Made by a program: the position numbers and the translations under genes
The notes under the pieces: model-generated
Databases searched by the model: none
What the model was told of the DNA's origin: nothing
Seen by the model: only the letters and a program-made list of their open reading frames with translations
NCBI GenBank assembly: GCA_009838195.1
Contig: VXSC01000018.1
Location: 124,001-188,000 of the forward strand
Source of the DNA: Rhodothermaceae bacterium
GTDB lineage: Bacteria; Bacteroidota; Rhodothermia; Rhodothermales; Bin80
Direction of reading: 5' to 3'
Length of the DNA stretch: 64,000 bases
In this document: one piece after another, positions 1 to 64,000 of the stretch
Position numbering within the stretch: the stretch's first letter is position 1
Layout of the letters: each line of letters opens with the position of its first letter

Positions 1-1
1 T

Positions 2-1165
2 GGTTACCGCACCTATATGTCCGGGAAATGGCATGTCGGAGAGCGCCCTCAGCACTGGCCCCGCACGCGCGGGTTCGAACGTTATTTCGGTTTAATCAGC
101 GGTGCGAGCAGTTACTACGAGATCATCGAAAACCAGCCTCGCAAACGGCAAATGGTATTGGATGATGATCCTTGGAGCCCACCAGACTCGGGGTTCTATA
201 TGACGGATGCATTCACGGACCGAGCGATTGAATTTCTTCAGTCGCACCCATCTGAGAAGCCGTTCCTGCTCTATTTGGCTTACACTGCTCCACATTGGCC
301 TTTACATGCACTCCCCGAAGATATTGCCAGATATGCACATGAGTACGAAGAGGGATGGGACGTGCTGCGTCAGGATCGCTATGCACGAATGCAGGAATTG
401 GGAGTGATCGATGAAACGTATGCTTTTTCTTCCAGGCCCCCAAGGCTGCCTGCCTGGCAGGATATGATCGACAGAAATGATTGGGCGCTACGCATGTCCG
501 TATATGCCGCGATGGTGGATCGTATGGATCAGGGGATTGGGAGGGTGATCGATCAGTTGCGGTCTACGGATGCGTTGGACAACACATTGGTGATTTTTCT
601 CTCAGATAACGGTGGATGTGCCGAGAGTGTGGATGGGCGCCGGTTGCATGACCCAAGTACACATGCAGGCGAGCGAGGATCATATCTGGCTTATGAGGAA
701 GCATGGGCGAATGCCTCGAATACTCCCTTCAGGCTTTATAAGCAGTGGGTACACGAAGGTGGCATCGCGACTCCCCTGATCGCACACTGGCCTGCCCGCA
801 TCAGAGGGCCAGGCAGAATTATTGACGAGCCCGGCCATGTCATAGATCTAATGGCAACGGTTGCCGAGGTTGCTCGGGCCACCTTGCCTCATTCCGATGG
901 AAAGAGCCTATTGCCACTGTTGGATACGCCCGAGTACAGTTGGCCGGATCGTACCCTGTACTGGGAGCACATTGGGAATCGTGCGATCCGTCAGGGGGAC
1001 TGGAAACTGGTTTGGGACCGCGGACGCGCTGAGTGGGAGCTCTATAATCTTGCATTGGACGCAACGGAATTGTATGACCTTGCTGCGGAAGCTCCGGAGA
1101 TTGCTTCTAGCTTGCAGCATCGTTGGGAGGTCTGGGCAGACTCCATCGGGGTTCAACTGCGTTGA
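2..1165 (+). CDS. Sulfatase (arylsulfatase family), 5' end cut by the window edge
   Basis: C-terminal part of a formylglycine-dependent type I sulfatase, which hydrolyses sulfate esters, probably on polysaccharides. The frame is open from the first codon of the window, and the visible text begins with GYRTYMSGKWHVGE, the conserved block that normally lies about 100 residues into these enzymes. The true start and the catalytic C/S-x-P-x-R motif are therefore outside the window, and the ATG at 17 is internal. FLSDNGG carries the metal-binding Asp-Asn pair, and WVHEGGIATPLIAHWP is the conserved late block. The end reads as the usual C-terminal domain with WKLVWDRG and WELYNLALDATELYDLA. Two other sulfatases lie near 26 and 49 kb. 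The substrate cannot be read from the sequence. Confidence 0.93.
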   Translation, partial: GYRTYMSGKWHVGERPQHWPRTRGFERYFGLISGASSYYEIIENQPRKRQMVLDDDPWSPPDSGFYMTDAFTDRAIEFLQSHPSEKPFLLYLAYTAPHWPLHALPEDIARYAHEYEEGWDVLRQDRYARMQELGVIDETYAFSSRPPRLPAWQDMIDRNDWALRMSVYAAMVDRMDQGIGRVIDQLRSTDALDNTLVIFLSDNGGCAESVDGRRLHDPSTHAGERGSYLAYEEAWANASNTPFRLYKQWVHEGGIATPLIAHWPARIRGPGRIIDEPGHVIDLMATVAEVARATLPHSDGKSLLPLLDTPEYSWPDRTLYWEHIGNRAIRQGDWKLVWDRGRAEWELYNLALDATELYDLAAEAPEIASSLQHRWEVWADSIGVQLR

Positions 1166-1250
1166 TAATTTCAGCCAACAGATGAGGTGAGGGTAAGAGG
1201 TTCAATAAGATTCCTTTCGGGTCAAGTGCGTGAACCACGAGTCCCTGTGT

Positions 1251-1496
1251 TTACCCACTCGGTGTTTTAGCATTCGTCCCCTTCTGTTCAGGTTCAACAT
1301 TTTGGAAGGAAGCTAAAAGTCTAACCTCATTTTGTGCAATGGAGTCCAATATCCTTGCCTCGCTTTTTTCAATAGTGCGAGAAACCCGCCGGGTGATCAG
1401 TAAGATTATTCCGTACAGAACTCCAAAGATGGCAAGTAGAAGGACTGCAATGATGAGGAGGGTGATAATGATTTCAAAAGGACCTAGACTGAACAT
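1251..1496 (-). CDS. Small single-span membrane protein, copy 1 of a tandem family
   Basis: Function not recognised. About 81 residues from the ATG at 1496: a short N-terminus, one long hydrophobic segment (about residues 5-30), then a basic stretch TRRVSR and an amphipathic, possibly coiled-coil helix SEARILDSIAQNEVRLLASF. An in-frame GTG further upstream (1535) would add 13 residues; I prefer the ATG because it sits just before the membrane segment, as in copy 3. Two diverged copies follow on the same strand (1577-1753 and 1843-2058), sharing the SEARI..SIAQ..RL.ASF core and, in copies 1 and 3, the tail EQKGTNA. Expected topology is a single-pass protein with a helical tail. No partner gene is evident. 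Confidence 0.55.
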   Translation of the reverse strand: MFSLGPFEIIITLLIIAVLLLAIFGVLYGIILLITRRVSRTIEKSEARILDSIAQNEVRLLASFQNVEPEQKGTNAKTPSG

Positions 1497-1576
1497 GATT
1501 TTGAGATTATTTTGTCTTACCAGTTCCGGATACACAATAATCGCCCACTCGGCGCCTAAACGTCCGTCACCTTCTG

Positions 1577-1753
1577 TTAATTTTCAGTGTTTTTGAAGGA
1601 AGCTGCAAGTCGGGTCTCGCGTTGTGCAATAGAGGTCATAATTCTGGCCTCACTTTGTTGTAGGGAGCGAGAAACCTTCCGGTTGATCAGTAAACTAATG
1701 CCGTACAGAATTCCAAAGTTGACAAGTAAAACGACTGCGATGATGGAGATCAT
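1577..1753 (-). pseudogene. Degraded copy 2 of the small membrane protein family
   Basis: Clear homologue of copies 1 and 3: the hydrophobic segment, then NRKVSRSLQQSEARIMTSIA and RLAASFKN. The position matching the start ATG of copy 1 reads TAT here, and a TAG lies in frame a few codons further upstream, so only an internal ATG at 1753 is left, cutting into the membrane segment. The C-terminus stops early at a TAA where copies 1 and 3 continue with EQKGTNA. It could still be translated as a 58-residue peptide. I read it as a copy losing function. Confidence 0.5.
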
Positions 1754-1842
1754 GAGGGTTCCAAAAGGACCTAGGTCATAAATAATTTTGAGGTTGATCT
1801 ACCGTGTCGGTTCCTGACACACAACACCTGCCCACATGGCAC

Positions 1843-2058
1843 TTATGCATTCGTCCCCTTCTGCTCATTTTCAATGTTATTGAGGGAAGCTGCAAGTCTG
1901 GCATCACTTTGTGCAATAGAGGTCATAATTCTGGCCTCGCTTTGTTCTACGGAGCGAGAAACCCGCCGGGTGATTATTGAAATTCCACAGTATATAACTC
2001 CAATGAGGACAAATGAGTAGACTGCGAGGACAAGGGGTTCATATGGGAAAAATAGCAT
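1843..2058 (-). CDS. Small single-span membrane protein, copy 3 of a tandem family
   Basis: 71 residues: MLFFPYEPLVLAVYSFVLIG forms the start of a single membrane segment, followed by TRRVSRSVEQSEARIMTSIA and a helical tail RLAASLNNIENEQKGTNA. The tail is nearly identical to copies 1 and 2, while the membrane part has diverged strongly, so the amphipathic tail seems to be the conserved functional part. The ATG start is followed at once by hydrophobic sequence. Function unknown; no family recognised. Probably the first gene of the three-copy array as read on the minus strand. Confidence 0.55.
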   Translation of the reverse strand: MLFFPYEPLVLAVYSFVLIGVIYCGISIITRRVSRSVEQSEARIMTSIAQSDARLAASLNNIENEQKGTNA

Positions 2059-2509
2059 GTTATCGATCTGTTAAACCTGTTTTATTTTGTCGATTCCTCG
2101 TACACATCGCAATGGCTTACGACAGGTCGGTCAGAACCACGTTTAGAAACACCGATAGGATTCGAAACGTGATCAACTGCTTTGTACACATAAAGTAGCG
2201 TACGTACGCCGGTCTAATCCACGCTGGTCCCCAACGGGAGAATACCAATTCTCATGCAGCGTTTAGGTTCCAGTCTTTCCGAGAAACAGGGGTCACGCCG
2301 GGAGGCTTTTTCTGAGGATTCTTAATTTCGGCTTTGCTAATTTCGAAAACATCTAAAGCTTGCACATAGCAGTGAAATCCTTGGGAATACTATATGATCT
2401 TCAAAGGGTAGAGTCGAGTTAAAAGCGGCAGGGCTATTTTAAAGCGTCAGTGTTTTTCTGACGATTCCATTGCTCCCAGATCTAGGGTCTAGTTCATTCA
2501 ATCATAACC
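2059..2509. other. Intergenic region between divergent genes
   Basis: About 450 bases between the divergent small membrane gene and the SDR gene, so it should hold both promoters. I see no convincing gene. The one visible structure is a perfect 6-bp stem (CGTCAG 2445-2450, CTGACG 2458-2463) with a T-rich 7-base loop, 47 bases before the SDR start. It may be a small hairpin or protein-binding palindrome; it lacks the trailing T-run of an intrinsic terminator. Confidence 0.4.
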
Positions 2510-3235
2510 ATGCGACGCACAATTCTGATTACAGGTGCCAGTACAGGCATAGGTGCCGAAACGGCTCGGTGCCTAGCCAAGGGCAATACCTTAATTCTTC
2601 ACCATAACCAATCCCCGATTGAACCCGTGGTGGAAGAGGTACAGGCTATGGGTGGCACTGCCTATACATCCCAAGCTGATCTCATGAGCGAAGCCGGGTG
2701 TTACTCCCTGATGCAGGAGGTGAACCGTGTTACAGAACACCTTGATGTATTAATCAATAACGCGGGAAGTCTGCTCCAGCGTCACCTGGTTGAAGAGGTG
2801 ACATGGTCACTCATGGAGCGCATCTTTACACTGAATACCTATTCGGCGATGTTGCTTACAAAGCTGTGTGTTCCATTGTTACGGAAAGGAAATTCACCCA
2901 GCATCGTGAACATGACTTCCATTGCAATGCGGCATGGTGCGCCTACAGCAACGGTGTATGGGGCCGCAAAAGGAGCGATGGACTCGTTCACGCGTGGATC
3001 GGCACGTGAGCTTGCCCCGGACATTCGTGTCAATGCGGTTGCTCCTGGTGTGATTCTCACACCATTTCATGATCGCTATTCCACTGACGAAAAATTGGCT
3101 GCTATGGCCAACGATACACCTGTGGGCTTCAATGGCGAAAGTGATCATATCGCGCAGACGGTAAAACTTCTGATCGAAAACTCCTTCATCACCGGCGAGA
3201 CCATAGATGTCAATGGTGGGTTGTTTATGCGCTAA
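2510..3235 (+). CDS. SDR-family oxidoreductase (FabG-like)
   Basis: Classical short-chain dehydrogenase/reductase of 241 residues, the usual length, acting on an unknown alcohol or ketone with NAD(P)(H). The cofactor motif TGASTGIG is at residues 8-15, NNAG at 83-86, the catalytic Ser at about 137 (MTS) and the Y-x-x-x-K pair at Tyr150/Lys154 (VYGAAKG). The C-terminus GETIDVNGG is the typical end of the fold. The ATG has nothing coding in frame just upstream. It stands alone, followed by a 205-base gap before the TonB receptor, so its neighbours give no substrate hint. Many SDRs with this layout are annotated as 3-oxoacyl-ACP reductases, but that specific role is not supported here. Confidence 0.88.
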   Translation: MRRTILITGASTGIGAETARCLAKGNTLILHHNQSPIEPVVEEVQAMGGTAYTSQADLMSEAGCYSLMQEVNRVTEHLDVLINNAGSLLQRHLVEEVTWSLMERIFTLNTYSAMLLTKLCVPLLRKGNSPSIVNMTSIAMRHGAPTATVYGAAKGAMDSFTRGSARELAPDIRVNAVAPGVILTPFHDRYSTDEKLAAMANDTPVGFNGESDHIAQTVKLLIENSFITGETIDVNGGLFMR

Positions 3236-3440
3236 TTACCATTTTTCTTTGTGACCCGGAGCGCATCGTAAAAGCCGTCACGTACCGGTCTGTCTGAAAA
3301 AGCATATCAGGAATTATCTTCTGGGCGTGTGAACCTATGCTGTGTCAAATTGTCTTAGTTTCGTCACTAGCTACCTGCAGCAGTTTATTGCCACTCAGAA
3401 AAGTTGAGAACATTTTAGCAAGGCTCCCTAATAATTCGTA

Positions 3441-6131
3441 ATGAAACACTTCCTGTTAATTTTTTCAAGTCTCCTTTTTGTGAGTGCCTCTCTGGCACAG
3501 TATAACATGACCGGGACCGTTGTCACGCTTGATGTCGGCGACTCATTACCTGGTGCTTCTGTAGTTCTGGAGGGCACTTCTCGTGGAACTACAACGGATA
3601 CAGAAGGACGTTTTGAGCTCTCCGGCGTTTCGCCTGGTACCTACACGATTACCGTTTCCTTTGTGGGCTATGAAAATGCATCACAGGTGGTGACCGTACG
3701 GAGTGCTGATATCGTGCTGAATTTCGAACTTGAGTCTACCAGTGTGGCTTTGGAGGGCTTGGAAGTATTTTCTTCGAGAGCATTGGAGCAGCGGACTCCG
3801 GTTTCCTTCACGACCCTGGGGCGAGCAGAGTTGCGGCGTGATCTTGGTTCGCGTGATGTGCCACTGGTGCTCAATAGCGCACCGTCGGTCTACAGTACAG
3901 CGCAGGGAGGTGGTGCGGGTGACGCGCGTGTGAATGTACGGGGGTTCAATCAGCGCAATATTGCCATCATGGTCAACGGGATTCCAACCAATGACATGGA
4001 AAATGGCTGGCTTTACTGGTCAAACTGGGATGGTTTGGGGGAGGTGATAAACTCCATCCAGCTTCAACGTGGCCTGTCTGTTGTCACACTGGCGACGCCG
4101 TCCATCGGTGGTACAATGAATATCCTTACCGACCCGGCACGTAATACCCGACAAATACTCCTCAGACAGGAATTCGGGAACGATGGGCTTCGTAAGACCA
4201 ACCTTGTACTGTCCTCCGGGCTGATTAATGGTAAGGTTGCCGTGACCGTATCCGGGGTTCGAAAGACGGGACGGGGGTATGTGGACGGAACGTGGACGGA
4301 CATGTGGTCCTATTACGCTGCAGTCGGTTGGAATGCAAGCAGTAGGCATCGTATAGACTTTTTTGCAATCGGTACACCTCAGCGCCATGGGCAAAACCTG
4401 TTCCGGCAGAATATTGCTGCCTATGACCACGGCTTTGCAAGAAAAGTGTTTGAGCGGGATGGATTGGATGAAGAGACGATAGACGATATTCTGCGGCAAT
4501 TCCCAGAAAGAGGGCGGCGCTGGAATCAAAACATCGGCGCCGTCTCAGAGAGCTATACACGAGATCAGCACAATGGCTTTGGGCCCGTTCGGCGCAAGAA
4601 TGCCGAATATATTGATGAAATTGAGAATTTTTTTCACAAGCCCATTGTGAGTTTGATCCATTTTGGACAGCTGACAGACAAGTCCCTGCTTTCGACTACC
4701 CTGTATTATTCAGGAGGAAAAGGCGGTGGCTCTGGGCGCCATGGTGCATTTATCCAGAATTATGATGGCCCGTCCCCTGTCCCCGACTATGATGCGCAGA
4801 TTCAGTGGAACAGAGAGAATGGGCAGTCTTTCGGTATAATCCGCAACCGCCATAATGTCCAGTGGACACTGGGAGCTATTTCCAAGTTGACTCACCAGGT
4901 GAGCAGCCGCTTCAAGTTGGAGGTAGGAATTGACTGGCGCACGGCGGAAATTCAGCATTTCAGTACGGTGAGGGATCTACTCGGAGGGAATGGGTATTTG
5001 CGAATTGGAGATAGTGACTTCTGGGATCCGGAAGAGCAGGTCCGGCAACTGGGTGAGCGCTTTGAGTACAATGATGAGGTGACGGTGGATTGGATCGGGG
5101 GATTTCTGCAGGGGCAGTATGATGCAGGTCCATGGAGCGGTTTTGCAGTTGCAGGTTATACCAGTGTGAAGTATTCGTTTGAAGATTTCTTCACCGATGA
5201 CGGAAATGGGGAATTTTTCACGGCGTCGCCACCTTCCATTGGCGGTTATCAGGTCAAAGGTGGCGTAAGTTATAGCCTGAATGATGCGGTCTCCGTTTAT
5301 GCAAATTCAGGCTATATCTCCAAAGTACCTGTTTTTGATGGTGTCATAGATGCCATCTCGGGCAGCATAAACCCAGACCCTCAGAACGAAACATTCGTCG
5401 GGATAGAAAGCGGTATGAGTTTCAGGTCTCTCAACAGAAAAATGACGGCGAAGCTCAATTTCTATCACACTACATGGAATGATCGTACGGTGACTCGCAA
5501 TCTCGTGGAGCAAAGCGGTAATGATGAACTCGTAAGTATCAAAGGGTTGAATGCACTGCACAAAGGAATCGAAGGAGAGCTTGCCTGGCAGCCGGTGGAT
5601 TTCGTGCGCGTGGATGGCGCTTTTTCTTTTGGTGATTGGCGCTACACCGATGATGTGTCGGGTACATACACACTTGATCGCTCTAATCCGGATAGTCAGC
5701 AGGAGGTGTCGCTTCCGCTTAGTGGCGTCAAGGTAGGCGATGCTCCCCAGTCACAAGCGGCCTACGCGATAACGGCATTCCCGTATTCGGGGCTACATGT
5801 TAAGCTGACCGGGCGCTCCTATGCCCGGCATTTTGCGGATTTTGATCCTGCAGGATATAGTGATCGAAGGAGTACTGTATGGAGGGCTCCGGGATATAGG
5901 GTATTTGATCTACAGGCTGGCTATGATTTTGACAGAGGACGATACGGCATTCGCTTGTTTTTGCATGTCTTCAACCTAACGAATGCGTTCTATGTGCAGG
6001 ATGCCGTAAATAATTCCCGTTTTCACGCCTATATCGAGAATGGTTCAAATATGGGAAGGGCAGACGATGCAGAGGTATTCCTTGGTTTACCCAGAACATT
6101 TAACGTTGGGACGCGCATCACCTTCCACTGA
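3441..6131 (+). CDS. TonB-dependent outer-membrane receptor with N-terminal carboxypeptidase-like domain
   Basis: 896 residues. A Sec signal peptide ends near ASLAQ (residues 1-19). A carboxypeptidase-regulatory-like beta domain follows (about 20-105; LPGASVVLEGTSRGTTTD, GTYTITVSFVGYE), then the plug (about 110-225; VPLVLNSAPSV, VNVRGFNQRNIAIMVNGIP, LQRGLS) and a long beta-barrel. The last strand ends GTRITFH, with the terminal aromatic residue pattern of outer-membrane barrels. It should import a large substrate across the outer membrane with TonB/ExbBD energy. No SusD-like partner follows, so it is not a standard SusCD pair. An unrecognised gene follows after 32 bases. The ligand is unknown. 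Confidence 0.92.
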   Translation: MKHFLLIFSSLLFVSASLAQYNMTGTVVTLDVGDSLPGASVVLEGTSRGTTTDTEGRFELSGVSPGTYTITVSFVGYENASQVVTVRSADIVLNFELESTSVALEGLEVFSSRALEQRTPVSFTTLGRAELRRDLGSRDVPLVLNSAPSVYSTAQGGGAGDARVNVRGFNQRNIAIMVNGIPTNDMENGWLYWSNWDGLGEVINSIQLQRGLSVVTLATPSIGGTMNILTDPARNTRQILLRQEFGNDGLRKTNLVLSSGLINGKVAVTVSGVRKTGRGYVDGTWTDMWSYYAAVGWNASSRHRIDFFAIGTPQRHGQNLFRQNIAAYDHGFARKVFERDGLDEETIDDILRQFPERGRRWNQNIGAVSESYTRDQHNGFGPVRRKNAEYIDEIENFFHKPIVSLIHFGQLTDKSLLSTTLYYSGGKGGGSGRHGAFIQNYDGPSPVPDYDAQIQWNRENGQSFGIIRNRHNVQWTLGAISKLTHQVSSRFKLEVGIDWRTAEIQHFSTVRDLLGGNGYLRIGDSDFWDPEEQVRQLGERFEYNDEVTVDWIGGFLQGQYDAGPWSGFAVAGYTSVKYSFEDFFTDDGNGEFFTASPPSIGGYQVKGGVSYSLNDAVSVYANSGYISKVPVFDGVIDAISGSINPDPQNETFVGIESGMSFRSLNRKMTAKLNFYHTTWNDRTVTRNLVEQSGNDELVSIKGLNALHKGIEGELAWQPVDFVRVDGAFSFGDWRYTDDVSGTYTLDRSNPDSQQEVSLPLSGVKVGDAPQSQAAYAITAFPYSGLHVKLTGRSYARHFADFDPAGYSDRRSTVWRAPGYRVFDLQAGYDFDRGRYGIRLFLHVFNLTNAFYVQDAVNNSRFHAYIENGSNMGRADDAEVFLGLPRTFNVGTRITFH

Positions 6132-6163
6132 GATTGGTATCTTAGATAATACACCAAGAAGCC

Positions 6164-7123
6164 ATGGCGCACGTTGCTCCGAGACGGCAGGTTGTAGGAA
6201 ATAGGCTCACTGTTCGTTTCAACGATCACAACATAAACCAGGTAAACGTACATTTGGCCAACGCTTTGCGTGAGGTGGATCCTCAGTGGCGCAAAGAACC
6301 ACTCTCACAAATGGCCTCTGTTATAGACCTTGATCGCGAATCAGTTTCGCTAGTCCTCGTACATGAGATCCACGGTGGCGTGGACAAAGAAATTGTCAAA
6401 TTTTCGGAGCCCAAGTATGCGCCGTCGCCTGACAGATATCTCAAACTTGCCAAACCCGCCTACTACAGGGACGAGGAATGCCTAGTTGCGGGTATCCGCG
6501 ACCCTGAGGACGGGACGCAAATAATGGACGCCACACCGTACATGAGCCAGACTATTCCAGTAGAATTGTCTAGTGGCATGATTCGGAACCTTAGCGCACA
6601 GTTTACGCTAAGGTCAGACAATGCCCCTTGGGTTTACTGCACGTCTATTCGGCCAAATAGCCAAATCGAGTACAGCAAGCTAAAGCAACTTTTTGATGAC
6701 GATTACAAATACAGTGCAGTCACGAAAATCCAAGATCCCAGTGCGTTTGCCCTCCAATTGGGTTTGGATTTCGTGCTCATGGATGATTCGTCCGAACACG
6801 TAGAAGTGGACATAATTGCCGCATGGGGCTATGAGAGAGCCAGTGCTAAGTGCAGTCTATGGGATGGCCCGCGCTCGATTAACAGAATTGTCCACGTTTA
6901 CCACGGCCCCGTTTCCTATCAGGACCAGTCAGGGGTATTGCAGGATCTGAACGACTTCAGGCGGCTGCCTGACGGAATCTACGCCACGTTTACAAAACGC
7001 GCTAAGTACCGTAATCAGGTCGAGTACCGGTTTGCTATATCTCCCCTCGGCATAGCGAAACGAGACACCCTGTTGCTGCCCGTATCAGAGGAGCTTTATA
7101 AACTGGTTGTTCCGGAGTCGTGA
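6164..7123 (+). CDS. Hypothetical protein, 319 aa
   Basis: Not recognised. A soluble-looking, acidic/basic mixed protein with no signal peptide and no membrane segment. The reading frame is long and uninterrupted, with normal composition, so it is very likely real. It begins 32 bases after the TonB receptor stop, but the content suggests a cytoplasmic protein and not an extension of the receptor operon. Visible patterns such as SQTIPVELSSGMIRNLSAQF and VEYRFAISPLGIAKRDTLLL suggest a beta-rich protein. It is followed by a short broken-looking frame (7153-7434). A mobile or defence-associated origin is possible but unproven. Confidence 0.6.
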   Translation: MAHVAPRRQVVGNRLTVRFNDHNINQVNVHLANALREVDPQWRKEPLSQMASVIDLDRESVSLVLVHEIHGGVDKEIVKFSEPKYAPSPDRYLKLAKPAYYRDEECLVAGIRDPEDGTQIMDATPYMSQTIPVELSSGMIRNLSAQFTLRSDNAPWVYCTSIRPNSQIEYSKLKQLFDDDYKYSAVTKIQDPSAFALQLGLDFVLMDDSSEHVEVDIIAAWGYERASAKCSLWDGPRSINRIVHVYHGPVSYQDQSGVLQDLNDFRRLPDGIYATFTKRAKYRNQVEYRFAISPLGIAKRDTLLLPVSEELYKLVVPES

Positions 7124-7152
7124 TTCTTTGGACTAAGCGCTGATCAGTTCAA

Positions 7153-7434
7153 ATGAACGACAACAAAACAACGCCGAAAGAACGCGAGCGTCTGTTAAAC
7201 GAGTGAACCAATGTCCTCAGCCCCAACTTGTGCTATACGGGGCTTATCGTGTTGAAAGTTTTTGCAGGAGGGAAGCTAGAAGGATGGAAACAGCAAGCGC
7301 AAACGCAGGCACAAGCCGAAGTCGGGCCGCATGTCGTGCGGTCCACAATATATGGTGGCCTTTACCCGAATACATGGGCACCTTCAATTTCTGCAGACGC
7401 CGCTACGTATCTGAAAGTTTACAGCCGCTACTGA
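7153..7434 (+). pseudogene. Short open region interrupted by an in-frame TGA
   Basis: An ATG at 7153 opens a 17-codon frame (MNDNKTTPKERERLLNE) that ends at TGA 7204-7206. The same frame then stays open to 7434 and reads like protein (KVFAGGKLEGWKQQ, SADAATYLKVYSRY). This may be one small gene with a nonsense mutation, or a 68-codon gene starting at the TTG at 7228. It directly follows the unrecognised 319-aa gene and its last 7 bases overlap the convergent DUF2911 gene. No family recognised. Confidence 0.25.
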
Positions 7435-8012
7435 ACGACCGTGAAGGGAACGCTCGCCATTGTATGCTCCCATATCATAGAAAGCACGCCACCTTTATCC
7501 GTCACGTCGAAAAACCCAATCGTGAATTGATCAGCGCTGTGGGTCATCTCACTCACCGTCATGGGAACACGGACGACATCTTTGTCAGCAGTATAGCCAT
7601 AGGCACCCCAGATTCCGTCCCCGGGAGCTCGGCCAGAATCTTTGGCTGCGTGCGCAGAAAGAATAAAGGTCCAGCCATCCTGGCTTAGATCAACGAATAC
7701 ACTGTATTCACCAGCCGCAATCTGGACATCGCCAATCATGAGGGGAATCTCGGTGTGCAACCGTGTTGACTTGTTTGCACCCGCGCGCCAGACAGGCGCA
7801 GGCCCGGTCACCATCGTACCATAGTCTTCGTCAGAGCCAAAGATTCCTGTGCGGCCACGAAGGATTGGACGCCCATAATCAACAATGATCCACGCTTCTC
7901 CAATCTGCGTCGATGCTTCGCCGCGAGGGGAGGAAGGCCGCTGAGATAACGCGTCACTGGCTCCAAATAAGAGAAATGCCAACAGGAAGAGTGCAGTATT
8001 GAATCGGTACAT
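7428..8012 (-). CDS. DUF2911 domain protein, exported
   Basis: 194 residues with an N-terminal signal sequence (hydrophobic residues about 6-20, cleavage near DALSQ). The rest matches what I remember of the DUF2911 family, common in Bacteroidota and relatives: IIVDYGRPILRGR, GTMVTGPAPVWRAGANKST, GEYSVFVDLSQDGWTFILS. Members are about 180-200 residues and secreted or periplasmic; their biochemical role is not established. It is monocistronic, convergent with the upstream fragment and followed by a 330-base gap. Confidence is high for the family and none for the function. Confidence 0.82.
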   Translation of the reverse strand: MYRFNTALFLLAFLLFGASDALSQRPSSPRGEASTQIGEAWIIVDYGRPILRGRTGIFGSDEDYGTMVTGPAPVWRAGANKSTRLHTEIPLMIGDVQIAAGEYSVFVDLSQDGWTFILSAHAAKDSGRAPGDGIWGAYGYTADKDVVRVPMTVSEMTHSADQFTIGFFDVTDKGGVLSMIWEHTMASVPFTVVQ

Positions 8013-8343
8013 GAGAGTGTGTAAGTGATATGTTTTTCGGCTCTGTCAACGCAGGGGCTGCGCTCCTGTTTCCTTGGTCAGCAAGCCGGCACTGAAGTGT
8101 CCAACACTGCATATGTATTGACATTCGGCTCCCGGTCACGCGACATGCATCGGGATTCGTTCTACGGTTTGTAGCGTCAACGTTGCTACGTTTATCACAG
8201 GTTTGTAGAGTGTACGCTGGATGATTCACACAGTAGATCTTTCCATGCCAGTTGAGACAAACTTCAATCTGGACCCGACTCATACGATTTCACTGCGACT
8301 GCGTCTTGTACCGTATTTCATGCTGACCCCGAACCCGTTTCAA
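8013..8343. other. Intergenic region, nothing recognised
   Basis: Upstream of the DUF2911 gene and downstream of the SPOR lipoprotein gene, both on the minus strand. It should hold the DUF2911 promoter and the end of the SPOR transcript. I see no credible gene, RNA or hairpin terminator here. Confidence 0.4.
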
Positions 8344-8910
8344 CTACTCTATCGGAGTTCCAATAATGACCATGTCTGGTGCGATGAACGCACTGGCATA
8401 ACTCTTCTCAACCGCTTCCAAGAAGAGCACGGCATCATCCCGATTGATAAAGTTTCCGAGCCGAACGCGATAGTAGGGGGCACGGAAATCCTGGTAGACT
8501 GGTGGCTCCGGTTCGATTTGTGGGTACAACTCATAAACTGAAGCATCCTTGACAAAATTCCGCCACCAGGCCAAAGCATCTTCGACCACCTGATCTGCTT
8601 CCTGTTTATCTAGTGTAGATATAATCTGAATTCGAAAACCAGATTGCGCATCCGAAGGATCGAATAACAGCAGATCAGCAGATAGCAGCACCTCAGGAAC
8701 GTCGTGTTGGATCATGTTTGAAGGATCTTCCAACTGTTCCTGATACGCTTCTGGATTGAAGTCCTCATACTCGGTCCAATCGATCGGCACTTCGTCCCCG
8801 ACTTTTGTGTCCATCGTATCAACAAGCGACCTTGATCCCGGAGCGGAGCAGCCGACTGCACTAAGAAGCAGGAGGATCAGGATCCAACCACGATTAGAAT
8901 CAATCATCAT
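8344..8910 (-). CDS. SPOR-domain lipoprotein
   Basis: 188 residues. The lipoprotein signal has a lipobox ending SAVGC (Cys21), so the mature protein should be membrane-anchored. An acidic linker (about 25-85) leads to a C-terminal SPOR-type domain (about 90-182) with paired repeats: GFRIQIISTLDKQEADQVVE and PYYRVRLGNFINRDDAVLFL. SPOR domains bind denuded peptidoglycan, often at the division site, so this is probably a cell-wall-binding lipoprotein. Its first 11 bases overlap the end of deoC on the same strand, giving a coupled deoC-SPOR transcript; there is no obvious functional link. Confidence 0.8.
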   Translation of the reverse strand: MMIDSNRGWILILLLLSAVGCSAPGSRSLVDTMDTKVGDEVPIDWTEYEDFNPEAYQEQLEDPSNMIQHDVPEVLLSADLLLFDPSDAQSGFRIQIISTLDKQEADQVVEDALAWWRNFVKDASVYELYPQIEPEPPVYQDFRAPYYRVRLGNFINRDDAVLFLEAVEKSYASAFIAPDMVIIGTPIE

Positions 8911-9595
8911 TCATTCCTTGGATAATTGCTACCGAAGCACTGGCCCCAATCCTGCTTGCTCCTGCTCGAATCATCGTCAGCGCTTCAGCACCGGTTCGTA
9001 TTCCACCGGATGCCTTGATGCCAAGCCTACTCCCAATTGTATCATACATCAGGGCAACATCTTTTTCGGTGGCTCCTCCACCCGCAAATCCTGTTGAGGT
9101 TTTGACATAATCTGCTCCGGCATCGCTCGCTAAACGGCATGCTGTGCGCTTTTCTTCATCCGTCAGTAGAACGCATTCAAGAATCACCTTCACCAAGGCA
9201 GTGCCCTCACAAATTCGTACAATTGCCTCAATATCCTTTTCGACATCCTTGTACAAGCCACTCTTCAGCAGCCCCACCGCCATGACCATATCAACCTCGG
9301 TTGCTCCCTTCTCAACAGCAAGCGATGCTTCCTTGGCTTTTGCGGTAGTACAACTGTTTCCATGTGGAAATCCTAGCACTGTACAGACTGCCGGAGACTT
9401 TTCCTGGAGCATCAATTTAGCTTCTGTAACGTAGCACGGAGGAACACACACACTAGCAAACTCATACTTGGCGGCTTGTTGACAAAGAACGTCTATATCT
9501 TTGATCGTAGTATCAGGACCGAGTTTGGTATGATCAATCATCCCAGCCAATTCGACAGCATTCAAGTCTAAGGTGTTGAGGCGAATATCACTCAT
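8900..9595 (-). CDS. deoC: Deoxyribose-phosphate aldolase
   Basis: Cleaves 2-deoxyribose-5-phosphate to glyceraldehyde-3-phosphate and acetaldehyde in deoxynucleoside catabolism. 231 residues, normal for the short bacterial type. DeoC hallmarks: the Schiff-base lysine in DYVKTSTGFAGGGAT (Lys165), the second active-site lysine in GIKASGGIRT (Lys194), Asp102 in EVDMVMAVG, and the N-terminal DHTKLGPD. No other deo genes are adjacent. The SPOR lipoprotein gene overlaps its 3' end, and a cobalamin-type binding protein gene diverges upstream after about 65 bases. Confidence 0.96.
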   Translation of the reverse strand: MSDIRLNTLDLNAVELAGMIDHTKLGPDTTIKDIDVLCQQAAKYEFASVCVPPCYVTEAKLMLQEKSPAVCTVLGFPHGNSCTTAKAKEASLAVEKGATEVDMVMAVGLLKSGLYKDVEKDIEAIVRICEGTALVKVILECVLLTDEEKRTACRLASDAGADYVKTSTGFAGGGATEKDVALMYDTIGSRLGIKASGGIRTGAEALTMIRAGASRIGASASVAIIQGMNDD

Positions 9596-9661
9596 TGAGG
9601 AACTAAGGATTCCCTGTTATAACTTCTGATCCGTCTACGGGTGCCATCCGTCCAATTCTCA

Positions 9662-10543
9662 ATGCGTCAAATCTGTTTGCTTTTCCTGGTCCTTACCGGC
9701 TGCTCGGCCAGCCTGGAGGGAGAACGCACGATTCAGGATGATCTAGGTCGCACCGTAGAGGTACCCCATAGCATTGAAAGGGTTGTCCCTTTGGCACCCA
9801 ATATCACAGAACTCCTCTTTGCCTCCGGGGCTGGATCAAAAGTTGTCGGGGTATCGGCTTATGACGATTTCCCCCCTGCGGTTGATTCACTGCCCCGGTA
9901 CAGTGTCATCCCAATGGACTTTGAAGCTATTGTCGCTCTTGACGTAGATCTGGTCTTTGCAAGTGAACAGGTGAACAATCCAAAGGATGCAAATACTTTT
10001 GCAGCAGTAGGGATTCCTGTCTACTTTGTTGCTGTAAATACACTCGAGGACTTAACGAGGGCAATGCGGGATCTGGGCGAACTTCTCGGTACATCAGGGG
10101 CCGCGCACAAACGTGCCACACAGCTTGAAGACTCACTCGCTCAGCTTGCCGTTCTGACCGCAAATCTACCCGAAAAACCGGACGTACTGTTTTTGATAGA
10201 TACGACCACATTGTATGCATTCGGGCAGGGGAGCTACATACATGAAATTATTGATATAGCTGGCGGTCATAGCATCACGAAGACCCATTCTATACGGTTT
10301 CCTATTCTGACAGATGAGTTCGTTTTGGCCTCTGATCCAGATGTGATTGTAGGTTCATTTGGCCCTGGATTCGAGAAGTCCCGGCTGCTTGCACATCATC
10401 CAGCTTGGGATATCTTATCGTCCATTGTTTCCGACCGGGTCTTTGGACTTGACCCCGCCATATTACGGCCCGGTCCGCGTCTCGTGGCTGGGTCCTGGGA
10501 ACTCGCCCGGGTGCTGCATCCTGAAGCGGTGACGAATCCATGA
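9662..10543 (+). CDS. ABC transporter substrate-binding lipoprotein (BtuF/FecB type)
   Basis: Periplasmic binding protein for cobalamin, heme or an iron-siderophore. I chose the ATG at 9662 over an in-frame GTG at 9641 because it places a clean lipoprotein signal at the start (MRQICLLFLVLTGC, lipobox LTGC). The helical-backbone binding-protein fold shows in DDLGRTVEVP, IERVVPLAPNITELLFASG, VVGVSAYDDFP and DLVFASEQ. About 293 residues, normal for the family. Its stop overlaps the permease start (ATGA), so the two are translationally coupled. No transport ATPase follows, which is unusual. BtuF is the best guess because of VPLAPNITE and the BtuC-like permease, but heme or siderophore binding is possible. 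Confidence 0.85.
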   Translation: MRQICLLFLVLTGCSASLEGERTIQDDLGRTVEVPHSIERVVPLAPNITELLFASGAGSKVVGVSAYDDFPPAVDSLPRYSVIPMDFEAIVALDVDLVFASEQVNNPKDANTFAAVGIPVYFVAVNTLEDLTRAMRDLGELLGTSGAAHKRATQLEDSLAQLAVLTANLPEKPDVLFLIDTTTLYAFGQGSYIHEIIDIAGGHSITKTHSIRFPILTDEFVLASDPDVIVGSFGPGFEKSRLLAHHPAWDILSSIVSDRVFGLDPAILRPGPRLVAGSWELARVLHPEAVTNP

Positions 10544-11556
10544 ACCGCTGGACAGCTGCATTACTGGCCTTGGCACTTTTTAGTGTAGTGATCTCCGTGA
10601 GCATGGGAAGAGAGGTGTCGTTTACTGAAGCACTGTCGGTATTGTGGCACCATGTTACATTTGGATATGGTGCCACTCCAGATCCCATTGCAGATCGTAT
10701 TGTTTGGCAGCTGCGTCTTCCTCGTGCTGTACTTGCCCTAATTGTAGGAGGTGGACTCGGAATCATTGGAGCTGCAATGCAAACCTTGGTTCGAAATCCG
10801 CTGGCAGAGCCCTACATCCTGGGAATCTCCAGTGGTGCAACCGCGGGTGCATCATTGTTCTATCTGGGCTTTTTGCCTCCCCTGATTTCAAAAGCACTTT
10901 CAATGCCGATTGCCGCCTTCGCAGGAGGATTATGTGCAATCCTAATCGTCTACAGCGTCGCAGGTAGCCGGGGACATCTGTCCGTAACTAGGCTGCTTTT
11001 GGCCGGGGTAGCTGTCGCATCTCTGATGGGAGCTCTGGCCTCCTTTATCACTCTGTCTTCTCCTGATCCGGATAAGCTGAGGTCGGTCTTATTCTGGCTT
11101 CTGGGTTCACTCCATTTGGCAACATGGAATGCACTCATCTGGCCTGCAATTGCTGTCTCAATCGGTCTTGTCGTATTACTTGTGTTGGCACGGCCATTGG
11201 ATGGGATGCTGACGGGCGATGAGTCCGCCCATTCCCTCGGTGTACCTGTTGAGTCTGTGAAACGAATCCTGATTGTTCTGGCTTCACTAGTGACCGGATC
11301 AATCGTTGCCGCAAGTGGAGCAATTGGGTTTGTGGGGTTGATTGTTCCTCACGCCGTCCGTTCCTTCACCGGTGTGACCCATAGACGGGTATTACCAGCG
11401 AGCTTTATCGCCGGAGCAATTTTTCTTCTCTGGGCAGACGTTGCGGCCAGAGCCCTTTTGCCCGGCGCACAATTGCCGGTTGGCATTGTTACAGCGCTTT
11501 GCGGCGTGCCATTCTTCCTGATACTACTCCGTCAAAATCGTCATGGTTTTGGTTGA
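10540..11556 (+). CDS. FecCD/BtuC-family ABC transporter permease
   Basis: Inner-membrane permease for cobalamin, heme or iron-siderophore uptake, 338 residues with 9-10 hydrophobic segments. Family blocks: RLPRAVLALIVGGGLGIIGA, AMQTLVRNPLAEPYILGISS, the G-rich cytoplasmic loop SLGVPVESVKR, and GAIGFVGLIVPHAVR, the ATPase-contact motif near the C-terminus. It starts inside the stop of the binding-protein gene. The next gene, 58 bases on, is a prenyl transferase and not the expected ATPase, so the ATPase must be encoded elsewhere or shared. Confidence 0.93.
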   Translation: MNRWTAALLALALFSVVISVSMGREVSFTEALSVLWHHVTFGYGATPDPIADRIVWQLRLPRAVLALIVGGGLGIIGAAMQTLVRNPLAEPYILGISSGATAGASLFYLGFLPPLISKALSMPIAAFAGGLCAILIVYSVAGSRGHLSVTRLLLAGVAVASLMGALASFITLSSPDPDKLRSVLFWLLGSLHLATWNALIWPAIAVSIGLVVLLVLARPLDGMLTGDESAHSLGVPVESVKRILIVLASLVTGSIVAASGAIGFVGLIVPHAVRSFTGVTHRRVLPASFIAGAIFLLWADVAARALLPGAQLPVGIVTALCGVPFFLILLRQNRHGFG

Positions 11557-11614
11557 TATTCTCATGAGGAATTGATGCGTGAGTCCTAACCAAATCTCTT
11601 AACGTATTACTGCA

Positions 11615-12613
11615 TTGATGGAGGAAAACCAGAAGGAGCCGGTGGTTGCGGTGCGAGACTTTCAATCCGTTGTGGAGGACGACCTGAAGGAATTTTCCCG
11701 CCATTTCAAGGCGGCCATGCGTGTGGAACACGGGCTGCTAAATCTGGTGCTGCAGTACTTTCTGCGTCAGAAGGGGAAGCGGATCCGGCCACTACTGGTA
11801 CTTTTGACTGCTAAAACATGTGGAGGTATCCGCGAGCGGAGTTATCGCGCTGCTGCGCTGGTTGAACTGCTTCATACGGCTACACTTGTGCACGATGACG
11901 TGGTAGATAAATCAGAAAAACGACGAGGCGCCTTTTCCATCAACGCACTTTGGGGCAATAAGGTAGCCGTTCTACTTGGAGACTATTTTCTAAGCCGCGG
12001 CCTGCTCCTGGCACTGGAACATGACGACTTTGATCTGTTGCGCGTTCTCAGTGACGCAGTTAAACGTATGAGTGAGGGAGAACTCCGACAGGTACAGCGT
12101 TCTCGCAATATGGATGTTGATGAAGAATCCTACTACAGGATCATTTCGGACAAAACGGCCTCGCTCCTGTCCGCATGCACACGCTGTGGTGCATTGAGTG
12201 CGGGTGCAGACGAGCAAAGCCTGAAAGCGATGGGAGAATATGGGGAGCAATTGGGGCTGGCATTTCAGATCCGGGATGATCTCTTTGATTTTGGGACGCA
12301 GGAAGTTGGGAAGCCTGTTGGAGCAGACCTTCAGAAGAAACTGGTGACGCTCCCTCTGATCCATGCACTTGAAGTGGCAGACCTGTCCGAGCGAAAGCAA
12401 ATCCTGAAAATTATACGCAGAGGGAAACAGTCAAAGGAGAGTCGGCAGATCATTCTTGAGTTTGTCAAATCAACCGGGGGGCTCGCCTACGCGCAAAAGC
12501 GTATGAAGGATCATGTGAAAGCGGCACAATCTTTACTGGAAGTTTTTCCAGACTCCGAGGCTCGCAGGGCCATGCACGCGCTCAGCCACTATGTAGTCTC
12601 GCGGAAAAAATAG
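11615..12613 (+). CDS. Polyprenyl diphosphate synthase (IspB-like)
   Basis: Trans-isoprenyl diphosphate synthase that extends allylic diphosphates with IPP, probably for the menaquinone side chain. 332 residues. The first Asp-rich motif is DDVVD (94-98) in LVHDDVVDKSEKRRG, the second is DDLFD (221-225) in QIRDDLFDFG. GKRIRPLL (about 54-61) is the substrate-binding block. The length and the short DDxxD spacing fit medium-to-long-chain synthases such as octaprenyl or heptaprenyl diphosphate synthase; chain length cannot be fixed by eye. Convergent with the GWxTD gene, only 6 bases apart. Confidence 0.93.
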   Translation: MMEENQKEPVVAVRDFQSVVEDDLKEFSRHFKAAMRVEHGLLNLVLQYFLRQKGKRIRPLLVLLTAKTCGGIRERSYRAAALVELLHTATLVHDDVVDKSEKRRGAFSINALWGNKVAVLLGDYFLSRGLLLALEHDDFDLLRVLSDAVKRMSEGELRQVQRSRNMDVDEESYYRIISDKTASLLSACTRCGALSAGADEQSLKAMGEYGEQLGLAFQIRDDLFDFGTQEVGKPVGADLQKKLVTLPLIHALEVADLSERKQILKIIRRGKQSKESRQIILEFVKSTGGLAYAQKRMKDHVKAAQSLLEVFPDSEARRAMHALSHYVVSRKK

Positions 12614-12619
12614 TCAGAT

Positions 12620-14638
12620 CTACTGCAGCGTCAGTACTCTTACAGCCTGTGCAGTTGCCCCCGTGACCAGATCCTCTACTACTACCTCCAATGTGTAGCT
12701 TCCACGCGATGCCTCCTCCAATTCAATAGAGACATAAGAGATTGGTGACATCTGGAAGCTTCGCTGTTCACTCGTCTGCAAAGTGATAGCTCCGGTTCGA
12801 TCACCATCCTGAGGAATCAGCGAATAGGCAATGCGGTATCTGGTCTGTCCATCCGGCTCACGTTCCAGGTTATAAATCTCAAAGTACACGACGGGCGTTT
12901 CAGATCTTGAAAATCTCCCGGATGGGTTCACATACAGGATCACCTCATCACGCCCGACTGCATCCGGCACGGTATCGATGCTGTCTGCCAGGAGAATGTC
13001 ACTGAGTTGCAAGCCCATATCGGTAAACCGGGGCACCGTGTAGCGAAATCGGGTTGCCTGAAGATGCACTCCCCCCAGCACCCGGGCATGGAGTGCGAAA
13101 TGGAAGGACTCCGCAGGTAAATCAAGCTGGAATCGGTCAATGGTCCCGGGAGCTCCCCGGACATACGTTGTTTGCTCCCGGATATAGTTGATGCGATCCC
13201 AGTCATTGCCATGGACGGCAAAGCCGGTTTCCACGATGATGGAATCAGGTCCAGAAATTCGTGCCGTTTCGTGTAGAGAGACTTTGTAGTAAACCTCCAG
13301 CAATGTTCGCCCGTCGATCCCTCGAAATGCGCCCACAACGTAGGGTACCTCCCAATGCCGGGTGCTGGAAGGCCATCGATGTCGGTCCGAACTTAATCCG
13401 GCAGCAAGAAACGCTGCACTCCTTCGCTCCGCATCCAACGCATCCAAGCCCACAAGTGATGCTTCGAAGGTGGGCCCAACGGGGGACGGCACAAAGTGCT
13501 CTGTGATCCCGCAGATCTGTGAAATGCAGGTCGGAGCAAAATGAAATACCAGCACGGAGTCATTGTACAACCAGGAATTTGCTTCTCCGATTGTGTAGTC
13601 GTCTGGCTCTCCATGACGAATGAATACGATTCCCTGGTCCGTGAAATCAGAACTGAGTAAATATGTAGGTGGGAAGTAGGATTCGTCGTATGTAAACATA
13701 CTCCGAAACCATGAGCGGAACCCGTTGAACAAATAGTCCTGCTCTGCTACGCGTAATCGTCGGTAGTGCTCTGCCATGCGTGCATTGTGGGGAGCTGCTG
13801 GCATCGGATTCCGGCGATTCCAGAAGACATTGAAAAACCTGCGGTACCCCTCTGGACCTTCAATTCGCTCAAATGCAGCCAATTCTGCAGGGCTGGCGAT
13901 CATTTTTATTTCTTCGAAGAGGATCAGAGCATCCACCTTTCCATTCAGGTTGGTGATCGCTTCCTCCACGGACCTAGTTCCCTCTTCTGGGCGCATCCGT
14001 GCAAAGTCCAACCGTGCCCTCGCCAGTAGTGAAATGGTCTGGTTAGCCTCTTCATTTTCGCGGTAGATATCCTCTGCCGCCTCATACAGGCCTTGTCGCT
14101 CGTACGCCCGGCCGACGAAGACTTTGGACAGGGTTCCTGTCTGGCGTCGAAGCCATAACCTTGCCTCCTCTGGCTCCGTGGTTACGAGGTAGCGCCAGTA
14201 GAATGACAATAGTCGTGGCAACACATAATTCAGCTCTGGGCGATGCCTTAACTGGGACTCTCCCAATGTAATGGCCTGCTCCAGATCGTTTTGGTACCGT
14301 TTGAGGATGGCGTACTGCAACAGAACATCCTGGTAAGCCGAATCCTGTGCGAGAACAAATTCAAAATCGTTCGCACTACGAGTGAGTAATTGTTGCAGGC
14401 GGCTTTTGAGGGTTGGATTACGGCCACGCTCTCTCAGAGCGATTCCGCGGAGATAGCGTCCTTCCACATTGGTTGTGTCCGATTCAAAAAACGAATCCAA
14501 TATCTGGAGTGCACGCTCGTACTCCTGGTTGCCAACTGCTTCACGCGCCGGTCCCAGATCCGGTGAAGGAACCTGCCAAAGCAGCAGTACAAGAACATAG
14601 CAAGCCATCGCAGATTTCCGGCGAACCGGAGGATTCAA
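12620..14638 (-). CDS. GWxTD domain protein with TPR-like N-terminus
   Basis: 672 residues. The N-terminus has a hydrophobic export segment (about 8-24), followed by helical repeats resembling TPRs (about 28-200; YERALQILDSFFES, DFEFVLAQDSAYQDVLLQYA, RAYERQGLYEAAEDIYRENE). A GWxTD-type domain follows (about 265-350; RRFFNVFWNRRNP, then DFTDQGIVFIRHGEPDDYTI), and a long beta-rich C-terminal half. GWxTD proteins are common in Bacteroidota and Acidobacteriota and are thought to be exported; no activity is established. The signature itself is degenerate here, reading DFTDQG where many members have GWxTDRG. The neighbours are unrelated. Confidence 0.82.
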   Translation of the reverse strand: MNPPVRRKSAMACYVLVLLLWQVPSPDLGPAREAVGNQEYERALQILDSFFESDTTNVEGRYLRGIALRERGRNPTLKSRLQQLLTRSANDFEFVLAQDSAYQDVLLQYAILKRYQNDLEQAITLGESQLRHRPELNYVLPRLLSFYWRYLVTTEPEEARLWLRRQTGTLSKVFVGRAYERQGLYEAAEDIYRENEEANQTISLLARARLDFARMRPEEGTRSVEEAITNLNGKVDALILFEEIKMIASPAELAAFERIEGPEGYRRFFNVFWNRRNPMPAAPHNARMAEHYRRLRVAEQDYLFNGFRSWFRSMFTYDESYFPPTYLLSSDFTDQGIVFIRHGEPDDYTIGEANSWLYNDSVLVFHFAPTCISQICGITEHFVPSPVGPTFEASLVGLDALDAERRSAAFLAAGLSSDRHRWPSSTRHWEVPYVVGAFRGIDGRTLLEVYYKVSLHETARISGPDSIIVETGFAVHGNDWDRINYIREQTTYVRGAPGTIDRFQLDLPAESFHFALHARVLGGVHLQATRFRYTVPRFTDMGLQLSDILLADSIDTVPDAVGRDEVILYVNPSGRFSRSETPVVYFEIYNLEREPDGQTRYRIAYSLIPQDGDRTGAITLQTSEQRSFQMSPISYVSIELEEASRGSYTLEVVVEDLVTGATAQAVRVLTLQ

Positions 14639-14652
14639 CCTCTGCGAAGCGA

Positions 14653-14850
14653 TCAGATGATCGCACTAATCTTTTGAAAGATCTCGCCTGTTGGCTCACC
14701 GGTCTTGTCGTGAATGAGCTGGACCATCTTGCGCATATTTCCCCGCGCCCGCTTCATTTCTTTGTCCTCAAATTCGACCTCACTCCAAATCGACCGAATC
14801 TGGCTGCATACCTGCCGCCAGTTTTCGTTCATACGCTCAGTTGCCATCAA
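14653..14850 (-). CDS. CsbD-like small stress protein
   Basis: 65 residues resembling the CsbD/YjbJ family of short helical proteins induced by general stress: NENWRQVCSQIRSIWSEVEF matches the usual N-W-x-Q-x-x-G-x-I/W pattern, followed by a charged helix (KEMKRARGNMRKMVQLIHDK) where CsbD proteins carry the GKxxQLxGxIQ block. The two Gly of the classical signature are replaced, so the match is by pattern only. It lies 15 bases upstream of the GWxTD gene on the same strand, so the two may be co-transcribed. The function of the family is unknown. Confidence 0.55.
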   Translation of the reverse strand: MMATERMNENWRQVCSQIRSIWSEVEFEDKEMKRARGNMRKMVQLIHDKTGEPTGEIFQKISAII

Positions 14851-14921
14851 TATAGGTTAGATTCAATACAAAGGGGGGTTACAGAGGTACTCCCGGCATT
14901 CGACTGATTGAATGTTTTACC

Positions 14922-15383
14922 TTAGAATCTGTTCCAGAACATGAGGATCAGAATCGTGAACCACAAGAGGTGACAGACCCCTGCAGTCATGGCAATGGAG
15001 CGAGCACGGGAGGCCACTTGTTTTTTCGATTGCTCAGAGACCTCGGAGTCACTATCTGATTCAACGGCTGTACGCAGCGAATTCCAGAGTGGGCGCAAGA
15101 GTAGATATTGAATCCCCAAAAGGAGAACGATCAAGCCTGAAGCGATGTGATATTGAATTTGTCCTGGATAGCCACCACCTACCATCAGCAGACTCATAGA
15201 GAACACAAATGTCAAAAAAATCATGATTCCCATGAGTGAAATCGTACGAGAGCCATCAACGGCAACCGCAGGATGTCCAGCCACAGCAAATTTCGCCTGA
15301 CTACCCAGTCGCAGACTTAGGCCAAACCAGGCAGCTGCCGTCAAAACGTGAAGAATTAGTAACAGGTTCTTGAGAAGAATCAT
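14922..15383 (-). CDS. Four-helix membrane protein (CopD/DUF2269-like)
   Basis: 153 residues with four hydrophobic segments (about 4-22, 47-68, 78-98 and 130-150). The start LLLILHVLTAAAWFGLSLRL carries the His-Val-x-x-A-x-W-F-G pattern seen in CopD and DUF2269-type membrane proteins, where the histidine may bind metal or heme. There is no large periplasmic domain. It lies 11 bases downstream of fadE on the same strand, so it is probably co-transcribed with it; a link to beta-oxidation is not evident. Function unknown. Confidence 0.7.
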   Translation of the reverse strand: MILLKNLLLILHVLTAAAWFGLSLRLGSQAKFAVAGHPAVAVDGSRTISLMGIMIFLTFVFSMSLLMVGGGYPGQIQYHIASGLIVLLLGIQYLLLRPLWNSLRTAVESDSDSEVSEQSKKQVASRARSIAMTAGVCHLLWFTILILMFWNRF

Positions 15384-15394
15384 GATTCACTGGT

Positions 15395-17830
15395 CTATGT
15401 AGATGCATGGTGCCGCGAGTACGTCGCTTCATCGAAGTCATCCACCTGCACGGCCTCCCACGCGACCTTGGCAGCTTCCCGAATTTGCGCCGCCTCTTCT
15501 GTAGAAATTATTCCGGCCTCAAGGGCTCTATCGAATCGTGTATTTTTGGGCTTTCTTGCCAACGCGCCCGAACGTACTGCCTTTGAAACCTTGGCCTCAA
15601 TGGGACGAACCCCGGCAACCAAGTCAATTGCGTGTTCCATGCGGCTCAGTCCGCGGGTACGATCTTTTCCGAGGTAAACTCCGGCAGCAATTCGGTTTCG
15701 CTGCGGACCAGGAGTCTGCATAAGCTGTGCAACTTTGTGTCCCAGCTTGTCGGACGGGCCTCGCCCGAAGCTGTTGAACCTGTGCCAGAGCAATGCCGGT
15801 CCGCGCACCCACCAGGTTAAACCTGGAACGCGCATATTGGCAAGTAAACCTTCGAAGGCCTTTTGAATTTCAGCAAAGGCATACTCCATGGCCCATTTGA
15901 AGTATGGAAGATCTTCCTTCCGCATCCCTTCGGCCTCAAACCGTCGGAGTGTGGCGGAAGCCAGATACATCCAGGAAAAAATATCGGCAAAGCGGCCAGT
16001 GATTTTTTCCTTTCGTTTCAGTGCGCCACCTAGGGAGGCCATCGCCAGATCTGCCATGAACGCAAAGGAGGCGGACACCCAGTTCAGTCGCCGAAGGTAT
16101 TTCCGCACAACCCCGCGACCGGGTACCCTCGCCACATGGCCATGTGTGATTCCCAGGATCAAACACCGCGCAGTATTTCGCACGACATGTCCAATATGCC
16201 CAATGAATGCACGGTCAAACCGCACAGGATCATTTTCGCCCAATGCGAGGATTTCCTTGTATGCCCAGGGGTGGCAGCGCAGTGCTCCCTGACCGAAGAT
16301 CATCAAGGTCCGTGTCAATATGTTTGCACCTTCCACCGTAATTGCAATGGGATTGCTGATATAGTGATGTGCTAGGATATTGCGCGGGCCGGACGAGATG
16401 GCATTGCCCCCCATAACATCCATTCCATCATTGATAATCTTGCGGCTCAATTCGGTCAAATTATATTTGAGGATCGCAGTGACTACAGCGGGTGTTTCTC
16501 CACTGTCAATAGCTCCAAGTGTATAGACCCGGGCAGCGTCCATGAGATACACAAATCCGCCGATACGTGCCAACGGCTCTTCAATGCCTTCAAATCTTCC
16601 GATAGGGAGTCCGAACTGGCGTCGGACGGCGGAATGAGCTGAAACTCCGAGATAAACCGCTTTAGAGCCTCCCAAGGCAGATGCTGGAAGCGATATCCCG
16701 CGTCCGGCTGCCAGCGATTCCATCAGCATCCTCCATCCAGCTCCCACCCCTTTTTCCCCACCAATAATTGCTTCAAGGGGGACAACTACATCATGACCCT
16801 CAAAGGGGGCATTCGCAAAGGGAACGCCCAGTGGATCATGTCTTCGTCCGCGCTTGATGCCTGGAGTATCTGAGGGAACCAGAGCACAGGTGATTCCGAG
16901 ATTTTCTTGCTGGCCGAGGAGATGGTCTGGATCCCTTAGCTTGAATGCAATCCCCAGGACGTCGGCCACGGTTGACAGCGTGATATATCTCTTTTTCCAG
17001 TTGAGCCGGATGTTTATATCTCCAGATTCATCTTTGAACAGAACCCCATTCGCCTGTATTGCTCCAGCATCACTCCCGGCCCCTGGTTCTGTAAGTGCAA
17101 ACGCCGGCAGAAGTGCTCCGGTAGCCAAACGTTCCAAGTACCATTCACGCTGTGCCTGCGTACCATAATGAATGAGCAGTTCTGCAGGCCCAAGAGAGTT
17201 GGGCACCATCACGGTTGTTGCGAGTGGGCTACAGTGCGACTGTAGTTTCATCACTACCGCGCTGTTCACCATTGCAGAAAATCCTAGGCCGCCATACTTC
17301 TTGGGAATGATCATCCCAAACATTTTCTCCCGCTCCATCAGTCGCCAGGCCTCATCGGAGAACTGCCGATCTGCCCATACCTTCCAATCATCAACTAGGT
17401 CACACAAATCCTGGACGGGACCATCTAAAAATTGCTGCTCTTCTGAACTCAGCCTGGGGTAAGGCGCCTCCCGGATACGAGTCCAATTTGGGCGCCCGGA
17501 AAACAATTCTCCCTCTACCCATACCTTTCCTGCCTCCAATGCCACCCGTTCCGTATCCGAAATAGCTGGCAGCAATCCCATTCGCTTAATGGTCTGCATG
17601 ACAGGACGGGTGAATAGAGTCCTGCGGAGTGGCGGCAAAGCAAAGATCAGAGTGACGAGCGCTGCGACAAGAAGGAACCAGACAGGTGCACCTGCGGAGT
17701 AGATCAAGAGAAGAAAAGCGATTCCCCAGATCCAGATGCGTGCGCCGAAGTAGGCCAGAAGCGAGGCACCGACGATGCCAATTCCAATTCCTTGCCAAAG
17801 GATCAGAACGCTATATCCGTATTGCTCCAT
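15395..17830 (-). CDS. fadE: Acyl-CoA dehydrogenase, FadE type
   Basis: First step of fatty-acid beta-oxidation, oxidising acyl-CoA to trans-2-enoyl-CoA with FAD. At 811 residues it matches the unusually long FadE class (E. coli FadE is about 814), not the 380-residue standard enzymes. Two hydrophobic segments at the N-terminus (about 5-65) suggest membrane association. The dehydrogenase domain spans about 100-520 with FALTEPGAGSDAGAI (substrate/FAD loop) and DVMGGNAISSGPRN. TVEGANILTRTLMIFGQGAL precedes the FadE-specific C-terminal domain (DUF1974-like, about 520-800). The remaining pathway enzymes, FadN-type and thiolase, lie together at 27.6-31.2 kb. Confidence 0.95.
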   Translation of the reverse strand: MEQYGYSVLILWQGIGIGIVGASLLAYFGARIWIWGIAFLLLIYSAGAPVWFLLVAALVTLIFALPPLRRTLFTRPVMQTIKRMGLLPAISDTERVALEAGKVWVEGELFSGRPNWTRIREAPYPRLSSEEQQFLDGPVQDLCDLVDDWKVWADRQFSDEAWRLMEREKMFGMIIPKKYGGLGFSAMVNSAVVMKLQSHCSPLATTVMVPNSLGPAELLIHYGTQAQREWYLERLATGALLPAFALTEPGAGSDAGAIQANGVLFKDESGDINIRLNWKKRYITLSTVADVLGIAFKLRDPDHLLGQQENLGITCALVPSDTPGIKRGRRHDPLGVPFANAPFEGHDVVVPLEAIIGGEKGVGAGWRMLMESLAAGRGISLPASALGGSKAVYLGVSAHSAVRRQFGLPIGRFEGIEEPLARIGGFVYLMDAARVYTLGAIDSGETPAVVTAILKYNLTELSRKIINDGMDVMGGNAISSGPRNILAHHYISNPIAITVEGANILTRTLMIFGQGALRCHPWAYKEILALGENDPVRFDRAFIGHIGHVVRNTARCLILGITHGHVARVPGRGVVRKYLRRLNWVSASFAFMADLAMASLGGALKRKEKITGRFADIFSWMYLASATLRRFEAEGMRKEDLPYFKWAMEYAFAEIQKAFEGLLANMRVPGLTWWVRGPALLWHRFNSFGRGPSDKLGHKVAQLMQTPGPQRNRIAAGVYLGKDRTRGLSRMEHAIDLVAGVRPIEAKVSKAVRSGALARKPKNTRFDRALEAGIISTEEAAQIREAAKVAWEAVQVDDFDEATYSRHHAST

Positions 17831-18324
17831 GTAGTTCTCGCTGGGCTTGGTTGAATATAGGATACACAGCCGTTATACGATCCCGTAATCAAAAAGATAA
17901 ACTTGGCCCCAGAACATTTTTCCAGTCCTAAATCAGATTCTTTGACCCTAATCCCAACATCAAAACACGTTGCGACGGGGCTCACTTCGGAAACCTGTAT
18001 TCATTCAGACCCACTCCATTTTGGACTGTTGGTTTCGCTGCACAGATTGAAAAGTGAATCGAAGACGAATCCTATCGCAGAAACGCGAGGCGGCAAGTAC
18101 CTGTACAACTGGATTGGCCGTTTCTGATGAGAAGTTATAGTTTTAAGATTTCCGTGGCGATGGCGTTCGAAAAATATAGATACAAAATTACAGCGGGCAA
18201 ATGCATTTGGAGGCATTTATGGTGCTAATCAAGCTGTGGCAATTTCCAACAGGATTTCTTTTATGAGGATATTTTGTGAAGTCCGCCATACAGGAGGTCG
18301 TCTATTCGAGTTTTTTCGTAGACC
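17831..18324. other. Divergent promoter region, no gene seen
   Basis: Roughly 490 bases between fadE (minus) and the flavin oxidoreductase gene (plus). It must hold the promoters of both. The open frames in it have poor composition and no similarity I recognise. No palindrome typical of a FadR-type operator stood out. Confidence 0.4.
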
Positions 18325-19737
18325 ATGAAGGAACAGACACAACATCGCGAGGCACCACCCCTGAAAAAGGTGGCCATTGTTGGTGCAGGCATTTCGGGTT
18401 TAGGTGCAGCATGGGCACTGAGCAAGCAACCTGAGCAATTCGATTTTCGGGTATTCGAAGCGCAAGATCAGATCGGAGGCAATGCAATTACCGCAGATAT
18501 GCCACAAGATGACGGAACCTCCATTCCATTTGATATCTCCGTGACGGCATGTATCCCGTCTGTATACCATCACATCTTGCTTTTTATGGAGCAGCATGGG
18601 ATCGAGTTACTTGACACCAAATTCAGTTACAGTGTGCAGTATTATGGCGAAGTCTATGCGCACGACTTTGATTCCGAAATCAGTCGACAGCTGGGACCGG
18701 AAATCAGGAAATTCCAGAAACTCTTAAAACGTTTGCAGTGGATCGGTCAACTGAATCGTACCCGATCCAAATTTCTGAATGCACTGAATCCGTTCAACTA
18801 CATCAGTATGAGGGTTATCCTCAATCTGGGTGGCTTTTCGGGTGATTTTAGATACAAGGTTCTCAAACCCATGTTTGTCAATTTCTTGATGGCCACGAAC
18901 GTATTCGATATGCCTGCATCCATGTTTTGCCGCTATCTGGAATTCTTTAATATCGAACGCGCAACACCGATGCAAACGTGGGATCGGGGTACGCGGCGGA
19001 TATACGAGAAAATGGCCGAACCATTCAAGGATAAAATATACTTGAACCGGCCGGTGCGGAAGGTCTATCGTGAGCCGTCTGGTCTCATCGTAGAAGATCA
19101 GAACAGAAAAACAGAAACATTTGATGAAGTGATCTTTGCCTGCAATGCAAACCAGACGCTGATGATCTTAGATCAACCGAGCTACCTGGAACGCTACATT
19201 CTCTCCTCTATCCGTTATGAGAGCGAGTTGCACAACCACACGGTAATTCACTCAGACGCGTCTATTCTCCCAAATAACGACACTAAACCATTGACGACCC
19301 GAAGCAACTACATAAAGCAGTATGGTGCGAGGCCCGACAACTACGAAATCACTTACATCATGCACAACCAGCAGCCTTGGGCGAGCCACTCAGACAAGCC
19401 CTGTCTGGTAACCTACAATGCAACCAGTAAGATTGACGAAGATCGAATTGTCAAAACGTGGTGGTTTCAGCACATCGTGCACGATGTGAAGCACTTGGCG
19501 TTCCTAGTTCCGCTGTTTGGCTTTATTCAGGGGAAGAAGCACACATGGCACTGTGGAGCACACACGCTGATCAACAGCCAAGAGACCTGTTTTGTAACCG
19601 GGCTTGCTGCCGCCAGACAGATCGGGGCCGAGTATCCGTTTCACGATGCGGAGGCGCGAAAATGGTTTAATTTTTATGGAAGGATGCTGTACGGTTGGAG
19701 ATTCAGGAAGGCAAAATCCACCTCCGGCAGAAATTGA
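18325..19737 (+). CDS. FAD-dependent amine-oxidase-like oxidoreductase (COG2907 type)
   Basis: 470 residues. The N-terminal dinucleotide-binding motif VAIVGAGISGLGAAWAL (about 16-32) with FRVFEAQDQIGGNAITADMP is the classic start of the flavin amine oxidase / phytoene desaturase superfamily. The C-terminal FAD-contact block is present as QGKKHTWHCGAHTLINSQET. It most resembles the COG2907 group of predicted NAD/FAD-binding proteins, often found beside cyclopropane-fatty-acid synthase genes. No such gene lies beside it here, so the substrate is open. It is monocistronic, with 123 bases before the propeller lipoprotein genes. Confidence 0.8.
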   Translation: MKEQTQHREAPPLKKVAIVGAGISGLGAAWALSKQPEQFDFRVFEAQDQIGGNAITADMPQDDGTSIPFDISVTACIPSVYHHILLFMEQHGIELLDTKFSYSVQYYGEVYAHDFDSEISRQLGPEIRKFQKLLKRLQWIGQLNRTRSKFLNALNPFNYISMRVILNLGGFSGDFRYKVLKPMFVNFLMATNVFDMPASMFCRYLEFFNIERATPMQTWDRGTRRIYEKMAEPFKDKIYLNRPVRKVYREPSGLIVEDQNRKTETFDEVIFACNANQTLMILDQPSYLERYILSSIRYESELHNHTVIHSDASILPNNDTKPLTTRSNYIKQYGARPDNYEITYIMHNQQPWASHSDKPCLVTYNATSKIDEDRIVKTWWFQHIVHDVKHLAFLVPLFGFIQGKKHTWHCGAHTLINSQETCFVTGLAAARQIGAEYPFHDAEARKWFNFYGRMLYGWRFRKAKSTSGRN

Positions 19738-19860
19738 TTGTGCGGGACATGGTTCTTGCGAAGGGGGCGGGGCAGAGTCTAGGGGCCAGATTGTTCGATG
19801 TCACCGTTGGATGTATGGCCTGCTCGGTAACAATTCTTCTTAACAGTAAATCAGGTGTAG

Positions 19861-20979
19861 ATGGGATTCGTTTCTAGTTCTTTTTTTAAGTGGAGGCTTG
19901 TGGGCGTACTGTTTCTTTTATTGGCGCTTGCAGCATGTCAGAGCGAGGAAATCCCCCTTACCAGATTTGAGAACTCTCCGATCATTGACAGCTTGCTGGC
20001 TGCCGCTCCGCATTTTGTGGTCAATACGGACACCGAACCGGAACGGTGGGTGGCCACAACTCGGCTAGGGCTCCCGAACGATTCATTAATCCTTGGTAGA
20101 CCCTCGAGCATGATCGCAATAGGAGATACTATTTATATCTCTGACCGTCAATCTGAAAACATCTTTGCGGTAGGAGTTGATGGTTATCTCAGCCGGAGAA
20201 TTGGTAGCCCAGGAGAAGGCCCTGGGGAGTTTAAATATTTAGGTTTAGGAGGACTACAATACAATGGTTCGCATGTATTCGCGAAGGATGCGGAACGTGT
20301 ACAAGTGTTCACGGACAAATTTGAATATGTTAGTTCGGTCTTCTCCTTCGATATGTTCCACCGGAGATTTTCGGTTTCGCCCGATCATATATTTCTGGAA
20401 TGCCCGGGCGCCCCACTAGAGAGCGATTGGCTAGTTTGTGCCCGCAGCGCAGCATCCCCGCATGATGGGATTCCGGGCATCGCATTGCTTCCTAGTCTGG
20501 ATCTTCCGAATCAGGGCGGGGAAAACGGCTACCTGGTAACGGTGACTCCAGACGGCGACCGCATTGCCCTGGCATATAAGGGGCTCCCGTATATATTTGT
20601 TTACGACGATCAGTTCAGGCATTTGCGAACGATCCGATTTGAGGGAAGCGATGTTCGTGACTTTGAGCCCATTGCAGGTGCTCCCCCCGCTGCAGCTGGT
20701 GTAGAACTTCCAGCCGGGACGGAGCCTGGCACACGCGGATTCATATCTGCGATAAAGTTCATCAATTCCCGTTATCTGGTTGCAGTAGCACCCGTACTGA
20801 AGAATTATGTTATTGATCTGTCTGAAAATGACTACACGGTTGCAAGGAAAACCATCTTCCGTACCATCGACGATACGAAGGATATTACTGCTTACGATTT
20901 CCTCCTGTATGGAGATTTCCTGTATGTGTCTTCACGGTGGGAAGAATATGTATATGGCTACGAGTTTAACTTAGAGTGA
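19861..20979 (+). CDS. 6-bladed beta-propeller lipoprotein, paralogue A
   Basis: 372 residues. The lipoprotein signal has a hydrophobic core ending LALAAC (lipobox Cys26). The mature part is built of about 45-60-residue blade units: DTIYISDRQSENIFAVGVDG, RRIGSPGEGPGEF, VQVFTDKFEY and YIFVYDDQFRHLRTIRFEG. The GSPGEGPGEF turn is the signature of 6-bladed propeller proteins (DUF5128-like) common in Bacteroidota. It probably acts outside the inner membrane; ligand unknown. Paralogue B follows 341 bases downstream with blocks of near-identical DNA (for example TCCGATCATTGACAGC in both), so the pair arose by tandem duplication. Confidence 0.82.
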   Translation: MGFVSSSFFKWRLVGVLFLLLALAACQSEEIPLTRFENSPIIDSLLAAAPHFVVNTDTEPERWVATTRLGLPNDSLILGRPSSMIAIGDTIYISDRQSENIFAVGVDGYLSRRIGSPGEGPGEFKYLGLGGLQYNGSHVFAKDAERVQVFTDKFEYVSSVFSFDMFHRRFSVSPDHIFLECPGAPLESDWLVCARSAASPHDGIPGIALLPSLDLPNQGGENGYLVTVTPDGDRIALAYKGLPYIFVYDDQFRHLRTIRFEGSDVRDFEPIAGAPPAAAGVELPAGTEPGTRGFISAIKFINSRYLVAVAPVLKNYVIDLSENDYTVARKTIFRTIDDTKDITAYDFLLYGDFLYVSSRWEEYVYGYEFNLE

Positions 20980-21320
20980 GGGGGATTAGGGGGTGTTGCC
21001 ATGTGAGGCATTCTGAGGTCCTAATTTACGATCAGTGGGCTAGATGAGGGTTCTCCAAACCCTGACTCGTTCATTCCTCGTTGATTCTGAGCCATTTATG
21101 GGAACCTCTCTGGGCAAATCGTAGCAGAACTGCCGCCGCGGCCGCTAGGCAGATGCTCTGCAACGGAAGACGATCCAACCTCCTGTAATTGTTAAATTTT
21201 TTGTGAGGTCGTAAAATTGCTTGGAATTCGAATCGCGTTCGTATACTCCGTTGCGTTCGCTTACCCTTTTAGAATATTGTGGGTTGCTCACTGAGCAATC
21301 ATACGTGTGAATCAGTACGG
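20980..21320. other. Spacer between propeller paralogues
   Basis: 341 bases, GC-rich in the middle (about 21130-21180) and AT-rich near 21190-21225. It presumably holds the promoter of paralogue B. No gene or terminator recognised. Confidence 0.35.
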
Positions 21321-22451
21321 ATGGATTTCGTTTCTCTTCCCAGCATACCCATCAGATGGAGGTATGCGGGGATCCTGTTTCTTTTATTGCCCTTTGCCGC
21401 ATGTCAGAGAGCGGGAATCCCCCTTACCAGATTTGAGGACTCTCCGATCATTGACAGCTTGCTGGCTGCCGCTCCACACCTTGTGGTCAACACGGACATT
21501 GGGGCGGAAAGATGGACTGCAACGGCCAGAATTGGGCTTCCAAATGATTCGTTAATTCTCGGTCAGCCTTCGCATATGATGGCGATCGGAGATAGTGTTT
21601 ATATCTCTCAGTACCCGCCATCACATATCTTTGCCGTGGGAGCGGATGGCTATCTCCGCCGTGAAATTGGCCGGCCAGGAGAAGGTCCTGGAGAGTTTAC
21701 TTTTATCAGTGGCTTGCAGTACAACGGTTCGCACGTATTCGTCAAGGAGATGGAGCGCGTACAGGTTTTCACGGAGAAGTTTGAGTATCTCGATTCGTTC
21801 TTCTCCCTGGATATAGAGCACGGAAGATTTTCGGTTTCGCCCGATTATATGTTTCTGCAATGTCCTTGGGACGTCCCTCAAGAGTACGACTGGCTAGTCT
21901 GTGCTCGTAGTACATCACCCCCTTACGACTGGATTCCGTCTATCGAATTGCTTCCTGGTTTGGATCTTCCGAATCAATCGGGGGAAAACGGCAACCTCGT
22001 AACGGTGACTCCTGACGGGGATCGAATTGCCCTGGCATATAAGGGGCTTCCGTACATCTTTGTTTACGATGATCAGTTCCGGCATGTGCGAACGATTCGA
22101 TTCGAGGGAAAAGAGGTTGAGAACTTTCAGCCGGCGGGGTTTCCTGGTACAGATATTGCAGAACTGCCAGCCGGGACGGACGCTTTCACGCAGGCATTTC
22201 TACTCACCATGAAGTTCGTCGATTCCCGCTATTTGATTGTACGGGCAGCCAAAGGTGGGGGAAACGGGGACTACATTCTCGATGTATCCGAAGATGATTA
22301 TAGGCTCGCAAAAAAGATTGTTTTCCGCCCCATGGACGACTCGGAAGAGAGAAAGGATATTGTTGCAAAGGACTACCTACTGTACGGGGATCACCTGTAC
22401 GTATCTTCAATATGGCAAGAGTACGTATACGGCTACCCGTTCGACCTGTGA
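21321..22451 (+). CDS. 6-bladed beta-propeller lipoprotein, paralogue B
   Basis: 376 residues from the ATG at 21321. I prefer this to an in-frame upstream start at 21279 because MDFVSLPSIPIRWRYAGILF then aligns with the start of paralogue A (MGFVSSSFFKWRLVGVLF). Lipobox PFAAC. Blade features are shared with A: VYISQYPPSHIFAVGADGYL, REIGRPGEGPGEF, VFTEKFEYL and YIFVYDDQFRHVRTIRFEG. The middle and the 3' half have diverged more than the conserved blade block. Immediately after its stop codon lies the decayed istB relic, so an insertion sequence once landed right behind this gene. Role unknown; probably periplasmic or surface binding. Confidence 0.82.
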   Translation: MDFVSLPSIPIRWRYAGILFLLLPFAACQRAGIPLTRFEDSPIIDSLLAAAPHLVVNTDIGAERWTATARIGLPNDSLILGQPSHMMAIGDSVYISQYPPSHIFAVGADGYLRREIGRPGEGPGEFTFISGLQYNGSHVFVKEMERVQVFTEKFEYLDSFFSLDIEHGRFSVSPDYMFLQCPWDVPQEYDWLVCARSTSPPYDWIPSIELLPGLDLPNQSGENGNLVTVTPDGDRIALAYKGLPYIFVYDDQFRHVRTIRFEGKEVENFQPAGFPGTDIAELPAGTDAFTQAFLLTMKFVDSRYLIVRAAKGGGNGDYILDVSEDDYRLAKKIVFRPMDDSEERKDIVAKDYLLYGDHLYVSSIWQEYVYGYPFDL

Positions 22452-22459
22452 TTCAGGGA

Positions 22460-22948
22460 TACAGAATTTTACAATTAGATTGGTTACCCTTAGCTTCCAT
22501 CAGAGTCGGCGAGAATTATGTCGCCTGTGCGCTTGCACATAAAGCGTGTCTAGAAAACTTCAAAACCCGCTAATTCCCGTTGTCCAGACTCCCGGATACT
22601 CAGCAGACGGCCCGCTAGGAGGATAGCTAATTGAAAACGTTGAAACAGTTCACGCACACGGATGTCCTAGAAGTGTACGACTACTGTATCGAATCCATCA
22701 TCTGCAAGCAACGTGACCTCATGGAACTTCTATATGATCGATACACCGTGCGATCAATGATTGCTACAAGTCAGTAGCCCCTGGATAGATTGTACAAGAC
22801 CATGGAAGATCCGACCTCGGCAGATGCCATCCCGAACCGACTCGTCAGCAATGCACACAAAATTGAGTTGACCGGGGGGGCCATGCGCAACGTAAAAGGA
22901 CAGCAGGAATCAGAATACGAACTCGCATTATGCCCCAAATCGCGTTGA
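22460..22948 (+). pseudogene. istB: Decayed IS21-family istB (transposition helper ATPase) relic
   Basis: One reading frame, broken by four stops, still reads as the ATPase helper protein of IS21 elements. In order: VGENYVACALAHKACLENFK corresponds to the Walker A/helix block (consensus G-V-G-K-S-x-L-A-C-A-L-A). LKTLKQFTHTDVLEVYDYCI corresponds to the Walker B region (K-T-D-V-L-I-x-D-D-x-G-L). Then come QRDLMELLYDRYTVRSMIAT and DRLVSNAHKIELTGGAMR, the IstB C-terminal signature. In-frame stops: TAA 22571, TAG 22616, TAA 22628, TAG 22775; the catalytic Lys and Walker B acids are lost. The 5' end is missing, there is no istA and I see no terminal repeats. The TTG at 22631 has a good-looking AGGAGG eight bases before it, which is accidental. 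Confidence 0.75.
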
Positions 22949-23027
22949 CAAGATTTACAGTCCCGGTTGCCTCGGATTAGATATCCATCGGAATACGCAT
23001 TTATCTTGATACACAAAAGAGACAAGA

Positions 23028-23330
23028 ATGTCTCTAAGATTGAAAAAATCAAGAAAAAAGAACCTATTGCAAAAATATTTTTTCGGAGGCGAATATCACT
23101 CCAGGAGTACCTGTGGGCATATTTTTGACGTAGTAAAGGACTTTTTCAGGAGGCTCGAAAACAAAAACCAGATAAAATATTTGGTGTTTAGTTTCATAAG
23201 TCGTATGCTTGGCCATCCAGTAGTTGCTCTCCGTCTCACAGGGCTGGGAGAAACTACTGGTCTAGCAAACAAATTGAATCATTCATTCTACACGAATGGA
23301 TACAAAACCAAATCATTTTACAATGCGTAA
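23028..23330 (+). CDS. Hypothetical basic protein preceding the Cys-peptide genes
   Basis: 100 residues, Lys/Arg-rich at the N-terminus (MSLRLKKSRKKNLLQKYFFG), with no signal peptide and no recognised family. Its TAA overlaps the ATG of the first Cys-peptide gene (ATGCGTAA), an arrangement that would couple translation and matches the overlaps that follow. Against it being real: composition is ordinary for AT-rich DNA and no homologue comes to mind. It may be a genuine first gene of the cassette or only a leader region. Confidence 0.35.
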   Translation: MSLRLKKSRKKNLLQKYFFGGEYHSRSTCGHIFDVVKDFFRRLENKNQIKYLVFSFISRMLGHPVVALRLTGLGETTGLANKLNHSFYTNGYKTKSFYNA

Positions 23331-23589
23331 GCGAAAAAATTCCTTGATACGATCGTGTCTTGCTCTGTTTTGTGCAGTTTTGCTGGTGTTTCTCGGAAGT
23401 AGTAGTAATGCATACTCACACACCGACATAAAATGCAATTGGACGTGTAGCTGGATGTTATGCGAGGGCGGGAGTGTTCCGTGTCGGGGGGCGGGCGTCA
23501 GATGTTGCCACACTGAGGATCTTCCCTGTACTTCAGATGATACATGGGGTGTTCAATGTATGGGAAGGCTTGACACATTTTTACAATGA
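23323..23589 (+). CDS. Exported 8-cysteine peptide 1
   Basis: 88 residues from the ATG at 23323 (an upstream in-frame ATG at 23296 would add 9 residues before the signal peptide and is less likely). The Sec signal is basic MRKRKNSLIR, a hydrophobic core LALFCAVLLVFLG, and a probable cleavage site after SSSNAYS. The mature part of about 56 residues has eight cysteines, including a CC pair, enough for four disulfides. No family recognised. The SSSNA... junction and small size recall the NVEALA peptides of Bacteroides, which often sit beside 6-bladed propeller genes, but there is no sequence identity beyond that. Its TGA overlaps the next start (ATGA). Confidence 0.65.
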   Translation: MRKRKNSLIRSCLALFCAVLLVFLGSSSNAYSHTDIKCNWTCSWMLCEGGSVPCRGAGVRCCHTEDLPCTSDDTWGVQCMGRLDTFLQ

Positions 23590-23843
23590 AAATAATTAAT
23601 ACTCGTAAATCTCGGGTGCTGTTTGCATCGTTGATATTCACATTACTTGTTGGTCTATCGGGGTGGACATCTAGCAATGCTGGACTTAATCCTGACTGTG
23701 GTAGCGCACAATCATGTCGCGCGGTGGGATGTGGAGGAGGAAATCAGTTGTGTGCGTTGATGGAATGTGATTTATGTGTTGAAGACTTTTTATGCGTGCC
23801 GTTTGTCCAGATATGTACTTCGTGGGGATGGTCACCTATATAA
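23586..23843 (+). CDS. Exported 8-cysteine peptide 2
   Basis: 85 residues. Signal peptide MKIINTRKSRVLFASLIFTL... with a likely cleavage near TSSNAG. The mature region again has exactly eight cysteines (DCGSAQSCRAVGCGGG, LCALMECDLC, FLCVPFVQIC), but spacing differs from peptide 1, so they are related in design more than in sequence. The start lies in the stop of peptide 1 (ATGA) and the stop lies in the start of the propeller gene (TAATG), so the three genes are tightly coupled. Function unknown; a secreted disulfide-rich peptide or a substrate of the thioredoxin-like protein downstream are both possible. Confidence 0.65.
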   Translation: MKIINTRKSRVLFASLIFTLLVGLSGWTSSNAGLNPDCGSAQSCRAVGCGGGNQLCALMECDLCVEDFLCVPFVQICTSWGWSPI

Positions 23844-24904
23844 TGAACGGTAGATACGCTATCCTGGTCTTCTTTTTTACTTTGTCCTGCAGCAGTGGGG
23901 GGAATAGTGAACGTAGTGAAGATGAGGCCGTCTTCGGGGATGTGTTTTTATTAGAAAAAGCTGAGGAGCAACAAACAAGGGAAAGGGTTTGGAAAGATGT
24001 GTCTGTGAGTAAGCTGTATGAGTTGGCTGCGGATGAAGATATTGTCCTGTATGATCCCGGGTATATCATACCGGATCCCAATGGAGATGTGTATGTTGTA
24101 GACTACGGGATATATGAGGTTTTGCGGTTTGATTCTGAGGGCAATTATATCAGGTCCTATGGCGATGGTATTGGTCGTGCCCCTGGCGAATTTGTAAGCA
24201 TAACTAATGTTGAAGTCACAACTGATTCGCTCATGTATGTAACAGATCCCAACAACTGGAGAATTTCTTCTTTCTCAAAGGCAACAGGGAAGTTTGTGGA
24301 TTCGAGAGCATTTGGCAGGCAGGAGGCTCCTACTCGGCACGCCATAACAGACACAGGCAAAGAATACATTCTCCGAATGTTTAATAAACTATTCTTTGAA
24401 TCTAATTACGGGGGTAAATCGGTTGAATTTGGAGAATTATTAGAGGGTGACCCTTCTGTTCTCCCAAGTAATCTACTGGCAGATGGGATGTTTGACACGT
24501 ATAAAGACTGGTTGGTTTATGTTCCTTTTCGTTTTCCTGTAATTATGATTTATGATGTGAATGGCACTCTCCTTCGGGCAAAGAAGACAATGACCTTTGA
24601 CAGGTTTGAAGAGCCCGAGCTTGTACCAGATGTGACAAATGGAATTGCGAGCTATATCGTTGAAGGCTCTAACGTGAATGGTCCATATATGAGTATCGTG
24701 GGAGACGAATTGTTTCTTCAGTCCCTTGAGTCCCGCGGTGATTCAGGAATAATTGTTGATGTATATGAAGCTGGGTCGGCCGAGTACAAGTATTCTTTTA
24801 GGATAGATTACAAGGCGTCTTTTATAACAAATGATCGAATATACCAGATAGACGGTGATGCCGTTGTGACTGTTAATTCATATTCAATAAACGGATCTTC
24901 TTAA
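23843..24904 (+). CDS. 6-bladed beta-propeller lipoprotein C, coupled to Cys-peptides
   Basis: 353 residues from the ATG at 23843, which overlaps the preceding stop as TAATG. An upstream in-frame start at 23792 would run inside the Cys-peptide gene and spoil the signal peptide. Lipoprotein signal MNGRYAILVFFFTLSC with lipobox TLSC. The propeller body includes YIIPDPNGDVYVVDYGIYEV, RSYGDGIGRAPGEF and DSLMYVTDPNNWRISSF. It is much more diverged from paralogues A and B than they are from each other. The translational coupling suggests it works with the two Cys-peptides outside the inner membrane, perhaps by binding them. Confidence 0.8.
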   Translation: MNGRYAILVFFFTLSCSSGGNSERSEDEAVFGDVFLLEKAEEQQTRERVWKDVSVSKLYELAADEDIVLYDPGYIIPDPNGDVYVVDYGIYEVLRFDSEGNYIRSYGDGIGRAPGEFVSITNVEVTTDSLMYVTDPNNWRISSFSKATGKFVDSRAFGRQEAPTRHAITDTGKEYILRMFNKLFFESNYGGKSVEFGELLEGDPSVLPSNLLADGMFDTYKDWLVYVPFRFPVIMIYDVNGTLLRAKKTMTFDRFEEPELVPDVTNGIASYIVEGSNVNGPYMSIVGDELFLQSLESRGDSGIIVDVYEAGSAEYKYSFRIDYKASFITNDRIYQIDGDAVVTVNSYSINGSS

Positions 24905-25123
24905 GTCAGGAAGGAGTCGAGGTATAGGTCTTTTACGAAAGAAGTTTTCTACCTCACCAGGGTACCACCTACCACCTGTCATCCAAAAGTAAAAGTTTCT
25001 TCGACTTGTGTTGGGTCATGTTGTTCATTGAACGGGCTTGCATCGAACTTCTTCCGTGCGGAAGACATTTTGGGGTTTGGGTCTAAATCGTATCGTGTTG
25101 ATACAAGTTTCAGAGAAATTACA

Positions 25124-25606
25124 ATGAGGTATTTAGAATGGACAATGTATGTGCTGGTAGTAGTAGCATTACTGTTTTTTCTTCGAGTAACTTTTTTTGC
25201 CAAGTCGATTGATGACCACGGCATTGTGGATACCCTTCCGGCTATGTTAGAATATTTTCATGAGGATCAGGATAGATTAGTGTTAATTGTATTAACTCCT
25301 ACCTGTCCATATTGTCTACAGAGTTATCCCTTTTACAGAACACTTGTTGCAGAGAAAAGCGAAAATACTGGGGTAGTCGCCGGTATTAATCCAAGTATAT
25401 CTATTGAACTTCAAAGACGCATACTTCAAAAAGAAAATCTATCTGTTGATACATTGATTGCTCTGCCCAACCAAGATTGGGGAATAACTTCCGTTCCAAC
25501 GATTATCATTTTGGATGATAGAGCAAGAGTTGAGCATGTGTGGGTTGGTCTCCTTGATGCTGACCGGGAAAAGAAAGTTCTATCTGTTGTTGCCCAGAAC
25601 GAGTAG
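25124..25606 (+). CDS. Membrane-anchored thioredoxin-like protein (CPYC)
   Basis: 160 residues from the ATG at 25124; an in-frame TTG at 25028 would add 32 residues ahead of the membrane segment. One N-terminal membrane helix (about 7-24, YVLVVVALLFFLRVTFF) anchors a periplasm-facing thioredoxin fold. The active site is TPTCPYCLQSYPF (Cys61, Cys64) and the cis-proline loop is TSVPTI (Pro125). It resembles the TlpA/MauD class of thiol-disulfide proteins; CPYC is glutaredoxin-like and suits reduction or isomerisation more than strong oxidation. It lies 219 bases after propeller C on the same strand. With two 8-Cys exported peptides just upstream, they are the obvious candidate substrates. Confidence 0.78.
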   Translation: MRYLEWTMYVLVVVALLFFLRVTFFAKSIDDHGIVDTLPAMLEYFHEDQDRLVLIVLTPTCPYCLQSYPFYRTLVAEKSENTGVVAGINPSISIELQRRILQKENLSVDTLIALPNQDWGITSVPTIIILDDRARVEHVWVGLLDADREKKVLSVVAQNE

Positions 25607-26006
25607 TTTATCCTTTCAAGCTAATCGTTTGACAATAATGGATTCGATTTCGAACTGTGATCCAGGGATACCGGATTTTGCAGTCGGATAGGTCGGGTTC
25701 AGCGGGTCTGTAGTTTTTGAAGGGTTTTGCCGTGAGGAGAGCTTGGGTCGAGAACTTGGCGAGTTCTTTATTCAGGGTGGTAACCAAGCCTCTTTTTGCC
25801 ACCGGGTTTGTAGGTGTCGGGGCAACCTAAGGGTCGGCGAACCTGGACAAAAACGGATCCTGTCCCCGTGAATATTAATGTTTAGTGGTCCTATCACCGT
25901 ATATATAATAATCTCTCATTGGCGGCGGTCAATCTATCCAAATACATCCAGAAATATTGGAAAATCTACGATTGAAAGGAGCCAAGAGGGGACAATTCAA
26001 GTAACA
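25607..26006. other. Intergenic region with a short shared motif
   Basis: 400 bases between the thioredoxin-like gene and the second sulfatase. No convincing gene. About 25661-25689 resembles 22452-22480, the segment right after propeller paralogue B (22 of 29 positions by my count, core CAGGGATAC), so a small repeated element or insertion-sequence scar may be present at both places. A short inverted feature, GGACAAAAACGGATCCTGTCC, lies near 25843-25863. Confidence 0.35.
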
Positions 26007-27401
26007 ATGCTAAAATCAGGGATTATGCACATTTACCGGGGACTCGTTGCTGGATTGCTGCTTATGCTTGGCAGCGCATGCAGTTCATCCGCTCCACCCA
26101 ACATCGTGCTGATAATTGGCGATGATCACGGGTATCCATATTTCGGTTTTACGGGATCGGCTCATGTTCACACGCCACACATGGACCGTTTGGCGCATGG
26201 GGGTGCGCTCTTTACACAGGGGCACACAACGGACAACCATTGCCGTCCAGCCCTTCAGACGCTCAGTACGGGACTGTACCCTATACAGTATGCTGCCCAG
26301 ATGGAAGTGTTCAAGGCACGGGATCAGGTAACTGATCCCGAATATGGTCAACTTGCTCCCGAAGAAAAAGTGCAGTGGGGGTTCCTGTATGAAGCCAGTG
26401 CCATGCGTAAATTTGAGACCCTTCCCGGTCTACTGTCTCGCGCAGGCTATGCCAGCTTTCAGGCGGGCAAGTGGTGGGAGCAATCCTTCACCAATGGTGG
26501 ATTTACCGAAGGTATGTCAGAGGGATGGGCTCCAGATGAAGTTGGTCAGCCAGGCTTTTTCGGAAAACTCATGGGAGGTGACGGTGTGGAACTCGTTCGG
26601 GAGACATCGCAGCCGGTGTTTGATTTTATTGACCGTAATCTAAATACCCCTTTCTTCCTGTGGTATGGGCCCTCCCTGCCGCATGTTCCTCTGAATCCCC
26701 CTGAAGAATATTATTCGAGGTATAGGGATACCAATCTGTCTGAGTCAGCCAAGGAGTATTATGGCAATTGCACATGGTTCGATGCCGGAGTAGGAGACTT
26801 GTTGAACCACCTGGAAGTGCGCGGGCTTCTTTCAAACACGTTGATCGTATATGTGAACGACAATGGTTGGGAACAGCCCCCCTTTGAAGAATACAAGGAT
26901 GTCCCCATACTCTACAACAATGGCGGTCCCAACGGGAAGCTGTCACTACATGATCAGGCTTTTCGAACCCCGATAATTTTCAATTGGCCGGGTGTGATCG
27001 GTGCTGCCGTTTTTGATGATGTACTTGTGAGCAGCGCGGATCTACTGCCAACGCTGTTGGACTATGCTGGCGTAGAAATACCGGAGTACCTGCCAGGGGT
27101 ATCCCTGCGTCCGGCGATTGAAGGTCGAGGTAGCATCCAGAGAGATGCTTTGATTGGACGGGTCACGCAAATGCGATCTGAGATCGATCCAATGGGCAAG
27201 CGTCAGACGGGGTACTATGTTCGTACGCGCCAGTGGCATTTCACCTCTACGGAAGGAGAGGTCAGGCTCTTTAATGTGGAGAAAAATCCATTTGAAGATG
27301 TTAGCTCAGATCACCCGGAATTGATTCCAGGGTTTCTGGAGCAGATTGAAGACTGGACGAAAGAGTTCAGTTCTACTGTTCTGGATCCCAGTCTTGAATA
27401 G
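26007..27401 (+). CDS. Sulfatase lipoprotein with CRPAL active-site motif
   Basis: Formylglycine-type sulfatase of about 464 residues, starting at the ATG at 26007 (25878 is a possible far-upstream start, 26025 a possible later one). Lipoprotein signal with lipobox GSAC. PPNIVLIIGDDHGYPYFGFT gives the N-terminal metal-binding Asp-Asp. The activation motif reads TTDNHCRPALQTLSTGLYP, so C-x-P-x-R is C-R-P-A-L, with Leu replacing the usual Arg. AGKWW replaces the usual GKWH. VYVNDNGWEQPP gives the late Asp-Asn pair. It is probably outer-membrane or periplasm anchored. The altered motif makes maturation by formylglycine-generating enzyme uncertain, though related CRPSL variants exist as I recall. 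Confidence 0.9.
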   Translation: MLKSGIMHIYRGLVAGLLLMLGSACSSSAPPNIVLIIGDDHGYPYFGFTGSAHVHTPHMDRLAHGGALFTQGHTTDNHCRPALQTLSTGLYPIQYAAQMEVFKARDQVTDPEYGQLAPEEKVQWGFLYEASAMRKFETLPGLLSRAGYASFQAGKWWEQSFTNGGFTEGMSEGWAPDEVGQPGFFGKLMGGDGVELVRETSQPVFDFIDRNLNTPFFLWYGPSLPHVPLNPPEEYYSRYRDTNLSESAKEYYGNCTWFDAGVGDLLNHLEVRGLLSNTLIVYVNDNGWEQPPFEEYKDVPILYNNGGPNGKLSLHDQAFRTPIIFNWPGVIGAAVFDDVLVSSADLLPTLLDYAGVEIPEYLPGVSLRPAIEGRGSIQRDALIGRVTQMRSEIDPMGKRQTGYYVRTRQWHFTSTEGEVRLFNVEKNPFEDVSSDHPELIPGFLEQIEDWTKEFSSTVLDPSLE

Positions 27402-27567
27402 CCTCCAATACCGTCTGTACAATCTGAGCTTCGGGTACAGTACCAACAATCTTGTCCTGCGTGAACAGGTGTGCTCTTCCGCGCCCAAGCGACATGCCAA
27501 GATCAACTCCCTGTGCCTCACCGGAGTCGGTGATTGCGCACCCATCAAGGCCACGGTCAATTCCTTC
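27373..27567 (-). pseudogene. Unrecognised coding-like fragment behind the thiolase gene
   Basis: A 64-codon minus-strand frame with strongly protein-like content (DGCAITDSGEAQGVDLGMSL, AHLFTQDKIVGTVPEAQIV) ends at TAG 27373-27375, overlapping the sulfatase 3' end by 29 bases. Upstream it is cut by TGA 27568-27570, beyond which the same frame continues as VIWQAKPEFKL up to the thiolase stop. No start codon and no RBS fit the frame. I read it as the decayed remains, or a frameshifted version, of a small gene that once followed the thiolase gene. Family not recognised. Confidence 0.3.
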
Positions 27568-27607
27568 TCACAACTTGAATTCCGGCTTAGCCTGCCAGAT
27601 AACTCGA

Positions 27608-28804
27608 CTAACCCGAGTTATTCAGGTTCTCAAAGATCGCTGCCGCGCCCATTCCTCCTCCGATGCACATGGTGCATAGCCCGTATTGAATACCACCTCG
27701 AATCATCGCGTGCAGTAAAGTAGCCGTCAACTTCGCTCCGGTGCATCCCAATGGGTGTCCTAGGGCAATTGCTCCGCCTTGCACATTTACAATGGAATCA
27801 TCCAGGTTTGCTTCCCTGATGACGGCCAAAGCTTGCGCGGCAAACGCTTCGTTCAATTCGATTAATCCAATCTGACCTAGACTGAGACCGGTCTGCTCAA
27901 GGACGTTCTTGATGGCCGGTACTGGACCAATCCCCATCAATTCCGGGGCTACGCCAGCCACGGCAAAGCCAACCATACGTGCCAGTGGCTTCGCACCTAA
28001 ACGCTGAGCCAACCCTTCGGACATCACAACGGTTGCCGCAGCGCCGTCAGACATTTGAGAAGAATTGCCAGCAGTTACACTGCCCCCACTTCGAAAAACC
28101 GGCCTCAAGCGACCGAGTGCTTCCAGGCTCGTATCCGCTCTTGGGCCCTCATCCATACTGAATTGGTAGCTGACCATTTTAGGAGTCCCGTTCTGGATGC
28201 TGTTTTGCTTTATATCCAGAGGAATAAGTTCTTCTTCAAAAAGGCCTGCCGATTGAGCAGCAAGTGCTCGCTCATGAGATCTCAGGGCGAAGAGGTCTTG
28301 ATCTTCACGGGATATATCGTATTTCTGTGCGAGATTTTCTGCTGTATTCCCCATCGAAACATATACTTCGGGCCTTTGCTCAGCTGTATCGGGATCTGGC
28401 TGAAAATAGTATCCACTCATGGGGACGAGGGTCATACTTTCGGCCCCTCCTGCGATAATACACTCGGCCTGTCCTAACCCGATCGCCTGATTTGCCATAG
28501 CGATGGTCTGAAGCCCCGACGAACAGAAACGATTGACGGTGGCTCCCGGCACAGAATCAGGCAGACCTGCCCGGCCAGCGATAATGCGGCCCACATTCAT
28601 ACCCTGGGATCCCTCGGGAAAAGCACACCCAATGAGGACATCATCAATTTCTTCTGCGCTCAGATTTGGAGTATGGTCCAAAGCGGCCCGAACGGCCTCT
28701 GCACCCATTTCCTCAGGACGCATAAAGCGAAGTGCACCGCGCTTCGCCTTTCCAACTGGCGTGCGCAGACTAGTTACTATAACAGCTGACGATTGCATTT
28801 TCAA
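27608..28804 (-). CDS. fadA: Acetyl-CoA acyltransferase (thiolase)
   Basis: Last step of beta-oxidation, splitting 3-ketoacyl-CoA with CoA to release acetyl-CoA. 398 residues, standard thiolase length. The nucleophilic Cys94 lies in [26 protein letters not shown] supplies the NEAF loop, [16 protein letters not shown] carries the catalytic His, and [13 protein letters not shown] carries the second active-site Cys. It begins 6 bases after the FadN-type gene on the same strand, so the two form an operon and probably a functional unit. Whether it favours long-chain or acetoacetyl substrates cannot be told; the context supports beta-oxidation. Confidence 0.95.
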
Positions 28805-28810
28805 AATTGC

Positions 28811-31162
28811 TCAGTTGCGGACCGGCCGATTATGTTTCAATAAACCTGCAATACGCTCCTGTGTCTTTGGTTGTCCCAGAAGACCGAGAAACACTTCCCG
28901 CTCTAGGTCTAATAGATAGGACTCGGATACTTCCTCTGCGCCGCTTAAATCCCCGCCTGTAAATACATACGCCAGTTGCTTTGCCAGATGCAGATCATAA
29001 TCGCTAATGAATCTGCCCTGATGTAACTGGTAAACCGCCGTATTTAATGCCGCTGCTCCAGGACGTCCGAGTACACGAATAGTTTGGGGCGCCGGAGGAC
29101 GATAACCTTGAGCAGAAAGCCGCAGGACCTCATGTTTTGCCGCGTGAAAACGTCTCGCGCTATTCATCACAATACATGCATGATCAGGAAGGAAGCCCAA
29201 ATCACGCGCTTCTTCTGCGCTGGTGGAAACCGTTGCCTTGGCAACCGCCTCAAAGTACCGCATCACATCAAGCAGCAAGTTACTGTCATATCCATGATTC
29301 TCTCTGCTGGCTTTCGCTGCAAGTCGCATACTTCCTGTACCCGCTGGAATCAGACCAACCCCCAACTCCACAAGACCGGCATACGTTTCTGCAGCGGCAA
29401 CGGGGTTCGCGGAAGACATGATGAGCTCGCATCCTCCGCCAAGTGCTCGCTGATGGGCAGCCACCACCACGGGTTTGCGCGCATAGTGTACCTGCTGCAT
29501 TGCCGATTGGAAATGGGCAATATACTGGGCAATCTCCCCAAACTTGCCGGACTGCAGCGCTCCGGCCAATTCTGCCAAGTTGGCTCCCACAGAAAAGTGA
29601 TTCCCCTCGTTTCCAATCACCAATCCACACAAATCTGGACTGTTTTCAACCCGGTCAATCGCCTCCAGCATGCCGCCAATCACCTTGCCTCCCAGCGTGC
29701 AGGCCTTGGAGCGGAATTCAAATAACGCAACCCCGTCTCCCAGATCAACTAGTCCTGACTCCTCGTTCGACCACAGGTCTCCGCCTGAATCCAGCTTGAT
29801 GGATGCTAGGGAACGCTCTGCAGCGGATACCTTTTGAACTTCATATTCTTTTTGGGCCGGGATGTAAACCCCGCGGTCAGTATAGAAAGACGCATCGCTT
29901 GGCATGTCCAGCACCCACTCAGGCAGCACAAGCTCCTCCTTGGTCATAGCCTTCCTCACGGTGTCAAACCCAATCGCATCCCATGTTTCAAAGGGCCCCA
30001 TCTCCCAGCCAAACCCTGAACAGATCGCTTGATCAACACGTGCCGGGCTGTCGGTCACCTCACCGATTCTCCTTGCAGCGTACGCCATGAGATCAAGCAT
30101 CGTGGAGCGAAAGAAAGCTCCCGCCCGTCCTTCATCTTCGAACAATGCCGAGAGACGATGATGGAGCGGCCCCGCCGATTTGATTTTGCGTAGATCTCCG
30201 AGATCCAGTTCCGAAGGGTCTTCATATTGCCTCGAGGCGAGATTGAGTGACCGAATTGTGCGGCCTTCCTTCCGGTAAAACCCCGCTTTGGTCTTTGCTC
30301 CCAGTGCTCCTTGACTTACCAATTCTTTCAGTACGGGCGGCACGCTAAAACGCTCTCTACTTTCGTCCTGAGGAACGCTCTCATAAAGGTTCGCGCACAC
30401 AAGCTGCATCACATCCAGCCCAACCAGATCAGCCGTCCTAAATGTGGCTGATTTTGGGCGACCGGCCAGTGGTCCTGTCAAAGTATCAATTTCTTCAATC
30501 GTGTAGCCCCCGGTGACAAATTGGTCGATCGCTCCCATCATGCCGTAAATCCCAATTCGATTGGCAATGAAGTAGGGGACATCATTGGCCTGTACAACGT
30601 TCTTGCCCAGGTGGACACGGGAATACCATGCAATCTTGTCCAATACCTGGGGGGTTGTATCAGCATGGGGGATTATTTCAAGGAGGCTAAGGTACCGTGG
30701 CGGATTAAAGAAATGTGTGCCCAGAAAACGTTGCCGAAATTCCAGGCTACGCCCCTGAACAAGCGCACGTATCGGGATGCCGCTAGTGTTAGTGGATACG
30801 ATATTGTCTTGGCCTGTATGCGCCTCAATCTTTTTCAGTAGGTCCTGTTTGATGTCCAAGCGCTCCACCACGGCTTCAATCACCCATTCGACCCCCGAAA
30901 TTTTCCCTAGGTCATGCTCAATCGTTCCACAACGAATACATCGGCTGGTGGCCTTTGTGAAAAACGGACTCGGTTTCAATTTTGACGCACCTTTCAGACG
31001 TTTTTTGACCAGTGCGCGCGGATCAGAGCCTTCTGCAGCTAGATCTAAAAGCAGCACTTGGACGCCAGCATTGGCTAGATGAGCTGCGATTTGAGCTCCC
31101 ATGGTACCCGCACCAATTACCGCCGCTGTCCTAAACGGCAGACGCGTAGAATTTCTTTCCAT
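28811..31162 (-). CDS. fadN: 3-hydroxyacyl-CoA dehydrogenase / enoyl-CoA hydratase (FadN type)
   Basis: Two-activity beta-oxidation enzyme of 783 residues, close to Bacillus FadN. The dehydrogenase half comes first: Rossmann motif AVIGAGTMGAQIAAHLANAG (about 13-32), STNTSGIP, and FLGTHFFNPPRYLSLLEIIP, followed by two C-terminal dehydrogenase domains. The crotonase half follows (about 470-700), with VIGNEGNHFSVGANLAELAG forming the oxyanion region and GGGCELIMSSANPVAAAETY the second. The domain order (dehydrogenase, then hydratase) separates it from FadB/FadJ, where hydratase is first. Co-transcribed with the thiolase gene. Confidence 0.93.
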   Translation of the reverse strand: MERNSTRLPFRTAAVIGAGTMGAQIAAHLANAGVQVLLLDLAAEGSDPRALVKKRLKGASKLKPSPFFTKATSRCIRCGTIEHDLGKISGVEWVIEAVVERLDIKQDLLKKIEAHTGQDNIVSTNTSGIPIRALVQGRSLEFRQRFLGTHFFNPPRYLSLLEIIPHADTTPQVLDKIAWYSRVHLGKNVVQANDVPYFIANRIGIYGMMGAIDQFVTGGYTIEEIDTLTGPLAGRPKSATFRTADLVGLDVMQLVCANLYESVPQDESRERFSVPPVLKELVSQGALGAKTKAGFYRKEGRTIRSLNLASRQYEDPSELDLGDLRKIKSAGPLHHRLSALFEDEGRAGAFFRSTMLDLMAYAARRIGEVTDSPARVDQAICSGFGWEMGPFETWDAIGFDTVRKAMTKEELVLPEWVLDMPSDASFYTDRGVYIPAQKEYEVQKVSAAERSLASIKLDSGGDLWSNEESGLVDLGDGVALFEFRSKACTLGGKVIGGMLEAIDRVENSPDLCGLVIGNEGNHFSVGANLAELAGALQSGKFGEIAQYIAHFQSAMQQVHYARKPVVVAAHQRALGGGCELIMSSANPVAAAETYAGLVELGVGLIPAGTGSMRLAAKASRENHGYDSNLLLDVMRYFEAVAKATVSTSAEEARDLGFLPDHACIVMNSARRFHAAKHEVLRLSAQGYRPPAPQTIRVLGRPGAAALNTAVYQLHQGRFISDYDLHLAKQLAYVFTGGDLSGAEEVSESYLLDLEREVFLGLLGQPKTQERIAGLLKHNRPVRN

Positions 31163-31604
31163 TCGGTTTCTTAGCGTTCAAACTCGGTTAGAACCTTCTG
31201 CGCCGCTGCGGTTCCAAAAGCATAAAAAAGTTACAACGCTTTGGGTTCCCCCGATTCGATCCTGATAGAGGTAGAAATGTGTTGACACCCGTACCAGAAG
31301 TTCAGTAATGAGGGTAAGGTTACTTCCGGTCTGAATATACCGCTATGGACAAATCCTTGTGATTGATCCGTAGCGAATGGCTTCTGTCGTTTAAGACTCA
31401 ACATATGGTTCAATCACTGATGGAGATTTCCTCTTGATTGAAGGTCCAATGCAGTGGGCTCGGTGTTGCGTTGCCCCCAGCGCATCCTAGTACGTGGTCC
31501 CCGAGGTCGGAGCATCGAAAAAGATCCATGGACAATCCCCGACTGGGAGAGTCGCGGGACGTACGCTTGGCATTGGAACCCGCGGGGAGCGAACAGGATA
31601 GAAA
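31163..31604. other. Intergenic region, nothing recognised
   Basis: About 440 bases between the divergent fadN and HTH-repeat genes. It should contain both promoters. No gene, repeat or terminator was recognised; sequence near the HTH gene is more GC-rich than that near fadN. Confidence 0.35.
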
Positions 31605-32279
31605 ATGAGCAATTCCTCCAATCAATTAATTCCGAAGAAAACGGTGCTCATGACCAGAGCCCAACAGGTTGATCGCAACCGTGCCATCGTCCAAGACCTC
31701 AAGGGGGGGATGAGCACCACGGGGGCCGCAGTCAAGCATGGATTAAGTGCCGAACGGATTCGCCAGATCGCCAGACAGATCGGGGTACCGCTCCCTCGGG
31801 GTAGACTCACCAAAGCCGCGTCCGCTGAGCGCAACCGCGCCATTGTCCAAGATCTTCGGGGGGGGGGGATGAGCATCAAGGGGGCTGCCACCAAGTACGA
31901 CCTAAGTGGCTACTGGATCAAGGAGATCGCCAAGCAGAACGGGGTGTCGCTGCCCCCAAGCCCGCAAATGCACGCAAAGCGCAACCGAGCCATTGCCCGG
32001 GATGTCCGGGGTGGAATGAGGTGTATAGAGGTCGCGACTAAGTACGGGTTGACCCAGCCCAGTATCTGGCGTATCGCTCAGGCGGAGGGAGTAGACATGT
32101 CGGGAAGGAGAGGATCCCGCGGGCATCGGGAACGCCCCCGGGAACGTGACCGGGAACGTAACCGCCAGATCGTCCAAGACCTCAAGGCTGGCATGAGCCG
32201 CAAGGAGACCGCGACCAAGTACGGGCTGAGTAGAAATAGAATCGGCGAGATCGCTAGACATGGCAAGGCAACGTCCTAA
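31605..32279 (+). CDS. Protein of four tandem helix-turn-helix units, with poly-G tract
   Basis: 224 residues, mostly four repeats of about 38 residues: 24-61, 76-114, 126-163 and 185-220. Each runs R-N-R-x-I-x-x-D-(L/V)-(K/R)-x-G-M-(S/R), then (V/A)-x-K-(H/Y)-x-L-(S/T)-x-x-x-I-x-x-I-A, as in RNRAIVQDLKGGMSTTGAAV and VATKYGLTQPSIWRIAQAEG. This is the trihelical HTH pattern of transposase/resolvase N-terminal or sigma-region-4-like domains. No catalytic domain is attached. Repeats are joined by basic linkers, the last being RERPRERDRERNRQ. Repeat 2 contains an 11-G tract giving an extra Gly. Likely a DNA-binding protein; no known family of this architecture comes to mind. No neighbour is coupled to it. 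Confidence 0.6.
   Translation: MSNSSNQLIPKKTVLMTRAQQVDRNRAIVQDLKGGMSTTGAAVKHGLSAERIRQIARQIGVPLPRGRLTKAASAERNRAIVQDLRGGGMSIKGAATKYDLSGYWIKEIAKQNGVSLPPSPQMHAKRNRAIARDVRGGMRCIEVATKYGLTQPSIWRIAQAEGVDMSGRRGSRGHRERPRERDRERNRQIVQDLKAGMSRKETATKYGLSRNRIGEIARHGKATS
31858..31868 (+). repeat. Poly-G tract (11 G) inside the HTH-repeat gene
   Basis: Eleven consecutive G bases encode the end of Arg85 and Gly86-88 of the HTH-repeat protein. The corresponding place in repeat 1 has seven G (31703-31709) and repeats 3 and 4 have none this long. A gain or loss of one base would shift the frame after repeat 1, so this is a candidate slippage (phase-variation) site. Confidence 0.8.
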
Positions 32280-32678
32280 ATTGATCTATTCCAGCTCCCC
32301 AAGCCCACCTCCCCGAGATTGCACCCGGAGGACGGTTGATCACACCAACTCCCGGCAAAGGCGCTCAGACCGGACTTACAGGAGACCGAAAATGGCCTCG
32401 GAAACCCAAATCAGTCGCCAAACCAGGGGAAGCTGCCACTAATAATCTAGTTCCTGTGGAATTTCAGGGCAAGGTCGGCCATCCCCGTCAGCAGTTTCGC
32501 GGTAGGAGAGTCAAGGAACAATACGTACCTGTACCTGAAGCTCCAAGGCTGAGTTGGATAACCTCGGCCTGTTTTGGTCCTCTGTGCATGCCTACGGTGC
32601 GAGGCATCCAATGGCTGGTGCACTGCTGTTCCCAACGTGGTGATCAGGCTGTCTGTCTGACACGAGGTCACTCTCTAA
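32280..32678. other. Intergenic region, weak short frames only
   Basis: About 400 bases between the convergent HTH-repeat and DUF4097 genes. A 16-codon frame from an ATG near 32392 (MASETQISRQTRGSCH) has an AGGAGA Shine-Dalgarno-like site just upstream but no further support. A longer frame from 32336 has protein-like text around VPVEFQGKVGHPRQQF, but I recognise no family. No hairpin terminator identified. Confidence 0.3.
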
Positions 32679-33584
32679 TTAATGTCGGCGCAGGGACACA
32701 TTCCCGACACCGGCAGCCATGACGATTGACGCATCGCCGCCCCCATTGAGTTCACCGGAAAAAGAGTGGGATAGGAGCTTCTTGGAGACCTCAATCGGAA
32801 ACTCACAGGTCACCGTCCCCAGACTTGCAGTCCCGCGTACCTCGGCTTGAACATCTTCAGGCAGCGAGAGCGATACATTGCCGGCACCTGTGCGCAGTTT
32901 ACTTTCTCCTCGGGGTTGTCCCAGCATTTCCACGGTTACATTCCCCGTACCTGCTACCGCATGCAATGCATCAACTTGAGCATAAATGGATAGATTCCCG
33001 GCTCCTGTCACGACATCTGCCTCCTCCAAATTCCCAGAGATCTCAACATTTCCAGCTCCAGATTTTACATCTACCTCACCTTCAATATCCTCCAGTATGA
33101 TATTGCCTGCTCCCGTACGTCCTGTTATTTCTCCGGTGACTGACGTAATGGTGATATTACCGGCACCTGATTTGAAGTCAACATCGTATTTTTCGGGTAC
33201 GCGTACGGTCAGTCGAATTTTAATAGCCGAACCCTTGCGCCATCGCATTTGCCTGCGCTCCTCTTCCACTCTCGACTGAATACTGACATCGTCTCCATCC
33301 TTATCAAATTCGTAGCGGTGAGCCGACTGGAGAATCCTCTCGGCCTCTTCTGAACTTTCTGCCCGCGCCCGGCGCTCAAGTTCAATCTTCACAGAATTGC
33401 CACCGGTGGCCTCAATTTCCACGTTACCCCTGTCCAAATCCAGGGTAAGTTCACCTCCCGGATTTACCTTGTATTCTTTCTTGATCACATCCCGTGCAGT
33501 GGGGATCGACTTGAATGCTGCCAATATCAAAATGGCTGCGACGGCAAAACCGAGAGTCTTCGTGTAGGCAAAGGAACGGTTCAT
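32679..33584 (-). CDS. DUF4097-type exported beta-repeat protein
   Basis: 301 residues. An N-terminal hydrophobic segment (about 11-27) acts as signal or anchor. The body has repeated short strands of the form K-S/T-G-A-G-N-(I/V): DVDFKSGAGNITITSVTG, GRTGAGNIILEDIEGE, DVKSGAGNVEISGN, VVTGAGNLSIYAQ and RTGAGNVSLSLPE. This is the regular beta-solenoid of DUF4097 (putative adhesin-like) proteins common in Bacteroidota, usually periplasmic or surface associated and often beside anti-sigma or envelope-stress genes, none of which are here. It stands alone; the role is unknown. Confidence 0.8.
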   Translation of the reverse strand: MNRSFAYTKTLGFAVAAILILAAFKSIPTARDVIKKEYKVNPGGELTLDLDRGNVEIEATGGNSVKIELERRARAESSEEAERILQSAHRYEFDKDGDDVSIQSRVEEERRQMRWRKGSAIKIRLTVRVPEKYDVDFKSGAGNITITSVTGEITGRTGAGNIILEDIEGEVDVKSGAGNVEISGNLEEADVVTGAGNLSIYAQVDALHAVAGTGNVTVEMLGQPRGESKLRTGAGNVSLSLPEDVQAEVRGTASLGTVTCEFPIEVSKKLLSHSFSGELNGGGDASIVMAAGVGNVSLRRH

Positions 33585-33725
33585 TTTGAGTAGTCTATAA
33601 TGAAAGCGGTTTCATCTCGTAATAAGGCTACGAATATGTTTGCGGTTAGGTTGCAAAGCAGTCGTTATTGGAGGGAATCCTGAAGACAATATCGTAGTTC
33701 AAGCCTCCGCTCCTGAACGATTTTG

Positions 33726-34172
33726 ATGGCCAAGGTTACTCTCAAGCGCTTAGACGACAGGTTTCACTTCCTTGCTACGAACAGTAACGGAAATTCGTTG
33801 CATTTTGATACCGGTCCCGAAGAAGGGGGCAGTGGTCAGGGGGTCGGACCGATGCAGGCGGTTGCGATGGCTCTTGGCGGGTGTAGTGGAATTGATATCG
33901 TTATCATCCTCAATAAGCAGCGCCAGGACTTACAGAGATTTGATACAATCATCACTTATGATCGTGCAGAACAGGAAACCCCTTCCTTGTTTACGAAGCT
34001 GCATGTTCATTATGAATTTGAGGGGGAGTTGGATCCAGACAAGGTTCGACGCGCCGTGGATCTGAGTGTCAACAAGTATTGCTCTGTGGCAAAGATTCTG
34101 GAAAAGACCGCCCCCATCACCGTGAGTTGGTCAATCAATGGTCAACACTATTCCTTAGAAACCGCAAACTAA
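33726..34172 (+). CDS. OsmC family protein 1 (YhfA-like)
   Basis: 148 residues from the ATG at 33726 (the TTG just before it is a weaker start). OsmC-fold peroxide-reducing or thiol-protein family: GPMQAVAMALGGCSGIDIVI carries the first conserved Cys, and NKYCSVAKILEKTAPIT the second, the redox pair of the family. The layout matches the YhfA-like subgroup more than Ohr. A second OsmC gene follows after 13 bases, so they form a short operon of two different OsmC subtypes. The probable role is in detoxifying hydroperoxides. Confidence 0.85.
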   Translation: MAKVTLKRLDDRFHFLATNSNGNSLHFDTGPEEGGSGQGVGPMQAVAMALGGCSGIDIVIILNKQRQDLQRFDTIITYDRAEQETPSLFTKLHVHYEFEGELDPDKVRRAVDLSVNKYCSVAKILEKTAPITVSWSINGQHYSLETAN

Positions 34173-34185
34173 ATTATCGACTACG

Positions 34186-34617
34186 ATGAGCGTAAATCAT
34201 GCGAATGCCTCCTGGGAAGGAGATTTAAAATCCGGTAGCGGACAGATCAAAACCGACCGGGGATCCCTTGATACCCCTTTCACATTTGGCTCCCGCTTTG
34301 AGGGAGCTCCTGGAATCGGTCCAGAAGACCTAGTGGCGGCAGCCATTTCAGGATGTTTTTCGATGGCCCTCTCGAATGAGCTCGACGGCCGTGGCAACAC
34401 TGCAAACCGCGTTGACACCCGCGCAACCGTTACCCTTGGGCCAGACCCAGCGGGCGGCTTTCATATTTCAGGTATTGATCTCGTGGTCCGCGCAAATGTG
34501 CCTGGCATTGATGATGCTGCATTCCAGGATGCCGCAGAAGCGACTCGGACCGGTTGCCCGATCGCAAAGCTCTATGCGGGTACGACGATCAATCTGGACG
34601 CAGCACTTGAGTCCTGA
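34186..34617 (+). CDS. OsmC family protein 2 (OsmC peroxidase subtype)
   Basis: 143 residues, cytoplasmic, likely reducing organic hydroperoxides. Features: GDLKSGSGQIKTDRGSLDTP, the catalytic region GPEDLVAAAISGCFSMALSN with the first Cys, and ATRTGCPIAKLYAG with the second. The N-terminal part with SGSGQI and PFTFGSRF is typical of E. coli OsmC-type proteins, in contrast to the YhfA-like neighbour. It lies 13 bases downstream of OsmC protein 1 and is convergent with the GH13 gene. Confidence 0.9.
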   Translation: MSVNHANASWEGDLKSGSGQIKTDRGSLDTPFTFGSRFEGAPGIGPEDLVAAAISGCFSMALSNELDGRGNTANRVDTRATVTLGPDPAGGFHISGIDLVVRANVPGIDDAAFQDAAEATRTGCPIAKLYAGTTINLDAALES

Positions 34618-34795
34618 CTCTGCTACTTTTTGTCTACTGGTGGTTAGCAGGGGGAAGTGAGTCAGGCGATTCCGTCTACCGTTGTCAATATGACCCTTCT
34701 CAAGAGACCTGACTGCCTTTGTCCAATATTTTGGAAGCGGAGAATTCTCTCGCAGGCTTTGATCAAGACCTGCGAGATATTCAATCAAATCGGGC

Positions 34796-36646
34796 TTACA
34801 TTGACAGGTATACACGGGCAGAAAGTGGAGGAACGGTTAAGGGAGTTCCTACATCTGCTGAACCGGACGGGTAGACTTGTCGGTAGCTGCCTTGAGGTAT
34901 GTCTATCTGGTGCGTTTCGTCTGAAGCATTGAAAACGACCAGCGCGTGCTGATCACCTAAACGCCGCTCATAGACAAGCACCCGGCGCTCATCATCCACG
35001 GTGAGCCACTTGGTTGCTCCGTCAATAAACAGTCGCTGGTTTGCCTTACGGAGTGCAATCAGTTCCCGGTAGAGGCCGGTCAACTGGTGGTCCGCCAAGA
35101 CTACATCTGGCCGTCTTTCAAGTCCCAACGGGTGTGTGCGCTCATCCTCAAAGTTATAATCGGGCCAGAGGAGTGGTTTTCGAACATCTGGATCATCGCC
35201 ACCCCACATCCCCATCTCGTCCCCGTTCCAGATATGGGGAGCCCCGGGCCAGGTGAACTGCTGCACGAGTATCAACTCCTGGATCGCTCGCGTCCTTGCG
35301 TCGGGGCGATCCACCTTGAAATCAGAGCTTCCCCTAGGGTGTTGATTGTATTTGTAGAGATTTAGATTGTAGATGCTGGTACTGATTCGGGGTGTATCGT
35401 GGCTGGCCGCGAGATTCATCATGGCATTCCAGAAACGCTGGGGAATCCCTGCCATAACGGAGTCAAGATGCGCGACATACTCAGATGCACTCAGATTTGG
35501 GGGAGCCTGTGCAAAAAAGCTCCGTGTAGGCATGTACCAGCGATAATTCATCACGGCATCAAACACATCTCCCTGAACCCAGGGAACCGGGTCCGCCATT
35601 CGGTGCGGCCATGAATCCCACCAGACCTCCCCAACGAGATAGGCTTCCGGGTTGATGCTCCGAACGAACTCACGATAGTCTCGCCAGAATCCGAGGGGAA
35701 CCATCTCTGCGACATCCAACCTGAATCCATCCAGCCCATCCTCTGGGTCCCCGTCGCCATTTGGGTCAAGCCATCGCCGAGTAACATTATAGATATGTGC
35801 TTTGGGGCCCGGGTGGAGATTGCCCTCATGAGCCCCATGCGTATGATCCTCAGGAACGTCTACTTTTGCCAATTCAGGTAATGATTTTACTCCCACCCAG
35901 CCGTCATAGGAGAATTCATTTGTGTCCGGTGTTGCCGGATCGTCAAACTGGTTGATATCATACCAGTCTGCAAACGGAGATTCCTGCTGATTCTCCAAGA
36001 TATCTTCCCATGCCCAGAACCGCACACCTGTATGGTTCCAGGAGAAATCCAGGATGATCCGCATGTCTCTGGCGTGCACCTCTTGAATCAGTTCCAGAAA
36101 GAGGCTGTCCGCAGCGGTCCACTGCCATGTATCTGGATCCAGGGGATCCTCTGAATCTGCAATCTCACGGTCACCGACCGGGTCGGGGCCAAAATTTCGG
36201 TCTACATGGCGGTAGTGGCGGGCATCAAACTTATGCAGGGAGGGGGCGTCATTGATTGGATTGAAGTAAAGTGCATTGACTCCCAACTCCTTGAGATAAT
36301 CCAGCTTCTCCAGGACTCCCTGCAAGTCCCCGCCATAGCGCCGCCACTGCGCGGCGGTATAGAAGTCCTTGTCATTCTCAATGGCCCAGTCGTCCAGTTT
36401 GTACCAGTCATGGGTCCAGGGAGTTGGGGCCCAATTTTTCGGCTGTGTGTCAAACCAGAATCCGCGTATATCGCCCGGTGTTGGGTCATTCGTGGGATCT
36501 CCATTGCGGAATCGCTCAACAAAAATTTGATACCAGATCGCCTCATCCGCCCAGGACGGAGGATCACTGATCACAGTTTGGGCCTGCAGCGGCAAGGCCA
36601 GACTAATCAGAAACAAAAAGCTAACGTAGATACGCATCGGTTCCAT
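34796..36646 (-). CDS. GH13 alpha-amylase-family enzyme, exported
   Basis: 616 residues with a signal peptide (LFLISLALPLQAQ; an ATG 3 codons downstream is also possible). The GH13 barrel carries the four conserved regions: ILDFSWNHTG, GFRLDVAEM with nucleophile Asp311, LVGEVWWD with acid/base Glu340, and AASHDTPRIS with Asp417. YGGDLQGVLEKLDYLKELGV and NALYFNPINDAPSLHKFDAR are typical of cyclomaltodextrinase or neopullulanase-like members, so it probably cleaves alpha-1,4 glucans or maltodextrins in the periplasm. A C-terminal beta domain follows (about 530-616). Its start overlaps the cupin gene by 26 bases. Confidence 0.93.
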   Translation of the reverse strand: MEPMRIYVSFLFLISLALPLQAQTVISDPPSWADEAIWYQIFVERFRNGDPTNDPTPGDIRGFWFDTQPKNWAPTPWTHDWYKLDDWAIENDKDFYTAAQWRRYGGDLQGVLEKLDYLKELGVNALYFNPINDAPSLHKFDARHYRHVDRNFGPDPVGDREIADSEDPLDPDTWQWTAADSLFLELIQEVHARDMRIILDFSWNHTGVRFWAWEDILENQQESPFADWYDINQFDDPATPDTNEFSYDGWVGVKSLPELAKVDVPEDHTHGAHEGNLHPGPKAHIYNVTRRWLDPNGDGDPEDGLDGFRLDVAEMVPLGFWRDYREFVRSINPEAYLVGEVWWDSWPHRMADPVPWVQGDVFDAVMNYRWYMPTRSFFAQAPPNLSASEYVAHLDSVMAGIPQRFWNAMMNLAASHDTPRISTSIYNLNLYKYNQHPRGSSDFKVDRPDARTRAIQELILVQQFTWPGAPHIWNGDEMGMWGGDDPDVRKPLLWPDYNFEDERTHPLGLERRPDVVLADHQLTGLYRELIALRKANQRLFIDGATKWLTVDDERRVLVYERRLGDQHALVVFNASDETHQIDIPQGSYRQVYPSGSADVGTPLTVPPLSARVYLSM

Positions 36647-36986
36647 CTAACCAATCTTGTCGGGGAGGGCAGAACACGTCCACATCGAGTGTGTCCTGCA
36701 GCGCGACAGCTTTGTGAGGGAGATGGGAAGGGATGACCAGTACCTCCCCTTCGTGTACAATGACCTCCTGTTCTCCATTGTCTCCAAGCCAAAATTTCAG
36801 GGCGCCACTAAGAACGTATGTCAGCTGCTCATTGTCGTGCGAATGCCATGGTACTACACTATCCTTATCAAGGTAGACATGCGTAATCATCATTCGCTCA
36901 CCGGTAATGATACGCCGTCCAAGGCCGGCCTTGACCTCTTCAACTGGCATGTCGTCCCATCGGTGAAGCGTTGCCTGTTTGTCCAT
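36621..36986 (-). CDS. Cupin-domain protein
   Basis: About 121 residues from the ATG at 36986 (MDKQATLHRWDDMPVEEVKA); an upstream ATG at 37034 would add 16 residues with no conserved content. A single cupin barrel: motif 1 is PWHSHDNEQLTYVLSGALKF (metal-binding His-x-His and Glu) and motif 2 is VIPSHLPHKAVAL. The family is diverse; the small size suggests a metal-dependent sensing or isomerase protein. It overlaps the GH13 gene start, so the two are probably co-transcribed, and a role in sugar metabolism is plausible but not shown. Confidence 0.85.
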   Translation of the reverse strand: MDKQATLHRWDDMPVEEVKAGLGRRIITGERMMITHVYLDKDSVVPWHSHDNEQLTYVLSGALKFWLGDNGEQEVIVHEGEVLVIPSHLPHKAVALQDTLDVDVFCPPRQDWLDGTDAYLR

Positions 36987-37356
36987 ATTTACGGTCTGGA
37001 TGGTTCGATAATTGTTGAATGATTCTCGCCTCAAAGATAATGTGAGAGGATCGCTCTAACAAATTAGATTGGTCTCGTTCTCAGTCGGGAGTGGATGGAA
37101 GGTTCAACTCGGGGATCTTTCACCGGGGCATAGAATCCCATCTGGTTGTCCGGAGGTGATGATTAGTATTCCGAAAAACCCTTTGGGTAATATCGAGTCA
37201 AATTGATCAATTTTAGCTTGTCACATATTCCCGATCAGGCTCCAATAATATTCATCCTTCCAAGCTCAAACGGTCACAAACTCTGCAGGATGACCACTTG
37301 TACTCCCGGCGGCAGTTACTATCTTTCGGAGGTTACGCTTTCAGAATACTGGACTC
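36987..37356. other. Divergent promoter region, no gene seen
   Basis: 370 bases between the cupin gene (minus) and the amidohydrolase gene (plus); it should carry both promoters. Only short frames of poor quality are present. Confidence 0.35.
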
Positions 37357-39066
37357 ATGAAGCTCATTTCCTTGAAATACTGTGCACTCTTACTGTCTGC
37401 CTTTATACTGTTTGGCTGTTCTAGGCAGGAGTCTGCGCGACTCGTATTGACCAATGGCAAGATCGTGACGGTTGATCCATCTCTACCTGAAGTAGAAGCC
37501 CTGGCCGTAAGCGGCGATACGATCATGGCGGTTGGCACCTCCGAAGAAATTGCAGCATATATCGGAGGGGAAACCCGGGTCATTGATTTAGAGGGTAAAC
37601 TGGCCATCCCCGGTTTTATCGAAGGGCACGGTCATTTCCTGGGTATCGGAGAAGCCAAGATGATTCTTGATCTTACGACAACATCGAGTTGGGAAGATAT
37701 TGTCGCCATGGTTGAGGCCGCTGCCCTTGACGCTGAACCTGGCGAATGGATCACCGGTCGCGGATGGCATCAGGAAAAATGGGATTCCATTCCAGCAGGG
37801 ACAGTCGAAGGAGTTCCCACCCACCATAGTCTCAGCGAGGTATCTCCTGAGAACCCAGTTCTGCTGCGCCATGCCAGTGGTCATGCCGCATTCGCGAATA
37901 GAGCTGCAATGGATGCGGCGGGGATCAGTCCCGAAACTCCCAATCCTGCGGGAGGAGAGCTCGTGCGCGATGTACGTGGAGAACTGACGGGACTCCTGCG
38001 AGAGACTGCCGCATATCTCGTGGCAGCTGCACTGGAAAAATCAAGAGAAGGCATGAGCACCACTGAACTGGATCAGGAGCGGCGCACAATGGCACGCCTG
38101 GCCGCTGAAGAAGCCCTGACCCATGGGATCACCTCGTTCCACGATGCCGGTGTGGGATTCGGTACTGTGGACTTCTTTCGCGAGTTGGCAGATGAGGGTA
38201 ACCTTCCGGTCCGGCTCTATGTGATGATTCGCTCAAACAGCACAAATCTGGCTGATCAACTTGCATCCTACCGGATGATCGGATATGGGAACAACCACCT
38301 GACGGTACGCAGTGTAAAGCGTTCAATTGATGGCGCTCTGGGCTCTCACGGAGCCTGGCTGCTTGAGCCCTATACAGATATGCCTGGGTCAAGAGGACTT
38401 GAAACGGTCGCCGTAGAAGAAATCCGGGCAACAGCAGAAATCGCAAAAGCCCACGACTTTCAAGTGAATATTCATGCGATCGGAGATCGTGCCAATCGTG
38501 TGGTTCTTGACATCTACGAATCGTTCTATGGTACGGGGGATGAGGATTTACGCTGGCGAATTGAGCATTCTCAACATCTCCACCCAGATGATATTCCTCG
38601 GTTCGGTAGCCTGGGCGTCATTCCAGCGATGCAAGGGGTCCATGCCATCAGCGATGCTCCGTGGGTCTATCGCCGTCTGGGCGAAGAGAGGGCCGCAAGC
38701 GGTGCATATCGCTGGCAAACATTATGGCAGACAGGTGCAGTCGTAACCAACGGGACCGACGCGCCCGTAGAGTCGATTGATCCTCTTGCAAGCTATCACG
38801 CAACCGTGACCCGCAGGTTGGCTGATGGCTCTGTCTTTTATCCTGAGGAGCGACTCTCCAGGGAACAGGCACTACAGTCGTACACACTCAATAATGCCTA
38901 TGCTGCCTTTGAAGAGGATATAAAAGGATCGCTTGTTCCCGGTAAACTGGCCGATATTACCGTACTTTCACAGGATATTCTGACGATCCCTGACGAAGAG
39001 ATTCTCTCTACGGAGGTACTCTACACCATCGTCGGTGGAAACATCCTGTACCAAAGGGACCCATAA
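37357..39066 (+). CDS. YtcJ-like amidohydrolase lipoprotein
   Basis: 569 residues. Lipoprotein signal with lipobox LFGC (about residue 21). The amidohydrolase fold of the YtcJ/exoenzyme group starts LVLTNGKIVTVDPSLPEVEA. The metal site begins GFIEGHGHFLG (His-x-His); NIHAIGDRAN carries a later metal His, RIEHSQHLHPDD a further one, and GTDAPVESIDPLASYHATVT the final Asp. The C-terminal beta-sandwich is closed by GSLVPGKLADITVLSQDI. It should hydrolyse an amide-like substrate outside the cytoplasm; the true substrates of this subgroup are mostly unknown. It stands alone. Confidence 0.9.
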   Translation: MKLISLKYCALLLSAFILFGCSRQESARLVLTNGKIVTVDPSLPEVEALAVSGDTIMAVGTSEEIAAYIGGETRVIDLEGKLAIPGFIEGHGHFLGIGEAKMILDLTTTSSWEDIVAMVEAAALDAEPGEWITGRGWHQEKWDSIPAGTVEGVPTHHSLSEVSPENPVLLRHASGHAAFANRAAMDAAGISPETPNPAGGELVRDVRGELTGLLRETAAYLVAAALEKSREGMSTTELDQERRTMARLAAEEALTHGITSFHDAGVGFGTVDFFRELADEGNLPVRLYVMIRSNSTNLADQLASYRMIGYGNNHLTVRSVKRSIDGALGSHGAWLLEPYTDMPGSRGLETVAVEEIRATAEIAKAHDFQVNIHAIGDRANRVVLDIYESFYGTGDEDLRWRIEHSQHLHPDDIPRFGSLGVIPAMQGVHAISDAPWVYRRLGEERAASGAYRWQTLWQTGAVVTNGTDAPVESIDPLASYHATVTRRLADGSVFYPEERLSREQALQSYTLNNAYAAFEEDIKGSLVPGKLADITVLSQDILTIPDEEILSTEVLYTIVGGNILYQRDP

Positions 39067-39293
39067 TTCAGGTTTCTTCGGGTGTGAAGGCCGGAGATAT
39101 ACTGGAAGGGAGCAATCCGGTCACAGTGGTCGGGTGACAATTACTGCAATGCCAGCTAAGGAAGCAACTGCACGTACGACACGTGTAAAATTATCCTAGG
39201 GTCGCTAAGTTGTCAACGTGTGTGCACAGAATGAGGGAAATGCATCTACGGCGATGAAGAGTGTGAGCGGTATTTAAATGACCAAAATTTCTA

Positions 39294-41378
39294 CTACCAC
39301 TGAACCCGGATCCCTGCCTGCATAGCCCTTCCGGCGGCAGGGTACATGAAGATCGTCTCGGACTCTTCCTCGCCTGATATAAATCCCGTTGTGCTGAAGG
39401 AGTTGTTCAGCAGGTTCATTGTTTCGAACTCCAGTGCGATCCAGTCTAAGGTATAGGTCACTTTAAAGTCCACGGAAGAGAAGTTCTCCAATCTGATGGA
39501 ATTTTTATCATCCAGCCATGTGCGGCGCGTACTGCGCACCGTTGCCATAGCCTGGAGTCGATCAAGAACAGGAACACTGATCGCGGCGGATACATAATCA
39601 CGCGGGATCGCCTTGACAAAATTTCCCCTATTCTCTCCGGAAAGGTATGTCACGTTTTGGAGCGTATAGTTGAAACGAAATAGTGCAAGATTTGGCCTTT
39701 CCAGTTGGAGCCCCATCTCAATTCCTCTGTGACGGCTACTGGCAATGTTTTCGTACTGGAAGGTATTTAGATTCACCTCCAACTCGTCCTCCATGTCCAT
39801 CTGATAGATGCTGAGTGATAGCTCACCATTCAAGTTTCCGGGGATCAACACTGCTCGGTGGTAAAATCCGGTTTCAAGGCTGACACCCCTTTGAGGCTTC
39901 AGTTCTGAGTTAGAAATGAATATGGCGAATATTGGGATTAATCTCTGACCAAAGAGTTGATCCAGCGTTGCTGTCTTAAATGATCGTGCTACGTTGGCAT
40001 ACCAGTTCCCTACGTGCCGGGCACTGGCTACATAGCGAGCATTCACCCCCACCTTGGGACTTAACGCAGTATGGACTGCATCCTGCTCTGTCCCTCCTTC
40101 AGGTGAGTAGGTATCGCGAATGCGATCATAGCGGGCACCCGCCGACAGCCGCAACCAGGATGTGGGCTCAATGTCATATTGTGCGTATGTAGCTAACGCC
40201 GAACGGGAGCCATCCCCCTTGGTTGAAAGATTTCCTCTCGCTCCATCAAATCCGTCAAAGGCCTCAACTGTACCGAATACCATATCATACCATGCTACGT
40301 CCAATTGCCCATTTTGCAGATCTGTGCCAATGGTCAAGCGGTCGTGTGCAAACAGTTGTGGAGACACCCATTGTGCGCTCATGAATAAGCGGGAGACATC
40401 AAATTCTCTCCACTTTACATCTGCGAATTCCGCACTCAGGGGTAAGGTCCGCGCACCTTCCAGGGTGCGCCTGTTGCCAACCAGAGAGCCACGCAACTCG
40501 GACTGGTCACCCAGATTGATTCGACCTTGCAGCGCCAGTCGCTTAGTACTCTCATCATTGTTATCAAATTGAAAGAATGGAGATTGCTGCAGACGATCTT
40601 GGGCAATCTGGTCGCTGGTTAGTGGACCGGGAATGTCATAGCTCCGCTGATGCATTGACCCTGATAACGTGACGAGGGCACGATCAGATCGTATCAGGTC
40701 AAACCCGAGGCCCAAGCCTCCCAAAGTACGATTGGCATGTTCCCGGTATCCTTCGGTTGATTCGTAATTCCCATAAGCGGAAAGCTTTCTGGCACCAAAT
40801 GACACCCGTGCGGATCCACTTGCATTGTAGGTGCCAAAGGAGCCCCCAGCCAAGGCCATTTCGTAGCTGGAGGGAGCCTCGGAGTCGGTCACAATATTAA
40901 TGACTCCCCCGATGGCAGCATCGCCGTAGAGGGATGAGGCTCCGCCACGCAAAATTTCAATGGATTCGATTGCAGCCAGAGGGATCTGATCCCAGTTCAC
41001 AAGCCCGGTTTCCAGAGCATTGATGGGCTGTCCATCTACCATTAACAGCACGTACTCGGCCTCTCCTCCGCCATAGAATCCCCGCACAATTGGTTGGACA
41101 TCATATCCAATTCCATCCAACTGCAGTATCGCAAAGCCGGGCATATGCTGTAGTGTTCCCCCCAGGTTTTGAACCCCAGCCAACTGTGAAATTGTTGTGC
41201 TTTTCAGCACACTGATGGCTCCTGTAGACTGGGAGCGTATGGACTCGTACCGATCTGCGGTAATAATCAGTTCTTCCATATCCACGACGCTCAAGGTATC
41301 AGCATTATCCTGAGCCGAGAGGACTACCGGATATATCAGCGTAAACAGTACTAGAAATCGCGTTATCGTCTTTCTCAT
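39294..41378 (-). CDS. TonB-dependent receptor (BtuB/siderophore-like)
   Basis: 694 residues from the ATG at 41378, preferred over an in-frame TTG at 41393 because GGGAG lies eight bases before it. Signal peptide FLVLFTLIYPVVLSAQ. A short TonB box region (DTLSVVDMEELIITADR) leads into the plug: AGVQNLGGTLQHMPGF, PIVRGFYGGGEAEYVLLMVD, and IESIEILRGGASSLYGDAAI, a strong plug signature. The 22-strand barrel ends with terminal residues VQW. There is no carboxypeptidase-like extension and no SusD, so it resembles the smaller cobalamin, siderophore or copper receptors. A link to the BtuF/BtuC pair at 9.7 kb is possible but unlinked by position. Confidence 0.93.
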   Translation of the reverse strand: MRKTITRFLVLFTLIYPVVLSAQDNADTLSVVDMEELIITADRYESIRSQSTGAISVLKSTTISQLAGVQNLGGTLQHMPGFAILQLDGIGYDVQPIVRGFYGGGEAEYVLLMVDGQPINALETGLVNWDQIPLAAIESIEILRGGASSLYGDAAIGGVINIVTDSEAPSSYEMALAGGSFGTYNASGSARVSFGARKLSAYGNYESTEGYREHANRTLGGLGLGFDLIRSDRALVTLSGSMHQRSYDIPGPLTSDQIAQDRLQQSPFFQFDNNDESTKRLALQGRINLGDQSELRGSLVGNRRTLEGARTLPLSAEFADVKWREFDVSRLFMSAQWVSPQLFAHDRLTIGTDLQNGQLDVAWYDMVFGTVEAFDGFDGARGNLSTKGDGSRSALATYAQYDIEPTSWLRLSAGARYDRIRDTYSPEGGTEQDAVHTALSPKVGVNARYVASARHVGNWYANVARSFKTATLDQLFGQRLIPIFAIFISNSELKPQRGVSLETGFYHRAVLIPGNLNGELSLSIYQMDMEDELEVNLNTFQYENIASSRHRGIEMGLQLERPNLALFRFNYTLQNVTYLSGENRGNFVKAIPRDYVSAAISVPVLDRLQAMATVRSTRRTWLDDKNSIRLENFSSVDFKVTYTLDWIALEFETMNLLNNSFSTTGFISGEEESETIFMYPAAGRAMQAGIRVQW

Positions 41379-41745
41379 GAATGAAACTCCCAAAGTTACC
41401 TGTTATTCATACTTGATTTCGTGAATCATGATGCATTTTCTAGCATTCTGAAAGATTGCCGACGAATGCAGGTGTATCTCGTTTTACATCTTGCGGCCAC
41501 TTTCTACCCATTATTCAAAAACTCGATCTTATTGAAGGACCGACTGGTAAGTTGTGGAAGTTGCTGAGTGAATTTGCTCCCCGATCCAGAAAGTCAATTT
41601 TGTGGATTCGCTCCGCTATGTTGAGGTCGCCCTCTATTTCTATATTCCGCTGTTAGCGATATAGCGATAGGTAGCTGCAAATGGAGAAATATCGAATCCT
41701 CGTCCCCTTTGTAACGGGTATTTATGTGTCGCTCAACAAGCTTTT
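41379..41745. other. Intergenic region at the edge of the defence zone
   Basis: About 370 bases between the second TonB receptor and the PIN-like gene, AT-rich. A plus-strand frame from 41456 (about 66 codons) has no recognised similarity and is not supported. No terminator, repeat or att-like sequence identified. Confidence 0.3.
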
Positions 41746-42225
41746 CTATCGGCAAATACAGCGACGTTGATCCAGAAACTGCTGCCGCTTATTCCTCTTC
41801 TGGGAGCGAGGGTAAATGGCTATGTTGACGCGCTTTACTGTTTTGACATAGTCCTTGATATCCTTTTTCAGATCCTCATCATCCGTGACTATGATTTCTG
41901 CGTTGCTCGCGAGAATCAATGCTAATATGTCTTCATCGTCAGATTTAAGTCTCTCCAATTCCAATTCGCTCTTAGCGATTTTCATCTTTCGCTCTGAAAT
42001 ATACCTCGCTTTGCCGCTTTCTCGATATGCTTGAAGTTTTTGTTTGAACCTCTTAGTCCGACCTAGTTCTTGTCCAAGTTTTCCGGTGCCTGTGTAGCAG
42101 AGTACGCCATATCCGTACTCTATCCATTTCAAAAGGGGATCCGGCTTTTCTGCAACGATAATTTTGGGTACGACCAAACTCACTGAGTTTGAATCAATTA
42201 TCGTCGGCGTACACATGTGGCTCAA
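41746..42225 (-). CDS. PIN-like nuclease subunit, overlapping an AAA ATPase
   Basis: About 159 residues (or 156 from the ATG at 42216). Pattern of a PIN-fold RNase: N-terminal TIIDSNSVSL with an Asp-x-Asn, an acidic segment SDDEDILALILASNAEIIVT, then TDDEDLKKDI with the late Asp. Together these supply the three or four acids of a PIN active site. The C-terminus is basic. It overlaps the end of the AAA ATPase gene by 23-32 bases, so they are translationally coupled. An ATP-driven sensor controlling an RNase is the obvious model for a phage-defence module, but the pair does not match a named system I can recall with certainty. Confidence 0.65.
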   Translation of the reverse strand: MSHMCTPTIIDSNSVSLVVPKIIVAEKPDPLLKWIEYGYGVLCYTGTGKLGQELGRTKRFKQKLQAYRESGKARYISERKMKIAKSELELERLKSDDEDILALILASNAEIIVTDDEDLKKDIKDYVKTVKRVNIAIYPRSQKRNKRQQFLDQRRCICR

Positions 42226-43426
42226 TGCCTAGGTAATCGTCTGTCTCCTTATTGAAGAACTCGCGGTACTTTGCTGGTGCACCCAAAAGATTGCCATTCT
42301 CGTCGAATCCTAGCTCGTGAATCGTGGCAGCTGTACCAGTTTTCTCAAGCCATAAAATTCCGACATCCTCGAAGTCCAATATCTCCTTTCGCACACAGAT
42401 AGACAGCCGGTTAATGATGAAATCAGAGTGCGATTCTACAATGAATTGATGGGGTGAATGTGCTATGAGTTCGGCCAACTGTGCCTGTGCCATCGGGTGC
42501 AGATGAGCCTCAGGTTGTTGGAGTAATATTGTCTTGTTCGGCCCTTCCTTACGCATTGCCCTGAGAGCAGGTAAAATTGCATGAATACCAAGGCCAACAT
42601 CGGAAACATTGAAAAAGTGATTGTTAAACCCGACCTCCAATTCAAAGGATGAGTCTCCTGTACTGCGAATTCGAATTTGGTCAAATAGGGACAATTTCCG
42701 GCCAATCTCGGACAATTCCTCGGATTCCCTAGGTTCAATTGGGAGGGCTGTGTTCCAACCGTACTGTCGCTGCTGGGGTTCTAAATAAGGGCTTATACTT
42801 TCAAGAATTATTGGACTCCATGGCAGTTTATTGGAGAGGTTTTTTAAGTAATCATTAAGCTCAGTCTTGGGAGACTTATCGGGTGGGGCTGATCCATTTT
42901 CGCGAACTTGACCAACTTCTTCTCTGTATGGAAAATCTCCGTGCCTCACTGCAAATGCAAGCCATTGGGATATTTGGCCGTATATGATGTTGTCTGCACT
43001 CACCAAGATTTCAAAAGAGCGAGTGGACATTCTCAATTCGCGAGTTGAGTCTTCCCGAGTAATTGTCAGTTCTTCAAGCCCAATTGGTTTTATCTTAACC
43101 TGTTCTTCGAAAAGGCCTCTTTTGTTTTTGCAAAATTGAAATAGGAATTCAATACCATTTGCACTTCCACCCAGCGAGAATTTTTTGTGTCCTACCCGGG
43201 CAATATTTTCAAGGGCACCCATGCGAAAGGGGGCAATGTTGAATGGGTTGTATTCCATTGCGTTCTGGTTGGCAACCAATCTTGCAAACGCGCTGTAGCA
43301 GCCTAGAAGCGTAGTCTTTCCAGAGCTGTTTTCCCCGATTACTACGGTGATTCGTGGTAATGCTACAGAGTGCTCTGCCTCAAAGCACCTAACATTCGAC
43401 AGACTTATTCTGTCAATCTTGGTCAT
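42194..43426 (-). CDS. AAA ATPase (OLD/RecF-like), paired with PIN nuclease
   Basis: 410 residues. N-terminal ISLSNVRCFEAEHSVALP then Walker A VVIGENSSGKTTLLG (about 29-43), the ABC/SMC-like head shared by OLD, RecF and defence ATPases. A central region (about 60-260) is unlike RecF. The Walker B region reads TILLQQPEAHLHPMAQAQLA, with Gln-Pro-Glu where most members have Asp/Glu. The H-loop is FIVESHSDFIINRLS. This H-P/S-H-S-D-F pattern is typical of OLD-type ATPases fused or paired with nucleases. It overlaps the downstream PIN gene. Cytoplasmic; role inferred as antiphage because of its neighbours. Confidence 0.85.
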   Translation of the reverse strand: MTKIDRISLSNVRCFEAEHSVALPRITVVIGENSSGKTTLLGCYSAFARLVANQNAMEYNPFNIAPFRMGALENIARVGHKKFSLGGSANGIEFLFQFCKNKRGLFEEQVKIKPIGLEELTITREDSTRELRMSTRSFEILVSADNIIYGQISQWLAFAVRHGDFPYREEVGQVRENGSAPPDKSPKTELNDYLKNLSNKLPWSPIILESISPYLEPQQRQYGWNTALPIEPRESEELSEIGRKLSLFDQIRIRSTGDSSFELEVGFNNHFFNVSDVGLGIHAILPALRAMRKEGPNKTILLQQPEAHLHPMAQAQLAELIAHSPHQFIVESHSDFIINRLSICVRKEILDFEDVGILWLEKTGTAATIHELGFDENGNLLGAPAKYREFFNKETDDYLGIEPHVYADDN

Positions 43427-43508
43427 TTTGAGTCCTTGAAATCTTGGTCAATTTTGTAGCATCAAGTTCATAGAATCAGGACAAATCTCTCTGCGCCGAA
43501 CAAGGGGT

Positions 43509-43709
43509 TCAGTAGCTATCTCGATGCAATGACCTTAATACCGTGGATATTTTGAAGGGGTAATCTCCTCCAATGTTCCCAATAACGTCGGGATATAATT
43601 CGCTGGTCGGAGCAACGGCTTTTCCGGCAAGCGCTATCTGTAGATATATTTGAGGGATAGATAGTACCCATTCACATGGCAGATCAATCCGAATGGTGAC
43701 AACATGCAT
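43509..43709 (-). CDS. Hypothetical small protein between AbiEii and the AAA gene
   Basis: 66 residues starting 17 bases downstream of the AbiEii stop on the same strand, with protein-like text (LPCEWVLSIPQIYLQIALAG, DYPFKISTVLRSLHRDSY). No family recognised, no signal peptide. Its position between the AbiE operon and the AAA/PIN pair would suit a small accessory gene, but homology support is lacking and it may be a chance frame. Confidence 0.35.
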   Translation of the reverse strand: MHVVTIRIDLPCEWVLSIPQIYLQIALAGKAVAPTSELYPDVIGNIGGDYPFKISTVLRSLHRDSY

Positions 43710-43726
43710 CTAAAATTGCAGGTGTA

Positions 43727-44923
43727 TCATGATGGCTGGATTTTGGGCCGTAGCTCGACCAAGTAGCGAGGAACGAAAGCCTGTTGTGTGATAGTTGCCC
43801 CATGGATTTGGTCAATCTCGTACCTGCAATGCTCTCCGTTAGTAACGCTGATGGCATGAAGCACAAGGTCGCCATCTTCTGTACGACGCAATGAATATGG
43901 CTCAATGCGATGGATTGATTGTTTGTACTGGAGGTCAACATATAGGTAGTTCACCGCTGCAAAACGGATAGATTCCAAGTATGATTGTGTGGTGCGCTTG
44001 ACAAGTAAGCTCATGGTAGGTTCTCTGACCACCACTTCACCCGCTGTCATCTTTTCTATGGCAGATAATGAAGGTGGGGCACCGCTTTCAAGCCAGTCAA
44101 AAAATTCAGGCAATGCATTGAAATAAGACTCAATTGGAGGAAGTTCTTGAACTTGATGTCTCAGCATTGGAACCCAAGTACGTTCAAGCTCCTTCCTTTT
44201 TGATTGCACATCAACAAGCGTTGGGATCGGATTTCCACGGTGAGCACATTTTTTCCGGATTGAATCATTTAGAACAGATAGATTAGGATGTTCCTCATTG
44301 CTGCGAAATATATTGATTGCATCATACAGATCCTGTGCTTTAGCGTGTTGTGCCAAAGCGCAAATGTTTTCTGCATAGGCCTCCTCTGGAGGGTAGCACC
44401 TTATGAGAGGTTCCCCTTGTGGATTATCGCTATAGCAGTGATGGATAATGCGTACAACTGGCGGCAGTACAATAACATCGTCAAACGTTAGGTCGAGCTT
44501 GAGGATTGGGAGTGAGAAATACCCCTTTAATGAGCCAATGGGGCCACGATAACCAATCTTACCCTGGCAAGATTCGGAACCGAGAGCATTTGTGTAAATC
44601 TCAAAGTTAAGTAGTTCTTTCGGAATTTCAAGACCAGCTTGCTCAAAAACCCATTCACTGATTTCGCTGAATGTTTCAATGAGAAAGTCACGGCTGAGGT
44701 GGGACGGTTCTACAATCGTGAAATCAAGGTCTTCGGAAAATCGATAAGTTTCGTAATGACACTTATGGAAGCTGGTCCCTCCCTTGAAGATCCAGCTATT
44801 CTTCAGTGAGGAATGATGATAGATACCGGTTAAAACCCATCCAAGCACATAGTCTTTCTCAATAACATAAGGTTGCAGTCTGCATAAACGTGCGACATTC
44901 ATAACCTCTTTCTTAATAACCAT
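43727..44923 (-). CDS. AbiEii/AbiGii nucleotidyltransferase toxin
   Basis: 398 residues. The nucleotidyltransferase core is FKGGTSFHKCHYETYRFSED followed by LDFTI, that is G-G-T-S then D-x-D-F, the signature of AbiEii-type (DUF1814) toxins of type IV toxin-antitoxin systems. VIEKDYVLGWVLTGIY is the conserved lead-in. Such toxins transfer nucleotides to tRNA or other targets and cause reversible growth arrest on phage infection. It overlaps the antitoxin gene by 11 bases (stop inside start), as in other AbiE operons, and is therefore co-regulated with it. Longer C-terminal part (about 270-398) is less conserved. Confidence 0.92.
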   Translation of the reverse strand: MVIKKEVMNVARLCRLQPYVIEKDYVLGWVLTGIYHHSSLKNSWIFKGGTSFHKCHYETYRFSEDLDFTIVEPSHLSRDFLIETFSEISEWVFEQAGLEIPKELLNFEIYTNALGSESCQGKIGYRGPIGSLKGYFSLPILKLDLTFDDVIVLPPVVRIIHHCYSDNPQGEPLIRCYPPEEAYAENICALAQHAKAQDLYDAINIFRSNEEHPNLSVLNDSIRKKCAHRGNPIPTLVDVQSKRKELERTWVPMLRHQVQELPPIESYFNALPEFFDWLESGAPPSLSAIEKMTAGEVVVREPTMSLLVKRTTQSYLESIRFAAVNYLYVDLQYKQSIHRIEPYSLRRTEDGDLVLHAISVTNGEHCRYEIDQIHGATITQQAFVPRYLVELRPKIQPS

Positions 44924-45725
44924 CTCTTTCGTATTGGAAATCCCTTTCAGGAACCCAAAGGCGCCATTTCGTCACCAGTCGGGGGCATGGAAAGCCGGGA
45001 GCAATTTTGGCATTACCTTTAGTCATTCTCTTCTTGCAAGCATCAACGAGATATGTACAGTCTGACATGCGTTCTGCCAGAAAGCCTAGGCGTTTGAAGA
45101 CGGCTCCATTGCCGAGACGTTCTGCGTAGGAAATCAGTTTTTTATCCTGTCGGCGGTTATGACGTAAGTATTCTCCAAAGCAGGCAATCACATGATCTAT
45201 CCCACCACAGAACAAGGGGTCATCCAAAAGGTCCAAAATAGTTCGGGGAAGATCTGAGATAGCGATCTTTATATTTTCGTACCATACACACTCAAGGCCA
45301 AAAATTTTATTGGGATGAATATGCTTTACAGTGTATCTAAGGCCTAAGTGACGTTGATATCTGGATCTCACGGGCTTTCCAGTGAATACGACCGTGTCGA
45401 TGAAGATCTGTTCTGTAAGATCCCAATATTCAGTCATGGTTCGACCACCGAGATATGCCGGATCAAATAACGCTGGTACGACCATCCAAGAGTGATTCAG
45501 TACCTGTCCCAGATCCATACAGCCGAGTTCTGCTACTGCATAGATTCCTGGGCCAACCCGTCGCAGATAACCCTGACTGCCCCACCGGGAAAGTAATTTC
45601 GAAGCGGTGGAACGGTTGACATTGAGGGATCGCCCGACATCGTCAATGCGAACAATATCTCCAGCGGTTCTCAATACAGTGGCCAGTCTAATTCGGCCTT
45701 TGGGTAGACTAATCTCCTTGATCAT
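44913..45725 (-). CDS. AbiEi antitoxin / transcriptional repressor
   Basis: 270 residues. N-terminal winged helix-turn-helix (about 8-65; VRIDDVGRSLNVNRSTASKL LSRW..., GYLRRVGPGIYAV) followed by the AbiEi C-terminal antitoxin domain (about 70-270; QVLNHSWMVVPALFDPAYLG, RTILDLLDDPLFCGGIDHVI). AbiEi both neutralises AbiEii and represses the operon by binding inverted repeats upstream. A 6-bp-arm inverted repeat lies 6 bases upstream of its start (45732-45751) and the promoter segment is duplicated further upstream. Confidence 0.9.
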   Translation of the reverse strand: MIKEISLPKGRIRLATVLRTAGDIVRIDDVGRSLNVNRSTASKLLSRWGSQGYLRRVGPGIYAVAELGCMDLGQVLNHSWMVVPALFDPAYLGGRTMTEYWDLTEQIFIDTVVFTGKPVRSRYQRHLGLRYTVKHIHPNKIFGLECVWYENIKIAISDLPRTILDLLDDPLFCGGIDHVIACFGEYLRHNRRQDKKLISYAERLGNGAVFKRLGFLAERMSDCTYLVDACKKRMTKGNAKIAPGFPCPRLVTKWRLWVPERDFQYERDGY

Positions 45726-45731
45726 GTCACG

Positions 45732-45751
45732 TGCAGTATATCATAACTGCA
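45732..45751 (-). promoter_or_regulatory. Inverted repeat, likely AbiEi operator
   Basis: Arms TGCAGT (45732-45737) and ACTGCA (45746-45751) separated by eight A/T-rich bases, 6 bases upstream of the AbiEi start. On the minus strand the segment carries TATGATAT, usable as a promoter -10. AbiEi proteins autoregulate through inverted repeats at this place, so an operator is the natural reading. The same segment belongs to the 61-bp repeat. Confidence 0.55.
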
Positions 45752-45794
45752 AAAATTCACAAAAACCGGGTATTTTTACATACTCAATGTACTA
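45734..45794 (-). repeat. 61-bp direct repeat, promoter-proximal copy (AbiE)
   Basis: Aligns without gaps to 45968-46028, with 44 of 61 positions identical by my count. Shared parts include TTGTGAATT, TTTGCA/TTGCA and the final TATACTG. It ends 8 bases before the AbiEi start, covering the expected promoter and operator. Confidence 0.6.
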
Positions 45795-46035
45795 TTCAGA
45801 TGTATTTCTGATCCCCAAGGTACTATAGTCAAGGAAAAAACTTCCAGAACAAGGGCACTGGTGGTCATATGACTCCGTGTCATCAACTCTAATTGTTGTT
45901 GGACCAAATGCGGGAATCCAGTCTTCTCCAGATTTTGGGGATGGTTTGTTGTCAGGCAGAGCACAATCAGTATACTTCAAGTGCAATAATTCACAATAAA
46001 TGAGAAATTATGCATACGTAATATACTAACGGAAT
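45752..46035. other. Region upstream of AbiEi, with doubled promoter segment
   Basis: Between AbiEi and the phosphatase gene. Both copies of the 61-bp repeat lie in or at its ends, framing about 170 bases. On the minus strand that segment holds a 62-63-codon frame (either 45964 or 45986 start) with text such as NHPQNLEKTGFPHLVQQQLE or KSGEDWIPAFGPTTIRVDDT. Neither matches a family I know. It could be a small gene with its own copy of the promoter, or debris. Confidence 0.35.
45968..46028 (-). repeat. 61-bp direct repeat, distal copy
   Basis: Second copy of the AbiEi promoter segment, 234 bases further upstream. It lies 8 bases before the 3' end of the phosphatase gene and just upstream (minus strand) of a short unassigned frame, whose possible GTG start at 45964 sits 4 bases after the repeat. 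Confidence 0.6.
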
Positions 46036-46986
46036 CTATTCTTGAAGAGACTGACCTAGGTTTAGAGTCTTCAGGGCTTCGATTATTTCTCCATGGATTT
46101 TACCATTAGTCCCGATGATTCCGCAGTTGTGTTCGAGACCCTTTCCGCAGGAAAAATCCAATTCTTTACCCGTACAATCTGTTACTTTCCCCCCTGCTTC
46201 CGTCAGCAAAAGGGCGCCCGCTGCGTGATCCCAAATACGTTCTATATAGTCCCCGCGTGTAGGTAGGCGCATATAGATTTCTGCGTCGCCACTTGCGACG
46301 ACAGCATATTTTGCTTGGCTGTCCAATCGCTTCCGTTTTGCGGTGATCCCAAGGTGTCCAACAACCCTCTCCACATCTTGGTGTGCACTGTGGCCAGACT
46401 CTACACTTTCGCAAATTCGGGCATGCTCCAGATCCTCAGTTGTGCTCACACGGAGGGGAAATTCTCCCCGCCTTGCACCGAATCCCTTCGCAGCCAGAAA
46501 AATATTATGGTCCAGATTTGGGCACGCAAGCCCAGCGACTGCCACTTTCCCCTCAATAATCAGGGCCAGAGCTACGGCAAAATGCTCCTTCCGCAAGAAC
46601 CCTTTCGTACCATCTATGGGATCCAGAGTCCAGAATCGGTCAGAATACGTCTCCGTATTACCATAGTCAATCCATTTCAGAGCACTCTTCATTGAAGTGC
46701 CAGGGCGAATCACTTCGAGATGCTTTCCTAAGGTTTCTCGAAGCTCTGACTGTACATCTGACCTCAAAAGCGTACTGTCCTCTTCTGCAATGATCGGATC
46801 ATCCGGAAACACTTCACGGAGAGTCCGGCATACCAACGCCTGGCTTCCAAAGTCTGCGATTGTCACGGGACTCCGATCCCCTTTTGTAATGGCAACCCGC
46901 TCCTGAACAGATCGGCACAATAGTGCTGCCTCGGAAAGTGCGGCGTGCACGGTCTGAAGCTCTATTGAATACGAATCATTCAGCAT
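46036..46986 (-). CDS. 3'(2'),5'-bisphosphate nucleotidase (CysQ/HAL2-like)
   Basis: Inositol-monophosphatase-superfamily enzyme of 316 residues; probably converts PAP (from sulfate activation) to AMP, or a related sugar phosphate. Metal-binding motifs: SPVTIADFGSQALV, IIAEEDS and the signature WTLDPIDGTKGFLRKEHFAV, where DPIDGTKGF is characteristic of HAL2/MET22-type phosphatases. IWDHAAGALLLTEAGGKVTD carries the last Asp. Length fits eukaryote-like HAL2 (about 320-350) more than E. coli CysQ (about 246). Its start overlaps the stop of the HsdR-N gene by 11 bases. Confidence 0.9.
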   Translation of the reverse strand: MLNDSYSIELQTVHAALSEAALLCRSVQERVAITKGDRSPVTIADFGSQALVCRTLREVFPDDPIIAEEDSTLLRSDVQSELRETLGKHLEVIRPGTSMKSALKWIDYGNTETYSDRFWTLDPIDGTKGFLRKEHFAVALALIIEGKVAVAGLACPNLDHNIFLAAKGFGARRGEFPLRVSTTEDLEHARICESVESGHSAHQDVERVVGHLGITAKRKRLDSQAKYAVVASGDAEIYMRLPTRGDYIERIWDHAAGALLLTEAGGKVTDCTGKELDFSCGKGLEHNCGIIGTNGKIHGEIIEALKTLNLGQSLQE

Positions 46987-47449
46987 GATTGATTGGCAGA
47001 ATCATAGTTCTATAAGATGGAATTTTGTCTAAGAAATGATAGGAGCGATGGACATGATCAACCATGCAGCAATAATGCTGCATGCCATTGGTAATCACCA
47101 GATAGGGGACCTTCAGTGTGGCGTTGTAATGCCCAATCTGATTAAACGTATCTTGGCTGAGTTGAACGGACGGCCTTTTACATTCAACAACCATTACCGG
47201 CTCAATTCGTCGATCATAGATGACGATATCTGCCCGGTAGTGACGATCCTGTATCGGGATCGCTACCTCAATGCCTACCAATCCGGGTGGAACATCCAAA
47301 TTCCTGATGAGATACTGGACAAAGTGTTGGCGTACCCATTCCTCGGGAGTCAACGGCACAAAGCGTTTCCGAACCGGGTCCAAAATTACTCTGCGCCCGG
47401 CCTGATTACGTACCTCATAGTTATAAGGTGGCAGGTTTAGTTGCTCCAT
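46976..47449 (-). CDS. HsdR N-terminal-domain protein (PD-(D/E)xK fold)
   Basis: 157 residues from the ATG at 47449 (MEQLNLPPYNYEVRNQAGRR). An open frame continues further upstream but runs through the tRNA gene on the other strand, so that extension is not real. PF13588-like type I restriction R-protein N-terminal domain: LTPEEWVRQHFVQYLIRNL, HYRADIVIYDRR with the active Asp, and VMVVECKRPSVQLSQDTF with Glu-x-Lys. Stand-alone proteins of this type are widespread in Bacteroidota with unclear role; it lacks the helicase of true HsdR. Overlaps the phosphatase gene by 11 bases, so it is co-transcribed with it. Confidence 0.85.
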   Translation of the reverse strand: MEQLNLPPYNYEVRNQAGRRVILDPVRKRFVPLTPEEWVRQHFVQYLIRNLDVPPGLVGIEVAIPIQDRHYRADIVIYDRRIEPVMVVECKRPSVQLSQDTFNQIGHYNATLKVPYLVITNGMQHYCCMVDHVHRSYHFLDKIPSYRTMILPINHAE

Positions 47450-47504
47450 GAAAAGGGAGTAATGGTGGATCCCATAGTCTCTATACGCGTTAGCCGATTC
47501 ACCT

Positions 47505-47578
<74 letters not shown>

Positions 47579-47876
47579 CAGTTGCCTTTCTCCGTATGCT
47601 CATCATTGCGTGCGCCCTTCGTCAGTGGTTCGTGAGATTTGATCCCCGCTGTTAATAGAATCGGGTTTACTAAACATCTCCTTGCGAACCGTTGGTTCAA
47701 CGTAACCAAGACAAGATTAGACTACGTCACAGATCGATAGATTCGCTCAGTCAGGCGAAAAGATCCATCTGATTAGGATACATGCTGACGTGGATATATG
47801 CTCTGCGGAATCTTTTTCTACCACTGGCAAGTAAATTTCATTGCAAATCAGTTTGGAAACCAGACCGATCCCGGCC

Positions 47877-48518
47877 ATGAGACTCATTGTTGGTTTTACT
47901 GGAATTCTGGCAATAGTTGGGCTTAGCTCCTGCTCCGTTACTTCAATATTTTCTGAGAATAAGGCCGAGTGCTCTACTGAGCATTTGCATTGCAGTGGTA
48001 ATCACTCATGCTCTTCCACTCCAGATTCGTGCACTGCCTGTTCCATGGTAGACGGTGAACTAGAGTGCGACACGGTGACACACTCGAGGATCCCAAAGAT
48101 GTGTGCATCTAGCTCTGGTTTCCAATGTGTTGGCGACATTACATGTTCGGCATCCCCGAATTCGTGTACTGCCTGTTCCATGGTAGACGGCCAACGAAAG
48201 TGCACTACGACGACGCTCTGGAAGGACTCAGAAGCGTGCTCATCCAGTTCTGGTCTTCAGTGTGTTGGCGACATTGAATGTTCGAAAACCCCTGATTCGT
48301 GTACTGCCTGTTCCGCGGTAGACGGCCAACTAAAGTGCACCACGATAACGTTCTCAAGGGACCCAAAGACATGCACATCCAACTCTGGTCTCCAGTGTAC
48401 AGGCGACATTGAATGTTCAGCGACCTCTAACTGGTGTACCGCCTGTTCGTGGGTAGACGGCAGGAAAGAATGTCATGCTACTACTTCTAATTCAAGGATC
48501 GTAAAAGTGCAAAGCTGA
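47877..48518 (+). CDS. Lipoprotein of four 6-cysteine tandem repeats
   Basis: 213 residues from the ATG at 47877; an upstream TTG in frame (47841) is unlikely because it would bury the signal. Signal ends GLSSC (lipobox, Cys19). The mature part is four repeats of 44-45 residues (31-74, 75-119, 120-164, 165-209), each with six Cys at C-x6/7-C-x5-C-x6-C-x2-C-x8-C. Conserved core: GLQCVGDIEC, SCTACSMVDGQ, KCTT. 24 Cys plus the lipid Cys suggest twelve internal disulfides, so an extracytoplasmic binding or structural protein. I recognise no family; the ordered Cys pattern recalls small EGF-like modules but not a known one. Confidence 0.7.
   Translation: MRLIVGFTGILAIVGLSSCSVTSIFSENKAECSTEHLHCSGNHSCSSTPDSCTACSMVDGELECDTVTHSRIPKMCASSSGFQCVGDITCSASPNSCTACSMVDGQRKCTTTTLWKDSEACSSSSGLQCVGDIECSKTPDSCTACSAVDGQLKCTTITFSRDPKTCTSNSGLQCTGDIECSATSNWCTACSWVDGRKECHATTSNSRIVKVQS
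47967..48503 (+). repeat. Four tandem 132-135-bp coding repeats
   Basis: DNA repeats encoding the 6-Cys modules; unit length 132, 135, 135 and 135 bases. Shared text such as TGTACTGCCTGTTCC and CAGTGTGTTGGCGACATT recurs at fixed spacing. Units 2 and 3 are closest. Such tandem repeats can change in number by recombination. Confidence 0.75.
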
Positions 48519-48801
48519 CCTCACATGCACTGGATTGAATCAGTGTTGTGCGGGTAGCTGTGCTTTCATCAACTCTATGTCCGAGCCCAGGAAGAGTGTG
48601 TGTTCCTGGTTATAATTCCCTATTCCGACGCACTCGGTCAGTGGTTCTTTATCAAGCCCAATTGGTTTGTTGAATCTGTGTTTGGTAGTATTGGATTCGA
48701 TATTTGTGACTAATTTCACTTTCGTTGAATCTCAATTGGGTTACCCCTGGCGGCATGAAGCATACTGACGAATATCGTTTTCAGGGGCTGGTTTTCTGTA
48801 T

Positions 48802-50205
48802 ATGAATCGTCACCGCATTGCCTTTCTAATTGTGGTATTGACCACGATCGGCTGCCAACCTGCCTCCGATACCCCCAACGTAATCTTGATCATCACGGAC
48901 GATCAGGGATGGGTAGATCTTGGCAGCTATGGGTCAGATGTTCTGTCAACTCCGCACCTTGACGCATTGGCTGCCAATGGTCTTCGTTTTACGGATTTCT
49001 ATACGGCTGCCGCTTCCTGCTCTCCATCCAGAGCCGCCTTTCTCACGGGGATGTATCCGCAACGGATCGGTATTCCCGGAGTCTTGATGCCACAGTCCAG
49101 ACGCGGTCTGCATCCAGACGAACGAACTCTGGCAGAAATGCTCAAAGATTTGGGCTACGCCACTGCGATCTACGGTAAATGGCACTTGGGCCATGACTCT
49201 CTACACCTACCTCTACAACACGGTTTCGATGAGTACTTTGGAATCCCGTACTCCAACGACATGACGCCGGATGCAATAAAGAATCCCAATCCACCTGCCA
49301 GACAGCACCCGCCGATCCCACTCGTTGAAGACTACAAGACCATTGAGCTGGAACCGGACCAATCTCAACTGACCCGGCGCTATACCGAGCGTGCAATGGA
49401 CTTCATAGATGCCAATTATGATACCTCTTTCTTTCTGTATCTCCCTCACACGTTCCCGCATGTTCCGCTTTTTGTTTCAGACGCCTTCGAGGGGCAATCC
49501 GGCGCCGGGCTTTATGCAGATGTGATTATGGAAATCGACTGGTCAGTAGGTCAGATCATGGAGGCGCTCAAGCGGCATGACCTGATTGAAAATACGCTCA
49601 TCATCTTTTCGTCAGACAATGGCCCGTGGCTCATCAAGGGAGACCACAGCGGACATGTTGGCCCACTGCGCGAGGGAAAAGGGACCACGTTTGAAGGAGG
49701 ACACCGGGTGCCCCTGCTGGTGTCCTGGCCCGGTGTAATCGCGCCAGGTGTCACTGATGCCATGGTTTCGGCAATAGATGTGATGCCAACTATCGCAGCA
49801 TTTACCGGGGCACCACCCGGACCATTTCCATTTGATGGGCAATCATTGGTCAGCGTTATCCATGGGGGTGCGTCTCCACATGAGGCACTGTTCTTCTACC
49901 AGGGACACCAACTTCATGCAGTTCGATCCGGCCGGTGGAAATTGCATGTGCCGCATCACTACCGGAGCATCCATGGTGCAACGCTTTCAACACCGACCTT
50001 CCAGGGAGCCTATCGGCAGGATTCGATCGGGTTATCGTTGTTTGACCTGCAGTCAGATATTGGAGAAACGACCAACCTCGCTGATTCTCATCCAGGTGTC
50101 GTGGATAGACTCCTTGGGTATGTGAACACTATGCGAGAGGATCTGGGGGATAGACTTACAGATACCGTGGGGAGTGGCCGCCGTCCACCACTGGTCTTGG
50201 AATAG
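48802..50205 (+). CDS. Sulfatase lipoprotein with canonical CSPSR motif
   Basis: 467 residues, formylglycine-dependent sulfatase. Lipobox TIGC at about residue 18. N-terminal VILIITDDQGWVDLGSYGSD gives the metal Asp-Asp. The activation site is CSPSRAAFLTGMYPQRIG with the full C-S-P-S-R motif, so it should be matured by formylglycine-generating enzyme. AIYGKWHLGHD and LIIFSSDNGPWLIKGDHSGH supply further active-site residues. It probably desulfates an extracellular polysaccharide. Its 3' end and the first 35 bases beyond have a decayed duplicate at 55491-55670. Confidence 0.95.
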   Translation: MNRHRIAFLIVVLTTIGCQPASDTPNVILIITDDQGWVDLGSYGSDVLSTPHLDALAANGLRFTDFYTAAASCSPSRAAFLTGMYPQRIGIPGVLMPQSRRGLHPDERTLAEMLKDLGYATAIYGKWHLGHDSLHLPLQHGFDEYFGIPYSNDMTPDAIKNPNPPARQHPPIPLVEDYKTIELEPDQSQLTRRYTERAMDFIDANYDTSFFLYLPHTFPHVPLFVSDAFEGQSGAGLYADVIMEIDWSVGQIMEALKRHDLIENTLIIFSSDNGPWLIKGDHSGHVGPLREGKGTTFEGGHRVPLLVSWPGVIAPGVTDAMVSAIDVMPTIAAFTGAPPGPFPFDGQSLVSVIHGGASPHEALFFYQGHQLHAVRSGRWKLHVPHHYRSIHGATLSTPTFQGAYRQDSIGLSLFDLQSDIGETTNLADSHPGVVDRLLGYVNTMREDLGDRLTDTVGSGRRPPLVLE

Positions 50206-50618
50206 CAGCTGGAAGGTATTCGTCTGGAAGGTCCATCTTTATCTTCAACCTGAATATCTCCCAACCAATCAGATCTTGAATCAGATGCAGTATGTGACCG
50301 CATTTCTCCCAACTTACATTCTCTAAACTTGGGAAGTTCTGGTACAAAACAATCGTAAGCGGAATAAATTGCCAGCACAGGCAATCTTGCAACCCCAGGT
50401 AAAGCAGTTTCCCAGTGTTGTTCTGCAATTTTCACAATCTCTGCGATTCTTCGATTGGTTGGTCTTGCTAGCGTAAGATTCGCGTTTCTCGTTCTCCACT
50501 CTACAAGTTTTTTGAGGACATAACGAATCAATGATTTTGGGTCACTGCCACTGCACTGTATTTCTTGAATAAACCACAGAAAATCTGTCTTGAGTTCAGC
50601 GGGGCGTATGTTCCCCAG
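50206..50618 (-). pseudogene. Fragment of a type II restriction-endonuclease-like gene
   Basis: The middle of a long minus-strand frame (start at 50981) reads LIRYVLKKLVEWRTRNANLT, EIVKIAEQHWETALPGVARL and HTASDSRSDWLGDIQVEDKD. This resembles, from memory, the segment just before the catalytic core in SinI/AvaII/HgiBI-type restriction enzymes, where a GDI-x-V strand leads to E-x-K. The catalytic Glu-x-Lys should follow at once but the sequence instead runs into the antisense of the sulfatase, so the enzyme is truncated and dead. No methyltransferase gene is nearby. It is fused in frame to a PorV-like fragment. Confidence 0.45.
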
Positions 50619-50627
50619 ATAATCAAG

Positions 50628-50981
50628 TTTGATGTCATTCACACCGCTCCGAAAAAAACTCGCCCCCACGGTGGAAGTGCTGCTCACTGGGTAAGCGATC
50701 GCGGCAAAATCAAACGACACAATCCCAGCAAAGCGCTCCGCATGCATGTAGGCAACTTCGGGGAATTCGGTGTGGGCCAATCTGGACGGGTTCCAAAACA
50801 CACTATACACATTCTGGGTATGTGTAACGTTTGCTTCGCCCATGGCCAATGCCCGGGCATCTACTTCTCCTGTCAGGAAGTCTACCCCATACTTGGCAAT
50901 CCGCTGCGCTGACGCAGGGGGCAGATCATGGTGATAAATACCAGGAGATAAACTGTGTGTCGAAAATACATTCGGAATCAC
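50628..50981 (-). pseudogene. N-terminal fragment of a PorV/UPF0164-like outer-membrane protein
   Basis: About 118 residues from a GTG: AQRIAKYGVDFLTGEVDARA, LAMGEANVTHTQNVYSVFWN and SFDFAAIAYPVSSTSTVGAS match the conserved start of PorV/PorQ-like (UPF0164) beta-barrel proteins used by Bacteroidota type IX secretion and related roles. The expected signal peptide is missing or frameshifted (only PPASAQ remains of the cleavage site), and after SGVNDIKLDYLG the sequence switches to unrelated text. So it is truncated at both ends and fused to a second broken gene. Confidence 0.5.
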
Positions 50982-51006
50982 AAGGTCAACGGTTATACCC
51001 CCAAAC

Positions 51007-54000
51007 CTATTGAGCTGACGCCTCAGCGGTTCGCAAATACGCGAACAGGTCCTGAATTTCCTTGTCGGACAGCACAGAGAGCAATTCTTCCGGCATTAAT
51101 GATTCCTCGGAAACCTCCAATGATTGTATTTCGGTGCGGTTCAGCACGACATCCTTCTGCCCTATGGGCCGGAGTATAACTTGGCGGTCACTTTCACCTA
51201 CCATGGTACCTACATACGTACGTCCGCCGCGGGTCGTTGCGAGCACCATCCGGTAATCGTCTTGGATGAACTCATCCGGGTAAATGAGATTGCTGAGCAG
51301 GTAGTCTACATCTGTCCGATTGGACCCCGTTAGGTCTGGGCCTATAAGTCCGCCGACACCATTCATTTGGTGACATGCCCCGCAGGCCTGCGCAAATACA
51401 GTCTGTCCATTGGCGGCATCCGCTGCCATTCCAGACGTTACCAGAGTGTGATATCGGGCGTAAGCCGCGGCTTTATCTCCTGGAATCTCGTCAATCGGTC
51501 CCCAGATTTCTACAAAACCACTTCCCACGACACGCCGCATTTGCCGAGCGATCCAGACAGGAATATCATTCCGCTGGATTGAACCATCACGGAGTGACTC
51601 AACCAGCATCCATCCGTATACTGGACGCGATGCCATGGTTTGAATGATGGCCTCTTTGTCGTAGGGGGTTGCGTCCACGTACATTGAGAGCACAAGTTGC
51701 CCCAGCTCCTCGTCATTGAAAGCTGCGACTGCCTGGATTGAGGCAGTTCGCATATTCGGGTCATTAATCAATTCAAACAGGGCTTCTCTGAGTGCATCAG
51801 GTTGTGATGGTGCAAGTGCCGTCAACGCGGCAATCCGCCGCTCCGAAGACAAAGAAGCATTCATCACCTCAGTCATAAGGGCGCGTTCAGCCTCGGCATC
51901 ACCAAATAGCTGGGCAACTGTGGTTGCCAGTACACGGGTTTCACGTTTGCGTCGCAATCTCCGGTAGGTACGGTCCCAGTCTTTGGGTGCTTCTATATCT
52001 CCCGCACCTTCCAGGCCCGCCAGCATTCCACGCAACAGATGCTCATTCCGGCTTGCGTGAAGTGCGGCTAGCAGTGGAGACATATGTCCGGCTCCAACCA
52101 GTCGCCGCCCCACAAACTCTGTCATTTTCGGATAGTCATTCGCATCTTCAATAAGCAAAAGTGCACGTTCAGGTGCTTCCGTCACCAGTGGTTCAAAACC
52201 TGTCCACAGTAAGGTTGGAATGTTTGGATCTTCGCCGTCCTCCGGGTAGTTCATCAACGCCTCAATGATTGGCCAGCGCCCCTCATTGGGGATCCGCTGA
52301 AGCATAGCTGCGAGGTATTTACGCACGACTGGAGAGTTCTCCCTTTCGGCAAGTTCCTCAAGAGTCAGCAGAACTTCAGGATCTATTGCGTCCTGTTCCG
52401 TGATCAATCGAACGCCCCAGGCCCTTATGTAGGGTTCCCTGTCCTGCAGTGCATCCGAAAGAGATTCAAGCGAGAAATTGCCTGTTATGTACAGCGACCA
52501 CAGCGCACGCAGTCTGAGTGGCGTTGTGGCACCAGTTTCATAAAGTGTGTTCAGATGTGTCAGGGCTGAGGCGTCCAGCACACGCACACTCGCACGGTAC
52601 TGCAATATTACACGGGCGCGTCGAGCATGCCAGTCACTTCGACTATCCTGAAGCTCCGCTAGCTCAAGGTCACTGAGCTGACGCAGATCCCCATAACGAC
52701 CATCCCATTCCACGGCATGAGACTCTGATGGTGTAATTCGAAAGATCCTCCCGGTATCCTTGTCCAAAACGTCCCCGCCACAGATGTCCGCGTCGTGCCA
52801 GTCAAGAACATATAGTGCTCCCTCTGGGCCTATCTCCATACTAAAGCCAACCCATTGGGCATTATGTGCCATCATAAACTCATCTCCGTGACTGGCTATG
52901 AACCCACTACGACTTGGATGTAGTACATCACTCAGGACTGCGTGCTCATGAATATTGGCCATGAACAGGCGCCCCGTTTCTTCCGGAGCAAATGCATCAG
53001 ATTGATAAATGCGGGCGCCCCCATGCGCCGAACGGTGTCGGTGGTCTACTATAGGAGCAATATCTTCGTAAATATGGGGGTTTAAGTGAGTGCCACCCTG
53101 CCGCATGTAGATCCCGCCTGGGGTCACATGGAAAACATGCGGGATCACACAGGCGCTTATAAAGAGTTCACCATGTGCGTCGTAATCAATTCCCCAAGGG
53201 TTACTGAAGCCATGTGCCACTGTTTCAAACTTGTCTTTTATTGGATGATAGCGCCATACGCCACCATTGATTTCCACACCGTCGGCTTCCAGTAGGTCTT
53301 CCGGGAAGGCATCTTTATGTCCGTAGAGCTGTGCTTCTGGCCCTGGTTTTCTTATAACCGATGAGGTGGCAAATCCCTCAAGACCATAGAGCCATCCATC
53401 TGGCCCCCAGTGAAAACTGTTAATTGTTTCGTGCCTGTCCCGAATTCCCCAGCCGGTAAGGCGGATCTCAATGTCATTGACGTCGGCACGATCATCACCA
53501 TTGAGATCGGGGATAAAGAGCAGGTGGGGCGGGGCGCCAAGAAAGACCCCACCAAAGCCCACAGCCAGTGCACTCGGGAAAGCGATCCCTTCCATAAAAA
53601 CTTTTCGAACATCTGCAGTGCCATCGCGATCGGTATCTTCCAGAATTACGATGCGGCTATCCCCAGACCCAGAGAATCCTGTCTGACGTGATTCGTAGTC
53701 CCGATTCTCTGCTATCCACAACCTTCCCTTATCATCCCACGCAAAGGCCATGGGCTGCGTGAGTAGTGGTTCACCGGCCCACGCGTTAACCTCGTAGCCC
53801 TCTTTCAGAGTCATCATCTCTGCTGCTGCCACTGGGGTAAGGAACTCTGCTTCGCGCGCTTCCTGCTGCGCCAATCCCCAGAGGGACGCGGTGGAATACA
53901 TTGCACCGGAGCGATCGGCATAGTCCTCCCATTTTGCCCGCATCGTAATGTCACTCATTTCTCCCGTATACACGAGTAAACGGTGCCGGATGGTTTCCGT

Positions 54001-54789
54001 ATTACCGGCTTCAATGGTCCAGTTGCCAAGTCTGGCACGAACGGGCCCTACTCCCAGTTGACCATCCACACGCCAGGGTTGTGGGAAATCCGCATTATCA
54101 GGATGATCAAATATGGCTACATGGGCCATATCTTCGCGTCCCGGCAGCGCAAGACCGACATCCATCCACATGGCCCGCTGGCCCTCAGCAAAATGATTGC
54201 GCTGTCGTGCAGCATTCACTGCACGCCCTTCCATACCCGGGGCCCAGGGCATCCGTAGAAACAGCCCGCTGTAATCATATTTGCCGACCAAAACGTCATT
54301 GATGGCCTTGCCCGTCCAAGTCAAATCCAGTACAACGGTACTGTCTGTCTCGTACATAGTCCAGTTCTGGGTTTCTTGGAGAACAGGATTGCCGTTCTCA
54401 TCAAGTAGATCATAGACGGTAGCCCAGCCAATCGTGTCTCCGGCGGCTCTGGTTACTATCACAGTATCTCTTTGCCAATAATCTCCCTCTGGGTGGTGGA
54501 AGTAATCCCGACCATTCAGCCGTGTGAAGCCCCAGTACAGGCCAGTCTGATGGCGATGATGGTCGGGACTGAATTGTGTCACTGAGGTCGCCCCATCCGG
54601 GGTCAGGATCGGGTGCAAAAACGGTCTGAAGTCCTGCGCAGACTGCACTACCAGTGCAGTATCGCCACGCACGTCATTCAGTACAATAACCTGATCATCC
54701 GTTTTTAATGCCCTCAGGCGAGAAATCTCGGTTACACTGGATGTGCAGCCCGCAAGGGCAACAACTATTATTGGAAACAGGTTTTTCAT
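51007..54789 (-). CDS. PmoA-like / PVC-type heme-binding CxxCH lipoprotein
   Basis: 1260 residues. Lipobox LAGC at Cys15. Domains in order: a DUF6807/PmoA-like region (about 30-300; FSPDHHRHQTGLYWGFTRLN), a beta-propeller 'membrane-bound dehydrogenase' region (about 330-690; GRLWIAENRDYESRQTGFSG, INGGVWRYHPIKDKF), a helical HEAT-like stretch (about 700-1080), and a cytochrome c-type heme site CGACH at 1136-1140. The end, about 1150-1260, matches the Pirellula/Verrucomicrobium heme-binding C-terminus (DPDLTGSN-like start, then IYPDEFIQDDYRMV). It is probably a periplasmic oxidoreductase for a sugar or alcohol. The PmoA domain fused to this chain is unusual. Confidence 0.88.
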   Translation of the reverse strand: MKNLFPIIVVALAGCTSSVTEISRLRALKTDDQVIVLNDVRGDTALVVQSAQDFRPFLHPILTPDGATSVTQFSPDHHRHQTGLYWGFTRLNGRDYFHHPEGDYWQRDTVIVTRAAGDTIGWATVYDLLDENGNPVLQETQNWTMYETDSTVVLDLTWTGKAINDVLVGKYDYSGLFLRMPWAPGMEGRAVNAARQRNHFAEGQRAMWMDVGLALPGREDMAHVAIFDHPDNADFPQPWRVDGQLGVGPVRARLGNWTIEAGNTETIRHRLLVYTGEMSDITMRAKWEDYADRSGAMYSTASLWGLAQQEAREAEFLTPVAAAEMMTLKEGYEVNAWAGEPLLTQPMAFAWDDKGRLWIAENRDYESRQTGFSGSGDSRIVILEDTDRDGTADVRKVFMEGIAFPSALAVGFGGVFLGAPPHLLFIPDLNGDDRADVNDIEIRLTGWGIRDRHETINSFHWGPDGWLYGLEGFATSSVIRKPGPEAQLYGHKDAFPEDLLEADGVEINGGVWRYHPIKDKFETVAHGFSNPWGIDYDAHGELFISACVIPHVFHVTPGGIYMRQGGTHLNPHIYEDIAPIVDHRHRSAHGGARIYQSDAFAPEETGRLFMANIHEHAVLSDVLHPSRSGFIASHGDEFMMAHNAQWVGFSMEIGPEGALYVLDWHDADICGGDVLDKDTGRIFRITPSESHAVEWDGRYGDLRQLSDLELAELQDSRSDWHARRARVILQYRASVRVLDASALTHLNTLYETGATTPLRLRALWSLYITGNFSLESLSDALQDREPYIRAWGVRLITEQDAIDPEVLLTLEELAERENSPVVRKYLAAMLQRIPNEGRWPIIEALMNYPEDGEDPNIPTLLWTGFEPLVTEAPERALLLIEDANDYPKMTEFVGRRLVGAGHMSPLLAALHASRNEHLLRGMLAGLEGAGDIEAPKDWDRTYRRLRRKRETRVLATTVAQLFGDAEAERALMTEVMNASLSSERRIAALTALAPSQPDALREALFELINDPNMRTASIQAVAAFNDEELGQLVLSMYVDATPYDKEAIIQTMASRPVYGWMLVESLRDGSIQRNDIPVWIARQMRRVVGSGFVEIWGPIDEIPGDKAAAYARYHTLVTSGMAADAANGQTVFAQACGACHQMNGVGGLIGPDLTGSNRTDVDYLLSNLIYPDEFIQDDYRMVLATTRGGRTYVGTMVGESDRQVILRPIGQKDVVLNRTEIQSLEVSEESLMPEELLSVLSDKEIQDLFAYLRTAEASAQ

Positions 54790-55490
54790 AGGTGGATTAT
54801 CCGTTAGGGAAACCTCGTTCAGTATCTTTTTACACCCAAGCCACCAAAGAAAGTGCTGTTTTCATCCGAGTCCCTGAAGATACGGATGAACGGCTATGTT
54901 CTATACCGATAGCCTAACACAGCTGGCTACAGTGTCTGGGGTCCGTACATGATCTTCAGCACAAGGTAGTGACCAAGAGGGTTTATTTCTGAGGTTTCTG
55001 GGTATACAACTGAACTATCAGATTGGACAACCCGGGTTTAATTGGGAATTAAATACCTAAGTACCCCGCCTGATTAGAGTAACGCCATTTAATCCTCGCC
55101 CCATGACCACGTTTTGTACGTCCACCTGCCTGTCATTGTCTTTCATCCGTAGGAGGTACACCACACTAGGTAGGGAACTGCCATTCCACCGCACTTGGTG
55201 TATCCCATTCGTAAATGGAGGTTCGTCACGATCGCAATTCTTCGTTCCAGCGCATCAAACGATCTTGATCCTAACTATCTTCGGCGCTTTGTTGCCAATT
55301 GTCAATTTCACTGATTACTCTTGAAACCAAAAACCCGAGGTTCTTTACAATTGTCTACAGCTTTACTGATCGCTTCAGAAATGGAAAACTTCTAACTTTT
55401 GCCGATCATATTTAAAATCCTCGATCACTCCGACTCGTGCTTTATCAGCATCCCCTACAAAAGACAGCAGATGGATGTAACGTCTATGTT
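54790..55490. other. Large intergenic region
   Basis: About 700 bases with no gene I can support. A short plus-strand frame from 55103 has normal text but no match. The sequence is AT-rich near its distal end. It borders the sulfatase relic on its right side. Confidence 0.35.
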
Positions 55491-55632
55491 GGAGAATCAA
55501 CTAATTTCGGACTCCCACGTAGATGTCGTTGACAAACTCCTTGGGTAGGTGAACACGATACGGGAGGATCTCGGGAGTAGGATCATAAACACCGCGGGGA
55601 GTGGCCGGTGTCCATCGCTGGTCTTGGAATAG
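55491..55632 (+). pseudogene. Decayed 3' end of a sulfatase gene
   Basis: Matches the last 48 codons of the sulfatase at 48802-50205. From GAC 55510 it reads DSHVDVVDKLLG, a TAG (55546-55548) in place of Tyr, then VNTIREDLGSRIINTAGSGR and CPSLVLE, ending at TAG 55630-55632. Just upstream (GGAGAATCAACTAATTTCG) a two-base loss breaks the frame against GGAGAAACGACCAACCTCGCT. The match continues about 35 bases past the stop codon, so the source DNA included the 3' flank. The rest of the copied gene is lost. Confidence 0.85.
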
Positions 55633-55701
55633 CAGCCGGGGATATCCGTCCAGAAGCTCCCCTTTCAGGTTTGGGATGAACACGATCTTTTATGGATGAT
55701 C

Positions 55702-57090
55702 CTATTCATCTGGCAAATCCCAGTCAAAATTCGTAAAGGCGTAATACTCTTCCGACCCTGAGAGTCTACCCAGATAAAGTGCCAGTTCCCGTAGGTGATA
55801 ATCCCCCCACATTACACTTTCCCCATTCGCAACGGACGAACCCTCCGGCACATAATCCCATCGCCGGGGCCAATGGTACACACTATGCAGAAGCAGACCC
55901 TGATGATTTGGGTCTGTGCTCAGATAAGGTTCATCCAGCAGCGTAGACGCAATCTTGCGCCCGGCCATCAAATACTTCCTGCCCGATTGTGGACCCAGAA
56001 TTTTTCCGAAGCGCAAAAGACCCTGCGCAGTGATTGCAGCCGCAGAACTGTCTACCGGTTCCCATTCATTGAATGGATCTGCGTCCTGCCGGGACCAGTC
56101 TCCCAGATTTTTCAGACCCGGCGCGCCTGTATCCCAATAGGGGACTCCACAGGTCGGTGAGTTTTGAATGTAGTAGTCAGAAGTCCATGTGAGTACGTTG
56201 TGCATTTCATGTTCAATGTCCCCGTACTTTGTCTTGTAGCGTTCGGTAAGCAATTGAAAAAATTCCAACAACTCAGCATACCCCAGAATAATCCATGCCA
56301 ACCCCCTGGTCCAGGTGGTGAACGGTGAATATCCCTGTTGGGTGCTTGGACACCTGTAGGACCCAGTGCGCACATTGAAAATCGCTTCGTGAGCGACCCG
56401 CCCCGCCTCCGCGTATCCATCACGGTCCTGAAAGGCCGAAGAAACAATGTAACGGGAGGTTGTGCGTATGTGGGCAACTGCCCGATCCAGTAACTCAAAC
56501 ATTTCATCTTCTTCTCCCCGCAAGACACCTCCCAACAGATGGGCAATCACCAATGCGCGGAGGGAACGAATGGTGTCCGCAAAAAGAGAATGCGGGCCGT
56601 TGAAAGAATGGATGAATCCAAGGTTTTCGCCGATATCCGTCCAGCGATGTGCCTGAACAATCCCACTGGTGATTAGCGCGTGAACATAGTATCTACGCTC
56701 CCACTCATTGTGCGGGATCATGCCTTCATCCATCTGACGAAGGAGTGTGCCAAACGTACTGGTGACCGTAAATCCATGATCGTGAACACCAAAGTTTGTG
56801 GTCTGGGGCAGGATTTGCTGAATGGTCGCCTCACGTGCATAATTCAATAATTCCTTCGAGTCAGTCGCTTCAGCCTGCAGAAGCATGGATCCTATTCGGA
56901 AGCCGCGAGTCCAGTCTGTCCAACTCTGAGAGGTATAGTGCCCGTTCTGGGTATAGACCAGCGCATGATGGGTTTCCGTTTCATCTGCTGCCTTCTCAAT
57001 TGCCCACAGCTTCTTTTCAGATGCTTCCCACATCCGTTCCAAAGGCTTTTTGAAGGCCTCCAGGGGAATCAGCTCTTTTGTCTCAATCAT
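55702..57090 (-). CDS. GH88 unsaturated glucuronyl hydrolase
   Basis: 462 residues; removes the unsaturated uronic acid left by polysaccharide lyases. The (alpha/alpha)6 barrel shows in SQSWTDWTRGFRIGSMLLQA, TRGLAWIILGYAELLEFFQL and DPFNEWEPVDSSAAAITAQG; the last carries one catalytic Asp, and the other lies in GVHDHGFTV near residue 100. It lacks a signal peptide, so it is probably cytoplasmic, and it is fed by imported unsaturated sugars. Its start overlaps the stop of the metallophosphoesterase gene (ATGA), making them a coupled pair. This enzyme, with the three sulfatases, points to use of sulfated uronic-acid polysaccharides. Confidence 0.9.
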   Translation of the reverse strand: MIETKELIPLEAFKKPLERMWEASEKKLWAIEKAADETETHHALVYTQNGHYTSQSWTDWTRGFRIGSMLLQAEATDSKELLNYAREATIQQILPQTTNFGVHDHGFTVTSTFGTLLRQMDEGMIPHNEWERRYYVHALITSGIVQAHRWTDIGENLGFIHSFNGPHSLFADTIRSLRALVIAHLLGGVLRGEEDEMFELLDRAVAHIRTTSRYIVSSAFQDRDGYAEAGRVAHEAIFNVRTGSYRCPSTQQGYSPFTTWTRGLAWIILGYAELLEFFQLLTERYKTKYGDIEHEMHNVLTWTSDYYIQNSPTCGVPYWDTGAPGLKNLGDWSRQDADPFNEWEPVDSSAAAITAQGLLRFGKILGPQSGRKYLMAGRKIASTLLDEPYLSTDPNHQGLLLHSVYHWPRRWDYVPEGSSVANGESVMWGDYHLRELALYLGRLSGSEEYYAFTNFDWDLPDE

Positions 57091-57899
57091 ACGATTGTCT
57101 CGTCCTGTCCATCGGGTAGATAGCGGGTATGCTCAGTCAGGTTAAACGTGCGGGTTTCCTGGGCATAAATATAATACTGGGTCTCAATCCCCTGAGAGGT
57201 TTTCTCAAGGAGGATCCATGAATTGACCCCATCGTGCGAAAAACGCCCGCGATCCGAGGTAGCAGTTCCAGCAACAGAGACCAGTATTCGACCTGGAGTG
57301 GTATTGCAAAACTCTATATGAGGCAGGTGCCAATGACCGGCGCAAACCACATCCACGCCACACTCGACAGCTGCCTGTAAGAGCTCCGCTCCTTTGCGGG
57401 CCACATCCAGCTCTTTGGATGGATGAAAAACCAGCAACGGATGATGAACTGCGAGAACCTTAAACGCATCAGGAGGCTGTCGAAGGAAATAATCGTAGAC
57501 CCTCTCGATCTGCTGCGTCGTGCAGCGCCCTCCCTTGACCGTGAGGCCGTGTGCAGTATTTAGTCCCAGTACGGCCAGACCTTCACGAGAGATATTCTTC
57601 TCAAGATCTTCTGAGATCCACTTTTTATAGCGCAGGAACGGATTGAATACCCGGAGCTCCGGGTGATGCCACCAGGCATGAGCATCATGATTTCCTGGAA
57701 TAACAAGCAGCGGCTTCGGGAGTGCACTAAGAAATGCTCGCGCCGCCCTGAATTCGGACCTCCTTGCCCGCTGAGTCAGATCACCCGTAATGATAACCGC
57801 ATCGCATCCTGCCGTACGAATGCTAGTAATCAGGTCTTCCTGTATATGCGCAGAAGAAAGCCGCCCAAAGTGTAGGTCGCTAATATGTGCAACCCGCAT
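57087..57899 (-). CDS. Calcineurin-like metallophosphoesterase
   Basis: 270 residues, a two-metal phosphodiesterase or phosphatase. Motifs in order: HISDLHFGRLSS (Asp-x-His), IITGDLTQRARRSEFR (GDLT), VIPGNHDAHAWW (GNHD), VHHPLL, and CAGHWHLPHIEF (GHWH). There is no signal peptide. It resembles the cpdA/Icc and DNA-repair exonuclease groups; substrate unknown. Coupled to the GH88 gene by a 4-base overlap and 32 bases after the pyruvate dehydrogenase E2 gene. Confidence 0.92.
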   Translation of the reverse strand: MRVAHISDLHFGRLSSAHIQEDLITSIRTAGCDAVIITGDLTQRARRSEFRAARAFLSALPKPLLVIPGNHDAHAWWHHPELRVFNPFLRYKKWISEDLEKNISREGLAVLGLNTAHGLTVKGGRCTTQQIERVYDYFLRQPPDAFKVLAVHHPLLVFHPSKELDVARKGAELLQAAVECGVDVVCAGHWHLPHIEFCNTTPGRILVSVAGTATSDRGRFSHDGVNSWILLEKTSQGIETQYYIYAQETRTFNLTEHTRYLPDGQDETIV

Positions 57900-57931
57900 G
57901 TCCGTGACAGATTCGAAGGTAGATCTGTTAA

Positions 57932-59173
57932 CTAGAGTAACAGACTAAGGGGCGATTCCAGCAGTTCTTTCACGGTAGCCATAAACTGAGCTCCTACAGC
58001 CCCGTCAACTACCCGGTGATCACACGAAAGCGTGAGCTTCATCCGCTTACCTGGCACGACAGAACCATTTTCCACAACAGGCGTGTCTCGTATCCCACCA
58101 ATGGCAAGGATACAGGCATTCGGAGGATTAATGATGGCGGTGAACGACTCGATCCCAAACATGCCCAGGTTACTGGTGGTAAAGGTAGACCCCTCCATCT
58201 CATCCGTGGCCAGCTTTTTATCTCGTGCCCGCACGGCCAACGCTTGAATTTCCTGGGCAATGGCCGCGACACTTTTCTGTTGGACATCACGAATCACCGG
58301 CGTGACCAATCCATCCTCAATCGCGACAGCGACCCCGATGTCTACATAGTTGTACTTGAGAATCACACCATCTTCGGGAGCATACGTGACGTTCACATTT
58401 GGATGCTGCACCAAGGCATTGGCACAAGCCTTAGTTACAAAATCGTTGAACGAAACTTTGGGACCACCTGATTTTGCCAGATAATCATTCAGCATAGTAC
58501 GCTGAGTGATCAGAGCAGCTACATCTACATCCGAAGTTAGATAGAAGTGAGGCGAAGTGTACTTGCTTTCGGCCAGTCGCCGGGCAATCGCCTTGCGCAT
58601 CTGAGAAATGCGTACGCTTTCAATGCCACGGTCCGCTGCAAGAATACGTGCAGATGCGGGAACAGAAGCGGGCGTCCGAGCAATTTCTGCCTCCACATCT
58701 CGCTTAATGACGCGTCCACCAGGACCGGATCCTACTAGGTTGGCCAACGGAAGGCCATGATCAGTCGCCATTCGCTTGGCCAGCGGCGACGCTTTGGTTC
58801 GCCCATTGGAGGTTGCGGCAGTTGCCTTTTTTTTCTTCTTATCCGCAGGAGGAGTTTCGGCTGCAGTTTCGGCAGATGGAGTAGGTGCAGCAGCATTGGA
58901 CTCATGTTCTGCGATCAGCTGTGATACATCCTCTCCGTCATCCCCGAGAATGGCGATCAGACCTCCAATCGGCAATGCATCCCCCGCCTTGGCAACTTTT
59001 TTGAGCAATACGCCATCGTCGTAGGCTTCAACATCCATGGTGGCCTTGTCCGTCTCTACCTGTGCGATCACATCCCCAGCGGCAATCTTGTCTCCTTCCT
59101 CAACGGACCATTCCACCAAGACACCTTCTTCCATGGTGTCCGTCATTTTCGGCATTTCTATTGCAATCGGCAT
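57932..59173 (-). CDS. pdhC: Pyruvate dehydrogenase E2 (dihydrolipoamide acetyltransferase)
   Basis: 413 residues; transfers the acetyl group from lipoate to CoA. One N-terminal lipoyl domain (about 1-80) with the lipoylated Lys43 in VETDKATMDVEAY, an Ala/Pro/Lys-rich linker (about 90-125), an E3/E1-binding domain (about 125-165; KASPLAKRMATDHGLPLANL), and the catalytic domain ending with LSCDHRVVDGAVGAQFMATV (catalytic His about 386). Three genes E1alpha, E1beta, E2 run in order on the minus strand with gaps of 3 and 27 bases; no E3 (lpd) lies in the window. Confidence 0.96.
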   Translation of the reverse strand: MPIAIEMPKMTDTMEEGVLVEWSVEEGDKIAAGDVIAQVETDKATMDVEAYDDGVLLKKVAKAGDALPIGGLIAILGDDGEDVSQLIAEHESNAAAPTPSAETAAETPPADKKKKKATAATSNGRTKASPLAKRMATDHGLPLANLVGSGPGGRVIKRDVEAEIARTPASVPASARILAADRGIESVRISQMRKAIARRLAESKYTSPHFYLTSDVDVAALITQRTMLNDYLAKSGGPKVSFNDFVTKACANALVQHPNVNVTYAPEDGVILKYNYVDIGVAVAIEDGLVTPVIRDVQQKSVAAIAQEIQALAVRARDKKLATDEMEGSTFTTSNLGMFGIESFTAIINPPNACILAIGGIRDTPVVENGSVVPGKRMKLTLSCDHRVVDGAVGAQFMATVKELLESPLSLLL

Positions 59174-59200
59174 AAGTCAATCCTTGAAGCGGGAAGAAAA

Positions 59201-60184
59201 CTAGTCAAGATACATAACCTCACGGCAGGCACGGTAGACATCCTCCGAACTCGGCATATAGTATTCCATCAGGTTTTTTGCATACGGAGCAGGCGTATCC
59301 TTGGCCGTGACCCGACCTATGGGTGCATCCAGGTCATCGAATGAGCGTGCTTGGATCTGGAACGCGATCTCAGAGGAGATACTCGCAAATGGGTTACTCT
59401 CGTCAACGATCACGCACCGGTTTGTCTTCTTGATGGATGCTATCACGGTCTCCCAGTCGAAGGGACGGATAGTGCGCGGGTCAACTACTTCTGCAGCATA
59501 GCCATCCGCTTCCAGCATTTCGGCGGCTTCCAATGCGCGCCAATAACTCTTATTATGTCCAATGATGGTCACAGCATCCCCTTCGCGGGCAATTCGTGCT
59601 TTCCCAATCGGGATGATGTAGTCCTCTTCATCCGAAACCTCTCCACGCATCCCATACATGAATTCACTTTCCAGGAAGATCACTGGGTCATCATCCCGAA
59701 TTGCTGATTTGAGCAGTCCCTTCGCATCATCTGGATTGGAGATGGAAATCACTTTCAGTCCGGGGAAGCAGCTGTAGAGAGCTTCTACCGACGTATTGTG
59801 GGTTGCTGCCAGTTGCCCTGCAGCACCATTGGGGCCGCGAAAGACAATCGGGAAGGAAAACTGTCCGCCTGACATATAGCGGATTTTCGCAGCGTTATTG
59901 ACCAGTTGATCCATTGCCACGAACGCGAAGTTCCAGGTCATGAATTCAATAATGGGCCGCAGCCCATTCATGGCTGCTCCAAGTCCCAGGCCTGCAAACC
60001 CGTTCTCACTGATTGGCGTATCAATCACGCGCCGGTCTCCGTAGCGGTCACGCATCCCTTCGCTGACCTTATAGGCACCGTTGTATTCGGCGACTTCTTC
60101 TCCCATGAGGAAGATGTCCTCATCCCGGTCCATCTCTTCGACCATCGCGGCGCGAATGGCCTCTCGAAGTTGTAATTCTGCCAT
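59201..60184 (-). CDS. pdhB: Pyruvate dehydrogenase E1 beta subunit
   Basis: 327 residues; forms the alpha2beta2 E1 component with the gene just upstream. Transketolase-type pyrimidine-binding domain (about 1-180; DEDIFLMGEEVAEYNGAYKV, FAGLGLGAAMNGLRPIIEFM, PIVFRGPNGAAGQLAATHN) and C-terminal domain (about 195-320; YAAEVVDPRTIRPFD). The beta subunit supplies the Glu that activates thiamine diphosphate (MGEEVAEYNG). It starts 3 bases after the E1alpha stop, so the two are translated together. Confidence 0.96.
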   Translation of the reverse strand: MAELQLREAIRAAMVEEMDRDEDIFLMGEEVAEYNGAYKVSEGMRDRYGDRRVIDTPISENGFAGLGLGAAMNGLRPIIEFMTWNFAFVAMDQLVNNAAKIRYMSGGQFSFPIVFRGPNGAAGQLAATHNTSVEALYSCFPGLKVISISNPDDAKGLLKSAIRDDDPVIFLESEFMYGMRGEVSDEEDYIIPIGKARIAREGDAVTIIGHNKSYWRALEAAEMLEADGYAAEVVDPRTIRPFDWETVIASIKKTNRCVIVDESNPFASISSEIAFQIQARSFDDLDAPIGRVTAKDTPAPYAKNLMEYYMPSSEDVYRACREVMYLD

Positions 60185-60187
60185 CGT

Positions 60188-61294
60188 TCAAATCGTCAGG
60201 AAAGGAAAATCTTTCTGCGTATATACATCATCGTAGATCGCTTCCAGTGGAGGCAACGGGCTCTCATCAGCAAACGTAACCGATGCAGCCACCTCTGCTT
60301 TCACCTCTACATCCAACACATCCAACTCCTCGTTCGTCATCAGCGTGTTTTCCAGGATATAACTTTTCAGGCGAAGGATAGGGTCTTCATTCTTCTTTGC
60401 TTCCAGTTCTTCTTTGGTCCGATACTTTCCGGGGTCACTCATAGAGTGTCCTCGGTAGCGATAGGTTCGGATCTCCATCAAAGACGGTTTTCCTTCACGT
60501 GCCAGCGCGACGTGGTCCCGCATCGCGTGGCAGACACTGAATACATCCATCCCATCCACTAGGGATCCTGGCATGGCATAAGAGATTCCCTGTTTGAATA
60601 GATCTGTCTCGGCAGCGGAGCGGTCAACCGCGGTTCCCATCGCATACTGGTTGTTCTCAATCACGTAAATAACTGGCAGCTCATAGAGTGACGCCAGATT
60701 CAACGCCTCATGAAAAGCCCCTTGCCAAACGGCTCCGTCCCCCAAATAGCATACACACACGCCTCCGTCATTTTTGTACTGATGTGCAAACGCAATGCCT
60801 GTGGCAACGGGAATATGAGCGCCCACAATACCGTGCCCACCAAACAGTCCTTTTTCCTTGTCGAAAAAGTGCATGGAGCCGCCCTTTCCTTTTGAGCATC
60901 CATCCGCACGCCCAAACAGTTCGGCCATACACTCGTTAGAGGACATTCCTAGTGCCAGTGCGATACCATGGTCGCGATATGCCGTGATGACAGAATCCAA
61001 ACCAGGTTTTAACGCGTAGACCGATCCGGTGGAGATGGCTTCCTGACCAATATATAAGTGTAGAAAACCACCAATTTTTTGCCTGCCATACATCTGCGCT
61101 GATCGCTCCTCAAAGCGTCGCTGCAGGAGCATGTTTCGATAGATATCGCCAATGTCTGCTACGCTCAGTCCGAGATCCGAATGAGTAAACCTGTCCCCTG
61201 GATAATTCCGAAAGGTAAGTTCAGCCTCGATAGTATCATAGGAGGCTTCCGAATGGCCGTTCTGCAGCACTTTGCTTTTTGTCTTCAAAGCCAT
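60188..61294 (-). CDS. pdhA: Pyruvate dehydrogenase E1 alpha subunit
   Basis: 368 residues; binds thiamine diphosphate and decarboxylates pyruvate. The ThDP motif is YLGDGAVWQGAFHEALNLAS followed by YVIENNQYAMG. Other family blocks: HLYIGQEAISTGSVYALKPG, RADGCSKGKGGSMHFFDKEK and RYRGHSMSDPGKYRTKEELE, which includes the phosphorylation-loop region. It begins the pdhA-pdhB-pdhC cluster; 110 bases separate it from the divergent glycosyltransferase gene, so that gap holds its promoter. Confidence 0.96.
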   Translation of the reverse strand: MALKTKSKVLQNGHSEASYDTIEAELTFRNYPGDRFTHSDLGLSVADIGDIYRNMLLQRRFEERSAQMYGRQKIGGFLHLYIGQEAISTGSVYALKPGLDSVITAYRDHGIALALGMSSNECMAELFGRADGCSKGKGGSMHFFDKEKGLFGGHGIVGAHIPVATGIAFAHQYKNDGGVCVCYLGDGAVWQGAFHEALNLASLYELPVIYVIENNQYAMGTAVDRSAAETDLFKQGISYAMPGSLVDGMDVFSVCHAMRDHVALAREGKPSLMEIRTYRYRGHSMSDPGKYRTKEELEAKKNEDPILRLKSYILENTLMTNEELDVLDVEVKAEVAASVTFADESPLPPLEAIYDDVYTQKDFPFLTI

Positions 61295-61404
61295 GGCATC
61301 AGGATAAGTCAGATATCTACTTGCATTTTATCAAGTCCAACCCCTGTGTACCCTTTTGGAGCATTTGGGATCCCCACAATCTGTAGGGCTCCCTGCTGAG
61401 GACA

Positions 61405-62130
61405 ATGAATCGTACTCTCGTCATTATCCCAACCTATAACGAAGCGGAGAATATTGCTTCGGCGCTCCGCCGTGTTATGGAGCAGCCGTCCGATCTGGAT
61501 GTTTTGGTTGTGGATGATGGATCACCGGACGGTACCGCAGAGATTGTCTGCCATACGCAGTCAAGCTATCCGGGGCGGATTGACCTTCTGGAACGTTCCG
61601 GGAAGCTGGGACTGGGAACTGCCTATCTCGCCGGCTTTGCCCATGCACTGAAGCATGGATATGAGGTTATTTGCGAGATGGATGCCGATCTTTCTCATAA
61701 CCCCAATGATCTGCCGACCCTGATTGGGGCGATCAAAACCAATCAATGCGACCTGGCAATCGGCTCCAGGTACCTGAAAGGCGTACGAGTGGTGGACTGG
61801 CCACTTGGTCGATTACTGCTCAGCTATGGAGCAAGCTGGTACACACGCATTGTCACGGGATTGCCCGTCTATGATGTCACTGCAGGGTTTGTAGCCTACC
61901 ACCGCCGCGTGCTTGAATCCGTGAACCTGCAAGCGGTCCGCAGTAACGGATATTCATTTCAGGTAGAGATGAAGTATCGTGCCTGGAAAAAGGGCTTTCG
62001 CCTGTCCGAAATCCCCATTGTGTTTACGGAGCGAACCGAGGGCCAGAGTAAAATGAGTTCGGCCATTGTTCGCGAAGCTGCTTTCAAGGTTTGGGAGCTG
62101 CGTATACGCTCCCTCTTTGGAAAACTCTAA
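61405..62130 (+). CDS. Polyprenol monophosphomannose synthase-like glycosyltransferase
   Basis: 241 residues, GT2 family. Catalytic region VLVVDDGSPDGTAEIVCHTQ and the Asp-x-Asp site VICEMDADLSHNPNDLPTLI are typical of DPM1-type enzymes that make polyprenyl-phosphate mannose for glycosylation. KLGLGTAYLAGFAHALKHGY and SFQVEMKYRAWKKGFRLSEI also match. There is no membrane anchor, as in bacterial Ppm1-like catalytic domains. Divergent from the pdh operon and 43 bases before the icd gene; not clearly in an operon with it. Confidence 0.92.
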   Translation: MNRTLVIIPTYNEAENIASALRRVMEQPSDLDVLVVDDGSPDGTAEIVCHTQSSYPGRIDLLERSGKLGLGTAYLAGFAHALKHGYEVICEMDADLSHNPNDLPTLIGAIKTNQCDLAIGSRYLKGVRVVDWPLGRLLLSYGASWYTRIVTGLPVYDVTAGFVAYHRRVLESVNLQAVRSNGYSFQVEMKYRAWKKGFRLSEIPIVFTERTEGQSKMSSAIVREAAFKVWELRIRSLFGKL

Positions 62131-62173
62131 CTTCTTCCATCTTCTTAATTATCTATACATATAATCGTTGATC

Positions 62174-63433
62174 ATGTCCTATGTGCACTTGGCTTCACCC
62201 AAATCGGGGGAGCCTATCCAATTCTCCGAAGGAGCTCTGCAGGTCCCCAACAACCCGATCATTCCCTTTATTGAGGGGGATGGGATTGGGCCAGACATCT
62301 GGGCGGCTGCCCGGTTTGTACTTGACCGTGCGGTTTCCCATGTATATGGAAATGAGCGGACCATTCACTGGTTTGAGATCTATGCCGGAGACAAAGCGCA
62401 GCGTAAGTTCAGTGAATGGCTGCCGGAAGACACTCTGCAGGCAATCCGGGATTACCGTGTTGCGATTAAGGGGCCTTTGACGACACCGGTTGGCGGCGGA
62501 ATTCGGAGTCTGAATGTTGCGCTGCGCCAAAGGCTAGACCTCTATGCGTGCGTGCGTCCCACACAATATTTTTCAGGAGTCCCGTCACCCGTCCGAAATC
62601 CTGAACTGGTTGATATGATTATTTTCCGCGAAAATGCCGAAGATATTTATGCCGGGATTGAATTTGAACACGGGACAGAGGAGAATCGGCGATTCCAGGA
62701 TCTGTTTCAGGAAGTCTTCCCGGAGCGCTTTTCAAAGATCCGCTTTCCAGAAAGCAGCGGGATTGGAATCAAACCCGTCTCAGAAAAGGGGACTGAGCGG
62801 ATCGTGCGGGCTGCGATTGAGTACGCGATTACCGAACGCAAGCCCAGTGTCACGCTGGTCCACAAAGGCAATATCATGAAGTATACCGAGGGGGCATTCC
62901 GTGACTGGGGATACAAGGTCGCTGCAGACCAGTTTGGGGCAACGCCGCTGGATGGCGGCCCCTGGCATGTACTTCGTCGGGATGGGCATGAGGTGATCAT
63001 TAAAGATGTCATTGCGGATGCATTTCTGCAACAGATTTTGACCCGGCCCAAAGAGTACAGTGTCATTGCTACCATGAATCTGAACGGGGACTACATCTCG
63101 GATGCGCTTGCAGCACAGGTCGGAGGGATTGGGATTGCTCCTGGAGCCAATATCAACTACGATACCGGATTGGCCCTGTTTGAGGCAACCCACGGAACCG
63201 CGCCCAAGTATGCAGGACAGGATAAGGTCAATCCGAGTTCTGTATTGCTTTCCGGTGAAATGATGCTCCGGCATCTGGGTTGGAAAGAGGCAGCGGATGC
63301 CGTCATCGGTGCAGTCGAAAAGACGATCAGCCAAAAGCGTGTCACCTATGACTTCCACCGGTTAATGGAGGGAGCGACCCTGCTCAGCTGCAGCCAGTTT
63401 GGGCAGGCGCTGGTTGAAAACCTGAATACCTGA
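62174..63433 (+). CDS. icd: NADP-dependent isocitrate dehydrogenase
   Basis: TCA-cycle enzyme converting isocitrate to 2-oxoglutarate, about 419 residues. I start at the ATG at 62174, two codons after an in-frame TTG. Motifs: [40 protein letters not shown] (phosphate-binding Ser loop), [57 protein letters not shown] and [20 protein letters not shown]. The sequence is E. coli Icd-like. Confidence 0.97.
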
Positions 63434-63579
63434 CGCTGGAAACGTGCAGTTAAACTGGCTCGGTACAGGCTGGACAAAATCTATACGAAACGCAGCCCGT
63501 CAATCGTTCTTTTTCCCAGTTTTTTCTGGCACGGTAACTGCAAATAGGCGTAAAACGGAGTTTAATTCAGAATTAGCTT

Positions 63580-64000
63580 ATGATCGAGGTCCAAAATCTC
63601 AGTAAATCGTACGGTCCTGTTGAGGCCGTGCGCTCAATATCTTTTCGGGTAGATCAGGGGGAGGTCGTTGGCTTTCTGGGCCCAAACGGTGCGGGAAAGT
63701 CCACGACCATGAAGGTTATGACCGGATATCTCCCGCCCAACGAGGGGACCGTTCTCGTGGATGGCATGGATATCCGTAAAGAAGCACTCCCGGTACGGGA
63801 GCGGATAGGTTACCTGCCGGAAAGTACTCCACTGTACGCAGACATGATTACCTACGATTACTTGGAGTTTGTTGCCGCAATGCGCGGCATTTCCGCAGAG
63901 GATCGTCCGGCACGTATTCGGGCAATGACCAATGCGTGCGGTCTGCATGATGTCCTTTCAAAGCGTGTGGATGCGTTATCCAAGGGGTATCGACAGCGGG
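63580..64000 (+). CDS. ABC transporter ATP-binding protein (GldA-like), 3' cut by window edge
   Basis: First 140 codons. MIEVQNLSKSYGPVEAVRSI is the usual N-terminal strand; Walker A is VVGFLGPNGAGKSTTMKVMT. GYLPPNEGTVLVDGMDIRKE and ERIGYLPESTPLYADMITYD (Q-loop region) match gliding-motility GldA and related export ATPases. VDALSKGYRQR is the start of the signature region. The partner permease lies beyond the window. No promoter recognised; 146 bases separate it from icd. Confidence 0.92.
   Translation, partial: MIEVQNLSKSYGPVEAVRSISFRVDQGEVVGFLGPNGAGKSTTMKVMTGYLPPNEGTVLVDGMDIRKEALPVRERIGYLPESTPLYADMITYDYLEFVAAMRGISAEDRPARIRAMTNACGLHDVLSKRVDALSKGYRQR

What the first reader, a model, noticed from the sequence alone, without database searches (positions are those of the whole stretch)
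23028..25606. Cassette of exported 8-Cys peptides, a propeller lipoprotein and a membrane thioredoxin
The start/stop overlaps (ATGCGTAA, ATGA, TAATG) tie a basic protein, two exported peptides with exactly eight cysteines each and a 6-bladed propeller lipoprotein into one translational unit, with a membrane-anchored CPYC thioredoxin-like protein on the same strand 219 bases later. The peptides differ in Cys spacing, so the cysteine count is kept while the sequence changes. A plausible system: disulfide-rich peptides matured by the thioredoxin-like protein and bound by the propeller. NVEALA peptides beside propeller genes in Bacteroides are a loose precedent.
Basis: partly seen in the sequence, partly recalled or inferred. 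Interest (0 to 1): 0.68.

Follow-up and report, generated by a model that had tools for sequence, protein, structure and literature searches.

The report
Paired cysteine-rich peptides, propeller, and thioredoxin
A marine Rhodothermales bacterium (at least one relative lives in a sponge) carries a four-gene cassette, recurring in many related genomes, of two exported disulfide-type peptides, a fast-evolving propeller lipoprotein that probably binds them, and a well-conserved membrane thioredoxin that probably folds them; neither the peptides nor the combination matches a catalogued family.

Summary
Window 23323-25606 holds, on one strand, exported peptide A (8 mature Cys), exported peptide B (8 Cys), a 6-bladed NHL-type propeller lipoprotein and a membrane-anchored CPYC thioredoxin. 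The first ORF (23028-23330, the 'basic protein') has no counterpart in related loci and should be dropped.

The other four genes recur as a unit in three families of the order (12 genomes carry both peptide A and the thioredoxin). Peptide A keeps 8 Cys; peptide B has a 6-Cys core plus an optional pair. Exported Cys peptides lie directly upstream of 19 of 70 propeller genes and 0 of 175 other genes. In a Bacteroidales-type genome 6 of 6 NVEALA peptide genes also precede a propeller lipoprotein. In Acidobacteriota, homologues of the thioredoxin sit beside unrelated exported Cys-rich peptides. The thioredoxin is under purifying selection; propeller and peptides diverge fast, the propeller most on its predicted ligand face.

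Best reading: Sec-exported disulfide peptides folded with a dedicated thioredoxin and bound by a co-diversifying lipoprotein. The biological role (bacteriocin/immunity, signal/receptor, host interaction) is unproven. No Pfam or NCBIfam family covers the peptides, and I found no paper describing the arrangement.

The parts
23323..23589 (+). Peptide A: Sec-exported, about 56 aa after the signal peptide, 8 Cys (C..C..C.GG..C..CC..edlPCt..C); ATG at 23323 (an in-frame ATG lies at 23296)
   Evidence: Alignment A1, 13 homologues, 7 Cys invariant and the eighth nearly so; 13 of 114 genomes of the order; no Pfam, NCBIfam or PHROGs family at a meaningful E-value
23586..23843 (+). Peptide B: Sec-exported, 8 Cys; 6-Cys core shared with shorter homologues, last two Cys are an extra pair
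   Evidence: Alignment A2; 6-Cys core invariant; found in 13 of 245 genomes of the class, including two weak hits outside the order; related to A
23843..24904 (+). 6-bladed NHL-type beta-propeller lipoprotein (lipobox Cys16)
   Evidence: PDB profile search, AlphaFold pLDDT 84.7, Foldseek to NHL domains, BF0058 (4raa) and DUF4221 (3s9j); Cys16 at least 90% conserved; fast evolution, strongest on the predicted top face
25124..25606 (+). Membrane-anchored extracytoplasmic thioredoxin-like protein, CPYC
   Evidence: Thioredoxin_2/Redoxin (just under the Pfam cut-offs), StoA/ResA as closest solved structures; 88-89% identical in three genomes of the genus; C61 and cis-Pro125 invariant in 17 homologues, second Cys replaced in 3
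23028..23330 (+).
   Evidence: No tblastn relative in the homologous loci; DNA homology starts at about 23310

Best explanation
The cassette makes two paralogous disulfide-stabilised peptides. Shown: A and B carry predicted signal peptides, keep even sets of cysteines while other residues change, and are encoded immediately before a 6-bladed propeller lipoprotein and, at most full loci, a membrane-anchored thioredoxin. Inferred: Sec exports the peptides; the thioredoxin, facing the periplasm and fed by the cell's VKOR and/or DsbD-type partners, forms or reshuffles their disulfides; the propeller, anchored by its lipid, binds the finished peptides with its variable top face, so that each peptide set has its own matched propeller. 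Most likely role: an outward-acting, rapidly diversifying peptide ligand with its cognate binding protein (bacteriocin-like effector with immunity/display protein, or ligand with receptor) in bacteria at least one of which lives in a sponge.
For: Recurrence: peptide A in 13/114 genomes of the order, thioredoxin in 14 clear, 12 shared; propeller and thioredoxin adjacent in most loci and in some within a few bases or overlapping (L079, L081, L082); no other gene recurs around most cassettes. Disulfide-type cysteines: 8 of 8 kept in A; B core of 6 with an extra pair in some; 24 of 25 peptides upstream of propellers have an even count (after correcting L071 for a signal-peptide Cys and dropping one artefact; p 1.5e-6 by sign test, sequences not independent). 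Peptide-propeller link: 19/70 vs 0/175, p 6e-12; NVEALA parallel 6/6. Thioredoxin-peptide link without propeller in Acidobacteriota: 6 of 15 loci vs 2 candidates per 144 kb background, two more by eye. Selection: thioredoxin dN/dS mostly 0.15-0.3, propeller 0.4-1.0, peptides mostly 0.3-0.9; predicted top face and channel vary more (0.30 vs 0.19; 3 of 296 circular shifts reach it), pooled dN/dS 0.90 vs 0.65, several pairs above 1. VKOR and DsbD families present in the genome.
Against: No binding, redox or expression data. Three homologous thioredoxins lack the second Cys (CPYS, CPYS, CPYT), so a simple oxidase role cannot hold everywhere. Some propellers have peptides without the thioredoxin and most propellers have no detected peptide. 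A group of short peptides has 5 Cys (L047, L099). The peptide model is poor (pLDDT 71) and matches no solved fold. dN/dS values are crude pairwise estimates; blade and face assignment was made by hand from DSSP.
Confidence: 0.55

Rival explanations
1. Bacteriocin with lipoprotein immunity: A and B are secreted two-peptide antibacterials, the propeller neutralises them at the producer's surface, the thioredoxin folds them. (A specific form of the best explanation.)
For: Two tandem exported disulfide-type peptides, matched fast-evolving lipoprotein, tandem duplication and decayed copies (G004, G007), patchy distribution.
Against: No dedicated transporter or protease recurs; immunity by a propeller has no precedent known to me; the mature peptides are not notably cationic.
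Confidence: 0.25
2. The peptides are small disulfide-rich subunits of a stable surface complex built on the propeller, assembled with a MauD-like thioredoxin, much as the methylamine dehydrogenase light chain (Cys-rich, exported) pairs with a propeller heavy chain and needs MauD.
For: Same part list in outline: Cys-rich small chain, propeller, membrane CPxC thioredoxin; peptide directly upstream of propeller; weak MauD profile match (E 0.12).
Against: No conserved Trp pair or other cofactor-forming residues in A or B; the propeller is 6-bladed NHL type and no conserved His or other catalytic set stands out among its invariant residues, mostly G, P, D; no mauE/mauF-type gene recurs.
Confidence: 0.2
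3. Metal-binding exported peptides (for Cu, Zn or similar) with a propeller as docking lipoprotein and the thioredoxin as keeper of reduced Cys.
For: High Cys density, CxxC and CC motifs, DsbD-family protein present.
Against: Even Cys numbers changing in pairs point to disulfides; no conserved His/Met partners; VKOR present.
Confidence: 0.08
4. Chance neighbourhood: unrelated small ORFs beside an abundant propeller family.
For: Propellers of this superfamily are numerous in these genomes.
Against: Conserved homologous peptides, conserved overlaps, 19/70 vs 0/175, recurrence in three families of the order and one further order of the class.
Confidence: 0.02

Closest known systems
NVEALA peptides (Pfam PF14055) with 6-bladed propeller lipoproteins in Bacteroidales
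   Same: Short exported peptide with a few Cys, multicopy, each gene directly followed on the same strand by a propeller lipoprotein (6 of 6 in G329; DUF5128, DUF4221 or TolB_like)
   Different: No detectable peptide homology (hhalign prob 4 and 1.5); NVEALA leader motif absent here; 2-5 Cys rather than 8; no thioredoxin in the NVEALA loci read
Methylamine dehydrogenase maturation (MauA/MauB/MauD)
   Same: Small exported Cys-rich chain, propeller partner, membrane CPxC thioredoxin-like protein (from general knowledge of the mau cluster)
   Different: No homology of the small chains to solved structures, 6-bladed NHL propeller, no conserved Trp for TTQ, no MauE/MauF; MauD profile match far below cut-off
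StoA/ResA/TlpA-type membrane-anchored thioredoxins
   Same: Topology, CxxC, cis-Pro, closest solved relatives
   Different: Distinct subfamily (CPYCxxSYPFY), below the StoA, ResA and MauD cut-offs, genetically tied to Cys-rich peptides
Bacteroidota propeller lipoproteins BF0058 (4raa), DUF4221 (3s9j), DUF5128
   Same: Fold and lipoprotein character
   Different: Own sequence subfamily, no Pfam DUF5128 match at E up to 1, paired with A/B peptides
Disulfide bacteriocins with dedicated oxidoreductases (for example sublancin with BdbB; from general knowledge)
   Same: Secreted disulfide peptide next to a dedicated thiol-disulfide oxidoreductase gene
   Different: No ABC exporter/protease or glycosyltransferase; Sec signal peptides; propeller lipoprotein present

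Membership tests
NVEALA (PF14055) | NVEALA motif and profile match | tested here: not met
   No match in the whole genome and none for A or B; profile-profile prob 4 and 1.5
NVEALA-type arrangement (peptide directly followed by propeller lipoprotein) | Exported short peptide gene immediately upstream, same strand, of a 6-bladed propeller lipoprotein gene | tested here: met
   Window and 19 of 70 propeller loci; 6 of 6 in NVEALA loci
NHL-type 6-bladed propeller | Profile match to NHL chains and six four-stranded blades | tested here: met
   six blades assigned by hand from DSSP
Thioredoxin superfamily, membrane-anchored extracytoplasmic | CxxC, cis-Pro, N-terminal membrane segment | tested here: met
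   second Cys missing in 3 of 17 homologues
MauD | TIGR02661 above its cut-off | tested here: not met
   11.9 bits against a cut-off of 188.6
Methylamine dehydrogenase | Conserved Trp pair for TTQ in the small subunit | tested here: not met
   No conserved Trp in A1 or A2
Peptide amidating lyase (NHL propeller acting on peptides) | Conserved zinc-binding His residues | tested here: not met
   No His among invariant propeller positions
Bacteriocin with immunity protein | Killing activity and protection of the producer | not testable with these tools
   Needs bench assay
Disulfide-folded secreted peptide | Signal peptide and even, conserved Cys | tested here: met
   disulfides themselves not observed

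The most novel reading that the evidence does not exclude
A general, undescribed class of exported peptide-propeller pairs in Bacteroidota (NVEALA peptides included by arrangement), in which a surface or periplasmic propeller lipoprotein recognises a cognate, rapidly diversifying disulfide peptide, with a dedicated thioredoxin subfamily that serves different Cys-rich peptide families in both Rhodothermales and Acidobacteriota.
Probability: 0.4. Interest if true: 0.85.

Novelty: new variant of a known kind. Interest (0 to 1): 0.66.

Why it matters
Propeller lipoproteins of the DUF5128/DUF4221 type are numerous in Bacteroidota and, as far as I know, have no assigned ligand. The pairing with an exported peptide gene suggests a ligand encoded next door, which can be tested by co-purification. 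It also defines two new peptide families and a thioredoxin subfamily that flags exported Cys-rich peptides in Acidobacteriota, a handle for finding secreted disulfide peptides in uncultured bacteria, including sponge symbionts.

Tried and rejected
ORF1 as a cassette member: rejected, no homologue. Peptide amidating lyase or MADH chemistry: rejected for lack of conserved His or Trp. NVEALA homology of the peptides: not detected. Radical-SAM Cxxx-repeat target family (TIGR04117): only a weak match of one Acidobacteriota peptide (E 0.013). Fold search with the peptide A model: nothing. Paper searches for NVEALA or for this combination found no description.

Full report
What is there. On the plus strand, window 23323-25606 encodes peptide A (88 aa, 8 Cys after the signal peptide), peptide B (85 aa, 8 Cys), a 353-aa lipoprotein and a 160-aa membrane-anchored CPYC thioredoxin-like protein. 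The same ATGA and TAATG overlaps occur in the G009 copy (coordinates). ORF1 (23028-23330) is not supported: none of the homologous loci has it, and nucleotide homology begins just before the start of peptide A.

Family tests. Neither peptide matches Pfam, NCBIfam or PHROGs at a meaningful E-value, nor any solved chain. The lipoprotein is a 6-bladed NHL propeller. The thioredoxin is a StoA/ResA-like protein that falls below all curated cut-offs.

Recurrence. The window lies in a genome of about 3.0 Mb; named records of close relatives are Rhodothermaceae and Rhodothermales MAGs. One of them, MPNB bin80, comes from the sponge Aplysina aerophoba (PMC5649159). The thioredoxin is found in 14 clear genomes of the order and peptide A in 13 of 114, 12 genomes having both. 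They span families f1, f5 and f14. No peptide A was found outside the order in 395 genomes of the phylum. In most of these loci the order is peptide(s), propeller, thioredoxin; in several the propeller and thioredoxin genes are within a few bases or overlap (L079, L081, L082). All-against-all comparison of the neighbourhoods shows no other gene recurring around most cassettes; a sulfatase and an RND efflux pair appear near a few. Duplicated and decayed copies exist (G004, G007, G008), as do intact ones.

Cysteines. All 13 A peptides keep eight Cys (seven columns invariant, one nearly so). B has six invariant Cys across families f1 and f5 and two B-like peptides found upstream of other propellers, and an additional C-terminal pair in f1. 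A and B are related by profile (prob 93, E 2.4e-7; part of this is the signal peptide). The parity of the count and the change of Cys in pairs point to disulfides; disulfides were not observed.

A wider pattern. A scripted test (signal-like N terminus, at least 4 Cys and 7% Cys after it, at most 140 aa, within 400 bases upstream on the same strand) finds such a peptide at 19 of 70 propeller genes and 0 of 175 other ORFs of the same loci (p 6e-12; one of the 19, L080, looks like an artefact, and the loci were chosen by propeller or thioredoxin match, not by peptide). The peptides include other types: 6-Cys B-like ones (L053, L059, and L213 where the peptide stop abuts the propeller start), and 4-, 5- and 10-Cys ones. 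In another order of the class, L211 has a short peptide with the C.aiGCkGGd..C core, then a propeller, then a membrane protein cut by the end of the locus that may be a degenerate thioredoxin. In a Bacteroidales-type genome (G329) all six NVEALA genes are followed directly by a propeller lipoprotein. The NVEALA peptides are not homologous by profile, so the parallel is one of arrangement.

The thioredoxin in another phylum. A search in Acidobacteriota found homologues in 35 of 199 genomes, the best at E 1e-20 or better. At 6 of 15 loci examined an exported peptide with at least 6 Cys lies next to the thioredoxin, against 2 candidates elsewhere in 144 kb; two more loci (L151, L186) have Cys-rich small ORFs that the strict test missed. 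These peptides are unrelated in sequence to A and B (one, L172, has a weak B-profile match, E 3e-3) and no propeller is near. A thioredoxin subfamily that keeps company with different exported Cys-rich peptides is best explained by thiol-disulfide service to them. Several of the homologues, including some of the best-scoring ones (L180, L182-L184, L187), had no such neighbour by this test.

Selection. Among genomes of the genus the thioredoxin has dN/dS of about 0.15-0.3 in five of six pairs (0.68 in the closest), whereas the propeller has 0.4-1.0 and the peptides mostly 0.3-0.9. Blades were assigned by hand from the predicted structure. Variation is higher in the channel strands and top-face loops than elsewhere (0.30 against 0.19; 3 of 296 circular shifts reach this). 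Pooled dN/dS is 0.90 there and 0.65 elsewhere, with several pairs above 1 at the top face. The top face is the usual ligand site of propellers (general knowledge). These are simple pairwise estimates and need a codon model.

Mechanism. I propose export of A and B by Sec, disulfide formation or reshuffling with the membrane thioredoxin (VKOR and DsbD family proteins exist in the genome), and binding of the peptides by the propeller's variable face. Export is predicted from sequence; thiol service and binding are inferred from the comparative evidence; the final role is open. Three thioredoxins with CPYS or CPYT suggest an isomerase or mixed-disulfide role in at least some loci.

Verdict. The weakest point is function.

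Noticed in passing
window 19861-20979 and 21279-22451: Two tandem, closely similar propeller lipoproteins (DUF5128 type) on the same strand without a detectable exported peptide upstream; a relative lies near thioredoxin and propeller remnants in G001 (L077).
   Followed up: partly
window 47841-48518: 225-aa exported protein with repeated Cys-rich units (C..dI.CS..P.SCTACS.VDG...C); no Pfam match.
   Followed up: no
L088 (G000:C11:121000-132000), propeller 1704-2777 minus strand: A second exported Cys peptide (6 Cys in total) 148 bases upstream of another propeller in the window's own genome.
   Followed up: partly
L185, L186, L189, L190, L191, L192, L172, L151: Acidobacteriota: exported peptides with 8-14 Cys beside homologues of the thioredoxin, no family match above cut-off in Pfam or NCBIfam.
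   Followed up: partly
L072, L078, L081: RND efflux genes (membrane fusion protein and/or pump) close to the cassette in three genomes (G001, G057, G051).
   Followed up: no
L047, L048, L099: Exported peptides with an odd count of 5 Cys (TEACAGGCEEADCPGSGAPCC) upstream of propellers; an intermolecular bond or other use of the fifth Cys is possible.
   Followed up: no
window 41746-45725: AbiEi/AbiEii-type toxin-antitoxin pair next to an OLD-like AAA ATPase gene and a small companion.
   Followed up: no
window 31605-32279: Protein made of several repeated helix-turn-helix units.
   Followed up: no
window 25878-27401: Sulfatase lipoprotein gene downstream of the cassette; sulfatases are near a few other copies too.
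   Followed up: partly
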